From assembly GCA_001599295.1 (NCBI GenBank), contig BCGN01000001.1, positions 1,674,001-1,738,000 of the forward strand: 64,000 nt of DNA. The letters are read 5' to 3'. The notes under the pieces were generated by a model that did not search any database, was not told the origin of the DNA, and saw only the letters and a list, made by a program, of their open reading frames with translations. Positions 1-64,000 of this stretch are shown here, one piece after another (positions within the stretch are counted from its first letter, which is position 1; each line of letters starts with the position of its first letter). This stretch comes from Sporopachydermia quercuum. Lineage: Eukaryota; Ascomycota; Sporopachydermiomycetes; Sporopachydermiales; Sporopachydermiaceae. The translations under genes were made by a program, and so were the position numbers.

Positions 1-1068
1 CTCATTAACGAATTTGAGGAGAAAGTCAAAACTGTTAAGCAATCATCACCGCTCTCCCAACGGAATGCATCAAAAGCTACCCGGAAATTAAATAGACCTT
101 CTGCTGGTCAGCTAGTGTTTGTGTTGGATCCGACGGGGAAAACACGGCTTGAGGCTGCCCACCCTACAACGATTAACAAACATGGACCTAATTACCATGT
201 AAAGCTTATTGAGAAAAATAGTAGGATAAAAATTGTGGAAAACGATGAAAGTCCTAGCAAAAGAAGGATCAGTTTCCTAAAAACACGGAAAAAATCTCAA
301 AGTAAAAGAAAACCCAAAAAGGAGAAACCTAGTAGTAGTAAAACGATTGATGACTTCTTTGCCCGAGAGACAAAGCTTGACAAAACGGAAATCAAAGAAG
401 AAATTATTAGCGAAGATTCCGCGCCCGAAAATATAACTAGCTTTGTTGACGGAAAGATGACAATAACCACAGGTGGAGAGATACAATTCACTAGTCCTAG
501 TAAACATCCACCAAGTCATTCCAAAGTGCTAGATGCTACACCAAGAAAGAAAAAAGAAAATAAAGAAATAGGGGGAGCTAAGGGAAATGATAGAACCCCT
601 AGAATTAATGTTGAGAATAGTAAACTTGGGACAAGTGAGTTATTATTTTTACTGGGTTCTTCGGATTCGGAGTCTGATTTTAATTCGGATCATTCGGAGT
701 TATTGAAATCTCCATTAAGAAGGCGGATGATTTCTGACGATGGAAGAAAGAGAATGCTTGCTCTGGAGAATGTGAAGTTTTCTGATGAAGGAGACGAGGA
801 ATCCGAAGACCGTGATTTTTTGAAATATGATGCCAACTCTCGATTTAATTTACTTGCCGATGTACGGAAGAACCTATTCAAAGCTGCGGAAAAACCTGAC
901 ACATCGGGAAAGGGAATGGGAAAGAGAGAACAAATACTGCAGTCAGAGAAGAAAATGGTTTGTTCAAGTAAGGATCAGTTTGTTGTACCATCCGATTNGG
1001 GCTCAGAAGAATTCTCAGATGTTGATTTTTCATTCAAATCAAACCATTCCGTCTTTTCTATTGACTAG
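1..1068 (+). CDS. 3' part of an unrecognised basic/acidic nuclear-type protein (partial)
   Basis: The frame is open from base 1 to a TAG at 1066-1068, so the start lies outside the window. I do not recognise the family. The visible part is about 355 residues, mostly disordered. It has a short conserved-looking stretch near its start (GQLVFVLDPTGKTRLEA), then Lys/Arg-rich segments that could be nuclear localisation signals. A TIDDFF motif around base 347 resembles the hydrophobic core of a PCNA-interacting peptide but lacks the usual glutamine. Ser/Asp/Glu clusters and several SP or TP sites (SPSK, SPLRRR, TPRKK) suggest CDK-type phosphorylation. A chromatin, replication or cell-cycle factor is an inference only. 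One N falls inside the frame near base 998. Confidence 0.6.
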   Translation, partial: LINEFEEKVKTVKQSSPLSQRNASKATRKLNRPSAGQLVFVLDPTGKTRLEAAHPTTINKHGPNYHVKLIEKNSRIKIVENDESPSKRRISFLKTRKKSQSKRKPKKEKPSSSKTIDDFFARETKLDKTEIKEEIISEDSAPENITSFVDGKMTITTGGEIQFTSPSKHPPSHSKVLDATPRKKKENKEIGGAKGNDRTPRINVENSKLGTSELLFLLGSSDSESDFNSDHSELLKSPLRRRMISDDGRKRMLALENVKFSDEGDEESEDRDFLKYDANSRFNLLADVRKNLFKAAEKPDTSGKGMGKREQILQSEKKMVCSSKDQFVVPSDXGSEEFSDVDFSFKSNHSVFSID

Positions 1069-3883
1069 CATTAGGAAGCAGACCCTCTGACTTTGATCAA
1101 AGACAGCAAACTTAGTTAATGCTCTTATCGCTTATTCTTTACATATTTTACTTTAAAGCGATTGAAATATCCACAGATTGTGATAATGAATCATTGAGCA
1201 GCTATCATGATTAAAGTAGTACCCAAAGATTACGATGAGCATAATGTGATTATGTAATGTCAAATACTATTTCAACAGATACTGCTCATCGTCATATTTC
1301 ACATACTAACTTAGCTTTTCTTCCATCAACTTCTCTCAAGTCTATTCTTAGAAAAAATAGAGAAGCATTGGTTCTAGCATGGTTTTTCCGGTGCGGATCA
1401 ACTTATTGTGTATCTATGACCAGCTTATAAAACAAGTATCCATTATTGCGCTAGGGAATATTTAACACTATTCTGGAACATTTGGAGATTCCGAGATAAT
1501 CCTAATAATACCACGGGCCTAAAGCACCTGATTTCCTATACTGCCTTGATGTCTCTTTGATCTATCCGAAATCCGGGGTAGGTACTATTCCGGTTTTTTT
1601 TCGTGAAGCCAGCATAACCCTATTAGGATATGGATTGAAATCAGGTAGATATCGCGCATGTGATAGGAAGCCTTTGAATCTCATCTTGTTTCTTGTCATA
1701 TCTGGAAAGCGAAGTCAGATGATGTGACAAGGCCAAACGATCATATGACAAAGATGATATAAATGGATAAAATGTAAGGAACGGTAGAGGGAGAAGAGAA
1801 TATATGAGGTGGTTACTTCTTTAATACATTGTTGAAAGAAGATCGAATTGTTTCATAACTCAATTAAGAGATATCAGTTAATTACTCTATAGAAAATCTT
1901 ATACGCAGGGAAATCACCCTCTCCATTATACCTAGATAAATTGAAGATTTCCTCGCATCTTCTGGCGAGCCAAGTTGGAGATTAGTCAACCCAATCTCCT
2001 CGAATGAATAAATAGCAATTATACCAGGATTGATATTTAGGTATCTACAGTTCAAGGTAATCAATTTCCCCACGATCCAACCACCATTCTATTCACCCGA
2101 ATTCTTTCCTCCTATTTTTAGTTCAATCGGGTTATTGAGTGAAAATTGTCAATTTGAAGAACCAAACACAATGTTTTTTATATTGCTTAGCCGAGCACGG
2201 AGAATCGCAAAGTATTTCTTCACTATGGTGCTTACGTTATTGCTTACGTAAGAGGAACAATATCGGAAATTATAGATAACTTTAAATGTAGTGAGTAAAA
2301 AATGTATGTACATGTAAGAAGTGACAGCTTGTTCCGAATAGATCCGGAATAAGTTCAAAGTTAATACCCCAGATTCGTTTACGGACTCCAGTTGCTCACC
2401 ATTTAAATGAGTAAAGTAGCAAGTGTACCCTTGAAATAGCCGGTAGATGTCGGAATGAGGAATGGGTTGGTTGTGTGAAGGATACGTACAATTCATATGA
2501 CATGAGAAGGATGAATCTAGGCTTTATCAAGTGATAGGTGGAAAGTCATCGCGTGAGACGTGTAAGTAGAAGAAAATCAGACTGCTGAAGTAGAAGAAAG
2601 TATAAGAAAGAAAGAAGGAGCTTTCAGAATGAATTAAAGCAATAATAGGCAAGTTTCCGTAGGTGAATAGGTCTTTGGGGTCAGAAAGGGCCTTTTGCAT
2701 ATATATCGCCTATTGAATTGCAATTGGCTTGTAGTAGTATAATAGTTCACTTGTCATACAATAATTTCATTTCCTAAGTGGGTGTCTTTATTTTGTCATG
2801 CAGAGATGACCTGTCAATGAACAAGATTACTTGGAGTGATTAAAAAACACTAAACACTACTTGGGCACATCATGAGTTAGACTAATTTAGACATCCTTGT
2901 TTATTTCGAAGGCTCTTAATGGTCATCAAATCCAGAATGCACTGTTTGATTAGGAGAATCATAGGTTGAAGGAAAATTAGGTCTGATATGAAATACAAGC
3001 ATAACTTCGAAATCTGGGGAAAATAAAATAGTCATGACAAATCAGATTCATTTGTATTTTTATGAACACCAAGAGGAAGTAGACAAATAATTTACCAAAC
3101 TCTACGGCTATTTTAAATGTGTGTTATATTTTTATCATTGAGGAACCAATCATCACAATCTCAACTACTTACCAATCCTTTAATACTCAACTCCAACCCC
3201 CGCATAATGTTCATTCTGTTAAATAAATCTTCCATCAGTGAAATCCCGACAAAATATATCTGATGTCTCATATTAGCTCTTTGTCACATTAATGTACTCA
3301 GTCTCATTTTCCATGCTCATCATGTCTCATTTACCATCATCCCAATCACCAATTTGACTGGAACTACACTAACTACTCGCATTACCATCATTTCTTCTCA
3401 ATTCTTGTCATCAAATCATCCGACACTCAACCCGTTCTTTCCCTACATTCCAACCATCTCTTCCTCAAGTTTCCCTCATCTCTATTCTTTGTCACCCTTT
3501 TCTCCGCTAAAAAGTATACTGAAGGATATTCTCATCCATATACGCAAGACCTAAAAATTAATCTCCTGTTTGTTCCGAAATCTGGAGTAAATGTATGGAA
3601 GAAGTCGAACTTTATTTCTATTATTACCACTATAATGCAAATTTCACAATTCATTTTCTCTCATCAAAGGACAAATGGTTAGTGTGATAATAATGAGGGT
3701 AAAGAAATATGGGAATAGTATTTAAATAGGAGGAATTCCCATTAAAAGACTTAAAAAATACTATTAAATATTTTAAAAATTTTCCTTTGGATTGAATATC
3801 GAATCATCAAATCACTCAGTTCTATCGTATTTGTAGTTAGCTATCATAGAATAGAACAACATTATTCATAGCAACCTTTCACA
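1069..3883. other. Long non-coding stretch upstream of PCK1
   Basis: About 2.8 kb without a convincing gene. The longest frames (for example 2149-2496 minus and 2030-2251 plus) have no family resemblance and look random. The region ends in the promoter of PCK1, a gene that in yeasts is strongly glucose-repressed, so a long upstream control region is plausible. I could not identify specific activator sites with confidence. Confidence 0.6.
3719..3728 (+). promoter_or_regulatory. Probable TATA element of PCK1
   Basis: TATTTAAATA lies about 155 bases before the PCK1 ATG, followed by an A/T-rich stretch and a short leader. The spacing suits a yeast TATA box in a highly inducible gene. This is assigned by motif and position only. 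Confidence 0.4.
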
Positions 3884-5548
3884 ATGACTCCTGCTGTCAA
3901 CGTCACCAAATTGCATCCTCAAGGTGTTGAGCCTGATCACACTGAGTTGGAAGAAGAATTATATGAAACTGCTCATATTGATTATAACAGAGTTCATATC
4001 AACCATAACCCTAGTGTTCCATCTTTGTACGAAGATGCCTTAGTTCACGAAATCGGATCAGCTATCAACTCAACTGGTGCTTTAGTTGCATCTTCTGGTA
4101 AGAAGACTGGTAGATCACCAAAGGACAAGCGTATTGTTGATGAACCATCATCTTCTGAACACATTTGGTGGGGACCCGTGAATAAGAAGTTGACTGAACA
4201 ATCATGGTTAGTTAACAGAGAAAGAGCAATTGATTACTTGAATACTAGAGAACGTATTTATGTTGTTGATGCTTATGCTGGCTGGGATCCTAAATACAGA
4301 CTTAAAGTCAGAGTTGTTTGCGCTAGAGCCTATCATGCCTTATTCATGAGAAACATGCTAATTAGGCCCTCCAAGCAAGAATTGGAAGACTTCGGAAAGC
4401 CTGATTTCACTATTTATAATGCTGGTACTTTCCCTGCCAATAGATACACTTCTGGTATGACTTCCAACACTTCAGTTGCTATCAACTTCAAGGAAATGGA
4501 AATGCTTATCTTGGGTACTGAATACGCCGGTGAAATGAAGAAGGGTATCTTCACTGTGATGTTCTACTTACAACCTGTTAAATACAAGGTTCTTACTTTA
4601 CACTCATCTTGTAACGAAGGTTCTGACGGTGATGTCACTTTATTTTTTGGTTTATCAGGTACTGGTAAGACAACTTTATCTGCTGATCCTAACAGATTAC
4701 TTATTGGTGATGACGAACACTGCTGGTCTGACGATGGTGTCTTCAACATTGAAGGTGGTTGTTACGCTAAGTGCTTAGGTCTTTCTGGTGAAAAGGAACC
4801 TGACATTTTCAATGCTATTAGATTTGGTTCCGTTTTAGAAAACGTTGTTTTCGATCCTATCAGCAGAGAAGTTGATTACGATGATGCCACTTTAACTGAA
4901 AACACCAGATGTTCTTATCCTATTGAATATATTCCTAATGCAAAGATTCCATGTCTTACATCTTCTCATCCATCCAACATTATCTTGTTGACTTGTGATG
5001 CTAGAGGTGTTATCCCTCCTATCTCCAAGCTTACAAATTCTCAAGTTATGTATCATTTTATTTCTGGTTATACTTCTAAGATGGCTGGTACCGAAGAAGG
5101 TGTTACTGAGCCTGAGGCTACTTTCTCTGCCTGTTTCGGTCAACCTTTCTTGGTCTTACACCCAATGAAGTACGCTCAAATGCTTTCTGATAAGATGACT
5201 GAACACAAGGCCAATGCTTGGTTATTGAACACTGGATGGACTGGTCAATCTTACACCAAGGGAGGCAAGAGATGTCCACTTAAGTACACTAGAGCTATTT
5301 TGGATGCCATTCACTCTGGTGAACTTTCCAAGGTTGAATACGAAACTTTCCCTGTTTTCGGTCTTCAAGTTCCTAAGTCAGTTCCAACTGTTCCAAGTGA
5401 AATCTTGAATCCTGCAAACGCATGGCAAGGAGGAAAGGAAGAATTCTTTGGTGAGGTTACCAAACTTGCCAAGCTATTCTCTGAAAATTTTGAAACCTAC
5501 AAGTCTGGCGCTACTGAGGAAGTTATTGCAGCTGGTCCTTCTGTCTAA
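3884..5548 (+). CDS. PCK1: Phosphoenolpyruvate carboxykinase (ATP)
   Basis: Cytosolic ATP-dependent PEPCK, which converts oxaloacetate plus ATP to phosphoenolpyruvate, CO2 and ADP, the committed step of gluconeogenesis. At 554 residues it matches the family (S. cerevisiae Pck1 is 549). The kinase-1 P-loop GLSGTGKT is at residues 256-263, followed by the kinase-2 metal site IGDDEH near 274 and the [16 protein letters not shown] block. The substrate-binding region [13 protein letters not shown] is at about 71-83. Codons are strongly biased toward T- and C-ending forms, as expected of a highly expressed gene, in contrast to its flanks. The ATG is the first in frame and follows an A-rich leader. 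There is no intron. Transcriptional glucose repression is known for the family and is not shown by this sequence alone. Confidence 0.98.
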
Positions 5549-7930
5549 GCTCTTAGCATTTTATAGCATATACATATGTAATTGGGCGGTTTAATTCATA
5601 ATTGTATTTATAAAGTATTGTTCTGAGTAGTAGATAGCTTGTAAAGAAAATAAAGAAAATAGAGACAGAGACCTAACTTAAAGTAAATTGTATCCCATTT
5701 ATAGATACAGCTTGTGAAGTATTTAGACAACAAAGAAGAATCCGTTATATTAATCCCAACTTCTTATACTAGTTAGTATATATGAATCTATTTTTCCATT
5801 GGCCTACTTGCTTAGAAGTAACAATGTTGTGGGCGGTTAGGCTTATCTGAGAGGCTTCCTGTTCTTCTTAGGACAAAAACTTTGCATGTAGCCATAATTC
5901 TACCCAGACACTAGACAAGTTGTTTCTCATTTATTTGGAAGTTCCGATTCAATTGATCAAATAATCAAACTGGTATTTCATTNTGATAGATAACACTCTT
6001 GTAAAAGAAGCTTTGTTTGAGGTAGTTGTATCCTAATAGAGAAGTTTTATTCGAGGAATTTAGATCTCAGATTAAGGTGCTTTTGTCACATGATACGATT
6101 GGTAAGGTCAGGTGGAAAAGCTTTTTGGCGTGGTTCATAAAAGAGTAATAGATTATACATCTTTGATAATCAGTTAGTTGCTACATGAATTTAGGTTAGT
6201 GAATGATCAGTAGTGAAAAATTTCCAGCACCGAATTAAAACTTTTCATTATCTTTATCACTTATAGTTTTTTATTTATTTATTAATAAGCATAGATCCAT
6301 TAACTTATTCTTGCTTTGAATCAGGTTTTACCTGTAGTAACATGGTAAACTTTCTTGAGGATAATACAGCCTTACATGGCAATAAAATTAATTAAAAGAG
6401 AAGAATCAGGAGGTTCCCCGTCATTACTAATAGTGTGGTATACTGACCTGAACAGATTAAAATTTATGATGTTGAACCTGCTTTTGAAATAACTTCAACA
6501 GCCAAAAAGAAACTAGAAAAAATCAACCAATAAACCTGTTATACTTAATTTATTATTTATATTCCGTTATCTCTATCGACTCTACCGTGTTTTATTCTTA
6601 TTTGATCATTTCTCATTAAATATAACTGTCGCTCGGTAATACCCCGTTTGAGAAATTGAGTTTGGGTATAAGCTCAAGACAAAAAGCTAAATAAGCTTAA
6701 TCACAGTGATGGTCCATGTGAAACCGAAGAACAATGAGGAAGAAACTAAGAACAAAGTAACAATACTTTGTGGTATGACAGTTGTACTCTTACAATGGTT
6801 GAAGTGGTTTGTAAATTAAGAAAAAAAAATAGATTTTAAACACATAAGCTAGTAGTAGATACATATAAACTAAGCATTCTGATGATATAGGAAGAAGCAG
6901 CTAGTGAAATATTAGTTTCTAACTTTAAACCTTATTTTATTTTACTTCAAATGCAAGTACCCTCGAGATAATCGAGATGATATTTGATTGATTTAGATTT
7001 CCTTTACTATAAATATTTGATTCATGATTTGTTCTTGCTGATGATAACAGGTTTCTCTCTTAATAGATATTCTTTTACCCAGGCTTTGCTTCCCTTTCGT
7101 TCTTATCCCTCCTGCTCATTCCGTATACCCGTCAAATTACTCATTGACTTGCATAAACGTTATGCATAAACTTATTTAACTTTCGGGACGTTATTGCTCT
7201 TCGTCCCGATAAGCCTCCTTGATATTTTTAAAGAACCATCTATCCCAGCACGAGACATCTTCTTCCACACACTAAACACGATCCAAGTAACAGTTTTGAA
7301 TTCCAACATTTCTCAAACTAAAATCAAAAAGTACTTTAACACTCCTAATCTACTGCATCTTCAAACATTTTCAAGCCTTAAGAAAAGTGGAAAAACAAAT
7401 TCATATCTCCCCCTAGTTCCAAACTTTCCGGACAATCAACCTTTCGCTAGTCTTCCTTACCATCTGAGTACCGGACAATCAACTCAAATTCTCTTTCTTT
7501 TTACGAAAAGCTTTTCTGTTATCTCTTTCCCATTTGAATTCCCTGTTACAACTTATCATCCATCTCTCAAGGAAATAGGTCTAGAAACCAAAGCTTGTTT
7601 GCAGTCAGAGAAACATTTCTAATTTCCAGAAAAGCTGTATAAGTTACATCAATTTTCAGCCAATCACGCATCAAACACACGGGAAGTGTATCATTGCGTG
7701 CGTGGGTGCATGAGTAAAAAAAAGCTTATTGTCTCTACTTACAGTGAGAGAACGAGATAGATCCCATTGCAGTTTGCACATGGAAACTGCTTTTTATTTT
7801 TGTTACCAAGCAAAACAACANCTGTAAACAACATTATCTACAGTTCTATTGATATTGCATAGTTGTACATAAATCTAGAAGAAAAAAGTTTGAATCCAAA
7901 GTAATACAAGCACTAATTCTATCAGGCATC
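5549..7930. other. Non-coding stretch between PCK1 and the arrestin gene
   Basis: About 2.4 kb. The only long frame (7194-7622 plus) begins with TTG, contains no methionine and has no family features, so I do not call it. A 13-base stretch (CCGGACAATCAAC) occurs twice near 7428 and 7473. The rest is A/T-rich and presumably holds the PCK1 3' end and the arrestin promoter. Confidence 0.6.
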
Positions 7931-10900
7931 ATGGTGAGCCGCTCAGGTACTGTATCATCAGGATCCAGAAGATCGCACAGCTCATCAGTAACAAATAATT
8001 CTAGACCAGGTAGTCCATTATCGCCAATTCTTAACTCAAGGCCTATTTCTCCACCTGTGTCTGCTGCAGGGTTTCCTTCGAATGCTCTAAGCCATCAAGA
8101 TGTCGTTGCAGGCTCATCAACAATACAAGCATTTATAATGCTGGCAGAACCACATATATATGTCCAAGGATTTGAAGAACAGGAGATGGAGGAAGCACCA
8201 CCAACGATGCTGCGGGGCTCGTTAATTCTACGAATATCAAGACCTACAAAGCTGAAAGCGATTTCGCTGATGTTTAAAGGGATAGCGACTACGGAATGGC
8301 CTGAAGGAATTCCACCGAAACGGCAAGAGACATCGGAAACCATTGAACTAATATCACATGGCTGGCCATTTTTCAACGCTCATTATCCCTTAGAAAATGA
8401 TCGATTCCCATTTTGTGGAGCCCATATCATCCGACCGTACGGTGGATCATCCGACAAGGACAAGGACAGTGGATTTTCGGATCTAACTACTACAATATCA
8501 CCGATGCCGGGCTCACCCATATTAGGAGTACTTTCTCCAAGAATCTCGTCATCTTCAATATCTGCAATATCATTGTCTCCCGTTTTAAAGCATAGCAGAC
8601 CTTCAGCATCAATTTTAAATCATTTGGAATCTCCAAAATCTCGCCTTAGATCTGGTTCCGATTCAGAATACAACCGATCCAATACTTCCAATCTCAACTC
8701 CAATGCAGATGCCGAACTCAACCTGCATCAAACTTTAGCATCTGATACAATGTCCATAACCGGTATCCGAAGTAAGGGCTATTCTGTATTTCCGGCTGGT
8801 GACTACATATACAACTTCGAACAGCCAATCCATGCATCTATTCCGGAAACAATATCTTGTACGTTCGGAACAGTTCAATACTGTCTAGAAGCCACTATAG
8901 AGCGTTACGGAACTTTTAAATCAAATCTTGTCGGTAAGAAACCAGTGACGATTGTCCGGACAGTCTCAGATGATTCTCAAGAATCCTCGGAACCAATAGC
9001 AATTTCTAGAGATTGGGAAGATCAGCTTCATTACGATATCGTTATTGGCGGAAAAGCTTTCCCTATCAACACAAGTATTCCCATAGCGTTCAAACTTACT
9101 CCGCTTGCTAAGATCCAACTTCATAGAATTAGAGTTTATCTTACCGAGAATGTGGAGTATTTCGCTAAGAAAAAGAAGGTTCATCGGCTTGAAACGATAA
9201 AGAAGTTTTTGATTCTAGAACATGTTCCCGTCGGTGGAGCGGAAGACTCTCTTTTCGGGACGCTGGAAGAAGTGGGAGAGATTGGATCGGCAAACTCCGG
9301 AGTAGGTGCCATGGAAGCCGAGTTTTCAATGCTTATTCCTGATACTTTATCTAAAGGAAGATTCACTATTCAACCGGATTCTTCCTATGAAAATATCAAT
9401 GCTCATCATTGGATTAAGATTTCATTAAGATTATCTCGGAAAGACCCCGATAATCCAGAGAAACGGAAACATTATGAAATCTCTATTGATTCTCCTATTC
9501 ATATATTATCTCCGCTTTGCAATCTCAAATATATCTCACTTCCGCCTTACTCCCCAGACGCTATTCCGGAAACTTCAGAAATGTTGGAACTCACATATTC
9601 AGGCTTAAACATTCCTTCTCAACCTTCAACTCTTTCACTTGACTCGGTCTTAGGACAAATGGCAGGTCCACAAGTAGGTTCAAATCCGGGTCATCTTAGA
9701 AGTAGAGCAGCAACAGTCCCTGTTCCGGGTTCAGGTATCGGAACAGCTTCAAGTATGCAAACCGATGACGGTGGAGTTGGTAGTGGAACTACAAATGATT
9801 CAATGGTATATTATCCCAGAAATTACGTTCATAGAACGGCTACAGGACCCTTATCTCCGCAAGTTACTGCTATATCTTCTCCGTTATTATCACCTCATTT
9901 GCAGGAAGTGCCTCCTCCACCATTTCAAGAACGGGATCGTCATCCGATTATAAACGAAGCGCCTCCTATATATGAAGAAATTGTCAGAACAACGGCTTTG
10001 GGATCTGTGTTATCAACTCCAGTTTCTGAGACTCAAACTTCGGATCATTCTGGGGCTGCAATAGGAGCTGGAACAGATCTACCGGTACAAACTCTACCAG
10101 ATATCGGAGATTATTATGATAGATATCAAACAGATAGTAATAGCATATTAACATCGACGAGTAGCGGGGCGGCTAGCGGATCGACATCCACATCATATTC
10201 AATAGCACCGTCTGCTACCGGTACTAACGGAGCGGAAGACGGGAAATCCTTGCGTTCAGTCTCCACTAGAAATTCCAGAGAAAGCGGAGAAGTTGGAGAA
10301 TCTAATCCGGTCTTACAGCTGGCGGATATAAGCTCGGGAGATCTTGGGCTTGGTTCGAAACACTCAGAATCCTTAAACGTGCCCATATCCATACTACCTA
10401 GTAGTTTCCATACCGGAGAGATGTCAAATGATAGCANCAGATTGCCTGATGGTACCAGTATGTCTACCCGTACTCAGGAAAATGAAAATAATGGAGTTGA
10501 TGCTAGTTCACCTGAAGCTTCAGGAAAGGATAGCGTAGAAACTCCTAGAGGGACTGGATTGAATCAAGTAATAACCGCCTCCGACTTCCTCCATCAGGAA
10601 TATTCTAATAGTCCCGATAGTTCAGTTGCGTCTGATAATATCGAAGCTGACAATACAATATCTCGATCAATTTCTCCGTCGTCGGAATATGCTGCATCTT
10701 TAGCGTTCTCGGAAGCTGAGCAAGAGCCACTGTTGACNACTATCAAATCAGCTACATCAAATTCATCATTAGCATCAGCAGATAGAACCTCAAACTCATT
10801 TGCCCACCCCCCTCCGAATTTCTACCATCTGAGAAGACAATCAAATGCCAGTCTATTGTCGGGTGATCGCAATGGTTCTGTTGATATCACATCGTTTTAT

Positions 10901-11407
10901 CCTCAGTTAGTAAACTCAGAACGGAGAAGTTCGCAACTCACATTGGCTTCAGACGTTCTAGGGCATTCAATTAGTCCCGTAGAACCAGCTCAATTTGTAC
11001 CAGGAAGTATCGGAGAAGATACAAGAGATACCTCCCCGCGCTTCAAACTTGGGTTATTCCGAAGTGGAAAAGAAACCAGAAAGAACTATCAAAATCCTGA
11101 AGAAGTATCACAAGATATTTATAATGAACCAATAACTTTCGGTTTGAAGAGCATGAGATCTCCGTCTTTTGGAATCGGAATGGATCCAACTGTTGACATG
11201 GAGATTTCGGAACTATCAGAAACATTCAACCGAGTTGGTATCAAATCATTAGGACAACCATCTGCTAGCACTGCAAGCAATAGCACTAGGAAAAATAAAA
11301 GTGGATGCGATACATCATCACAGTCACAATATAATGCCGCGATGCCAATATTGTCTACTATTGCATCCAATGGAGTGGAAGATGAAAAGTTGTATGAAAA
11401 GGATTGA
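7931..11407 (+). CDS. Alpha-arrestin (ART family, ALY/ECM21-like ubiquitin-ligase adaptor)
   Basis: An alpha-arrestin of 1158 residues. Such proteins bind plasma-membrane transporters and recruit the Nedd4-type ligase Rsp5 for ubiquitylation and endocytosis. The arrestin N-half starts near residue 70 (AEPHIYVQGF, then LRGSL and the TEWPEGIPPK block typical of fungal ARTs). A Ser-rich insert of roughly 120 residues follows, then the C-half with PIAISRDWED and VYLTENVEY, ending near 500. A PPxY motif (PPIY) at about residue 678 and an LPPY at about 537 are candidate Rsp5-binding sites. The last 500 or so residues are Ser/Thr-rich and disordered, typical of phosphoregulated ARTs. S. cerevisiae has ALY1/ALY2 and ECM21/CSR2 in this size class; I cannot decide between them. 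Two codons contain N. There is no intron. Confidence 0.87.
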   Translation: MVSRSGTVSSGSRRSHSSSVTNNSRPGSPLSPILNSRPISPPVSAAGFPSNALSHQDVVAGSSTIQAFIMLAEPHIYVQGFEEQEMEEAPPTMLRGSLILRISRPTKLKAISLMFKGIATTEWPEGIPPKRQETSETIELISHGWPFFNAHYPLENDRFPFCGAHIIRPYGGSSDKDKDSGFSDLTTTISPMPGSPILGVLSPRISSSSISAISLSPVLKHSRPSASILNHLESPKSRLRSGSDSEYNRSNTSNLNSNADAELNLHQTLASDTMSITGIRSKGYSVFPAGDYIYNFEQPIHASIPETISCTFGTVQYCLEATIERYGTFKSNLVGKKPVTIVRTVSDDSQESSEPIAISRDWEDQLHYDIVIGGKAFPINTSIPIAFKLTPLAKIQLHRIRVYLTENVEYFAKKKKVHRLETIKKFLILEHVPVGGAEDSLFGTLEEVGEIGSANSGVGAMEAEFSMLIPDTLSKGRFTIQPDSSYENINAHHWIKISLRLSRKDPDNPEKRKHYEISIDSPIHILSPLCNLKYISLPPYSPDAIPETSEMLELTYSGLNIPSQPSTLSLDSVLGQMAGPQVGSNPGHLRSRAATVPVPGSGIGTASSMQTDDGGVGSGTTNDSMVYYPRNYVHRTATGPLSPQVTAISSPLLSPHLQEVPPPPFQERDRHPIINEAPPIYEEIVRTTALGSVLSTPVSETQTSDHSGAAIGAGTDLPVQTLPDIGDYYDRYQTDSNSILTSTSSGAASGSTSTSYSIAPSATGTNGAEDGKSLRSVSTRNSRESGEVGESNPVLQLADISSGDLGLGSKHSESLNVPISILPSSFHTGEMSNDSXRLPDGTSMSTRTQENENNGVDASSPEASGKDSVETPRGTGLNQVITASDFLHQEYSNSPDSSVASDNIEADNTISRSISPSSEYAASLAFSEAEQEPLLXTIKSATSNSSLASADRTSNSFAHPPPNFYHLRRQSNASLLSGDRNGSVDITSFYPQLVNSERRSSQLTLASDVLGHSISPVEPAQFVPGSIGEDTRDTSPRFKLGLFRSGKETRKNYQNPEEVSQDIYNEPITFGLKSMRSPSFGIGMDPTVDMEISELSETFNRVGIKSLGQPSASTASNSTRKNKSGCDTSSQSQYNAAMPILSTIASNGVEDEKLYEKD

Positions 11408-12539
11408 AAGGGAAAGATAGAGTGTGATGAAGTAAAGTAGGGTTATTTAATGAATAGATAGAGTAAACGGAATAAATGGGCCGTAAGTATAATACGAGAT
11501 GAGTAGTAGTTGGCAACATTTTATACAGTAATATTCAATAGAATTAATAATAAAATCACTACTATAGAAAAGATCATTCTCTTATATGACTATGTATCTT
11601 TGGCCTTGTTACTCAGTCACCAATTAGTTTAATATATCGAAGAGCATCACATGAATAAATGTATAAACAGCACTCAAACTTGTCTTCATACTATCTAATT
11701 CTAAAGATCTGACCAAATTCCAATTAGTCAGAAAGGTTCTCTTTCTTCAAACGTATAAACGAGCCTTGCTTTGATCAGAACCCCCAACTCTCGGATTATT
11801 TGATGAAAGTGAGTCAGTAAACCAGTAATCTTTGTTATTTTTACCGCACATCGATAACAATGTTCGTGCTGATTCATCTCTCTCATTAAATAGCCGGCCG
11901 TCTTATAGACTCCAATACCATCATTCAATGTTACAATCGTTTTTTCTAATAAAAGNAAGACAGAATATATATAAATCAAGACATAAGTCAAAATATCTTG
12001 TATAATAACCACCAAGAGTCACAGAAAAGGTCAGCAGTCTCTCGAACCGGTAGTTCATAATACCCTATGGATAGCGATTGAATCTATTAAATCTTCGGGA
12101 TAGATGCAAAATTTTGAGGATGATCTTCCAGCAACAATCACTAGTAAACAGAAACTGTATGAAATTCTCAACTCCAGTCGATGCAAATACACCACTAGTA
12201 GCAATCACTTATCACTTACCAATACTGCTTCCAGGTGCCAGGAATTATATTTGTCACCACCACTTATGGATGCACGCCATTCATTGATTTTCGCTACTTG
12301 CACTTTAAATCGTTCCAACCCTGAAAACAAATAAGAGTTTCTTGGAGTGAATACTGGAAAACGTGCCAACGAAAACAGAAATCAAGTCAAATTGTCCTGC
12401 TAACCCGTCATTTTCATTCAACTTTTCATTGTTTCAAAATCGAGTGCAACCATATATTCTAGTAAAAAGAAATACCAGAGATACCTTGTTCTCCTTTATT
12501 CTATGGTTCTTACGTCAAACAGACCTGTCAGAAAATTTT
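11408..12539. other. Non-coding stretch after the arrestin gene
   Basis: About 1.1 kb. The minus-strand frame 11728-12015 begins with TTG and has its first ATG only midway; it resembles nothing I know. Two overlapping short plus-strand frames near 12.1 kb look random. Presumed 3' regions only. Confidence 0.5.
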
Positions 12540-12740
12540 CTAAAATCTTCTCCAGAAGTTTCTGAAATCCCATCCAGCACTTTGGCCTTCTTCCGTAACA
12601 TAAACATCACGCTTTCTTTGATTAAACCTATCCATTTCTATTATTTGATCATGGATATAATGGAACCCACCTACTGCATAAAAGACAAACAGTCCAATAA
12701 ATAATTTGTGCTGGAATTTCAACAAAGGTTGTTTGGCCAT
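12540..12740 (-). CDS. Possible small single-pass membrane protein (66 residues)
   Basis: A 66-residue frame from an ATG at 12740 to a TAG at 12540. It starts MAKQPLLKFQHK, has one hydrophobic segment (LFIGLFVFYAVGGF, about residues 13-26) and ends in a charged tail rich in Arg, Asp and aromatics (NFWRRF). This layout is common among small mitochondrial inner-membrane or ER proteins, but I do not recognise the family. A pyrimidine-rich leader precedes the ATG. The frame stays open upstream for 39 codons without an ATG, so a 5' exon is possible, though I found no convincing splice sites. It could be a chance frame. Confidence 0.4.
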   Translation of the reverse strand: MAKQPLLKFQHKLFIGLFVFYAVGGFHYIHDQIIEMDRFNQRKRDVYVTEEGQSAGWDFRNFWRRF

Positions 12741-13385
12741 TATCAAATATAAGTAAGATAAAGGATCGGCAGATGATTGGGGAAAAAGTAAATAGAGCCA
12801 GAAGTCGAGTAACCAGAAGTAAGTAGCTATNTGGGATCTGAATATTATCGTATACAAAAAAGAAAGGTTCTACAATCTGATTTGTCACTAATATAGGTGA
12901 ATGTTTGTTATTTTTATCTGACCTTAGTGAAAGTTGTAAATCTACANTNCAGCTTGGTTATCTTCTTAAAATTCTACTGGTGTGTGAAGAATAAGTTATT
13001 AGGTTAGGCAAAGAATGCCAATCAGATTACCGTTAATGGGACATGACTTAACCCCATTATTCGCACGGGTAATAAGACATAAATGAGTATTAATAGCGAT
13101 TGATCAGTGAAACATGATTACCGATATATCAAAAATACTTCTATGAAACTAGACCATAGAGGAATAAATAGATTTGCTTGAATTGGGAATCGAGAAATTG
13201 CAGACTAAAGTTATATTTTGATTGTCNTTTCTAGTTTGAGGTTTTACTGAACGTGGAGTATACTATGATCCTGACTGAGCATCGACACCTAACTGGTGAA
13301 CAAACTATTTTATAAAACCACCAGAAAATACCCTTTAATAGCCATAAATCTTACTAATATAGTATATGGCCTTGATTCAAGTTCA
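12741..13385. other. Spacer between the small frame and EXO70
   Basis: A/T-rich sequence with several single Ns. I see no gene. It should contain the EXO70 3' untranslated region and terminator. Confidence 0.5.
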
Positions 13386-15433
13386 TTAACCAAGTGATTC
13401 TAATTTCTTGTCCAAACCTTGTTTAGTATATTTAATATACTATAAATTCAAGTTAGTAAAACAATATTCAACAATTATTCAATTCTATTATCAAACTACC
13501 TCATAACGAAAAAAAAGAAAATCTTTTACTGAATTANACTTACCTTCTCAGTATGTTTCGAGAAGTCACTCTTGGAGTTCTTATCGTAAAATCTATGATA
13601 CAACGGAGAGATAAACTTTATCTCTTTGGCNAAATATGTCTTTAATGCAGGATCAGCAATATTCAACTGTTGAAACTTAGAAACCTGTTCATCAAACTCA
13701 GAATTGAAACTCTTAAATTTCTCTTTAATTGCTTCCCTATCCTTTGATGACATAGTGGTAGATTGTGTCATTGTTACATCCATTAAATGTGAAGCTAAGC
13801 CTTTCCACGTTTCCAAGAACAGATTTAACGCCCGTTTCTTCAATCTTTCAATTCTTGCTGTTCCAACAGTCCCTAAGGCCTTGCACAAATCCGGAGACCT
13901 TGATATAATTTGTTCGACCAAAGTAAGATTGGTGATCAAGAAAAATCCAATTTTTGTGCTTCGATTTGCTCCTTTTAAGGAATTGCTCACTAATTGCTTA
14001 GCCTTCAGTTCTAAACCTACCATAAGAGCATCTAAGCAATCACATAAATATGAAGAAAACAGTTCGTTGTTGTCACTAGAAGGAACATAACCGGGTGTAA
14101 TAGAACTAAAAGTGGATAACCAAGTAGGCTTTGGACTTGGAATCCATGATCCTGGGGTTATCCCATCCATTGATTTAGTAGCAGAATCACAGTATTCAGC
14201 AAACTTCCGCACCTTGGACATAACTTCCACCGTTATTTCTGAAACGCCATTATCAGAAGGTATTGCTGTCATAGAACCAACACGTTGATCGACGTACCGA
14301 AGGAATTCCTTGAGCAATGTTTGACTTAAATCTTTACAAGTTTTCTCATACTGTTTCAAAACTGAAACACCAACTGCATCTCCTAGATCTACGACTTTAT
14401 CATTAACTGAACTGCTTATAAACTGATCAACACCTGTAGTTGATTTGTACATTTCAAATACTAGCAAGCCTTCTGTAGTAATTCGGGATTCAACGAAGGC
14501 AATCAATTTGGCAATCGTATTCAAATAACCACTAACGATACTCTCAGCTAGTGGCTTAAAGAATTTTAGTGGTTGGCCTAAATCTGATACTAGTTGAAAT
14601 TCATTTGATAAGAAGCCTATTATACTTTCGCTATAAATACTTAGCTCTTGTATATAAACTTCTGTAGGTACTTTTTGTATTGCTGGGTTGTTCATTGATG
14701 TTGGTGATACATGTTTCAAACAATTGTCGATCAACTTTGTTCTTTCAGCAGTATAGATTGTCAATACCGATGTATCATCAGCATCAATTTTCGAGACAAT
14801 CTGAGCTGCAAGCTTGATTTTCTCTATCAGTTCATCATTCGGATATGGGAACGGCTGTCTTTCATCAATAACTGTTTTCGGGTTAAATGAATCCTTTGAG
14901 GCTTCTTTGACCAAACCTTGGAAATACATCACAATCGAGTTCTCACCTTGTTTTATTAGATTGTTCGTGTCGATATAAATTCGTGAGAAAGATCTGTCCA
15001 GTTGATTAGTTTTCATATGAGCTCTAATGCTTGCACATGAATTAACAGCCCTTAANTATTTACTAAGTCCTACCGCGTTTATCTTATCAACTATAGAAGT
15101 AGATATCGTCATATCAGGGTTATCTACTAATTGTTTGAAAGTAATCACCTCTTCGCTCTGTCGAAGTGTATATGCCGAGCTTTCAATACTTGACAGTAAA
15201 TTTAAACACTCTGTTACATTTGCATTGTAGATGTTCAATTGAGAAGAAGCAGCAGCCAAGGGTCTAATAATCTTCTCTGACTTCGAAGCCTTCGCTGATA
15301 GTCCTCGCAGAGATTTAGACAGATCTGAGGATAACGAGGAACATTTTGTTAGGTTATCTTCTAATATTTTAATGTCTGCCTCATCAGCATCAACATCAAT
15401 GTCGACTTCTCCTTGATACAAGCCTAACACCAT
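13386..15433 (-). CDS. EXO70: Exocyst subunit Exo70
   Basis: Exo70 is the exocyst subunit that binds PI(4,5)P2 and Rho GTPases and helps tether secretory vesicles at the plasma membrane. Exons are 15433-13544 and 13439-13386. The first exon gives 630 residues with an N-terminal helical region and the C-terminal Exo70 fold ending in YDKNSKSDFSKHTEK. At that lysine a GTAAGT donor starts a 104-base intron (13440-13543) with branch point TACTAAC at 13452-13458 and a TAG acceptor. The second exon adds YIKYTKQGLDKKLESLG and a TAA, restoring the family's EKYIKY ending. The total is 647 residues (S. cerevisiae 623). Without splicing the protein would end in five unrelated residues. Several codons contain N. 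The ATG at 15433 is the first in frame. Confidence 0.94.
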
Positions 15434-16370
15434 TATCAGGTATGGCTTGACTTGTTTGATATATACGTGTAAAAATAAATATGCGTTCGTGCGTCCTTAC
15501 TTGATTACTCCAATTGAGGTGTAACAATTAAGACTGATCAGTAATGATTTCTNTTCAATCAGACGNATTCTCTTGTTGACTCGACAGATAAGCAAAAGAG
15601 TGTAGAATGTAATGCCTTCTTCTTTATGTGGAATATATGACATAGGGAAGAGCGAAAGATCAGTTGCTGCTTTGATTATGTCATCACATTGAGTTATGTT
15701 TTAGAGATTATGTTATATTTTAAAACAATTGGTGAAAATGGAAAAGCGGAAACCATAAAGGAGAATTGGAATCTAAAGGAGAATTGGAATCTTATGATGG
15801 AAAGAATTAGGTATGAGTCATTTGACAGACGAGAATGATACGGCTTTTTATGCAATACTATCTTTTATAATAAAGGAGCTGATATTAGTTGATATCAGAA
15901 TGCATTGAGCTTCTTAGTTGAACAATGGAATTCACAGTAATACTCGAAAAAGAAAACCACTCAAGCATATTTCGGAAAACATGATAGACTTGAAACATTA
16001 TAAGTTCCGAAATTTTCTCACTTTAGAAACCTGAAAAAAACAAACTATGAAATAAAGTCNCATATAAATGCTAGACAGTTCCCTTGATCACTGATTCTAT
16101 TGATCTTGATGCTCAATTATTTCCCTATTGTAATATTAAAGCTCTCCGCAATCCTTAATAGAAGGATTATGCATCAGTTGTTTTGATTTATAAAGCCCAA
16201 ACTGAAAGGATAGCGAGAACACACTGTAGACCAGCAATCACCATATCAGATTGCTTTTCAAACACATAGCATTTCATATCAATAACCTGTATTACCCAGA
16301 AACAATTCAGGTGTCAAACAAAAAAATTCTAAAAGCTTGGAAGAGCCTCTTGTATATAAATTAAGGAGAA
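15434..16370. other. Divergent spacer between EXO70 and TRL1
   Basis: About 0.9 kb shared by the two divergent 5' ends. It contains a perfect tandem duplication of an 18-base unit (see 15757-15792) and otherwise nothing that I can identify. Confidence 0.5.
15757..15792. repeat. Perfect 18-bp tandem duplication
   Basis: Two head-to-tail copies of AAAGGAGAATTGGAATCT with no mismatch, in the divergent EXO70/TRL1 promoter region. This is a small local duplication, probably from replication slippage. Confidence 0.95.
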
Positions 16371-18902
16371 ATGAGTCAGCCAATAAAACTCTCATTCCAA
16401 GCTTTGAAACCGAGAGCAAACACTTCAGTAAATGAATTATTGAGTCTGCTTGATGCAGCTAAACAATTACCAAACAAGAAGGGGAAAGCCCACGAAACAC
16501 TGCTAAAACCATGGGGAATGGACAGGATCATTTCATCGTGGAAATTCAATGAGTGGGATTACAGCTCAAACAAAATAGCATTGCCAACGCAAGCTAGAGG
16601 ATTATTTACATACAGAGATGAGAATTCTGAGGGCCATATTCTTGTTCGGGGGTATGACAAGTTTTTCAATGTTGATGAAGTCCAGAAAACCAAATGGGAA
16701 TGGCTAGAAAGCAATACAAAAGGACCTTATTACTTGTCACTGAAAGAAAACGGTTGCATTATCTTCGTTTCTGTCTTTCCTGATACTAAGGAATTGGTTG
16801 TATGTTCTAAACATTCAACAGGACCAGGTAGTGATGAGAGAGAATACAATAAGATCCATTCTTTTGTTGGAATGAAACATTTAGAAAGACACTTGAAGGC
16901 AGCTGGAATTGAAAAAGAAAAGCTCGCTGAGGATTTACTACAATTGAACGCTACAGCTGTATTTGAATTATGCGATGATAAATTTGAAGAGCATGTNCTT
17001 GCTTATGATAGAGAGCATTCAGGCTTATACTTACATGGACTCAACTGCAANACTGTAGAGTTTATTACTTACCCTTGTGAAAATGTATCAGAATTTGCTG
17101 AGAAATTTGGGTTCTTCAAAACAGATTATATTGTTATNGACAACTTCAAGAATTTAAAGCAATTCTTGGAAACCTGTGCAGAAACAGGGAGTTATGAAGG
17201 GAAAAGTATTGAAGGGTTCGTGATAAGGTGTAAAGAAGTGTTAAATTCAACAGAAATAGTAGATTNCTTTTGGAAATACAAGTTTGAAGAGCCATATTTA
17301 TTATATCGACAATGGAGAGAAATGACTAAAAAATGGTTGAGTGGTAAATCGGTTGAAGAAATCAAAGTCAATAAACACGTCAAAGTCTCAAAATTATANC
17401 TTAGCTTTGCCATTAAATTCCTGACAGCGAACCCAGAGTTTGCCGACAAATATCGAAATGGTCATGGCATTATTGGTTTACGAGAAGAGTTTTTAAAATC
17501 CATAGGAAAATCTGGTGTGCAAATCATTCAGGAAGAAAGCTTAGAGTTGGTGGCTGATCCGGAAATTAATGAACTATCCAGTAAGTTTTCTGATTTATAC
17601 CTTGATAAACCATATTTTGTATTTATACCTGTGGCGACTATTGGTTGTGGTAAGACTACAGTTTCCTTGACTTTACACAATTTATTCCCCCAATGGGGAC
17701 ATGTGCAAAATGATGATTTAACTGGTAAAGGACGAGAGCAGAGATTTGTTTCTCAATCATTGGATGCATTTAGTAAATCGAATAACTTTGTTATTGCTGA
17801 TAGGAATAATTCCATGAGAATAGAAAGAGAGAGGCTGCTGAAGCTGTTCAAAGAGAAGGCTGATCCGTATCTTAGACCTAGACTACGATTTATATGTTTG
17901 GATTTTGTTGGTGACGATATTTCTACTGAGGAGCTGAAGAAAATTACTTATGCTAATGTAACCAGTCGAGGGGATAATCATAAGACAGTCAGAGTTTCTT
18001 TAGGGGAAAGAAAGGTGATGCAGATAATGGATGATTTCATTCGAAGATACCAAGCCGTCGATGCTGATGTTGAGCCAGATAAAGGCTTCGATCTTGTGAT
18101 CAAGTTAGATATCACAGACCCAAAACCAAGCAGAGCAAATGTTTCAATAATATTAAATGCCATGGAAACGCATTATCCTTCTAGTTTGCCCTATATCCCA
18201 ATTAGCGACCAAATTGATGAAGCATTTACGAAAGCGCTTGATTATAAGCCTGAAAACATAGTTGTAGTTAGGAAGCCTATGAAAATTGAAAACACTATTA
18301 CAACAAATAAACATATAGCAAAGCGAGCTGATTACTTTGCTATTAAGGTCAATCATGAAAGCGTGATGAAAGCAGTGAAAGATAGCTCCGCTGTCTTATC
18401 AGATTCTACGTTCCGAAGTCTTGAAACAGAAGGAAAGATTCAACCTCGGTTCCACATTACATTGGTTCACAAATCAAGTTTGCAANGAAATAATGGAGAT
18501 GGCCTGGAAGCTTGGCAAGCATTACAAGAAATCATTTCAATCACATTGAGTGACACGCCCTATAAAAAGGGTGATTTGAATATCATCAATGGAGTTGTTG
18601 CTGACATCAAGCTTTGTAGTATTTTCATTTCTGAGGGTAAATTAATATGCGTCGCTTGTGATATTCTTGAATTCAAAACCATAGGCGTCATAGGGTCACG
18701 TATCAAACCAAAACTGTTAAGTTCAGTCAAATGCAACAACCGATTCCCTCATATAACACTAGGAACAATGAATGGGNTCAAACCATTTGAATCCAACCTC
18801 GCATTGAATACATATTCCAATGGTGATCATGGTGGTATCACCAAGATTGATTTTCCTCATGACATTATTTTAGTTGATCAACCTTTAGCATTTTTTGCAT
18901 AG
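16371..18902 (+). CDS. TRL1: tRNA ligase Trl1
   Basis: Fungal tripartite tRNA ligase, which seals tRNA exons after intron removal and, in yeasts, joins HAC1 mRNA in the unfolded-protein response. At 843 residues it is close to S. cerevisiae Trl1 (827). The order is N-terminal adenylyltransferase with the nucleotidyl lysine in KENGC at about residue 125; central polynucleotide kinase with P-loop IGCGKTT near 424; and C-terminal cyclic phosphodiesterase with two HxT-type motifs, FHITL near 693 and PHITL near 793. All three active sites are intact. The ATG at 16371 is the first in frame. Seven codons contain N, the densest such cluster in the window. There is no intron. Confidence 0.96.
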
Positions 18903-19576
18903 GAACACTAGTCTGATATGTTAGATAGATATCAAATATTATCGCACGTTTCTCCTATTGATTATCTGTAGATTACAATGATTCTATAAGATTACTCTTA
19001 AGTATTTCTTGAGCCTCGGGGTTTACAAACTAATCCTTGGTTAAGGTTTAATCAAAATATGCATGTGAACATAAATTTCAGAGGTTCAACTCCAATAGAA
19101 GAAATAACCGTTTCCTCCCAAACCCACGATACTTCGCAATACGACTTTGAAAGTCAAACAAACATAACTCAAACTGAACCATTCTAATACTCAAATATCA
19201 TTACCTTTAAAATGCAATTTCTATACTTCATCTAATTTCTTCGATCGTTGAATTCTATAACAATTCTATACCAATTCTATACCAATTCTATGTCAACATT
19301 CCATCCAGACGGCAGCTCTTTACCCACATCTCTCTTTCTCAGGAAATAACCCTGTAATGGGACGAAGAAATTTTTTTGGTGATAGAGCGAGCGATCTTTT
19401 TCTTGCTTCCGTTCGCTCTCTTACAAGACCCAAGAGGACACTGAATTGCCTAGATTTATGGATTATAAGAATTTCTTTTGCATTTGTAAATATAAACCTA
19501 CATAATCTGTGATAAGTACGTAAACAGTTAAGTTTTACTTGTGGATGCAAACTTGTCGTCAGAGGTATCATTGAAA
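18903..19576. other. Spacer between TRL1 and ESF1
   Basis: About 0.67 kb of A/T-rich sequence containing a short tandem repeat at 19251-19292 and no gene that I can support. Confidence 0.5.
19251..19292. repeat. Short tandem repeat, about four copies of an 11-bp unit
   Basis: About four near-identical copies of CAATTCTATAC, the outer ones slightly diverged, roughly 285 bases upstream of the ESF1 ATG. It is a simple repeat with no known function. Confidence 0.85.
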
Positions 19577-21679
19577 ATGGTTGATAAGAGTAAGACATCT
19601 ACTAGACATAAGCCAAGGAAACCCGTAACAACAGATGAAAGATTTTCATCTGTTCATTCAGATCCTCGGTTTGCTAGACCCAATAGGAAGCACGTAAAAG
19701 TCAATATTGACTCACGCTTTAAAACCAAGATAGCCGAAGGAGAATTCAAGAATGTTGCAGGTNTCGATAAATATGGTCGAGCGGTCAAGAAGGACTTGGG
19801 TGAGAAGGAGTTGGATAAGTACTATAATCTGAGTGATGAAAACGAATCAGAAAAGGAGGAGCAAGAAATAGAAGATGAGCAGATATTAGAAGAGAAGGTC
19901 AAAGCTGACAAGTCAAAGAACCTGAGATCCAAAGGAATTGTTGACAACGATAACTATAATGGTAATGATGTTGATAGTGAAAATGAAAGTGAAGGCGACA
20001 GCGAAAAAGGCAATTCTATTGATATAGGTGACTTAGCAAGAGGAAGAGTTTTAATGTCAAGTAGTGATGAAGAAGATAGTAGTGATGATAGTGATAGTGA
20101 TAACAGCAGCGAAGATGATTTGGCTGAGGAGGAAGATGAGAGTGAAATACGCCATGATTCAAATATTCCTTCTGGTGATGCCACCAAAACAATTGCTGTA
20201 GTTAATCTTGATTGGGACAATGTTCGATCAGTTGATTTGATGGCAACTTTTCATTCTTTTGTTCCACCTACAGGACGAATAATTCAAATAGCTATTTATC
20301 CTTCAGAGTATGGTAAAGAAAAAATGGCCAAAGAACAAGTAGAAGGACCACCCAGAGAGATCTTCAAAAAGAAAACAAGCAGGAAAAACAAGTATGAAAA
20401 TAAAGATGGTGAAGAACTAACAGTGAAGGATTTGATTGAAGAAGNCAATGGGGAAGAAGATTATGATTCTAGTTTGTTACGTAAATATCAGTTACAGCGT
20501 CTACGCTATTACTATGCAATTGTTGAATGTGATAGTGTGGCTACTGCAAAAGCGATCTATGACAATTGTGATGGAGCTGAGTACGAATCAACGTCCAATT
20601 TCTTTGATTTGCGTTATGTTCCTGATGAGATGGAATTTGAAGAATCGGAGATCCGTGATTCTTGTGATCAAGTACCTATTGGCTATGAGCCTAACCAATT
20701 CATCACCGATGCTTTACATCACTCTAAAGTCAAGTTAACTTGGGATGAAACCCCGGCCGAAAGATTGAAGTTTGCGTCCAAAGCTTTCAGTAAAAAGGAA
20801 ATCGAAGAAATGGATTTCAAAGCATATCTTGCTTCAGATAGCGATAAAAGCGAAGAAGATGAAGAGAAAGAAAAAATGAGAGCAAAGTACAAGGGTATTT
20901 TAGGTGCTAAAGTTGGTAAAGCATTGGAAAATGGTTTTGATGACGAGAAGGACGTTGATATGGAAATAACATTTACGCCTGGTTTGAACGAGGTAGCAGC
21001 AAATGATTCAAGTGATGAAATTGGTGGAGGTGGTGTTGAGTTGACACAACAAGAAAAAGAACTCACCTCGATTGAGAGATATAGGATGAAAGAGAAAGAA
21101 CGAAGGAAGAAGCGATTAGAAAGAATAAAACAAGCTAAAGCTGAAACCAATGAGAAGAATAAGGATGAGAAGAAGAAGAAGAAGTTTAAGAAGGGAATTA
21201 ATGAAGATGACGAAGAGGAGAAGAAAAAGAGGGAAGAGCTTGAGCTTTTGATGGAAGATGTAGACAGCAAACAGGGTAAACAAACGCAACATTTTGATTT
21301 GAAGGAGATCATGAAACAAGAGAAGTTAAATAAAGTAAAGAAAGGAAAAGGAAAGCAAAAGAAGAAAATCGATACTGAATTGGTTCAAGATAATTTTGCC
21401 TTAGATTTGAAAGATAATAGATTCAAAGCAGTCTTCGAAGATCATGATTACGCTATTGATCCGACCAGACCTCAATTCAAAAAGACAGAAGTTATGGATA
21501 AGTTGCTCAAAGAAAGACGTAACAGACAACGAAATCATGGAAACGGTAAACATAAGAAGTCTGTTGACTCCTTGGAAGGTTCAAATAGAAAGAGAAAACA
21601 TGAGAGTAACTCTTCTATTTCCACAAGTGCTGATGTTAACACATTATTGAAGAAGTTGAAAAATCAGAAAGCCAATTGA
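19577..21679 (+). CDS. ESF1: Pre-rRNA processing protein Esf1
   Basis: Nucleolar SSU-processome factor needed for early pre-18S rRNA cleavage. The protein is 700 residues (S. cerevisiae 628). The N-terminus has the conserved DERFSSVHSDPRF and IDSRFKTK blocks, then a long Glu/Lys/Asp/Ser-rich stretch. An RRM-like core starts near IAVVNLDWDNV and continues through the FHSFVPPTG and IYPSEYGK region. The C-terminus has the NUC153 motif (DNRFKAVFEDHDYAIDPT), followed by a basic tail. The frame extends 12 codons upstream without an ATG (a GTG is there), so I start at the ATG at 19577, matching the family's MVDK-type start. There is no intron. Acidic runs produce long spurious frames on the other strand. 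Confidence 0.95.
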   Translation: MVDKSKTSTRHKPRKPVTTDERFSSVHSDPRFARPNRKHVKVNIDSRFKTKIAEGEFKNVAGXDKYGRAVKKDLGEKELDKYYNLSDENESEKEEQEIEDEQILEEKVKADKSKNLRSKGIVDNDNYNGNDVDSENESEGDSEKGNSIDIGDLARGRVLMSSSDEEDSSDDSDSDNSSEDDLAEEEDESEIRHDSNIPSGDATKTIAVVNLDWDNVRSVDLMATFHSFVPPTGRIIQIAIYPSEYGKEKMAKEQVEGPPREIFKKKTSRKNKYENKDGEELTVKDLIEEXNGEEDYDSSLLRKYQLQRLRYYYAIVECDSVATAKAIYDNCDGAEYESTSNFFDLRYVPDEMEFEESEIRDSCDQVPIGYEPNQFITDALHHSKVKLTWDETPAERLKFASKAFSKKEIEEMDFKAYLASDSDKSEEDEEKEKMRAKYKGILGAKVGKALENGFDDEKDVDMEITFTPGLNEVAANDSSDEIGGGGVELTQQEKELTSIERYRMKEKERRKKRLERIKQAKAETNEKNKDEKKKKKFKKGINEDDEEEKKKREELELLMEDVDSKQGKQTQHFDLKEIMKQEKLNKVKKGKGKQKKKIDTELVQDNFALDLKDNRFKAVFEDHDYAIDPTRPQFKKTEVMDKLLKERRNRQRNHGNGKHKKSVDSLEGSNRKRKHESNSSISTSADVNTLLKKLKNQKAN

Positions 21680-22741
21680 TACTTCATCCTGTATAGAACC
21701 AAGCAAATAAAACTATATGAACTGTAAGCTACTAGCTCTTTCAACCCTTTGAATCAGAGTGTAAATTAATTGGGCTGTACCTAGCCAAAGGTTATACAAC
21801 TTTATACACCATGTGGTTCACAGCCTAACAAGTATTCTCTAATAAGACAGAATAATAAAGGTAATATAAGGAGCACATATATACTCTGAATTAGGCAGTC
21901 TCTGTAACTCTATTTCCCCCGTTTTCTCTCTCTTAGACATTCTACTAATTTTCATCATTACAGTGTTTTCGAGATATGTTCAAATTAATAATATCTACTT
22001 CTGGGCTCTAACAGCAATTAGAAGCTCAAGCAAAACAAATGAATGACTCATCAAAACTTCAGAGCTTTGAATCCATTCAATCAAGTATTCGATATAACTA
22101 ACTATTTCGGCGACCCTTGTGAGCCTCCTGCTTTTAAACTTAGTTGCTCTTGGCTNTTAGCAACTTACGATGGGAATAGCATCAAGTTCATTATATTAAC
22201 ACATTCAACCATAAAATATGAATTATCCCAGGAAACGTTAACTACCAAAGGTAAAATATAAACTTCATTCTTCTGCATCGAAGTCATTATCTTAGTACAG
22301 CTAAATCTATTTTTCATAACTATAGAGTATATAGAGTGTACAGCTTTCATTCACTTAGGTAGATCATCGAGATTAAAGTTTTACTAAAGAGTCCCAAGAT
22401 GTTTAACTGAAAATTTTGGGCAACTTTAAGTATGTAAAACTGTGCACGAAAATAATTCTATTGTTTTCATTCAGGACAAGTAAAGGCTTCATAGTGACTT
22501 TCACTGTGAAATGTTTTGAATGAGTTTGCAATCAACATAAGGAAAGGATTATTGTTGTTTGATTGAATGGTAAATTTAGAAAGGCAATATTACTCCAATC
22601 AATCAAGATAGTACTCTCATATAACGCGCACGAAAGGTACACATCTGTCAATGAACAATTTGTTAGGTTGCTAAGATCAACAACATCATGGATCACTGAC
22701 TTGGTTGTGAATATTCAAAATCCCAGTTTGCAGATACAACA
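21680..22741. other. Spacer between ESF1 and the p24 gene
   Basis: About 1.06 kb. A 72-residue plus-strand frame at 22043-22261 starts with ATG but has no family features or splice partners that I can find. Otherwise A/T-rich sequence with nothing recognisable. Confidence 0.5.
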
Positions 22742-23614
22742 ATGAAAAATCCTATACTGTTTTTCATACCCAGAAAGCTTTCTTTGATAATAATTTTTCT
22801 GTTCTTACTATCGTGTTACATAAAGCAAGCATTAGGTGGTGTGTATATTTATGTTAAGGAAGAAGAGGAAAAATGTTTTATGGAAGAGCTAACTGCAGGA
22901 GGCTTGTTAGTAGGAGAATTTCTTGTTGAAGAGTATGACAAAAAAACTGAATCATACATTCCAAATAAAGATGCTACAATCAAAATCACAGTGACGGTAT
23001 GTTAACTTGAGTTATATGTTGTAATTACATGAGCTTCAAAAGGGTTAACGATCAAGAGAAGAGTAACTAACCCATGAATTACTAGGAACTATTTGATGAC
23101 ACTCATATTGTTGCTCAAACATCTGCAGATTACAAAGGTCAATTCGCATTCACAGCTCTTGAGTCTGGTGATCATTATGTGTGTTTGACTGTTTCTGGTC
23201 TAAGTGATTTGCAGAGTATGGCACAGCTACATATCGATTTCGTACAAGGTGACCGAAGTAGACTGGATTCAATAGGTAGAGATAATATAGTGTCTTTATT
23301 AGATACAGTGAGGCAATTGAATGTGAAATTGACGGAAATAAAAAGAGAACAAGAACTTATAAGGGTATGTATTTATTTTATACAAGGAATGAATCGGTCT
23401 AATCAACAAGACAAGGGAAAAATCATATACTGTTTTGTGTTACTAATTATCCCTTCTTTTACAGGAAAGAGAACAGTTATTCAGAAATATCAGTGAAGAA
23501 ACCAATACCAAAGCATGGAAATTGTCCTTGGTTCAAATCTTATTGCTTGCGGGAGTGGGATTCATTCAAATGTATACATTAAGACAGGTATTAGTGAAAG
23601 CAAAAGTTCTGTAA
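22742..23614 (+). CDS. ERP5: p24 family cargo receptor (ERP1/5/6-type)
   Basis: A type I membrane p24 protein of COPII/COPI vesicles, involved in ER-Golgi cargo sorting. Three exons, all joined in phase 0: 22742-22996, 23086-23364 and 23465-23614. Donors are GTATGT twice; branch-point-like sequences are TAACTAAC and TACTAAT. The 227-residue product has a signal peptide (about residues 1-32), a GOLD domain beginning GVYIYVKEEEEKCF, the family signature RLDSIGRD with a coiled coil and KREQELIR, an EREQLFR block, one C-terminal membrane segment and a short lysine-containing tail. This layout matches S. cerevisiae Erp1/Erp5/Erp6. I prefer the name ERP5 because in S. cerevisiae ERP5 (YHR110W) lies beside UBA4, YHR112C and APE4, all of which are nearby here. 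Confidence 0.88.
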
Positions 23615-23803
23615 TATAGCAAAATCTTGATTTGAAAACAAAATATAAAATAGAAATAACATTTTGCGCAACTGCTAAGATGTATGATGACAATCAATAT
23701 TATCAACAGTAGTATGAAAACATTAGCTCGATATCACGGTACATTTTGCTTATGTCATTGTCATTGTCATTCGGTGGTAACCTTGTACCAAAGTAAGTCC
23801 TGT

Positions 23804-25300
23804 CTAAGCCGTATCATTAACGCCATCAACGAGAATCTTTGGTTCCAATTCATCATATGAATTGAAAAATGACTTGAAAAGTTTAATGAGGTACAAAACA
23901 TCATGTGAGCCACCAGTCTCACGAATAGAATGCATACTCAATTGTGGGTTACCCAAATCAAGTGTTCTGATTCCCAACTTAGATGCTAATATAGGGCCGA
24001 TAGTTGACCCACATGGTGAGTCGTTGCGAACAACAAATAACTGCAAGGGTACCTCAACCCTCACTGCAACGTTCTTCAGCAGGACAATACCTGGAGAGTT
24101 GGTGGCGTACCGTTGATTAGCATTGATCTTAATTACAGGTCCTTCGTTCAACGATGGTCCATGGTTCTTTTCGTACTTATTTGTATAGTTGGGATGGATG
24201 CCATGAGCCATATCAGAAGAAAGTAAAAATGATTTAGAGGCAGTTTCTTCTAATGCCGTAATGATGGCAGCACTATCAGCGGGATTCTCAATTGAACCAG
24301 ATAAACAACTAAGCCTCTTCAAAGCAGACAATAAAAACGTAGAATCAGCACCTTGAGCACTTTGAGATCCTATTTCTTCATGATCAAACAAAGCTATCAA
24401 TCTAATGCTAGAATCATTGTGCAATGAATCCTCTGTACTGGCATCAACCAAACCGTTAGCGGCGCAGAAACAAGATGTAAGGTTATCCAATCTTGGTGAC
24501 GATATGAACTCTTCATTAATACCAAATAAAGTACTAGGTTGAACATCGTATAAAATTAATTCAAAATCTTCTATATCTTTAACATCAATAGACAATTCTT
24601 TAGCAATCACACCTAGTAACCCTTCATCATGCCGTTCTTCAATAGTAAGTATTGCTTCAAAATCCTTCTTTTCAGCGCTTGCACAACTATGGCCTGATAC
24701 TGATTCTTCTTCTTCAGCTTTTGTAATTTTGGAGGATGACTCCAAACTAGAGATAGGATAGAGTTGGTTTTCTTTATTAAACTCAAACTTTTGATTCACT
24801 TCCCTGTCCAAGTGGATGGCTAATGTGGGAATACGAAGTAGTGGTTTAGAAATTTTTACCAATTTCGGTGCAAATGTCCCATCTTTTTCATCTTTAATGA
24901 AAACTCTTCCAGCAATGCTAAGATCTCTGTCAAACCAACTATGCCAGATACCTCCACCGTATGTCTCAACGCCAACTTGTTGATACCCTTTTGTAGATGA
25001 TTTCGAGATAGGTTTCACTCTTAATACCGGAGAGTCTGTATGAGCACCAACAATAGAAATTGGGCCACCTGTTTTCCATTGATTTCCAACAGCAAATGCA
25101 ATGATGCTGCTTCCATTACGGGTAACGAAGTACTTCTTGCCTTTCTCAACCACTCTCGACCATGATGTTCTTTCACTTAATTCTATAAAACCAGCCTTCA
25201 GTAATAGTTCCTTGACAGTTGCAACTGCATGATAAGGTGTAGGACTAGCATTGACGAAAGTAAGAAACTCTTTCGCACAATTAATGCTTTTCAATGACAT
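23804..25300 (-). CDS. APE4: Aspartyl aminopeptidase (M18 family)
   Basis: A zinc M18 metallopeptidase that removes N-terminal Asp or Glu; in yeast Ape4 is also carried to the vacuole by selective autophagy. The product is 498 residues (S. cerevisiae 490). Visible motifs are the GAHTDSP metal/active-site block, the FDHEEIGSQSAQGADSTFL block with the catalytic glutamates, DMAHGIHPNY, and the C-terminal SMHSIRETGGSHD with a metal-binding histidine. Twelve further codons lie in frame upstream but begin with GTG; the ATG at 25300 (MSLKSINCAKEF) is the natural start. No intron is seen. It is divergent from the YHR112C-like gene, the same arrangement as YHR112C/YHR113W in S. cerevisiae. Confidence 0.95.
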   Translation of the reverse strand: MSLKSINCAKEFLTFVNASPTPYHAVATVKELLLKAGFIELSERTSWSRVVEKGKKYFVTRNGSSIIAFAVGNQWKTGGPISIVGAHTDSPVLRVKPISKSSTKGYQQVGVETYGGGIWHSWFDRDLSIAGRVFIKDEKDGTFAPKLVKISKPLLRIPTLAIHLDREVNQKFEFNKENQLYPISSLESSSKITKAEEEESVSGHSCASAEKKDFEAILTIEERHDEGLLGVIAKELSIDVKDIEDFELILYDVQPSTLFGINEEFISSPRLDNLTSCFCAANGLVDASTEDSLHNDSSIRLIALFDHEEIGSQSAQGADSTFLLSALKRLSCLSGSIENPADSAAIITALEETASKSFLLSSDMAHGIHPNYTNKYEKNHGPSLNEGPVIKINANQRYATNSPGIVLLKNVAVRVEVPLQLFVVRNDSPCGSTIGPILASKLGIRTLDLGNPQLSMHSIRETGGSHDVLYLIKLFKSFFNSYDELEPKILVDGVNDTA

Positions 25301-26037
25301 AACGAATCTGGATTGCAATTTTTTCTTGCGACTCACTACTAAAGTTTTGATTTCTCTCTCTAATCAAATATTTTTGAAACCAATCGTCCTAAACATCAAG
25401 TACAAGCACGTCAACTACAAGAAAAAGTAATAATACCCTATCAAACTTCAAAAATATCAATCAACCAACGCTAATTGCAATAGGAAGCTTTGATTTAAGA
25501 AAGTCGCTAAGTTATGTTATCTCCATAACTGGACCCTATCAAGCTAATCCGGAAATAATAAAAGAGCAGCACGTGATGAGTGTCAATAGTTTCCGTATTC
25601 TTCGGCGGCTTCTAAAGTAGTAGGAGATTCCCTATCTGTCCAAACTCTAGAGCTAAGAATTGCCAAAGTGTAAATACCCCATTTTTTATACGGCATCATC
25701 TCATCGCTTTCAATGATCATTTGTGTTAAAAGTTGTTTATTACGCCATAAAATTCCATCTCTTCTTGATCACTGATCACTTATCCTTGGCTTGTTTATTT
25801 GTTATTGACAGCTGGCAGGTTAGTCTTGTTTGTATTTTTGATTCTATATAATAATTGAGTAGTCTCCTAATTGAGGAATAGTAGGAAGTATTCTTGACAA
25901 TTGATAATCGAAACAATTGAAAGTTACCATATTGGATTCTCAGACATAAATAAAAATTCATATTGATCTGATAGAACTACAAGCTTAGAATTAAAAGCAA
26001 AGAAAGAAAAAGATCACAGTTAGAAACCTTCATCAAA
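25301..26037. other. Divergent promoter region of APE4 and the YHR112C-like gene
   Basis: About 0.74 kb between two divergent starts. It contains a CACGTGA site (25570-25576); the rest is unremarkable A/T-rich sequence. Confidence 0.5.
25570..25576. promoter_or_regulatory. CACGTGA motif, possible Cbf1-type site
   Basis: The core E-box CACGTG followed by A reads TCACGTG on the minus strand, the site bound by Cbf1 in S. cerevisiae, where it activates sulfur-amino-acid genes with Met4. It lies about 460 bases before a gene for a sulfur-amino-acid-type PLP enzyme. The link is inference; such hexamers occur by chance several times in 64 kb. Confidence 0.35.
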
Positions 26038-27207
26038 ATGACAAACGACACTAATTCTTATCATCCAGAAACAATTCTCATTCACGGGGACGATGAACTT
26101 TCCAGGGTAACTGATATCACAACGCCAATCAATGTTTCAACCACCTTTTCTTATCCTAAGGATCCTGAAGAACTTCGCACTAGCAGAGAAAAGAAAGCCG
26201 CCAACGTTGGATACCTTGTCAAAGGCCAACCAATTTACTCAAGATTGACTCACCCTAATTCCGAGAGAGTCGAAGAAGTAATCTCTGAACTTGTCGGTGC
26301 TCATGCTGTTGTGTATAACTCAGGTTTAAGTGCTTTTTATGCTGCTCTTACTCTTTTGAATCCGAAAACTTTGGTTATGGACAAAGGATATCACGGCTGT
26401 CATGGTATTGCTGATATTTGGACTAGAAATTATGGATTGAAGAAAGTGGCATTAGAGTCATTCAAAGAGGATGATATTTTAGAAGGTGATCTCATTCACC
26501 TTGAAACTCCGCTCAATCCCACAGGTTATTGTATAGATATCAAGAAGTATGCTGATATTGCTCATGCTAAAGGGGCCAAAATTATGGTCGATGCTACCTT
26601 TGCTCCTCCTCCTTTGCAAGATCCCTTTGAGTTTGATGTAGATCTTATTATGCATTCTGCTACTAAATACTTTGGAGGCCATGCCGATTTACTGGCAGGG
26701 CTATTGATCACCAAAGATCCTAAAGTAAAGGAACAACTTATTAATGATAGGTTATTACTTGGAACCAATATTGGCAATCTTGAGGCTTACTTGCTATTAA
26801 GATCTTTGCGTTCTTTCAATATTCGTATCAACGCTCAGTCGTCAAGTGCAGAAAAGGTAGTTAATTTCCTTATTGACAACCAGGATAAATTAAAATCTTT
26901 GGACAAAATCCACCACTCGTTGCTTCAAAAAGATGAACCCTTTGTTAAAGCTCAATTGAAAGGTGGACACACTCCTGTTTTCTCTTTGGAATTGAAAAAC
27001 AGAGAACAAGCTAGATATTTACCTTCCAAGCTCAAGTTATTCCACCATGCTACCAGTTTAGGTGGTGCTGAATCTCTTATTGAATGGAGAGCTATGTCAG
27101 ANCCTAATATTTCTGAAACACTTTTGCGATTCTCTATTGGTCTAGAAAACACTGAAGATTTGATCAATGATCTTGAGCAAGGTTTGAAGGCGGTTGAAAA
27201 GTATTGA
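26038..27207 (+). CDS. Cys/Met-metabolism PLP enzyme (YHR112C-like)
   Basis: A 389-residue fold-type I PLP enzyme of the cystathionine beta-lyase/gamma-synthase family, best matching S. cerevisiae YHR112C (378 residues) by its N-terminus (ILIHGDDELSRVTDITTPIN), the YSRLTHPN block, VYNSGLSAFYAAL, HLETPLNPTG and the PLP lysine in HSATKYFGGH (about residue 210). The reaction of this subgroup is not well established, so I name only the family. The start ATG follows an A-rich leader and is the first in frame. One codon contains N near 27102. Its divergent neighbour is APE4, as in S. cerevisiae. Confidence 0.9.
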   Translation: MTNDTNSYHPETILIHGDDELSRVTDITTPINVSTTFSYPKDPEELRTSREKKAANVGYLVKGQPIYSRLTHPNSERVEEVISELVGAHAVVYNSGLSAFYAALTLLNPKTLVMDKGYHGCHGIADIWTRNYGLKKVALESFKEDDILEGDLIHLETPLNPTGYCIDIKKYADIAHAKGAKIMVDATFAPPPLQDPFEFDVDLIMHSATKYFGGHADLLAGLLITKDPKVKEQLINDRLLLGTNIGNLEAYLLLRSLRSFNIRINAQSSSAEKVVNFLIDNQDKLKSLDKIHHSLLQKDEPFVKAQLKGGHTPVFSLELKNREQARYLPSKLKLFHHATSLGGAESLIEWRAMSXPNISETLLRFSIGLENTEDLINDLEQGLKAVEKY

Positions 27208-27706
27208 GTGTTTCAACTAATAGCAGCTATATATGAGACTTGTTAAAGCTTATGAAACGATTGAATGAATAAATATATAACCATTACCATCGTATAATCT
27301 ATTATTCGACTCTTATTTCTCGTTTTCTTATATTACCTACATACTAGAAGATGTAGAAATGATATGTAATAAGTATGCAATATATTATTCCAATATAGTT
27401 AGGAGGATCTATACTACCTATTTAGGTATGACGCCTAACACTAAATACTTGCTATCAATAAACTTCACAATCTCTAAAAGGTTATATCACTATGAAATAG
27501 TTCACAACAATTGACATCTTTATTGATGCGAGACCTCAAATAATGACGATTATCAATTATTGCAATTAATCCTGCTTTTTATAGTTATCTGTTTTTTTGT
27601 AAAACTTCATTTGTTTTCCACTTAGCTAACGTTCTTCACTGTTGAGTCTTGCTATAGCGTATCACCACAAGAACCTAATGAAAATACTGCATCGCGTATA
27701 TTCCAA
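27208..27706. other. Spacer between the PLP enzyme and the TFC6-like gene
   Basis: About 0.5 kb of A/T-rich sequence. Nothing recognisable beyond presumed terminator and promoter. Confidence 0.5.
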
Positions 27707-29858
27707 ATGTCGCGACGTTCCACACGATTAAGAGGAAAATCTCAAGTAAACTATAGTAAATTAGGAGAAGATGAATGGAGCGAATTTGATGATTTAGAGA
27801 CCGTTTTAGGTCTGGACAAGCGTGCATCGAATCGAGGAAACGAAGAAGATTCAGACGATGAAGTAATAATTGAGGATATACAATCAGATCCAGCGGATGA
27901 TGAGATAATAGAAGAGGAACCAATTGATACTGACAATGAAATTTTAGACAGCAGAGCTAGTAAAAGTCGATCGAAATCGATTGATGGTAAAGGTAAAAGG
28001 AAAAAGGGGAAATCGTCAACCATAACAAAAAAAGAGCTAATTGCAGGCTCAGGTAGCAGCAGCTTACCTTTGTTTGAGCTATTACTGAAAATGAAGTTCT
28101 GTTCATTCAAAACACGAAGATTGGATGGAAAGCTGGCTAAATTTTTTGGAACAAGCTCAAGAATACAAGAAGGTGAAGCTTTAGTCAATTATTGGATGGA
28201 AGACCCTTTTCTTCCCAATGAGACAAAATTTTTTGACTATACGGCAAATCTTATCAATCATTCACTATGGCCTGAATTCGAGAATAAGATTGTTGATAGT
28301 ATATATGAAGAGATAAAAGAAAGGTATGTTGAGGAATTATGTTTTTAATCTGGTGCATGTTTTGGTACTGGGATTATATTATACTAATATGTTAACAGTG
28401 AATATACTGCATTAATGTCACCCAACATATCAGCTAGGATGTTTATTAATCAAGAAGTCCAACCACGAATTTTACGTCTTCACGTCAAAGAATCAATAAA
28501 TGATCAAAGAATGATGATATTTAACGGCAATACTACTACGGAGCTTTCGTGGGTACCTGGAATAGAAGATAGATCTATCCAAATATTAGCGGTAGCTACA
28601 TCATCCAAAGATCAAATAGAAACAAATTTTAACAAGCAAGGCTTATCAGTATACTCAACAACATCAACAGGATACTCAGCTCTATGTTTATACAAGGTTA
28701 ATACTAGCAGTACTAATATGATTCTCTTCCAAAGTATTATCATAGAAGGTGGTCCTCTTTCTAGTCTGTCGTGGAACCCAATGAAATGTTCAACTACCGA
28801 TTTGTTGGGTATTCTGGGTGTTCTAACCCATTCAGGATCAATAAAAATAATAAAGCTGAAGAAAAATGGCTTTAAATACTCAAAGATAAAACAAAGCTTT
28901 GAATTATCTTTTCCTACTAGGAAAATAACTGCGTTCGCTTGGAAATCTGAAACACGGATTGTGATAGGTTTGGACTGCGGGAGTATTGCAGAATATGATT
29001 TTTTGAATTACAGCTTAGTTAATCCACTTTATACTTATCCGATTCATGTATCAGGAATTAGTCAAATTGTATCTTGCTTTCCAAGGTTGAATGATATTAT
29101 ACTTACAATAGGATTTGATTTTAAGTCAATACTAGTTGACTTATCGTCATTCCCTTTGAAACACTCTCTTTTGAAGAATAGATCCTTTACATATGCTGAA
29201 TTCTCACCGATAATTGAAGGAATAGTTGGTTCAACCAGATACAGTGGTTGTAGAATATTATCACCTAGATGGATGGATAGTAGTACAGTCCTTACTATGA
29301 CCCCAGGCACAGTGACAACAGTTTCACTGTCACCAATTCACCCATTTGTTGTTTCGGGAGGATCTGACGGTGGATTAATTATAACCAACATATTTACTTC
29401 TTTATTTGGAACTTCTCAAAAAGTCGATATGGTAAGTTTGATAGATATTTGGAAATAACTGATTTCTGAGGTAAGAATCATTAAATACCTTGACAGAATT
29501 ATTAACAGAACAACTCATATTTAGACAAACCAACAATTGATTCTATGGAGATTAGAATATAGTAGAAAAGAAGATGCCTATAAAATGTCGGACATTTTAA
29601 TCCATCAGGTACGTTAATCACAATGTGCTTTAGTCACTACACCACTCTAAGACCATATATCTATCGCTAATCCAGTATTCTTTTCCTAACTTGATAACTA
29701 ATAATTTACAGGTGATCAATGAATATGGTGCTCCTACACCTACTTATCCCCCACAAATCAGTATTGTTTCTTCCAGCTGGAATCCTAATATTAGCTCTGG
29801 TTCATGGCTGGCAACAGCTACAAAGGAGGGCTTGATCTGTGTTGAATCCATTAGTTGA
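27707..29858 (+). CDS. TFC6: WD-repeat protein, probable TFIIIC subunit tau91 (Tfc6-like)
   Basis: Four exons joined in frame: 27707-28323, 28399-29431, 29525-29608 and 29712-29858, giving 626 residues. Donors are GTATGT, GTAAGT and GTACGT; acceptors are AACAG, TTTAG and TACAG; TACTAAT precedes the first acceptor. The N-terminus has an Arg-rich SRRSTRLRG start and long acidic stretches, followed by a helical region and a WD40-type half with ELSWVPGIED, SLSWNPM, the HPFVVSGGSDGGLI repeat, QQLILWRLEYS and SSSWNPNISSGSWLATAT. A basic/acidic N-terminus before a degenerate propeller fits Tfc6/GTF3C2, the TFIIIC subunit that binds B-box promoters (S. cerevisiae Tfc6 is 672). Another WD protein cannot be excluded. 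Its end lies 16 bases from the end of UBA4. Confidence 0.66.
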
Positions 29859-29874
29859 TTGGTTTCATAATTAA

Positions 29875-31325
29875 TTAGTACCTGGGGAACTTCTGGTCTA
29901 TTTTTATACTCCATTGATTTAATCCTCCAATGATATCTCTAGAGACCAAATCCCTCTTCTTCAGCTCTTCCACAGCGTTTTGAGAATCATTGCCATATCG
30001 ACAAACCAGAAGAATCTCCTTTTCAGAATTGCTTTTAAGCTTTTCTACCAGTTTCTGGTAATCAGCCGTATTTCTTTCAATATCAGTTATTGGAATATCT
30101 ATTTTCGTTTGTTAGTAATAAAGTACAGAGAGAAGAGATCTCACTACTTTCCATCCAACTAGTTTTTACTACGTGGAACAAACTTGCGATACTACTTACT
30201 TATTGACTCTGATAAAGAGCAAATGTCAAACTGCTCCTTTGGTCTACAATCCAGCAGAACATAATCATTTGGATTCTGATTCCTCATAACACTTAATTGT
30301 TCTACAGTGATTCGTTCCTCTGAAGATAGAAGGACCTGGTCAGGTTTACCACAGAACACTGAATAATCAAACTCGCCTTTCTGCACTATTGATGCAAACT
30401 CACTGTTTTCAATTTCACAGTTTGATTTCTTACCTCTCATTCTCATTTTACGGAAAAGCTTCCCGTCTAATGCTGAGAATAAAAGTATGAATGGCTCAAA
30501 ATTATTCTCATAATGCCCAATAAGTAGCTTGATAGTTTCCAAAGACATCAGTACACCCATTATACCAATAACAGGACCAAGGATGCCAGAATCTCTGCAA
30601 GACGACACAGAATTAGCAGGGGGTGGGTTAGGATAGAAACATCTATAACAAGGTCCTTCTCCTGGTGGATAATTTAGAATAGTTAACTGACCATCAAGTT
30701 TAACACCGGAAGCCGAAACCAAAGGTTTACCTGCTAACACACAGTTGTCAGATATCAAGTACCGTGTCATTGGGGTATCTGTACAATCAAGCACTATATC
30801 ATATTGTGATATTATTGATAATGCATTAGATACGTCTAACATTATGTCATGAGTAACACAGTCAACATTAGGATTAAGCTTTTTCAGGAAAGCAATAGCA
30901 GAATGAGATTTCAATTCACCAACTGTTTCTGTACTATGTAGTATTTGACGATGTAAGTTAGATACATCTACTGTATCACTATCGACGATACCTAATCTTC
31001 CAATACCTGATCCTGCTAAGTATGCTAAGGCTGGACAGCCAAGTCCACCTGTGCCTACTACTAACACTTTTGAAGTTTTCAGTCGAAGTTGACCTATGAA
31101 CAAAGAACCAATGCAAGTTAGTACTTGGTGATTCAAAAATTAATATCTAACAATAGATGAAACAGCGAAACAGCGCATACCTTTCAGTCCTACTTGAGGG
31201 ATGATTATCTGTCTTCCATATCGAATATATTCGTCAAGATCAAGCCTAGTATTTGATTTTAAGATCTCATTTTCTGTCTGAAGTCTTGCTATCTCCTTCC
31301 GTAGTTTCTCAACTTCGTCATCCAT
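29875..31325 (-). CDS. UBA4: E1-like sulfurtransferase Uba4
   Basis: Uba4 adenylates and thiocarboxylates the ubiquitin-like protein Urm1 for thiolation of tRNA wobble uridine and urmylation. Three exons: 31325-31181, 31093-30200 and 30098-29875, 420 residues (S. cerevisiae 440). Introns have donors GTATGC and GTAAGT and branch point TACTAAC in both. The N-terminus is a short coiled coil, then YGRQIIIPQVGLKGQLRLK, the GTGGLGCPALAYLAGSGIG nucleotide loop, NLHRQILH, the first zinc pair CYRC and the SSCRDSGILGPV catalytic region. The rhodanese domain is split by intron 2 and carries the active-site loop CRYGNDS. Oddly, the usual second zinc pair CxxC after the RGKK segment reads NCEIEN, with only one cysteine. 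The unspliced frame ends early inside the rhodanese domain. Confidence 0.95.
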
Positions 31326-31945
31326 TATTATTAAATAACAGAACCAATGAAAAATAGAGAAACTTGTTGAGTAAACAACAGGTACCCACTTCACTTCAAC
31401 TTCATAAATAATTTCAACAAATATAAGTAATAATCCTTTGTTTTTAATTTATAAATAAATCAATCACGACTCCAATGAGAAATTAATATCTCAGTCCTAG
31501 TATATTACACTCAAGATACCTCGTTCATCTATCTACCTAATAATTCATTATCTTTTTTGTTATTTCGTTCTTCTTTATGAAGAAAATTCAGTTTAAGAGT
31601 CAGAGAATCACATGCAGGTTTTTCTTCACCTAACTAGTATACTGTCGATAACACGACGTCTCCTTTCAAGTTTCCGATAAAGAAAGATTAAGTAATCATG
31701 ATAGTTGAGAGGTCGGTAAGTATCTCAGATTTAATTTTATCTCTATGTTTGTGTGAAAGTAATAATTGTATGTTGGCAAATAGGGCAAGATAAGCTGAAT
31801 CACATCTAGTTCCTCTTTTCATTATAGACGAATAGGAAAGGTTTATGAGGATTTATTGTGGAAACTTGGGCTTTATATTGGATGGAATTAAGATTTAGAT
31901 TTTGAACGTATAAAGTAAAGAATAGTAAACAATGAATTGTTTATA
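31326..31945. other. Divergent spacer between UBA4 and ESC2-like
   Basis: About 0.6 kb. It holds a four-codon upstream frame (31932-31946, MNCL) whose stop overlaps the ESC2-like ATG by one base. No other feature is seen. Confidence 0.5.
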
Positions 31946-33279
31946 ATGTCCGATAACGATGAATTTGATTCTGAGAGTTCGGATGAGAATGATCTAGACC
32001 TTTTTACTTTCTCAAGCATATCCAATGTTTCTGATGCTCGGATAAGAAAGTTAGCAGAAGAAACAAAGTAAGTTAGGATTTTGAGATAGAAACAATTTGA
32101 GTATTCGTTGGGTTGAACAACAGTTCTTAACACATATTTAATAGGGAGGTTGATACTGCAATTGATTCCCCATTAAGCTTAGAAACTCTGAGGCCTAAGA
32201 AAAAAAGAAGAGCCATAAAGAAGGGAACCAGAGGAAAGGTTGCACTGAGAGCGAGCTCAAGAGATGAAAGTGATTACACTAGCGAAGAAGACAGTGATAT
32301 TACAGAAATTGCTGAAGGGGACCTGAACTCAAAGTCAATATCAAATGAACGTTTCACTCGCAGCAAAAGTATAGAGAAAACTGCTAGCGACATTATTTCT
32401 ATACCTTCGGATGATGCAATATTTGATGACGAGAATGTGGCAATAGAAAGTGAAGCTTCCCGAAAGAATGAAATTAGGCGACGTGTCTCTGCTATAGTAA
32501 AACAAAAAGTCTATGAAACCACAAATCGGAATGTACCTGTTGTAATGCCGCATGTTGCAGATCAAGAGGATGAACATAAGGGAGAATTTGGAGATGAACA
32601 TAAAATAAATGTTACTGTTGAATGCCGCATTCCTGGACCGAAGAACGTATCGTTAACAGGAAAGTATACATTAGGAAGTCATGATAAAGTAGAAAAGTTA
32701 TACTCATTATGGGTAAATCAGTTTTCACCAGTAATATCACAATTTCCCGGCTATTATCATAAACTGTTTGGGAGAGAAAAACTAGTATTTCGCTATCGCA
32801 CAGCTAGAGTTTTCAACTCAACTACTCTCAAAAGTGTTTTAGGGGATAATTTTGAATTCACTGACAATGTGGTATTTGAGATTCTCACTGATAAGCAGTA
32901 TCAATTACAAGAATGGGAAGCTAGACAGGCGGAAAATCAACTTCTTGCTAATGATGGTGGTGATATATATGATAGAAACCTTTATCTCGAATCAGATAAT
33001 GATGAAGAAACAAAAGACGCACAAATTAAAATAAATAACAACGAAGATCAAGATTACTTCCCTGTGAAACTAAAAGATAAAGCCAACAATACATTAATAG
33101 TACATGTAGCTGGATCGACAAAATTGATGAAACTGGCTGAGCATTACCGGTCTCAAAAGAATGTCCCTGGTGATCAAACTGTGAATCTATTATTTGACGA
33201 TGAAGTACTTGATTTAAATGAAACTGTACAAACCACTGAATTGGAAGAAGGATTTATTATTGATGTTGTCGTCAAATAG
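31946..33279 (+). CDS. ESC2: SUMO-like domain protein (Esc2/RENi family)
   Basis: Two exons, 31946-32067 and 32145-33279, joined in phase 2 (donor GTAAGT, acceptor TTTAATAG), giving 418 residues (S. cerevisiae Esc2 456). The N-terminal half is acidic and Ser-rich, then basic (RPKKKRR). The C-terminal half has two SUMO-like folds, roughly residues 205-310 and 345-418; the last ends in LDLNETVQTTELEEGFIIDVVVK-type sequence, as in the RENi (Rad60-Esc2-Nip45) family. In S. cerevisiae Esc2 supports silencing, sister cohesion and repair of stalled replication forks through Ubc9 binding. The ATG at 31946 was chosen because it precedes an acidic MSDNDEFDSESS start and the exon phases match. Moderately sure of the name, surer of the domains. 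Confidence 0.8.
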
Positions 33280-33974
33280 CATTATTGAGTATATCTTAAC
33301 TATCGTCAGATCACCATCAACTTGAATATTTGCATCTCATGCATGTATTATCAGTACGATCTCCTGTTTCAACTTGAAAAGATTAATCAGTAAAAGGCTA
33401 TGTTGATTATCTTCTCTAAAGTAAATATCCTGTATAATATTCTATTTGTATTATAATAATAATTATAATAATTATTTGTTTTCAGACGCGTATTTTCTAT
33501 CTATCTTGCAGTTAGGTATTGACGATTCCGTTTCATTAATGTTGATTCCGTAGAACCTCACGTGTTTTGGACATGATAGAAAAAAAGATGTTAGGATATC
33601 TCTATTTTGAGTATGCAATCTATTTATAAGCATAATTCAATAAGTTTCTTGTCATCAAACAAAATTAATATTCAATTAGCTATTTGCCATATAATAAACA
33701 GAACAATGAACGATAACTGAATATTCAGAATTTACTTGGGAGTGCTGTTAGAAGTGAGATTTCATTGTTCATAAGAATAACAGTCTTAACAGTGAGTGAT
33801 ACATACAATAGGACAGATCGTACTTCTGCTTCCATTGAAAGGAGGAACTCTTTTTCTCATTGAGCCGCAGAGCATTGGTATTCAATTGATTTTTCTAATC
33901 AATGACGATATACTGTCAGTGAAAGTGTAGATGGTTTTTTCGAAAGTAGTAACACTTATATCAGAACTGTCACA
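33280..33974. other. Spacer between ESC2-like and BIG1-like genes
   Basis: About 0.7 kb, A/T-rich, with one CACGTG at 33559-33564. Nothing else recognised. Confidence 0.5.
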
Positions 33975-34999
33975 ATGAAATCCGTCATTTCCATATTGTT
34001 ATTGCTCTTGGAGCTGTCAATTGCAGCACCAGCTTTGCTGTACTCCCAAAGATTGTAAGTATACAATTGAGATGTGCGATATAGGTTGCTGCGAATGATG
34101 ATGATGAATTTTCTACTAAAGATTAATATTGTTATTTGTTCCTCCAGGAAAAATACTAACATCAGGCAATCAGAATTGAAGGTGTACTAGATAGCGTACC
34201 TAATAAAGATGACACTGTAGGAGCAGATTCATTTAAACAATTTGCTCAAAATTTCATTACTCCTTGCACATCCGACGCTTATTTTATAGTGAATCTACCA
34301 GGATTACGAATGGAGGATTTGAGTGAACGACAAAGTTTTTCTACCATTTGGACATTTATGAATAGAGCTGTAACAGTTGCTACTTTTCCTTCAGTTGAGC
34401 TAGATAAGAATGGGTTCAAAGAACTGATAGAGTACGTTGAAGATACATGTCGAGCGAAACGTCTCACTTATATAAGTGGTGAAGCAGAAATAGAAAATTA
34501 TATTGATACTCAGAAAAGGGTCATATATATGGAACTCGAAGCATTAGAAGACGATATGTCCGAGGAGGAGAGAAGAAAAGTTCTACAACGTAATGACTGG
34601 ATAATGCTTAGAGTGTTTCAAAAAACACCGACTCCTTATCATACAGTGATCTTTACATCAACGAATCCTAGTATAGAGGATGATATTCAAAGAGGGATAA
34701 AACTAGGTGGTTCTGTTTTTCCTGAAGTTGAATATGCTGCTAANCAGAAGGCAGAATATGAAATAGAGAAGCAACAGAATATAGAAAACGAAAAAGAACG
34801 GAGAAGAAAACAGTCATTAGTTCAGCATTTTCCAGAAGGTGTCGAGAAGGTAAATGAAGAAAACGAGGATTATAGCAACTTGTTCCTATTTAGCGAAGAG
34901 AAGTATGAAATAATCAAAGAGAAGCTGATGTTATACGGAACGAATATTGTTTTGGCGTATTTGGCTTTTAAATTACTTAAATCTTATTACTGGGGATGA
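33975..34999 (+). CDS. BIG1: ER membrane protein, probable Big1 (cell-wall beta-1,6-glucan)
   Basis: Two exons, 33975-34054 and 34174-34999, joined in phase 2 to give 301 residues. Exon 1 is almost exactly the signal peptide (MKSVISILLLLLELSIAAPA, then LLYSQR). The intron has donor GTAAGT and branch point TACTAAC; the first AG after it gives a stop, and the second (CAATCAG) gives SQRLIEGVLDSVPNKD, which fits the family. The lumenal part has a CTSDAYFIVNLPGL block. A membrane segment near the C-terminus (NIVLAYLAFKLL) ends in a short tail. Signal peptide plus C-terminal anchor and these blocks fit fungal Big1, an ER protein needed for beta-1,6-glucan synthesis and V-ATPase assembly (S. cerevisiae 335). 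Recognition is from memory of family patterns. Confidence 0.75.
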
Positions 35000-37132
35000 T
35001 TTAAATGTTTGGAAAAGAGGTATCAACATTTGCATGCATTTCATGATATTTTTATTTCCATGAGTACCAGATTGACTGAATGAGTTAAATAGTTCGACTG
35101 CTAATTTCTTTCTCTTTGAATGTCAAGCAAACTTAGTAACACTACGAAGCAGGATGTGTTGTTATTGTTCTGAAATGCCACGACACTTATAAACATAAAA
35201 CAATATTTGATATACAGTATCCCACTTAGTTTGTGTGCGATTGTTTCCATAGCATATGAACCTAACCAAACAATGTCTATCTACAGAGAGTGTATTATCA
35301 TTAAAATTATTACAGAACAACAGGAATCCAACCAGATTCTCTCTAGTATATGAGGTTATTTCATCATCAAGCCAGCAAATTCTATTGGAATTATTCACCC
35401 AAGGTACATATTTATTATTTACCACATTTATTGATCATTTCAAGAATCAAGTCTACCAAAATTATAGTTAATTCATCTTTCCAACGGTTTTACCCAATTG
35501 GATATTTTTATGCCTGCAACTACTAGCATATTGCTACATGTGAAAACTTTATTAAAAGGATTTTACATGAACTGTCAAACTAAGCCTCTATACAGTCATT
35601 CATTCTACAAAACAATTCTTTCACTTGATATACACCTATTAATTATCAAGTTTAACAAATAGATAATTTATTTGATGATGTAGGGTTGATTGATATTATC
35701 CTTGACATAGTTTTCGGCAGCTGCCCATAATAACCCCTTTTGAAATAGAGAACGGACGCCAACATCTTTTAAAGTCGAACATACTCCAACGCTTTTAATG
35801 CTTCTCACTTATCTCTCTTTCAACGGTCAATCTCATCAAGCTCAGATCTCAAAAATAAATCCCTAAATTTCGGCAAGCCAATGCCAAAAAAAGCCTTTTT
35901 GCTTCGATCAGAAGGAAATTAACTTTTTCTTATTGTACGGAAAAGACAAGTTGCAACGGTTTTTGTGTAGGAGTTTAAGTAAGAAACTAAATACTCACTC
36001 CTTCATTATGATATACTTACCGGCTTAGACTATCGGTTAAGATAACAGCCTGGATGTTCAGAGTCCATTTACTAACTGGCAGGCAAAGAGAAACCATTAG
36101 AACTTTCCCAATCACGTTTCATAATAGTTGATTTAATTATCATTATAGTGATCATCATTAATATATCTTATTAGAGTAACTAATTTCAATTTACCCTATT
36201 CGATCAATGATGGTTCTCTCTTCCTCCAGAATATAATCTTGCTATTCACTCTCATGAACCAGTACAGTATACTTACTCTTTAGCTCCTTCTTTACCTATC
36301 CATTGTTTATGCTTTTATAAGGTTAATCAGACTTTTATAATTTTTCCTCTACCAGCCAAATCGTTTTAGATTTAATTGATCTTCTTTCAATTATTTCTGA
36401 ATCCACAACTGCACCTTTCCTCTAATCTTCATATTTCTTTTACTTCTTTCTTTCTAAGCGACTGAAAAGCACCCTTTACAGCTTCTCAACAGTATAATCT
36501 GCCATTCTTTCTGTACATTTCTATACGGATAAATCCTCAACGTCTGTAACTTTATTTACCAAATTGAAGAGACGTTACACAGTAACAGAACGTTAACCTT
36601 ATTTGTTTCCCGATCAAGCTTATGCTTGCTGGCCCCATTCTCCCAATCTTTGAACCACTTCAGCCTCCTCAACCACTGAAGAAAGCGAAGAATTTGACAT
36701 AAGTTTTAACAATGCAGTTAGAAGTTGATACTTTAGTTTACCAGCTGTTCATCGGTAATATTGAAACTGTTATTATCGTATCAAGTTGATTTATGTTATT
36801 CAGTCAGCTATAGTTATAAACCAAAACAACTATTAATAGGTGTTTATGGTTGGCCGATTACTTGTTTGATTGTTTATTGACAGGCGAATAGTTGAACGAT
36901 TGATTGTCATTAATGATCTCTTTTCTTTAACTCATTCAATTATTATAATAATATTAAGGAAGAGCAAAAACTTAGAATCTCCAACGGCAACTGCACAACT
37001 AATAAATTACTGAGGATATAAACTAGGTCATATCAACATCATACCACTATACACCATAATACTGGATTGCAACAAAATTCAATCCAAGAATCAGTATCAA
37101 TAGCATACCATACCCTATAAAAATAACTCATA
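35000..37132. other. Long non-coding stretch upstream of PDE2
   Basis: About 2.1 kb without a convincing gene. Short frames near 35.2-35.5 kb on both strands look random. The last kilobase is rich in pyrimidine runs on the plus strand, as in long yeast leaders and promoters. A long 5' region or an untranslated RNA is possible but not supported by anything specific. Confidence 0.5.
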
Positions 37133-38803
37133 ATGCGTCTTTATTACGTTGTGCCTCTGAAAGTCACGAGCGAATTCTCGAATAGTATCAATANTCATTT
37201 AAAGAGATTCAATGCTGAGATAGTCCCACAACTAGGCATCGAAACAAATGAGAGTACACTGTTTGAAGCAATTACGGATCCTTCACAATCCTTGATGGGT
37301 TTCTATAAAATGGCCGCTCAGTCAACAGATCCTTCTTCACCATCAATCATAATATTTCATGAATCTTTTTACTCGTCTGCCAATCAAGCTATCTTACAAG
37401 AACTTTTAGGCTTCTATTATTCAAATTTTAGTCATTTATCATTAGTTCTCGCTCCTGTTATACAGAAAACAACATTAGCCTCAGACCTTCCTTATATTTC
37501 TCAACTTATCGAAGCTGGAGCATCAGTTTTTATCTACGGTGAAACTCTCGACAATGTTTCCAGTGAACCATGTTTCAATAACCTGATTGAAACCTATCGT
37601 GATCTACATACTCTGACCTCTGATAGGCTAAGTACTGTTAAGATGTGGTCTGATATTTCTGATGGCAATTCTATAGCTCCCTGTTATAGAATTAGCACTA
37701 CGTTAGTTAAACAACTCACCACCAAGAAAATAGGAACCAATATTATCAAGACTTTCTTCAATGAGAATCTGAATATTATCCCCAATGAACTGCTTGGATT
37801 AACCCCTGAAAGGGCTACAGAGATCTTATCTATAGTTCCACAGTATGGCTTTAATGCTCATACTTTTAATAGCAATGAATTAATTTTTGTCGGAGTAAAC
37901 ATCTTCAAGCATGTGTTCAAAATGAGAAACTACGATACGAAAATCGATGATTTTGTTATCCCTGATGCAGAATTGTATGCGTTCGTCTTTTCAGTACGTG
38001 ATCATTATCATACAAGCAATCCTTTTCATAATTTCAGACATGCTGTTGACGTTCTACAAATGTGTTTCCATTTTCTACTTCGTTTAGGTTGTCTTCCCGC
38101 TTGGGGCCAAGAAGAAGAATCTACTGCTGTGTGCTTTGATATCCTAGCACCTTTGGATGTTTTATCATTATTGGTAGCAGCTATTGGTCACGATTCTGGC
38201 CATCCTGGTCTAACAAATGTTTTTCTTAACAAGCATAAAACTCCTTTGTCTTGTTTATATAACTCTAAATCGACTTTAGAGTCTTTTCACACTGCCTTGT
38301 TCACCAAAGTTCTCAATTTATACTGGCCAAGTACTTTTGAACTTCATACAAGCATTGTGGATTCAATATTAGCTACTGATATGGCTGTGCATTTTGAATA
38401 CATTGCTAAATTGAATAAGCTAATAGAATCTTCTGATAAGCTACAAGAATCTCTATTGGATAACGAAGTTTCTGACGATGAGAAAACTAAGATTAGAAGG
38501 CTTCTTTTGGGAATTTTAATAAAATGTGCTGACATTTCAAACGTTTCTAGACCTATAGAAGTGTCGATTCCATGGGGTTTTGATTTGTTGAATGAAATGA
38601 ATGAAATCGCTCAATTGGAAATAGAAACTGGAGGCCAAGGAAATGTCGTTGAAGTGTGCGAAAAAAATTTGAAAAACGGACAGTTATTTTTCATCAATAC
38701 ATTTGCAAAAAGCTTGTTTAAAGCGGTTAGTAAGTTGATTCCTGAGTTAGCATTTGCATATAATCAATTAGTTGATAATATACAGTATTGGGAAGAACTG
38801 TGA
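37133..38803 (+). CDS. PDE2: High-affinity cAMP phosphodiesterase
   Basis: Class I cyclic-nucleotide phosphodiesterase that hydrolyses cAMP to AMP and so dampens PKA signalling. It has 556 residues (S. cerevisiae Pde2 526). The catalytic domain occupies the C-terminal half. The general-acid histidine and metal site are seen in HYHTSNPFHNFRHAVDV (about residues 291-307), the second metal motif in IGHDSGHPG (351-359), and the later aspartate in IKCADISNVSRP. The N-terminal 250 residues are less conserved, as is usual in fungal Pde2. The ATG at 37133 is the first in frame. There is no intron. One N is near codon 21. Confidence 0.95.
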   Translation: MRLYYVVPLKVTSEFSNSINXHLKRFNAEIVPQLGIETNESTLFEAITDPSQSLMGFYKMAAQSTDPSSPSIIIFHESFYSSANQAILQELLGFYYSNFSHLSLVLAPVIQKTTLASDLPYISQLIEAGASVFIYGETLDNVSSEPCFNNLIETYRDLHTLTSDRLSTVKMWSDISDGNSIAPCYRISTTLVKQLTTKKIGTNIIKTFFNENLNIIPNELLGLTPERATEILSIVPQYGFNAHTFNSNELIFVGVNIFKHVFKMRNYDTKIDDFVIPDAELYAFVFSVRDHYHTSNPFHNFRHAVDVLQMCFHFLLRLGCLPAWGQEEESTAVCFDILAPLDVLSLLVAAIGHDSGHPGLTNVFLNKHKTPLSCLYNSKSTLESFHTALFTKVLNLYWPSTFELHTSIVDSILATDMAVHFEYIAKLNKLIESSDKLQESLLDNEVSDDEKTKIRRLLLGILIKCADISNVSRPIEVSIPWGFDLLNEMNEIAQLEIETGGQGNVVEVCEKNLKNGQLFFINTFAKSLFKAVSKLIPELAFAYNQLVDNIQYWEEL

Positions 38804-40356
38804 TCTAAGAAGGATGATCAATAAGAAATTGGACGTCTCCATGAGATATATGGCAAGTTGTTATCTTATAAGTACTTAACGGCAAATTAGTTGCCTGATG
38901 GTACAATGAATATAAACGATCATAGTCCCCTGTCATATGTCAACGATTCAATGCTATAATATTGTTACATTATTGTTATGATATCATATTATGGTATCAT
39001 ATTATGTAGCTTCACCATTATTGTCATAGTCAAGTTAATATTTAATCTCATGGCATTAGATTTCAATATCAAATTAATTACCAACAACTACTTCTTATTT
39101 ATAATTTGCCTTCATTGTTTCATTGCTTACCGAGTTATCACTCAGCTAATTGTTGCTTTCTGGTTTCCGGTTAATGCACTACTGGTTTTTATTAACACAC
39201 ATTGCTTACTACTACTGTTAGTTCTCGAACCTCATTTATAATCTATTACTGGATACTACTATCAAGTAGCATATAAGATTATTGCAATTGGTCCTTTTCA
39301 CAATTGATGATTCAACATTAATTTGAGACCGCTGTTTGTTCTTTTGTAGTATATAGTATAAGTATTGGATTATAAAGATAGATATTATAGACAAACTAGT
39401 GAACCATATGTTCCTATGTAGAATTGTGTTTATGATACCTTGACCCCCCAAGTTGTACTTGGCAGAAAGTTAATAGAAGTGAAACAAGTTCAGTACGATA
39501 AAGCAGATAAAGAGTAATTTTGACTGGTAGAGGATTTACTTGTTGATAGTCCAGCTTGCTACAATGAGAATGAAGAAGAAGAAGCAGATATCAATCGTTA
39601 GTGTAGTAGAATGACAACACTCTAGAATACAAGTTTTATCAATATTATTAAGAGCAAAAGACGTTTGCTTTATATGTTTAAAGATATATCACAGAAAGCC
39701 AACTATAAATATTATTTATATAGGAGCTTTTGATTATTTAGTGAATAATGAGCATATGAGCAACAAGAGCAACAAAAATATCAATATTTAGAAAAGTAAA
39801 CCTTCGAAATCAATTAAATTAAAGTGAAGTGCTTTCTATGAAAAGATGATAAATTCAATAATATTGCAACTAAATATGCGAAGTAGGACATAAAAAATAA
39901 AAAATAAAAAGAAGCAGTGAGGCAGTGAAATACAAGTTTCGAAAAACGCGCTCATAGCACGTAAACCAATAAATAAATGAAATACTGATAAATAGTAAAA
40001 TTTACCAATCAATTGGTCAATCAATTGGTCAATCAATTGAAGCACATTATATTTTACTATATTATGCTATATATTCCATTTTATTATTTACCAGAATCTA
40101 AAGACACGGACTCATTTACATTTACATTCCCATCCACTTACACTTCCTCACATATGTATTATTCACACTAACTGATTACCAAACTACTAAATATCCCATC
40201 TAATCACATCCTATTATACTCATCTGCCTCGCACTTCTTTCTGTCTAAGATATGAGTATCATACATCAACACTAAATTAATCACATCTATAAATTGCATC
40301 CATAGATCATATTCATTATTGTAGAAATAATCTGAACCATTCTCGGGCTTTTACAA
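38804..40356. other. Convergent spacer between PDE2 and NET1
   Basis: About 1.55 kb between two 3' ends, A/T-rich. A hydrophobic 87-residue frame (38978-39241) looks like translated A/T-rich DNA and is not called. A 12-bp tandem repeat lies at 40006-40039. Confidence 0.5.
40006..40039. repeat. 12-bp tandem repeat with internal palindrome
   Basis: About 2.8 copies of CAATCAATTGGT, each containing the palindrome CAATTG, in the PDE2/NET1 convergent spacer. No function is known. Confidence 0.9.
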
Positions 40357-43300
40357 CTATTTCTTAAACACCTTTTTCATAACACCATGATCTTTTAGCA
40401 ATCCTTCAAAACCAGAATTACTTTTCGTCTTTTTTCTGGAATTTTGTTTAAGGATTTTCTCTGCCTTCTTCATGGTTAAAACATTTCCATTTCTTTTAAT
40501 GTTACCATTAGCGGATTCTTCTTCCAGCTCAGAGTCAGAATCGGAGTCAGAATCAGAGTCAGAGTCAGAACCAGAACCAGAATCAGAGCCAGAACCAGAG
40601 TCGGAATCAGAATCAGTTTCTGACTCCGAGTCTTCATCAGTAATAACATTCTCCCGGCTTGAAGTTTTCCTCAGGTCGAGCTTTTTCACATTAACCAATT
40701 CTTTTAGACCTTCTCGAACATCAAGCTCTCTATTAACCAACGATGATAAACTCTTCAATCCTTTCATAATTCCTGCTTTGTTTGTTGTGGGATTAGAACT
40801 ACTGGCTTTAGTGTTCTGCTCAGATTTAGCATCAAATATGGTCACATTTCTGGCCACATTTTTGGAGTTAAGATTATCTCCCAAACCACCAGCTGAGCCA
40901 CTGGCTGATTCGGGAGCTTCTTCTTTTGGGGTACTATTCCTTCTCAATCTGGGGACAAAACTTGGTGACAAAGCTTCTATGGCGCTCTGACTACCACTAC
41001 TCTTGCTGCTAGTATTCGTTCTAGTAGTCTGTATTGGTGGCGGTCTTACTAAATGGGGGCTTCGGAGATCAGGTGCCTCTGGGGTTGGTGTTTTCTCTCT
41101 GGATTTAAAAATTGTGGTAGGTTCTTGCATCGATATACTAACGGACGTTGCAAGCCTCGGGACCTCTGTATCGGAATCCGAGTCATCGTCATCGTCGTCA
41201 TCCTCTTCCGAATCTTCATCTGAATCATCATCCTCCGAGACGCCTTCCGAAGCTTGAGCTTGAGCTGATACTGAAGTGAAATTTGGTTTAGCACTGCTGG
41301 GTTGAGTAAATGTTTTACCATTTGTTGCATTTAAGGTTTCTATAGGCTTAGTTGGCGACACAACATCCGTTTTGGTAGGAAGGGGAGTCTCAACCACACT
41401 TTTGTCATTTGGGGCTTCAGATTTTGCTTCAGTTTCGCCAAGCTTAACAATGTCCTCAGACTTGGCTTTCGTTTCCACCTTAGCCTCCATTTGGGACTTA
41501 CTTCTCTTCGTTTCCTCTTTAGGCTTTTCTTCTAGTTTACCTTTGGCGACTGCGCCACTTGTTGTCCTCGTCGTTGGATTAGCCTCAAGGTTCTTGGAAG
41601 TTGTTCCAACCATAGTGCTCTCTGTGGCTGCTGCTGGTGCGTCTGTTGTTGTCGGCTTAGGATTTTTAGCCCTAACACGAATAGCATTATTAACTGGTGG
41701 TTTAGATTTTTCGTTTGCCTCATTGTTAGCCTTGGATTCAACTGCCTTTTCAGTAGTAGCTTCGACTTTTTTGGTGTCTTCTGATATACCTTCATTATCA
41801 TCATCATCATCATCGTCATCATCACTAATTGTGGTTTTACTTAGAACCCTTTCATTATCAGTTGCCCTGGTAGCCTTTTTTGATGGAGGTCTGGCAGCAG
41901 CAGCAGTTTTGTCCTCAGACAAAGTAACTGTTTTATCCACAGTGGAAATAGAGGTCCCAGATATCTCTTTAGGAACAGTTGACTTCACAGTGTTTCTTGC
42001 GCTATTGTTCTGTGGAGCTCTTGGCAGTGGCTTTGTATCAGCACCGTCACTTAGCTCAGACACATCTTTATCTTCTATGTCAGCTTTAGCAGTTCTCTTG
42101 TCTTTCTCAACTTTTTCACTAATTTCTAGCTTCTGCTTTTGCTTCAGCCATTCCTCTTTTGTCAACATTTCTTTATTCAATGTTGCAATATTGCAATTGT
42201 TCACTTTGGGCGTAGATGCTGCTATCATTGCAAGCTCAGAAACACCATTTTCNCTTGTTGGAATATCAATTGTTTCCAAAGTAGTGTTTCCAACAGAGGT
42301 NGAATCACCTGGTGATATAGGAGTTTCCTTTGGAGTGGCACTACTATTCGTAGTAAGACTAGTACCAGCTGTAGCATCTATGGCAGGCGTAAGTGGAAGT
42401 GTAGCTTTAGTATTAGCTTTAGTATTATTATCAGTAGTTTTAGCATCACTTGGGGCAATTTTATGAACTGTTAAGTTATCATATGGATGTTCCATTTGTT
42501 CCTTCACTTTATCCAATGCCTTCTGAGCAGCTTTTCTAGTAGAGAATCTTCTGTTAGAAGTTTCTCCATGTACTTCACCTTCAGTAATTGCCCTTTCTTC
42601 AGTTTTTGCTTCAGTTTTTGCTCCACTTTTAACAGCAGTTGCCCTAGATCTAACAGGCTTCTTCACAGCTGCTTCTTGTTCTTTTGAATCAACCTTCTTA
42701 CGAATACTCTTGCTAGTTGAGGGAACAGATTCTTCACATTTGATGCCTAATCTTAAACATCTTGCACACGACGGAAGCGCTCTATCACACTTTTTTCTTA
42801 CTTGCCTACAACCCATACAGGCTAAGAGTCGGCAAGATGATGACTTGTTAGAAGTATCTACTTCTCTGTCATGTAATTCTGAATCATCTGTCTTTAGTAC
42901 ATCATCAGATGTTTTTTTAATAGTTTCGATGGATTCTGTCGGAGGCCTTGATAAGGATTTCAATTTCAATTTCCCTGAACCTTCTGTTTTATTTGCATTA
43001 TTCGATACCGCTTCAGCTTTATCTAATTTCGTTGCTGATGCTCTTTTCTTAGTAGCTTTAGCATCATCAGTATTTTTAACAGCTTCAGCATTTCCTAGTT
43101 TCTCATTTATCGTAGCCTTTTTTTTATATTGTCTTGGCTTTGATTGAATCCTTACTTTTTTACTACTAGAAGATGATTTGTTCTCGATCTCATCAGGTTC
43201 CAAAATCATTTCTTTGCTCATATTACTTGGACTCAATAAATCTTCATGAGTGCTAACGTCGATATTTCTAATGGGAGAGGGAGCCAAAAGCAGAGGTGAC

Positions 43301-44422
43301 TTCTGGGGATCTACATTCATAGCTGAGTCATCACTAGGAGGAGGAGCTAAAGATAAATTGCTTTCCTCCTCATCTTCTTCATCTTCATCGCTTTCTTCCG
43401 ATGCGTGCTCCTCTTCCTGGTCCTTCTGCCTATCTATGTACTCTTTTCTTGAACCCCTACCAGAATTCGTGCCATCTTCCTGATTAATCATATGAGAATT
43501 ATCATTAGCATCATTAGCATGCATTAAAGTCTGTACAGAAGTTCTTACAGCTCTTGGTGATTCACTAAGTCTAGTATAGTTAAACTCTATGCTATCATTA
43601 TCGTTTTCAAAATCTGTATCAAAGCCCAAAAAGCTATCTTTCTTCCGACGTTTTCCTCTACTGACTGCATGCATAATTGCATTAGTATTTCCNCTGGTAT
43701 CTGCATCCGATCGAGGAACTTCCGAACTTGGCTTCCGTTTGCTCACCATAAGTCGAGCCGTTGCTTTATATCGAGGAACATCTAATAGCTCATCGTTCTT
43801 AGCAAGCTGTGAATACTCGTCGTGATCTATAGGAGGATTCAATAATACTCTTACTATATTACAATCATCGAAAACATCTTCAGCAATATAATCAGGGTCT
43901 AAGTCGCAACCATTAACGTCTTGTAATCTGTTTATATCCAGAGGTCTATAATTGGTCAGTATTTAATCAATAAATCAATAAAAAAGAAAAAGCTCTCATG
44001 TAGAAAACATAAGAGTAAATTAAGAGTAGCGTTTGTCTTTAACTCAACAAAATATTTACTTACCTTTCATCAGGATATAGCTTAACAAATCTGGTAGCGA
44101 TCTCTTCGCAAATTTGTAATAAATTATACCCTTTATGCGTCAAATGCAAAAATTTCTTTAATTCCACGTTCTGATAATTGGAAATTGGTGATCCCGTTAC
44201 CAGTGGACTAGATGCTGCGTAGCCGATTGATGTCATACGAGCCTGGGTTATTGATGGAGGTGTATTGTACATTCCCGTAAGTGAGTGCCGCCCCCTGCCG
44301 GAAGTATTTCGCATTCTGACATTGCTTTGAGGGTATATCTGACTGTTACTATCTTCTCCATATGTCGCTTGGGTATTTATATGTTTTGTCCAAGGGATCA
44401 GAACTACTTGAAGTTTCAACAT
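40357..44422 (-). CDS. NET1: NET1/TOF2-type nucleolar protein with a Zn2Cys6 motif
   Basis: Two exons, 44422-44064 and 43945-40357, joined in phase 2 across a GTAAGT...TATAG intron, giving 1315 residues (S. cerevisiae Net1 1189). The N-terminus shows the Net1/Tof2 signature: MLKLQVVLIPW, VELKKFLHLTHKGYNLLQIC, RFVKLYPDER, then RLQDVNGCDLDPDYIAEDVF and NIVRVLL after the splice. In S. cerevisiae Net1 holds Cdc14 in the nucleolus, silences rDNA and stimulates Pol I. The rest is disordered, with acidic runs and an SD/SG repeat tract near the end. At residues 496-523 there is a complete CX2CX6CX6CX2CX6C zinc cluster flanked by basic residues, a module that I do not associate with S. cerevisiae Net1. 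The frame from 43842 alone would miss the diagnostic N-terminus. Confidence 0.86.
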
Positions 44423-45696
44423 TGTAATCGAGCTTATTTTCTGTGCATACAAGATTATAGTTACTTTATCGTTACCAAAAACATCCAAAAGGTATTATGG
44501 GTATAGATAATGAAAATTAAGCGTTTTAGTAAGTATTTGTCAAATCTCGAAACAGACAATAATTGTGGATGGAATTTTTGACCTTATTTATTTGATTTGA
44601 GGCCTGTCAAGTGCGTTTCCTGTGTAGACTAGGTAACAACAAATCAGCCCAAAGTGAACAGGAAATACTTCTAGTGTTATCGAATTCCAAGGCAGACAAA
44701 TGCCAATTGATTGTCGGGTTAATGTAACAATATTGTGCAAGTCACTATTAACATTAAGCCAATATATAGAATATAACGTAACGATTTATTGGAGATGGTA
44801 TGAAAAAATAGTAGTATTTCGGTTATTGCATGGATTTTTTACAAAGATGGTTCTATTTTTTCTTGGTAGAAATGTAGTTGGTGTGGAAATAAGGTTTTGG
44901 TTGAAAGGCAATTTACGCGTTTGTATCCGGAGGTTTCCCATGTCAATTCCGGAGGTCTGTTATTAAGGAACGAGAAGTAATGCCAATCACGTGCTTTTCT
45001 ATGAGAATCACCTTAAGTTAATTTCGGCTTAGATATCAGAATCGATGAAGTTTACAACTTTGGAATTGAATCGCGTGAAGACACATTGAAAATCGTTTAT
45101 GTACGGATTGGCTTTGAAATCATCTTAATGGGACAGACACTATCTGAGTATGTGAATGTTNAATGACAGTTGTTGTACAGGTTGACGATAGATAGGAAAC
45201 GCAGTAAGNGCTGTATTAATTTTTCTTTCAAAATTGCTCAATAATAAGAAACCAGAGTTTAGTGTGTATTTTGTATAGTTTAAAAGATACCTAATTAAAA
45301 AAATGTGCTGCGTAAACTGTATGGCAGTGTGAACAAGAATTCATCATCCCATTGTCAAGCGTTCTCAATAGACAGAGATTGAGCTGATGTAGTAAAGTTG
45401 TCTAAATTTTTTTTTTTTTTTTTTTTTTTGATGGAGGCTGATCACTCTTAGGAATAAAGGTAAGCTCGGTGTATCATTTTGCAATAACACTTCACGGCAT
45501 ACTCTGTACGTTATCAAAAAGTACTTAATACCAAAAGAGCAATATAACAGATTCAGTGTGACATCGTAAACTGTATAGCTCTTAACTCCAAAGTAACAAA
45601 ATACGCTTTGTTGATCCGATAAACACAATACAATGTGGTGTGTCATCAACTTATACTAAATTATCAGTGACCACGTCCTACTATTCTTCTAAGAAN
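44423..45696. other. Spacer between NET1 and RAD28
   Basis: About 1.27 kb. It contains a TCACGTG site at 44987-44993 and a run of 23 T at 45407-45429. The frame 44700-44966 has no family resemblance. No gene called. Confidence 0.5.
45407..45429. repeat. Homopolymer run of 23 T
   Basis: Uninterrupted T tract (poly-A on the minus strand) about 270 bases downstream of the RAD28 stop. It is the longest homopolymer I noticed in the window. Such tracts exclude nucleosomes or reflect slippage; the exact length may be unreliable in an assembly. Confidence 0.9.
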
Positions 45697-47206
45697 TTAA
45701 CCTAGTTTTATCCTTTTTGCATTCATTTCATTATTGACACTATCTAGCACATTGCGTGAAACTTGATCTGTGCCAAAGATATCATCCAAATCATCGGAGT
45801 TATCANAATCATCTTCAGAATCATCTTCATTGTATTCAGGTTCAGGTGCCCAATGTAATATCTTTCCATCCAACCCCCCAGTGAAAAATTCGACTGTTTC
45901 ATAATCTTTGAAATCAATAGTGCTACATCGTGCACTAGAAACACCTCTAGCGAGTCTATTGATCATTTTCCCCTCACGAAAATCATAAAATATTACATCG
46001 CCAGTATCACTAGGAAATACCAGAATCTCTCTACTTCCATATCGATAGGGTTCTTCTACCAATGAAAAATCTAGATGTTGTAAATGTTTGTTTCTTATCA
46101 AAGGGCCAAAATTTGTCAGTTTATTGATACCACCCTCTGGTATTAAATCCCAAACTCTCATCTTATCATCATTACCACAGGATATAAGGGTCCCACCATC
46201 TCTACACCAAGCAAGACCATTTACAGGACCCATATGAGATCTTATTCTGAAATTATCATACCTATTGTCTTTCTTTGCATCAGTTGTCAGACTCTTCCTG
46301 TTAAGATAGAGTTGGGCTTTAGGAGGGTTTGAATCATCGACTCTGTTCATGTCTAACAAGCAAACACATGCATTGCTTCTTCTAATATCCCAAAGCCTAA
46401 TAGTTGAATCTGATCCGCCTGATGCCAAAATATTTGGATCTTGAGGTGACCAAGCGACAGCTAGAACTTTTCCATTGTAATGGCCTGCTAGTGAATGAGT
46501 AGCTGAGCTGGTTCTGATGTCGAGTAAACGTACGATTGGATGGTCGGAACCAGTAGCTATTAAGGTATGCTGACCGGTTTTTGATAAGTCAAAATTGTAC
46601 ACTTTATTTCCCAAGTCAAACGATAGAACACTTTCCATTTCATTACTATCCCATACTTTGACAGTGTTATCAAATGAGGACGACACAAACATTCCATTAT
46701 CATTGGGCCACCATGCGCAGCATGAAACAGCAAAATCATGCCCTTCATGTCTATAATCTGTGTTAGTAAGTTAGCCAATAATTAAATCGATTTCAAATTG
46801 AAGAATTCGCAGAGTGGAACGGAACATAATACTTACCTCGGTATTGTCTCTAAACAGACATATTTCTTATCATCGTAATCTGATTCTCTTTCATCAAACT
46901 CTTCCAAATCCCATATTTTTAAACTGGAATCAGCTCCTCCAGATATCATACTATTAGAGAATGTTAGCTTAACTTCTCCTCAGTAAGAATAATATTTGGT
47001 CTCAGCATTCGCCATATTCATACATACTATCTATTCTCTGCTCTTTCAATAGTCAAATAATTAGTTGCACCCAAGTGCGCTGGTATTGGGAAGCTCTCAT
47101 CTTCAACGATATGCAATCTTTGGATTCTATTTTCTTGAAATTGACGTCTTAACTTCCAGGGATCCTTGGTTAACCCCAGTGACCTATCCAGCAACAAACC
47201 ATTCAT
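45697..47206 (-). CDS. RAD28: WD40 repair factor Rad28/CSA (ERCC8) homolog
   Basis: Three exons, 47206-47028, 46950-46837 and 46750-45697, joined in phase 2 at both junctions to give 448 residues. Donors are GTATGT and GTAAGT; intron 2 has TACTAAC. The N-terminus MNGLLLDRSLGLTKDPWKL followed by RYMISGGADSSLKIWDLE matches CSA. Further WD repeats are FDNTVKVWD, ASGGSDSTIRLWDIRR, SCGNDDKMRVWDL and TGGLDGKILHW. CSA is the substrate receptor of a CUL4-type ligase in transcription-coupled repair; S. cerevisiae Rad28 (506 residues) is its homolog. The C-terminal tail is acidic and ends with a basic AKRIKLG, a possible nuclear signal. The first ATG after an in-frame upstream stop was taken as the start. 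Confidence 0.91.
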
Positions 47207-47947
47207 TAACTGATCAAATCCCTATTGGATTTTCTAAGTGAATGGTAATGTCAGACATACAATTGCCTTGTTTTGGAAGTTCTCTTTCTCTCCAAAGCAT
47301 TCACCAATTTTATCAATCTTTGAATCGCCCAAAAAAACACTTGCACAACTTAGAAAACATGTTAATTATTAGACTGATTTATTTTCTTGTTCTCTTTTTA
47401 TTTTTCATTTATACTGTTTATCTCTTTGTTCAGACCATGGATGGTAGGAAGAGATGAGAGAGATAGTGTACAGTATTGCCTAAATAAGAAGATTTTACCA
47501 ATCCCAACACTTTCAAATCCGAATAAAGACCTAACATCATTTCAACTGAAATTAATCATTATCTCTATTCAATGATCATGTTAATTTAAACAAATTCTTT
47601 CTTCGTTATTTACGTCTTTTCGTATACAATAGTAGCAATACAAGCAGCAGCGTCTTTCATTATAAATCTTTTCTCACGTTCGCAAACCTCTCAGAACTTT
47701 CTTGTGAGCATTTCGAAATGTGGGGCTTTGCTATCAATCTGCATGTGACATTCATATGAATGATGTTTGAGTAACAAAAGTTGAACAAATCCATTTAAGT
47801 GTCGCCCATCTCGCTTCTGTGGTATAGTAACTAGGGTCTGTCCGTTTCCACTCTTTTGATGGCAGTTTTCTTTTTTTCTGTTTTTTGTTGTGGTGATGAT
47901 ATCTTGTTGATATGAGTTGATCAAAGCTTGNTGATATGTGTACCACC
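47207..47947. other. Divergent spacer upstream of RAD28 and the unrecognised gene
   Basis: About 0.74 kb. Short frames only; nothing recognised. Confidence 0.45.
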
Positions 47948-48419
47948 ATGTTTGATTCGTTTTACGAAGATAGTAGTTACATAGGAAATATAGANAAGAT
48001 CAGCAGTCGAACTAGAAATTTGCTAGAAGAACTTGAAATAGATTGAAAGCTAGATAGATATATATTACGGAACTATAAAAATCCATACAGTAGAAAGGAG
48101 TTGTTTTCAAGAGTGGATGATTGTTTGAAAAAGATCAACTTGGAGGAACCAGTAACTATTAAGATAAGGTGTCATCACAATAAGAGATTTGAATTTTTTA
48201 TTGCTGTTACAGCAATGATTTGAATTCAAATTTGGGGGATTGTCAGCTATATGGATTTGGGATAGATACTTACTTTCATTTGGGTAGTTATTGTTTCTTC
48301 AAGATCGAAAGTGAATTGAGTGAAAAGAGCATATTTCAAGGCTTACAAAAGACAGATATAAACGGAATAGAAGAAATAAAATATATTAACGGGTCTGTAA
48401 ATGGTATGTTCTTTAGAGG
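47948..48419 (+). other. Coding-like stretch with one in-frame TGA, possible 5' exons of the next gene
   Basis: An ATG at 47948 opens a protein-like frame (MFDSFYEDSSYIGNI, then KISSRTRNLLEELEID) that meets a TGA at 48044-48046. The same frame then continues for about 45 codons of equally protein-like sequence (KLDRYILRNYKNPYSRKEL, then RVDDCLKKINLEEP). A TTACAG acceptor at 48212 and a weak GTGTCA donor at 48169 would switch to the frame QLYGFGIDTYFHLG. A GTATGT donor at 48404 and a CATCAG acceptor at 48474 would enter the next gene's frame. The phases agree at both proposed junctions, but no strong branch points are seen. The TGA is unexplained. Confidence 0.35.
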
Positions 48420-50190
48420 ATGCCATTAATGTTACGTAACAGCCACGGCAATCATGGCTCCTCTCCTTCATCAGATGGTTCTAATAAATCTGGTTCGTTT
48501 TTGAGACGTCAAATGAAGTTACGTCAATTTGGATCTAATTTGATGCGGAAATCGCTTGCATTGAAAATTTTATCACCTCATATTGAACAGTCTGACGAAA
48601 GGATTCAGAGACTGAAATCAAAATGGGGATCGTACAAAGGAAGATATTCCAAACGTCGTTGGCCAGAGAATCATTTCCATTGTGATGACATCTATTGCGA
48701 TGATCATTTTGATTCTCCGATTTCATCAGCGAGTGCAACAATGAGAGACGAGACAATGAGAGATGCTACAATCGATGAAGTCTATGAAAATATCCCTTCA
48801 AGGTTGGAGCTTGATGACCTGCAGGACTCTAGTTTGAGGTCTACAAGACCCCCCTATTCAAGTGATCCTTATGTTGGCTATTTTAATCGTTCGCTCGATA
48901 CAAGCCCCTTTGTTTGTTCGCTGGTGCAAAGAGAGAATTCGATCTGCTCTTCTGTCGACTTTTGTTCTAACTTCACTCCAAAGAAGAACAATGACAGTTC
49001 ACAGTTCCCAGCTCCTACTGAGATTACTATTAGAGATTTGACAATGCTTGATATTAGTGATGATTTGCATACGTTAGACCCTAATGATACTATCTATGAA
49101 AAGTTTCACTGCACAAATCTTTCGGATGTTTTTGATTCCTATATGCAGAAAACACCAATTAGCAATTACAAAGTTAACTCAGGGGATCCAAATCCAAAGA
49201 ATATCTACGCTCCAGGTAGATTTTCATCACACAATGATTCAATCAACAGAAAACTTAGTAATTCGTATTCGAACACATTTGAAGTGAGTAATGAGGACAC
49301 ATGTGATTATGATAATGATAATCAATTTCAAGATGAAGGCACATCACAACGATTATCTAAGAACCAAACTTATGCAGCAGGGACTTTCAAATCCTTGCTT
49401 CCAAGCAATCATAATAGTTCTTTCTTCTACTCACCTATAACTCCTGATTACTTGTCTTCAAATAATAACATTAATCAACATGAGAGACTGCAAATGAACA
49501 GTATATATTACCAATATGCGAATCACTTCTACCGTTCAGAACTGACAATATTTTTTAGCTGAAAAATTTAATAGACATATTGATTCGGATCCTTTTTATG
49601 AAGCCTTCTCAGATATTGATGAATACCAAGTAAAATCTCGCCTAGCTAATGTTCTTCCACAGATTTATAATCGTAACAACGTGAACTTGCAAACACCAGT
49701 GAAAACCTCAAAATATGAAAGAGAATCTATTCTTAGTCCTCTATTATTTGAGCCAGATATGGAAACCAAAAGTAGTCATCATACCAACAATAATAACAAT
49801 AGAAGTAGAATTCAGTTCAGTCCGGAGCCTGAAGTGTTCTGCTATAATACTGACACAATCAGGCGTCATAGTCGTACATCTTCTATCAGGCATTTGTGGT
49901 CATTAAGAGGGAAGTATCTGAAAGGAAAAAATGAGATATCACATTCAAATGGGTTCGATGTATCCGAATCGGTTTTGAAAAATAAAATCAATGAGAACTT
50001 CCGCCAGGAGCTTTTACAAGCTGAAAAGTGTGACGGCGTTAATATTGAAGAGTTCCTACATATATTCGATACTAGAGAACAAAATCGTGTTAAATCAGAA
50101 CCATTTCTAAGTTCAGCACGCTTAAAACAGTTGGAAAATTATCAGAGATATACAGATTACCCCATAAGAACTCTAGAATATGTCAACTGA
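48420..50190 (+). CDS. Unrecognised Ser/Asn-rich protein, spliced, start uncertain
   Basis: Two exons, 48420-49500 and 49559-50190, joined in phase 1 across a 58-base intron (donor GTATAT, acceptor TTTTTTAG, ACTGAC branch-like sequence), giving 570 residues if the ATG at 48420 is used. I do not recognise it. The N-terminal part is basic (FLRRQMKLRQFGSNLMRKSL, then a KWGSYKGRYSKRRW stretch). The middle is Ser/Asp/Asn-rich and disordered. The C-terminal part has RHSRTSSIRHLWSLRGKYL, a possible kinase-target cluster, and a helical EEFLHIF region. Coding-like sequence upstream (47948-48419) suggests the true start is earlier and that bases 48420-48474 may be intron. It is convergent with SSU1. 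Function is unknown. Confidence 0.6.
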
Positions 50191-50537
50191 TCAACTAATT
50201 TTTTGCTGTTACAGATAATTTGGTATATATATACTCTAACACTAAACATCAACTTTTAAGAGAATTGAGGCAATAGCACATTACTAGTGGTAGGTTCTAA
50301 TTTCTGAGATTATACAAAAACATTTGGTTTTCACAAGGTACATGCTACAGAAACATATGGTCGATCATCTAGAATCATTGTTGATTGAAGATACTGCTAA
50401 TATACAACATTGGTATATAAACAGGCAAAAAATACATAAAAATACAAATGATTATCTGTCATACCTACGTGTGGATCCTTCTTCTTTCCCTCCCTTAATT
50501 GAATTTTTATTCGCTCTCTCTTCTACTTCATATGCAA
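50191..50537. other. Convergent spacer before SSU1
   Basis: About 350 bases between two 3' ends. The plus-strand frame 50324-50611 runs antisense into the SSU1 end and is not supported. Confidence 0.5.
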
Positions 50538-51943
50538 TTAACAATATTGTCTTTGGTTCAATGGAAATGCAACACCAGCCGGCGCTATATCACTGTCGAT
50601 ACTGTATGTGAAACTTTCAGTCTCATCATCTTGTATAACTTTTCGTGTCCTATACATCAAAGGTACTTCAACAGTGGCTGATCCAATTAAACATATCAGT
50701 GTTAAAACCACAGTACCAAACATGAAAATAATCCCAATTATCTTCACAGGTAAAGAATTATACTTGGTACCTATTTCCAGCAATGCAGTTGTAACTGTAC
50801 CCAANGGAAATGTACCTGCCCACCAATTTTTGGAGAAACTCAGCTTGCCATATCTAGCTATGGACAAGATTGCAATAAACAGCCAAAAGGTTGCATAAGC
50901 TAATAAGAAGAACGCCATTAAAGTTGTTACCAGCGAACATGTGCTCGAAACGCTAAGAAGATTTGTTTTCTCAAATGCAGTTGTTGCTTCTTGTGATTTC
51001 AGAAAAAAATAGTCTGCTGCATCTTGGCCTTGACGAAACACTCCAAATGCTCCTTGTCCTAAGGGTCCCAGGGGTAAAAATGCCGAGAATGCAGCTGCTT
51101 TTGGAGGATGACCGTAAGTAAGTAGCCTATACAGATATAAGACCATGAGTGTAGATGCCAAGGTTTCGCCTAGGGAAAATAATAAGAAGCAAAGAATCAA
51201 ATGTGAGAATCTCATGTATTCAGGTATAGCATAAAAGAGCATAGCACCTTGTGAAGAGACGACAACTAATGGAACAACTGGGAGTAGAATCAGTGCATTA
51301 ATTTTCTTCAGATCTATGTTTCCATATGTAATCATGATATATGGGATAAAGAATGCGGAACATATGGAAAGAACAATATTAAGTAGTGTCAATGAATAAC
51401 AAAACATATTCCATCCATGTAAGCCCGGTGCTTCTGCTCCATAATATTGGGCTATGAAATGAAGGGTGTTACTGACAGCTGTGAGACCCATGGGAAAACA
51501 TGCCAGGCAAACCATGTGCGTTGGTTCTTTCAAAACTAGAGTAAATGTCCGATAGTCATATATGAGTCTAGTGAGAAATAGAATAAGTGTGCCAAACAAT
51601 ATAAATATTGCTATAGCAAAAAATATGAGACCAAATATGCGAATTACAAGTGATTCAAGTACGGTCGTACCAAAGCTGAATAAAATTGAGGATGAGATAC
51701 CTGTTCCCATTATTGACACGAACCAGCTACAATTAACATATGTTAGGATTTCAGGATCTGAATGAAAAAGAGTACCTTTCTGTCTTTTCTATATGAAAGA
51801 TGGAAGAATGTCCCTCATGGTGAATGCTTTTCATTTATCAAATAAAATCAAACATGCATAAAAGTAACATACAATGGTGTGAACGATTGAGTTAACTGAT
51901 CCTTTCGGAAAGTCTGGAATCTGAATGGAATGTTGAATCCCAT
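50538..51943 (-). CDS. SSU1: Sulfite efflux pump (TDT family)
   Basis: Plasma-membrane sulfite exporter of the tellurite-resistance/dicarboxylate transporter family. Two exons, 51943-51873 and 51726-50538, joined in phase 2 (donor GTATGT, branch-like CCTAAC, acceptor TTGTAG), 419 residues (S. cerevisiae Ssu1 458). Exon 1 encodes MGFNIPFRFQTFRKDQ and LTQSFTP; the splice restores FWFVSIMGTGISSS, the conserved start of the first membrane helix. About ten hydrophobic segments follow, with CFPMGL, LLPVVPLVVVSS and LPLGPLGQGAFGV, all typical of Ssu1. A longer exon 1 from an ATG at 52016 in another frame does not fit the acceptor phase. Sulfite efflux confers sulfite tolerance in yeasts; substrate here is by family. 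Confidence 0.87.
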
Positions 51944-53087
51944 TTTGCAGGATTAAAGATAGTCTATCAACAGAATAATTGATGTCTTTGGTGCAACTTC
52001 TTCTCCTTATCTCCATCGACTTTTACTATATGTACTGTTTTCCTATCTCGAAAAGAACACCAGACACTGCACATTTGAAACTCTGGAAGCTGATTCTAAT
52101 CAACTTTTATGTAATATACAATTTCTTTTTTGAAGAAACTGGTGATTTTTATTCAAATCACGTATTCAAAACTTGATAGTACTCATGCAAAAGAAACTAT
52201 TTTTCATTGTACTATGGAGCGTGCGCCACATCTATCATTTATATACTGCTGTGTTTTATGTATTCCTAAATTTGGACACATACAGCCACATTGTCTTACC
52301 AATGCCACAGAAGATAGCAACAGTCTCTCATTATCCTCTGCAGCTACCGTTTTGGAAGGCGTGAAAGTTTGCATCAACCTCAGCCCTGGCATAAGATAAT
52401 GAACGTTCACTAGTCTAAGACTCGGTGGCTCATTCTCAAAATACCCTAAGTATGTAGAGGAGATAAAGGAGAATCTTTTACACTTCAAAATCTGGTAAAT
52501 TCCACAGCCCTAGTAATATCCAGTTTTCTTTTTGATAAATTGATTTTTTTAAGTTCTCCTCAATTTTATCGGTACAAATAACATCATCACTGATTGAACA
52601 ATTAGGTGAACTGTGAATTTACATCACTTTCCCAAATTGGAATAANTGTGGCTCATTGATGAGGCTAGGCTCTCAGACTGGTAATTACACATGCTCCAAT
52701 ATACCTTATGAACTAATTTTTCATATGTTTCGTTTTATCTTACTCGTCTTCGTAATGTGTATTATCAACATCCGCGGCCGAACTACGGCTCGTTTCAACA
52801 CAACGGGAGTGCTTACTTGAATGATTAGCTATCTATCGTTGTAGTCAGATGTTAGCTCTGTNAGGATTCAATCTTCAGTACCCTAATTGTTTTTAGACCA
52901 TACTTAATTGAGTTCAAGTATACCAGTAGTTTGATTGGTTAAGAACCTAGGAAATACATCATATTCACGTGCCTCAAATTTGGTGAGAGTCGTAAAGATC
53001 CGTTCCCTAACCGATTTTAGTTGCTCATTGTTGAACAGTTTTATAGCTGGAGACTTTCAATAAACCTAATTTTAATATATCTTACCT
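51944..53087. other. Divergent spacer between SSU1 and GCD2
   Basis: About 1.1 kb. It has a CACGTG at 52966-52971, about 120 bases before the GCD2 ATG. Frames at 52130-52488 on both strands look random. Confidence 0.5.
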
Positions 53088-54713
53088 ATGGCTGAAGGAA
53101 ATTCTACGGAGCCNACAACGGCAATTGCTACTGCGGGTCCCGCAGTTACTGATACTCAATCAACAGAAACAACTACACCACCTTCAACTCTAGTTACACC
53201 TCCAACTGACTCAACTTCCTTGGCATCTATTATTACATCAGGCATTGATCCGGCCACAGGGAAAAAGCTTACGAACAAAGAATTAAAGGAATTAAAAAAG
53301 AGAGAGAAAGCAGAACGAAGAGCTGCGGCCAAGACTGCTGCTGGTGTTAGTCCAAATGCTCAGCAAAACAACACCAGCTCCAATTCCAACTCTAACAGTT
53401 CCCAAATTTCTGCGGACCAGAGATCGGGCAAAACCACCCAACTGAACTCCCAATCTGCTAAGGAAGCTGTTGCGGCAGATCGTATTAAGAATACATTAGC
53501 ATTATTTGGTCACTTAGANCCCCATCTCAATATAAGAAATTCACAGGCCCACCCGTCAATAGTTATTCACCCCGAAATTTCAACATTGGCTTTGAAGTTT
53601 TCCACATATGATATCGTTGGCTCTCGTGCTCGTTGCAAGTCAATGCTACTGGCTTTTAAAGGTCTTATTCGTGATTATATCACACCTCCAGGAACGTCTA
53701 TATCTAGAAATCTAACAGCCAATTTAAGTCACCAAATTGATTATTTAAAAACAGCTCGACCTTTGAGCATCTCTATGGGAAATGCTATCAGATGGTTGAA
53801 AAGAGAAATCTCCGTTTTGTCACTCGATACGAGTGAAGATCAAGCAAAGATTCAATTAACTGAAAAGATTGACTCATTCATCAAAGAAAAGTTAGACTTA
53901 GCAGATGTTATTATTATGGAATCAACTGCTGATAAGCATATCAATGACGGTGATATTTTACTGACATTTGGTCACTCCTCGGTCATCGCAGAGACATTCC
54001 TCTATGCCTACACCCAATTACGAAAGAATTTCACAGTCATAGTAGTTGATTCTAGGCCTTTGTTTGAAGGTCGTAAATTGGTGAGAAGACTATCTAAAGC
54101 TGGAATTAGATGTATATACGTATTGATTGGGTCATTATCAACTATTTTAGATAAAGTCAATACTGTTTTCTTAGGTGCTCATGGTATATTTTCTAATGGA
54201 AGGTTATACTCACGAGTTGGTACTGCTGTTGTCGCTATGGCTGCTAAATCGCGAAATATTCCAGTGTTGGTATGCTGTGAAAGCATTAAGTTAAGTGATC
54301 GTGTTGTTTTAGACTCGGTATCAGTTAATGAACTTGGTGATCCTTCTCAATTGACAGATTTGACAATTCAACCGCCTGTTAAGAAGAACAGCTCATTAGA
54401 AGCTTTCCTATCTAAATATAGGGCCGCCAATGCTAATGTCAATGGCAATAGCAATGGTAATCAACAGAAGAAGGGAGATAACAAAAATAGAAATTCAGGT
54501 GGAAACGATAAGGATGTTGGTAATATTATCTATAACAATGCATTGGGTAAGTCACCATTACATGATTGGATGAATATTGACCATTTGAACATTTTAAATG
54601 TCATGTTCGATTTAACACCTCCGGAATATGTGAAAAAGATTATTACCGAGCTTGGATCTTTACCTCCAAGTTCTGTTCCTGTTATTTTACGTGAATATAA
54701 GTCTATTCAGTAG
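53088..54713 (+). CDS. GCD2: Translation initiation factor eIF2B delta subunit
   Basis: eIF2B delta is a regulatory-subcomplex part of the guanine-nucleotide exchange factor for eIF2 and senses phosphorylated eIF2alpha. The product is 541 residues, shorter than S. cerevisiae Gcd2 (651), mainly in the N-terminus. The N-terminal 140 or so residues are Thr/Ser/Asn-rich with a basic KKREKAERRAAAK helix. The conserved eIF2B alpha/beta/delta domain begins near AADRIKNTLALFGHL and includes FSTYDIVGSRARC, GNAIRWLKREIS, LLTFGHSSVIAETF, VVDSRPLFEGRKL and FLGAHGIFSNGRLYSRVGTA. A Gly/Asn-rich insert near residue 455 precedes the final block with a PPEYVKKIITELG segment. The ATG is the first in frame. There is no intron. 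Confidence 0.96.
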   Translation: MAEGNSTEXTTAIATAGPAVTDTQSTETTTPPSTLVTPPTDSTSLASIITSGIDPATGKKLTNKELKELKKREKAERRAAAKTAAGVSPNAQQNNTSSNSNSNSSQISADQRSGKTTQLNSQSAKEAVAADRIKNTLALFGHLXPHLNIRNSQAHPSIVIHPEISTLALKFSTYDIVGSRARCKSMLLAFKGLIRDYITPPGTSISRNLTANLSHQIDYLKTARPLSISMGNAIRWLKREISVLSLDTSEDQAKIQLTEKIDSFIKEKLDLADVIIMESTADKHINDGDILLTFGHSSVIAETFLYAYTQLRKNFTVIVVDSRPLFEGRKLVRRLSKAGIRCIYVLIGSLSTILDKVNTVFLGAHGIFSNGRLYSRVGTAVVAMAAKSRNIPVLVCCESIKLSDRVVLDSVSVNELGDPSQLTDLTIQPPVKKNSSLEAFLSKYRAANANVNGNSNGNQQKKGDNKNRNSGGNDKDVGNIIYNNALGKSPLHDWMNIDHLNILNVMFDLTPPEYVKKIITELGSLPPSSVPVILREYKSIQ

Positions 54714-55035
54714 TTCATATGTATTTTTTCAATTGCAGATAGTTAATGGGTAACTACAATAGGTAAATGGAACGTGAANAAAATGCTATGATTTTTTCAT
54801 TATTCATTGAATCATGAGTAGCGTAGAAATGAAATGGTTGACTCATGATATCGTTATCCATTATAAGTTTTCAGTATCAAGCAATAACAGTCGACCAACA
54901 AATTCTACTATGGCTTTCAATATTAATATTGCTGATTACTATTAAGACTGTTAGAATAATTCATTATCTAGTCTTCAAGTAACTTAGCTTTTAACCCACA
55001 TCACAATTCTAATAATCCTTCTAATCCCAATCATT
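54714..55035. other. Convergent spacer between GCD2 and RTS1
   Basis: About 320 bases, A/T-rich, between two 3' ends. Nothing recognised. Confidence 0.5.
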
Positions 55036-57573
55036 TCATTTATCTACTTCTATTTCATTACTAGGACTTGAAGCCTCCATATCGAAATCCTTTGATCCTG
55101 AAGCACTCGACCCATCTATGGTTTCTTCATTAACTAGTTTATTACTTTCATCAACAATTGATCCATCATTTATTTCGTTCATTCCATCAACATCAACATC
55201 AGCAGCATCATTACTAATACCACTGTTGTTATTAGCTATCATTTTGCTCTCAGCGTATGATTCTAATCTCTTCCATGATTCATTTTTAATTGCTTTCCTT
55301 CTTTCATTTTCAATCAATGATTTCTTATACATCACCAAACAACGATCAAATAGCAATTGATTAGAGTCCATAAATAATTTCAAAGCATTGAATGCTAAAC
55401 TATGGATTGTACGATTCCAATATCCAGATGCTGTGCTTGGTATTGAGGAATTGGATGTTATAGGCGTTAATAACTGCATAGTTGAATCTCCATTAACTGA
55501 ACCCTCAGTATTGCCGTCTAAACCATTACCAGCTAATCTTTCGTTTGCTCCACCACCAGAATTTGAAAAGGATCCCATGGAATCAAAAGGATCATCTAAG
55601 CCTGGTGTTTTAGGCTCATTCAAACTGATTTCGTACAAGGGTGCGAAGATGATAGGTAAAATAACTTCAGTATTGTCAGCAATCAATGCTAAAAAATAAT
55701 CATTATTCCAAAAACAAAGTACTTTCTCGCTGACTTGGAAATGTGGGGATGCTATACATTTAGCAAGCTGAACAAATAAAGGAATTTGAATCTTAGCAAA
55801 CTCTTGNGGTTCCAAAACTTCAAACGAATCTTCAATCTCTGATAAAAACATCAATTCCTTTGGACTATTCGTTTTAGGCCAATACCTTAATAAGCTCATG
55901 TAAACTTCATCAGTCATTGCAGGTTCTTTTTCTAAAAATTGAACAACACAATATGAAAGTTGTGGTTGATATAAGGAAAGACATTTTGGCTTATGTAAAG
56001 GCATCAGTACTTTACATAAGAAGATTTTATGCTCTTCTTTCAATGGTAAAGCAAACCCATTAATAATAGATCCCAGAATCTCTAGTAATTCAGCGATACC
56101 ATTAAATCGATCTGTTTCGTAGACAAATTGTAAGAAAACATTATTAATGGATTTACGTATAAATGAACGTAACGATAAGAACTTACCATAAATTCTATGC
56201 AATGTCGTCTTAAGACAATCTCTTTCTCTAGGATCTTCACTGTCAAATAATTCTAACAAATGAAGTATGAAAGGATGATCAATATATTGTTTAGCCACAG
56301 TATGATTGAAATCCGGCGACTCAACAAATCTAAGAAAGAATTCATATACTAATTCCATATGAGGCCAAGCCACTTCAGATACTGGTTCATCTTCATCAGG
56401 GTCAAAAATTTCGCCAATAGGATTAACTGGTGGTGGAATAGGTCTGAATAAGTTCTTCTTAAACATAGCAACAACATGAGCATACACTTGATCAGAATAA
56501 GTAAATCTGTTCATAGAGACAAACTCCACTAGTTGCTGCAAAGTGATTCGTTTCAACTCCTTCCCACGAATATCTGATGATGGATCAGTGAAATCAAACA
56601 TAATATTGCATTGGTCTACTTTACGAATGAATAAATTGATCCTCTCCGTTGGTGGCACATCTTCAAAAGCGGGTAATTGAATAAACTCCTGATGGTTTCC
56701 AATTTCAAACCGGGAAGAATTGTGACGTTTTGGTGATCTTATTCTGTCCAAATCTGCATCTATATGTAGCCTTTCAAACGAGTGAGAGTTCCTAGGAATA
56801 TGGATTTCGTCGGTTATTGTTTCTTCTGGTCCTGCAACTGCAATGGTATCATCAGTTACATGTAAGCCAGCAATGGACGGAATAGGGTGATGAAATGATG
56901 TAACTTCTTGAGCTGTTTGCTCAGATTCTGCTCCAACATCAAAAGTTGGTGCTTCTGTTGTACCTGAGGCAGTTGGTTCCAAAGTGATTTCTGGACTATC
57001 TGGATCAGGTCCCGATAAAGTTATGTCCAACTGAGGTCTTTTATCTATTTGGATGTCAAGTGGCTGATGGGATTCTTGCTTGAAATTGGATTCAGGTTCT
57101 TGCATATCTTGGGATTGTTCTTGAGATAAATACACATTTGGTTCAAAAGGATTGGAAATGGGATTTGAACCTGCACTATGAGCGCTAATTGTAATTGCAG
57201 GAGTGTTAGTATTGTCTTCAGGAGAGGAAGACATAGATGCAGAAGTTTGTTGTGACGCGCTTCTTGCTTGTGAGGATACGTTTGCATTTCCTGTTGTTGA
57301 TGTTAGTCCAGGGTTTGTACTTGTCGATGATTTGTCTCCTTGATTACTATTGTTGCTATTACTGCTGCTCGTGGACTTCTGAGACCCAGGGGTTCCTGGT
57401 TGAGCTGTAGAATCTTTCTTTCTTGACCCTGATTTAGTATCGTGACTTTTACTTCTCGACAGCTATAAATACAATAAGAGTTAGAATGAATTTAGAGAGA
57501 ACCTTGTAGTTTAACATATAATGGATCTCCGGTAGTAAATGAGACATACGCGCTGTTTAAATCCTTTCATCAT
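55036..57573 (-). CDS. RTS1: PP2A B56-type regulatory subunit Rts1
   Basis: B56 (B') regulatory subunit that targets protein phosphatase 2A; in yeast it acts at centromeres, the bud neck and in stress and cell-size control. Two exons: a 24-base first coding exon (57573-57550, MMKGFKQR) and 57462-55036, joined in phase 0 across an 87-base intron (donor GTATGT, TTCTAAC branch-like, acceptor TATAG). The joined start [14 protein letters not shown] parallels S. cerevisiae MMRGFKQRL. The product is 816 residues (S. cerevisiae 757). The first 200 or so residues are Ser/Thr/Asn-rich; the SHSFERL and SSRFE blocks lead into the B56 domain ([75 protein letters not shown]). The ATG at 57234 lies within the N-terminal region and is not the true start. 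Confidence 0.97.
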
Positions 57574-59532
57574 CTTTAATATGCTATTACTATGTGGATG
57601 TTTTTTGATAGCAAACTCAAAAACCGTTAAATTCTGGTATAATAAAAAGAGAATATGATGTTTTTTATTCTCACAACGTTTGATTTGATTGAATATAACT
57701 CTAAGTGTACAGATTCTAGTGTACAAGGACTCAAGTGTTGATACTAAGGTTAATTATTATTGTCACCTTCTACACACATACATTCACATTAAGCAAATCA
57801 ACTGATTATTAAACTGGTGGTTCAATCAAAATATCTCAGCAACAGTGACAACAACGACAAGACCACGCAGAATAATAATAGTACTAGCAGACAAGTATGG
57901 CTAATATTCAAATTGATTGATTCTCAGACAACCACCTAGTTGGATGCTCTTGCTATCTTTGATGATGCTGTTAACAATTATTGTCCCAATAGCTAAACAG
58001 AGGAAAGGAAGAAATCAGTGGAGGCTGAGGGCTTCAGTCAAGAAAGTATTTACATGTAAACAGATTTTTGAGGGGTGTCGAGATTTGGAAATAAGGTTTT
58101 GTATAATATGCAAGAGTGATGTAGGTGAATACTCTGGTTGATGAGAGTGAGCAAATAGAATTCAAAGAGGAAAATCTTCAGAGGTAATTATTGGGGTTAT
58201 TGAGGTTCTAAGATTGGATTTGGTATTAGTCGGTTGATTTATTAAAGAAATATCTAAAATAGTAAAGTTGATAGCTTAAATAATAAATGTTTCTAATCTA
58301 GCGGTATTAAAGAAACATTAAGGTTAGATTTCCTAGCATAACAGCAGAACTATACATGGACGTGCATAGTTTATATAAACCTTATTGATATATGAGGATA
58401 TATGAGAGAAGACGTCTACGTACAGAATAAAAAACGTTCAAAAGGCTCCTCAAACAGGAAAATTTGTGATAATAATGTTTCAGTAACAATGTTGAATAAT
58501 AAACTCATTTTGTGATCCAAATGTTTTTATGTAACAACTCTTAATTGCATCCTTCTGATCATTCAACATTCAACATGGGGTTAAGATGAAACTCAAAATA
58601 ATATGTATCACGTGATCCANCATTATACCAAATTGAGAGGTATCATCATGTCTTGCCTAGCTATCACAAGCTAGGTCAACTCCCAAATATAATACAAANT
58701 GTTCCTACTCTGAATAATCAGAGTTAGTTTTTATTTGGTTATTCTAAAACCACGATTACAAATTTCCACATTTAATTCATCAATAGGTCTCTTTCATTTA
58801 GACTGTCGTCATTAACTGTCAAATGACAGACAATACACAATGTCTCTCTGCCATTCATAGTTTTTGAAGTGAGATGGGATATCCATGCACTTTATATGGT
58901 GAAACTTTTCGCATAAAACAGAAAAACTTATCACCGAAAAACTTTTTAGATCTTTGAAATTCTCAGTGCAATTTCTTTTATTGAATATTTTAATTGATTC
59001 CATATTATTTGCCAGTATTTAGTGATTGAGAAGCTAGAAATCAATGATACTATTTTATTGTTTTTGGAAAATCTGAAAACATACAAATGGTCGATTGCTT
59101 ACAGGTATGTCTCATTTGATATGACTTCGTTGCTACAGTTCTTCTAGTGAAATCATTAAATTGACACTTGTATTATAACTTACAATTATTTGATGATTTT
59201 TTACTGCTTTTTGAGTAGTACTTGACTATTTGCGTGATCTGATATTGATATGATGATTCTTGACCGATTACTTCTGAATGACTGTTTTAACAGTCATCGA
59301 AATGAAGAATCAAACCAAGAACCGCTACTCTGATTAAATATCCACGAAGAGCGTTTGTTTAACTGAACTCTATCAACTAAATCATAAAAATCTTTGATAT
59401 TCTATTGCATTGATTGTCCAACCTTGCTAACAAATTTCTTAGGAATTCCCCTAGCTTGTGATCTGAATTTATGAGTCTACTGTAAGTGGGGTATGCATGC
59501 TTGTATAGTTGCTATTGTATTTTCTTGTCTTT
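57574..59532. other. Long spacer upstream of RTS1 and downstream of SYM1
   Basis: About 2 kb without a convincing gene. The frame 57917-58141 has a hydrophobic start but no recognisable family. A palindromic TCACGTGA lies at 58608-58615. The rest is A/T-rich. Confidence 0.5.
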
Positions 59533-60358
59533 CTATAATTCTTCTTTCTTTTTCCTTGTGAGATCTCTTTCCCTGTTATCCATATGCTCTAAATCGTCAT
59601 CTTCTGTTTGATACAATTGATTTTGCATCATTTTGTTATTCCTATAACTGAGAAACGTATTCCACAGTGTAGCTGAAAAATTGATAACTAGTAGCCTGTA
59701 TTGCAAAGGGACGAATCCAAAATTAAGGAACTGAACTGCTGGCCATAAACACCAGTTTGCTAGTACAGTTGTTTTGAAATTGTTTTGTAATTTTTGTAGA
59801 ATATGCGACTTATCTTGTCCCTCCAATAAACCCATGACTGTGAAGTACGTGCATACGCCTACTGGGGCAAATCCCACTTGATCAACAGATACTCTAAATG
59901 CCAAGTCTCGCCATCGTAGTCGTTCTGATCCATCAGGTTTGTTTGGTAAATGAGTACCAAATGGCCATTTCACTTTATTGATCACCCTATACCAATTGTA
60001 TCCAAGCGTTATAAAAAAAAATCCACCATAAAACACTGCTCGCATTGATCGATAAACATCAATTGTAGGTAGTTGTTCTGACCCAAATAAATGCAAATCT
60101 AGTCGTGGAGGTTCATAATCACCATTAGTTATTCCCTTTGGAGTGGGAAAGCAAACTTGAGCAATAAAGTCTCCTGTTGTGCATAATATCTGATACTGTT
60201 AGAACGCTATTCACCTGCGAAAGTAAAAAAGTTTTAACAATTCCGATGTTTGTTATGGGCAGAAAATTTCAAATATTACGTACACCAGAAGCTAGGCCAT
60301 TAGCTATCAATGGCCTTGTATGTAGTTGACGTAAGTACCATCGAAAAAAGGTAGCCAT
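59533..60358 (-). CDS. SYM1: Mpv17/PMP22-family mitochondrial inner-membrane protein Sym1
   Basis: Sym1 is a heat-induced mitochondrial inner-membrane protein of the Mpv17 family that forms a metabolite-permeable channel and is needed for growth on ethanol at high temperature in S. cerevisiae. Two exons, 60358-60284 and 60189-59533, joined in phase 0 (donor GTACGT; TTCTAAC then acceptor TATCAG), give 243 residues (S. cerevisiae 197). The splice yields NGLASGILCTTGDFIAQ, aligning without gaps to the family's NAxxxGxLxxxGDxxAQ. Further blocks are YRSMRAVFYGGFFF, FRVSVDQVGFAPVGV, LANWCLWPAVQFLNFGFVP and LWNTFLSY. The tail is longer and more charged than in S. cerevisiae. An earlier AG would leave an in-frame stop, which is why the later acceptor was chosen. 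Confidence 0.93.
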
Positions 60359-61929
60359 TTCCAGCTATGTATATTTTGTTTCAATACTTGTGGTCAATTG
60401 TATGTCTTGACTTACTGTTGAGCTCACTTGCGATTGATTGAAAAGAATGTGGCTGTTCTTCAAACGCTATTGCTACTCCAAACTTGTTCCTGTTACTTTG
60501 AAGTATTCTTGTGCTGTACCAAAATATTTAGTAATTGTATGGTCAAATCTTTATAGCTGCCAATTCGTTTGTTTAATCTGTTTCATTACGTTCTCATTTA
60601 ATTTCTGTGAGTAAAAAAGGAAGTGATTTGGAAAATCAAGTAAAAATAAAATCTTGAAAATTCAACGGTTTAACTGTTAGGCGGCTTACCAATTATTGAT
60701 TCGCGTTTCAGATAAATATTCTGTTTGTCATAATGTTCGGACCCGAAACTGATAAGACAAAGACATTTCTCTGTATGATGTAATCAGTATAACTTCGAAT
60801 AAATGAAAGAAAATGCATAAAGTAAAATAATAAATAAATCAGAGAATTAAATAATGTTACCTGCAAGCTTGTCCTATAAAGAAATATAAGATGGATTGAT
60901 GGAGTAAAGCCTCATCTAGACCCTGGATTTAAAGTTGTTGTAGGCACCGATGGACACTATACTTCGCATCTTGTCTTCATACATTTAATTGCTTTTGAGT
61001 GAATATTGAATAGGGGATTTAGGTGCTATTAATCTAGTTTCTTTTTCTTTTTCTTTTTCCTTGACTCTTTTCTTCTCTACTGGCTTGCATTCGTTAGCTT
61101 AGAAATCGATTGGGCCTGATTATCTCTTGGAAGTTTTGTATAATCATATATAAATTTTTAATAGAGTTCCATGCTTACAAGTTAAGGCGATGGCCTATGT
61201 AAACAGAAAAGAGGAGTGAATTTAGAGAGAAAAATCTAATTGATTTTATAAACTACATAACTTATTAGGCGATTACTTGAATGTTTGGAAAAATAAAAAA
61301 TCACGTGCTATAGAATAACATAATTGCTGTTATAGCTGATCATCAAATGGTAGTCAATCGGCCTTCAGTTATTTATGTGAATCAACGAGAGGGAAGGTTA
61401 TGAAGGAAATGAGGAGAGAAAAAAACGAGACACACAGTTTTTATCAAGATAAAAAGATTCGTCTATTTGTGTTCAGTTTTCGGCAGTCGTTGACAGTAGT
61501 AGGGTTCTGAACTCATTGTGCTTGTGCCAGATGAGTAAATCTATTGTAAAAGTGAATCTTCAGAATAAAATAGAGCTCCGTATGACAAGACCCAGCCAAC
61601 AGGCAGAAGGACAATCTTGGTTGCAGTAACAATCAGGTCTTTAATCATAGATCTATATATCTCTCTAGGATCAATTACTAGTTTTCAACCAATGTATTAT
61701 TGGCATCTACTTAAGAAGTAGTAAACATACTTTCATCTCTACAGAACAAGAAAAATAATGCAAAACAATTACGACTCAAGTAGAAGTAAATATTCAGTAC
61801 TAGGTAATAAAAAATGAAAAAATTAGATATATAAGAAACAAACTAAATTAAAATCAAATCAAATCAAAAAAAGAAAAAACATAGTGGCTGTTCAATAATC
61901 AATTGAAATCAGGGTGATTTAATACACAA
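60359..61929. other. Spacer between PIL1/LSP1 and SYM1
   Basis: About 1.6 kb. It holds a TCACGTG at 61301-61307 and three tandem CTTTTT units at 61041-61058. No gene recognised. Confidence 0.5.
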
Positions 61930-62868
61930 CTAGGCATTTTCAGCGACAGGTTCGGCATCTTCTTCTTTTCCTTCCCATTCTTCTTCACCCGGCAATTCAG
62001 CTTCATCTTCCTCTTCTTCATCGTAATCGCCTTCAATTGACTTCCTGATGGATAAGGTTGGCTTGACAACAGCATTGTCTAAAGTCCAAGAAGCTAAAGC
62101 TTCTTCGGCGTCAATGATAACTTGTTTAGAAGCTTCATAACCATCATAAGCAGGTCTTGTTTCACCTGGAGTGACAGGGGAGTCGTCAAGTAATTCCAAA
62201 AGAGCCTTACCATATCCAGCAATCAAAGCAAGCTTTTCAGTGTGCTCACGAATAGAGTCGAATTGGTAATTGAAAGCAGCCTTTAATTTTTCTCTAGTGA
62301 TATTAGATAATTGGGCTTCAGCAACAAGAGATTCGGCTTCAGCTCTGACTAGCTCTTGTTCCAAAACTGTGATCTTAGGAGAATTAGGATCCTTGTACTT
62401 CAGGTAAGCAATTTGGTCGGTAATCTTTTGTTTACGATCACGGGAAGGTTGAACGGATGCTTCTATGTTTCTGATAGACTTCAAAGTGATTCTGTATTGA
62501 TCATACTTATCAATGAATTGATCTTCTAATTCACCGATTTCGTAGATCAAAACACCAATCTTGTCAGTGATATCAGAAACATCATCATCATTTTCTTCAC
62601 CCCAGAGAGATAATTGCTTAGCAACTTCTCTTCTTTCATTAGCAACAATCTCCATAGATCTCATCACATTTTTTTCCATCTTAATTAACTGGGCCAACTT
62701 CTTCGATAACTCAGGTCCAAATGAACCAGCAGCGGTCTTTCTGAAAGAATGGGCAATGCCACCCTTGCCGAAGAATCTGCTCTTGGTAGTTGATGGAGGT
62801 GGTGGAGGTGCTTGCAATTGAGAAGCTGTTGGGGCTCTTGAAGAGCGTAAAGAGTATGTTCTATGCAT
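61930..62868 (-). CDS. PIL1: Eisosome core BAR protein (Pil1/Lsp1)
   Basis: Eisosome core component that polymerises under the plasma membrane and shapes furrow-like MCC domains; binds PI(4,5)P2. The product is 312 residues (S. cerevisiae Pil1 339, Lsp1 341). The N-terminus has the conserved MHRTYSLRSSRAPTASQLQ segment and a SRFFGKGGIAHSFRKT amphipathic region. The BAR domain spans about residues 45-275, with ELSKKLAQLIKMEKNVMRS and the KLALIAGYGKALLELLDDSP block. The tail is acidic. Several Ser/Thr sites in the N-terminus fit Pkh1/2 control, known in S. cerevisiae. Pil1 and Lsp1 are duplicates in S. cerevisiae, so a single gene could stand for both; I cannot tell which it is closer to. Codon bias suggests high expression. 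There is no intron. Confidence 0.95.
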   Translation of the reverse strand: MHRTYSLRSSRAPTASQLQAPPPPPSTTKSRFFGKGGIAHSFRKTAAGSFGPELSKKLAQLIKMEKNVMRSMEIVANERREVAKQLSLWGEENDDDVSDITDKIGVLIYEIGELEDQFIDKYDQYRITLKSIRNIEASVQPSRDRKQKITDQIAYLKYKDPNSPKITVLEQELVRAEAESLVAEAQLSNITREKLKAAFNYQFDSIREHTEKLALIAGYGKALLELLDDSPVTPGETRPAYDGYEASKQVIIDAEEALASWTLDNAVVKPTLSIRKSIEGDYDEEEEDEAELPGEEEWEGKEEDAEPVAENA

Positions 62869-64000
62869 TTTGTATAAAAAGTAGTTTGTTATTATTAGTA
62901 GTACAATTTATAAGGGTAACAACAATCAATAAGTTACTACAGTTTGGCTCATTAATTGTTCAGTATTCCTTTCAATCAGTGTTGTTATATCAAACGTGAA
63001 GAAGAAGAAGAAGAAGAACCTCAAGGCGGGAATTGTTTGAAGGTAACAAAAGAAGGAGAAGCCAAAGTCAATTGAATTGGCATTGGGGTATTTGCTGTTT
63101 GCATGTACGTAACCTATTTGAGTTTTCTCAATATGAAACACAACTACAAATGTGAATCTACAGTGATGAATTGGGAAGTTACGTATACAAACACAGTGAG
63201 ATTCACCTAATATGTAAGTGAATGTGAGAAAAAGTACATTNTTGGTGTCATTATGCGTCATTAATACAGGAAGAGTGCATATATGTATGGTGATGGCGAA
63301 GGTGGAAAGGATAAGAATTCAGGGATTATTGAATAAGAAATTATTTGAACCATCATATCAAATTATTTTATTACTTAATTCATATTTCATGAATTATTTT
63401 CCTTTGAAATAGTTTCATTATATCAATACTCAATTGCAACNNNNNGTTGCAATTGTAAGAGATGATCCTAGTTTGATTGTGACTATTGAGTGGATGGTGA
63501 CGTGGTTGAGTTCCTTTTGGTTGGTGAAATAATGGAATGAGAGCTCATGTTCGTGATCATTTTACTGCGCACAGATAACGAGCACTCAAATCAACACTGT
63601 GAAGGGAATAATTGGTATGGGTTGCATTAAAAAAAGAAAACCCCTGTGAATTGCAAAAACGATAACTAGTAAGAATATGAGGATACAGGTTCTGATTGTC
63701 TGAACTTTCAATTTGAGCTGTAGCTATTTCTTTATCAGAATAGAAACGACGAAGGTAAATTATCAATCTTGTGAAAAATACGAATTGACCAAAAACACGA
63801 AAGTGTTCTAGTTGTTCTTTGTTTCATCCTGCAGGGAAAATTGTAACTTTATTACTACATAGTGAAGCTCATATGATACTTATGACAGTTCAGTATTCGG
63901 GCATCTATTTTGTTCTGTCATCACTGTTCTCGAATAGATAAAGAAATGTGGTTATCAAGATCTCACTCGACGTTTTGAACAATGTTTTACAATTTATATT
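62869..64000. other. Non-coding end of the window, upstream of PIL1
   Basis: About 1.1 kb. It contains a GAA triplet run near 62999-63019, a 10-bp inverted repeat flanking a 5-N gap at 63431-63455, and no supported gene. Frames near 63.0-63.3 and 63.56-63.77 kb look random. Confidence 0.5.
63431..63455. repeat. Inverted repeat flanking an assembly gap (NNNNN)
   Basis: CAATTGCAAC, five Ns, then its exact reverse complement GTTGCAATTG. The Ns mark unresolved bases. The symmetry may be a real hairpin that blocked sequencing, or an artefact of joining two contigs. Confidence 0.9.

What the first reader, a model, noticed from the sequence alone, without database searches (positions are those of the whole stretch)
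42736..42819. Complete Gal4-type zinc cluster inside a NET1/TOF2 homolog
Residues 496-523 of the spliced protein read CX2CX6CX6CX2CX6C with basic residues between the second and third cysteines, exactly the Zn2Cys6 DNA-binding pattern, followed by more Lys/Arg. The N-terminus is unmistakably Net1-like after splicing. I know of no zinc cluster in S. cerevisiae Net1 or Tof2, so this lineage may have a nucleolar Cdc14-anchor that also binds DNA directly, for instance in rDNA.
Basis: partly seen in the sequence, partly recalled or inferred. Interest (0 to 1): 0.75.

Follow-up and report, generated by a model that had tools for sequence, protein, structure and literature searches.

The report
Zinc-cluster domain inside yeast Net1
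A yeast's nucleolar anchor protein Net1 carries, in its middle, an intact Gal4-type DNA-binding motif that the Net1 of baker's yeast and Candida albicans does not seem to have, so this anchor may touch DNA itself instead of relying on adaptor proteins.

Summary
The minus-strand gene at 44422-40357 (one 118-base intron) encodes 1315 residues with the Net1/Tof2/Dnt1 N-terminal domain (PF10407, E 4e-26) and, at residues 496-523, a textbook Zn2Cys6 cluster (PF00172, E 6.5e-7, above the curated cut-off). Exon 2 alone, one open frame, holds half of PF10407 and the whole cluster, so both lie on one polypeptide. It is the only PF10407 gene found in its genome. The cluster is intact in sequence, has no close copy among 60 other clusters compared, sits unusually far inside the protein, and no fungal TF middle domain was found. 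The C. albicans Net1 gene name is absent from the indexed text of a published list of 70 zinc-cluster proteins. I read it as a domain gain in Net1 that most likely gives the anchor a direct DNA contact. DNA binding, rDNA targeting and phylogenetic spread were not testable: no fungal relative was reachable, no rDNA was found in the assembly, and structure predictions were uninformative. New variant of a known kind; moderate interest.

The parts
44064..44422 (-). Exon 1 of the NET1/TOF2-family gene (residues 1-119 and part of 120)
   Evidence: PF10407 begins at residue 89
43946..44063 (-). 118-base intron: donor GTAAGT, branch TACTGAC at 43961, acceptor ...TATAG
   Evidence: PF10407 is continuous across the junction
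40357..43945 (-). Exon 2 (rest of residue 120 to 1315, stop codon included)
43837..44158 (-). Cytokin_check_N (PF10407), Cdc14 phosphatase-binding protein N-terminus, residues 89-156, interrupted by the intron
   Evidence: 4e-26, 91.2 bits; window coordinates computed by hand
42736..42819 (-). Zn2Cys6 zinc cluster, C496-C523, CX2CX6CX6CX2CX6C
42718..42822 (-). Extent of the Zn_clus (PF00172) profile match, residues 495-529
40510..40632 (-). C-terminal Ser/Asp/Glu-rich acidic tract (about residues 1225-1265) followed by a basic C-terminal tail
   Evidence: read by eye from the translation; coordinates by hand

Best explanation
This is the NET1/TOF2-family gene (the only one found) of a budding yeast that most likely reads CTG as Leu, with a Zn2Cys6 DNA-binding domain gained in the low-complexity middle of the protein. 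SHOWN (by sequence): the Cdc14-binding-protein N-terminal domain and an intact zinc-cluster motif on one polypeptide; Cdc14-type and Sir2-family genes in the same genome. INFERRED: the N-terminus holds Cdc14 as in Net1, the acidic Ser/Asp C-terminus acts like Net1's Pol I-stimulating tail, and the zinc cluster, helped by the Lys/Arg-rich stretch behind it, binds a CGG-type half-site directly. The most likely place is the rDNA spacer or promoter, adding to or replacing the adaptor-dependent tethering (Fob1, UAF) of S. cerevisiae Net1. My rough estimates: architecture real 0.97; cluster binds zinc and DNA 0.65; main target rDNA 0.4.
For: PF10407 4e-26 and Zn_clus 6.5e-7 in the spliced protein; Zn_clus 5.8e-7 and half of PF10407 (7.4e-11) in exon 2 alone. 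The best solved relatives of the 90-residue cluster region are DNA-binding domains: Ppr1 3.9e-6, Lac9 4.9e-5, Gal4 0.0082. Loop residues are normal for this genome: the C2-C3 loop RQVRKK has a basic residue at position 4, as do 60 of 60 clusters compared (Arg in 11); there is a Pro in the C3-C4 loop as in 59 of 60; loop lengths are the commonest class (22 of 60). One PF10407 gene, one DSPn match, a domain I recall as typical of Cdc14, and 7 SIR2-family matches in 6 open frames. In S. cerevisiae Net1, RFB association needs Fob1, promoter association needs the C-terminal region and UAF, and secondary-structure prediction gave the authors no evidence of a DNA-binding domain in that region (PMC6415870, passages). 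Net1 sits on the rDNA spacer in Clavispora lusitaniae (PMC3814328, section 8), so rDNA is the expected home of a Net1.
Against: No direct evidence of DNA binding. Residue 3 of the basic loop is Val, seen in 1 of 60 clusters of this genome. No fungal TF middle domain, and by eye no evident dimerisation helix follows the cluster. AlphaFold without an alignment gave poor to middling models (mean pLDDT 56.1 and 72.4), and Foldseek found 0 matches at E up to 0.001, the only zinc-cluster protein listed being Put3 at E 8.7. The N-terminal 203 residues have no match among solved structures at E up to 1, so Cdc14 binding rests on the Pfam family alone. No rDNA was found in the assembly (5.8S model 0, exact 18S pattern 0), so target sites could not be examined. 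No orthologue from a related yeast was available, so selection on the cysteines is untested.
Confidence: 0.45

Rival explanations
1. The architecture is ordinary: many yeasts outside the Saccharomyces and Candida groups have a zinc cluster in their Net1, it may be ancestral and lost in S. cerevisiae and C. albicans, and protein databases may already show it under the name of a Zn2Cys6 transcription factor. (This concerns spread and novelty and can be true together with the mechanism above.)
For: No fungal relative could be reached here, so the distribution is unknown. The cluster has no close copy in the genome, as expected if it is old.
Against: The C. albicans Net1 gene name is not in the indexed text of the 70-member zinc-cluster list. 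In the one S. cerevisiae Net1 paper looked at, 'zinc' occurs 0 times, though its Figure 1 marks two Pfam motifs in Net1 that the passages I saw do not name. A search for Net1 + Tof2 + zinc cluster found 0 papers.
Confidence: 0.35
2. The cluster binds DNA, but at Pol II promoters or centromere- or telomere-like sites, so the protein doubles as a conventional regulator or silencer that carries Sir2 and Cdc14 away from rDNA.
For: Nearly all characterised Zn2Cys6 proteins are Pol II regulators (recalled). Cep3, a kinetochore protein, is among the weaker PDB relatives, E 0.2.
Against: No fungal TF middle domain. It is the only PF10407 gene found in the genome, so it probably keeps the nucleolar role.
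Confidence: 0.2
3. The cluster folds but serves as a zinc-stabilised protein-protein or dimerisation module, or is a decaying passenger, and does not contact DNA.
For: It is flanked by low-complexity sequence (by eye). It has Val at a position that is Arg, Lys or His in 44 of 60 clusters. It lies deep inside the protein: in 18 of 20 genome loci fetched with long flanks the cluster starts within 180 codons of the start of its open frame, against 381 codons here by the same measure.
Against: All six cysteines, the spacing, the loop proline and the other basic residues are intact; a passenger would be expected to lose them.
Confidence: 0.25
4. Artefact: a chimeric gene model or assembly error joins two genes.
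For: Computed gene model without RNA data; three N in the coding sequence.
Against: Exon 2 alone is one open frame with half of PF10407 and the whole cluster; GC3 of residues 480-540 is 0.295 against 0.299 for the gene.
Confidence: 0.02

Closest known systems
Net1/Cfi1 and Tof2 of S. cerevisiae; Net1 of C. albicans (orf19.267) and C. lusitaniae (CLUG_02406)
   Same: PF10407 N-terminal domain (that the named proteins define this family is recalled), long low-complexity middle, and an acidic Ser/Asp C-terminal tract that resembles the Pol I-stimulating C-terminal region described for ScNet1 (PMC6415870, passages)
   Different: An intact zinc cluster at residues 496-523; ScNet1 reaches the RFB through Fob1 and the 35S promoter through its C-terminal region and UAF
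Zn2Cys6 (Gal4-type) zinc-cluster DNA-binding domains: Ppr1, Lac9, Gal4
   Same: CX2CX6CX6CX2CX6C spacing, basic C2-C3 loop, proline in the C3-C4 loop; PDB sequence matches to Ppr1, Lac9, Gal4
   Different: Placed in mid-protein of a Net1-type protein, with no fungal-specific TF middle domain found
Cep3 (CBF3 kinetochore complex)
   Same: A known Zn2Cys6 protein outside ordinary transcription control (recalled); weak PDB match E 0.2
   Different: Different protein with a kinetochore role (recalled)

Membership tests
Net1/Tof2/Dnt1 family (PF10407) | Cytokin_check_N domain near the N-terminus | tested here: met
   Residues 89-156, 4e-26, 91.2 bits against a 22.6 cut-off
Net1/Tof2/Dnt1 family (PF10407) | Acidic Ser/Asp-rich C-terminal region as in Net1 | tested here: inconclusive
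   Acidic S/D/E tract at about residues 1225-1265 by eye; low complexity, similarity to ScNet1 not computed
Net1/Tof2/Dnt1 family (PF10407) | Binds and holds Cdc14 in the nucleolus; binds Sir2 | not testable with these tools
   A DSPn (Cdc14-type) gene and SIR2-family genes are present; binding needs an experiment
Zn2Cys6 zinc-cluster domain (PF00172) | Six cysteines in CX2CX6CX5-16CX2CX6-8C | tested here: met
Zn2Cys6 zinc-cluster domain (PF00172) | Basic C2-C3 loop and proline in the C3-C4 loop | tested here: met
   RQVRKK and RALPS pattern against 60 clusters of the same genome; position 3 is Val, 1 of 60
Zn2Cys6 zinc-cluster domain (PF00172) | Two-helix fold around two zinc ions | tested here: inconclusive
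   Single-sequence AlphaFold, mean pLDDT 72.4, one helix of 9 and one of 3 residues; 0 PDB matches at E up to 0.001
Zn2Cys6 transcription factors (whole-protein class) | Fungal-specific TF middle homology domain | tested here: not met
   None at E up to 1 in the full protein or in the 445 residues after the cluster. It is therefore not filed as an ordinary zinc-cluster TF
Zn2Cys6 transcription factors (whole-protein class) | Sequence-specific DNA binding | not testable with these tools
   Needs EMSA, ChIP or similar

The most novel reading that the evidence does not exclude
In this lineage the nucleolar Cdc14/Sir2 anchor has become a sequence-specific rDNA-binding protein by capturing a Gal4-type zinc cluster. 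RENT would then be tethered to rDNA directly, with no need of a Fob1-like adaptor, and Cdc14 release would be coupled to occupancy of a defined DNA site.
Probability: 0.25. Interest if true: 0.7.

Novelty: new variant of a known kind. Interest (0 to 1): 0.45.

Why it matters
How Net1-type anchors find rDNA in yeasts other than S. cerevisiae is, as far as I know (recalled), not settled: Fob1 and UAF do it in S. cerevisiae (PMC6415870, passages), while Net1 still sits on the rDNA spacer in C. lusitaniae (PMC3814328). A Net1 with its own DNA-binding domain would make this directly testable by mutating six cysteines. It would also be an example of a regulatory DNA-binding domain being added to a cell-cycle and nucleolar scaffold. 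Practically, automatic annotation could misname the gene as an ordinary zinc-cluster transcription factor.

Tried and rejected
Looking for fungal relatives: a viral-contig scan gave one locus, L081, whose frames look by eye like a T4-like phage (DNA polymerase, RecA-like, helicase) and whose 26-residue, 50% match around CDLDPDYI I take as chance. A genome-contig scan gave 37 pattern matches and 0 relatives. Both used the 69-residue PF10407 stretch and find close relatives only. Metagenome scans are capped at 0. One yeast accession tried is not in the annotated collections.

Looking for a donor of the domain: of the 69 other Zn_clus places listed for the genome (a lower bound), all 69 were fetched; 60 gave the cysteine pattern in my script and 9 did not (L077, L085, L090, L091, L094, L100, L104, L105, L107) and were dropped. 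The best partner is L045, 16 of 31 identical. The query's best-partner score ranks ninth from the bottom of 61, so there is no recent duplicate. A search of the genome with residues 470-620 gave 22 matches at E up to 1: itself and 21 others, all at listed Zn_clus places (best 1.3e-5, 42% identity).

Structure: two AlphaFold runs without alignment, mean pLDDT 56.1 and 72.4; Foldseek against PDB had 0 of 12 matches at E up to 0.001. Treated as uninformative. pdb_via and the viral library were not run.

rDNA target sites: 5S gave 3 scattered loci, 5.8S 0, exact 18S pattern 0 (recalled pattern, no positive control), and the 18S model failed twice on the machine. No rDNA array could be examined; I cannot say that none is there.

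Species: not identified. A genome tRNA search (63 matches) meant for the CTG tRNA was not followed up; the window has 0 tRNAs by ARAGORN and 0 Rfam matches.

Papers: Net1+Tof2+zinc cluster 0; Zn2Cys6+rDNA+nucleolus+yeast 1, unrelated by title; Fob1+Net1+evolution+Saccharomycotina 0. Listings (3 papers; 17; 3) were seen; of these only PMC6415870 and PMC4789652 were opened, for passages. For Maicas 2005 (PMC2447501) only the abstract and outline could be seen, the held text having abstract and references only; its table was reached only through search counts (70 of 'orf19', 0 of 'orf19.267'). That screen also required a predicted nuclear localisation signal, so the absence is suggestive, not proof.

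Full report
WHAT IS THERE. The minus strand carries a two-exon gene: exon 1 44422-44064, intron 44063-43946 (118 bases; GTAAGT donor, TACTGAC branch at 43961), exon 2 43945-40357, protein 1315 residues. Pfam gives PF10407 (Cdc14 phosphatase-binding protein N-terminus) at residues 89-156, 4e-26, and PF00172 (Zn2Cys6) at 495-529, 6.5e-7, 29.8 bits against a cut-off of 21; the only other listing up to E 1 is Serglycin at E 0.012, 16 bits, below its cut-off of 30. Six cysteines in this register by chance, with 11 in the protein, has an expectation of about 8e-11.

ONE POLYPEPTIDE. PF10407 spans the splice junction: 91.2 bits spliced, 39.0 and 48.2 for the two unspliced pieces. Without assuming any splice, exon 2 alone has PF10407 positions 35-69 (42.3 bits, above the cut-off) and the full zinc cluster in one open frame. 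Of the four donor types scanned, exon 2 has one instance, at 41501, after the cluster, so no intron with those donors removes the cluster. GC3 of residues 480-540 matches that of the gene (0.295 against 0.299).

GENOME CONTEXT. The window is C1:1674001-1738000 of a 16.4 Mb, 12-contig assembly. Both CTG codons of the PP2A B56 gene fall on residues that are leucine in the aligned human subunit, so CTG is most likely read as Leu and this is probably not a CUG-Ser yeast. That it is a budding yeast is my inference from gene content and intron signals; I could not name the species. There is one PF10407 gene (2 matches, its two exons), one DSPn match, taken as Cdc14, and 7 SIR2-family matches in 6 open frames: the parts of a RENT-like complex. 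The genome has at least 70 Zn_clus matches.

QUALITY OF THE CLUSTER. I compared it with 60 of the other 69 listed clusters (9 dropped because my pattern missed them). The C2-C3 loop RQVRKK keeps a basic residue at position 4 (K 42, R 11, H 7 of 60); position 3 is Val, seen in 1 of 60. The C3-C4 loop has the proline found in 59 of 60. The two loop lengths (6, 6) are the commonest class, 22 of 60. The nearest paralogue has 16 of 31 identities, and the query's best-partner score is ninth lowest of 61, so it is not a recent copy. Among the 20 loci fetched with long flanks, the cluster starts within 180 codons of the start of its open frame in 18 (exceptions 295 and 553). By the same measure it starts at codon 381 of the exon 2 frame here, residue 496 of the spliced protein, so its place is unusual; introns were not modelled for the 20. 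The closest solved structures by sequence are Ppr1 (3.9e-6), Lac9 (4.9e-5) and Gal4 (0.0082), among 15 matches at E up to 1. No fungal TF middle domain was found. Structure prediction was uninformative. The N-terminal 203 residues match no solved structure at E up to 1.

HOW IT PROBABLY WORKS. In S. cerevisiae, Net1 needs Fob1 for the replication fork barrier site and its C-terminal region and UAF for the 35S promoter; the authors report that secondary-structure prediction gave no evidence of a DNA-binding domain in that region (PMC6415870, passages seen). C. lusitaniae Net1, found by mass spectrometry with Hst1, lies on the rDNA spacer by ChIP (PMC3814328, section 8 read); it aligns with ScNet1 only over a small segment. 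The simplest reading here is that the N-terminus still binds Cdc14, the acidic C-terminal tract still serves Pol I, and the added zinc cluster with its Lys/Arg-rich follow-up gives a direct, sequence-preferring grip on DNA, most likely in rDNA. Only the domain content is shown; zinc binding, DNA binding and target are inferred.

IS IT IN OTHER NET1 PROTEINS? C. albicans Net1 was assigned to orf19.267 by BLAST (PMC4789652, passage; also listed as NET1 in PMC2739428, passage; counted among genes of unknown function in PMC6403458, passage). A published screen of 6047 C. albicans ORFs for CX2CX6CX5-16CX2CX6-8C plus a nuclear localisation signal found 70 proteins (PMC2447501, abstract). The indexed text of that paper contains 'orf19' 70 times and 'orf19.267' 0 times, so C. 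albicans Net1 was probably not among them. For S. cerevisiae I rely on recall and on the one paper above, whose main text has no 'zinc' and whose figure marks two Pfam motifs that the passages I saw do not name. No other yeast Net1 could be examined, so 'lineage-specific' is a reasonable inference, not a result.

VERDICT. Real, correctly described, and an unusual domain combination; new variant of a known kind. Interest is moderate because the functional claim and the phylogenetic spread are open, and because a database survey that I could not run might show the pair to be common.

Noticed in passing
window 1-64000: 53 N bases, three of them in this coding sequence; those seen in the gene are single and look like ambiguous or heterozygous sites in the assembly.
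   Followed up: no
G000 C4:861484, C2:1786362, C2:1903950: Three scattered 5S rRNA matches of falling score (90, 69.5, 54.5 bits) and no 5.8S or 18S found: the rDNA array may be missing from the assembly, and some 5S-like genes are dispersed.
   Followed up: partly
window 41450-42466 +: A 338-residue antisense open frame opposite the low-complexity middle of the gene; probably a mirror of biased codon use, not a gene.
   Followed up: no
L045 (C4:1010667) and L058 (C10:461187): Two other zinc clusters lie far from the start of their open frames (codon 295 of 1167 and codon 553 of 623), another hint of unusual architectures in this genome.
   Followed up: no
window 32545-33276 +: Protein with a Rad60/Esc2-type SUMO-like domain (PF11976, 7.7e-18), about 7 kb from the near end of the NET1-type gene.
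   Followed up: no
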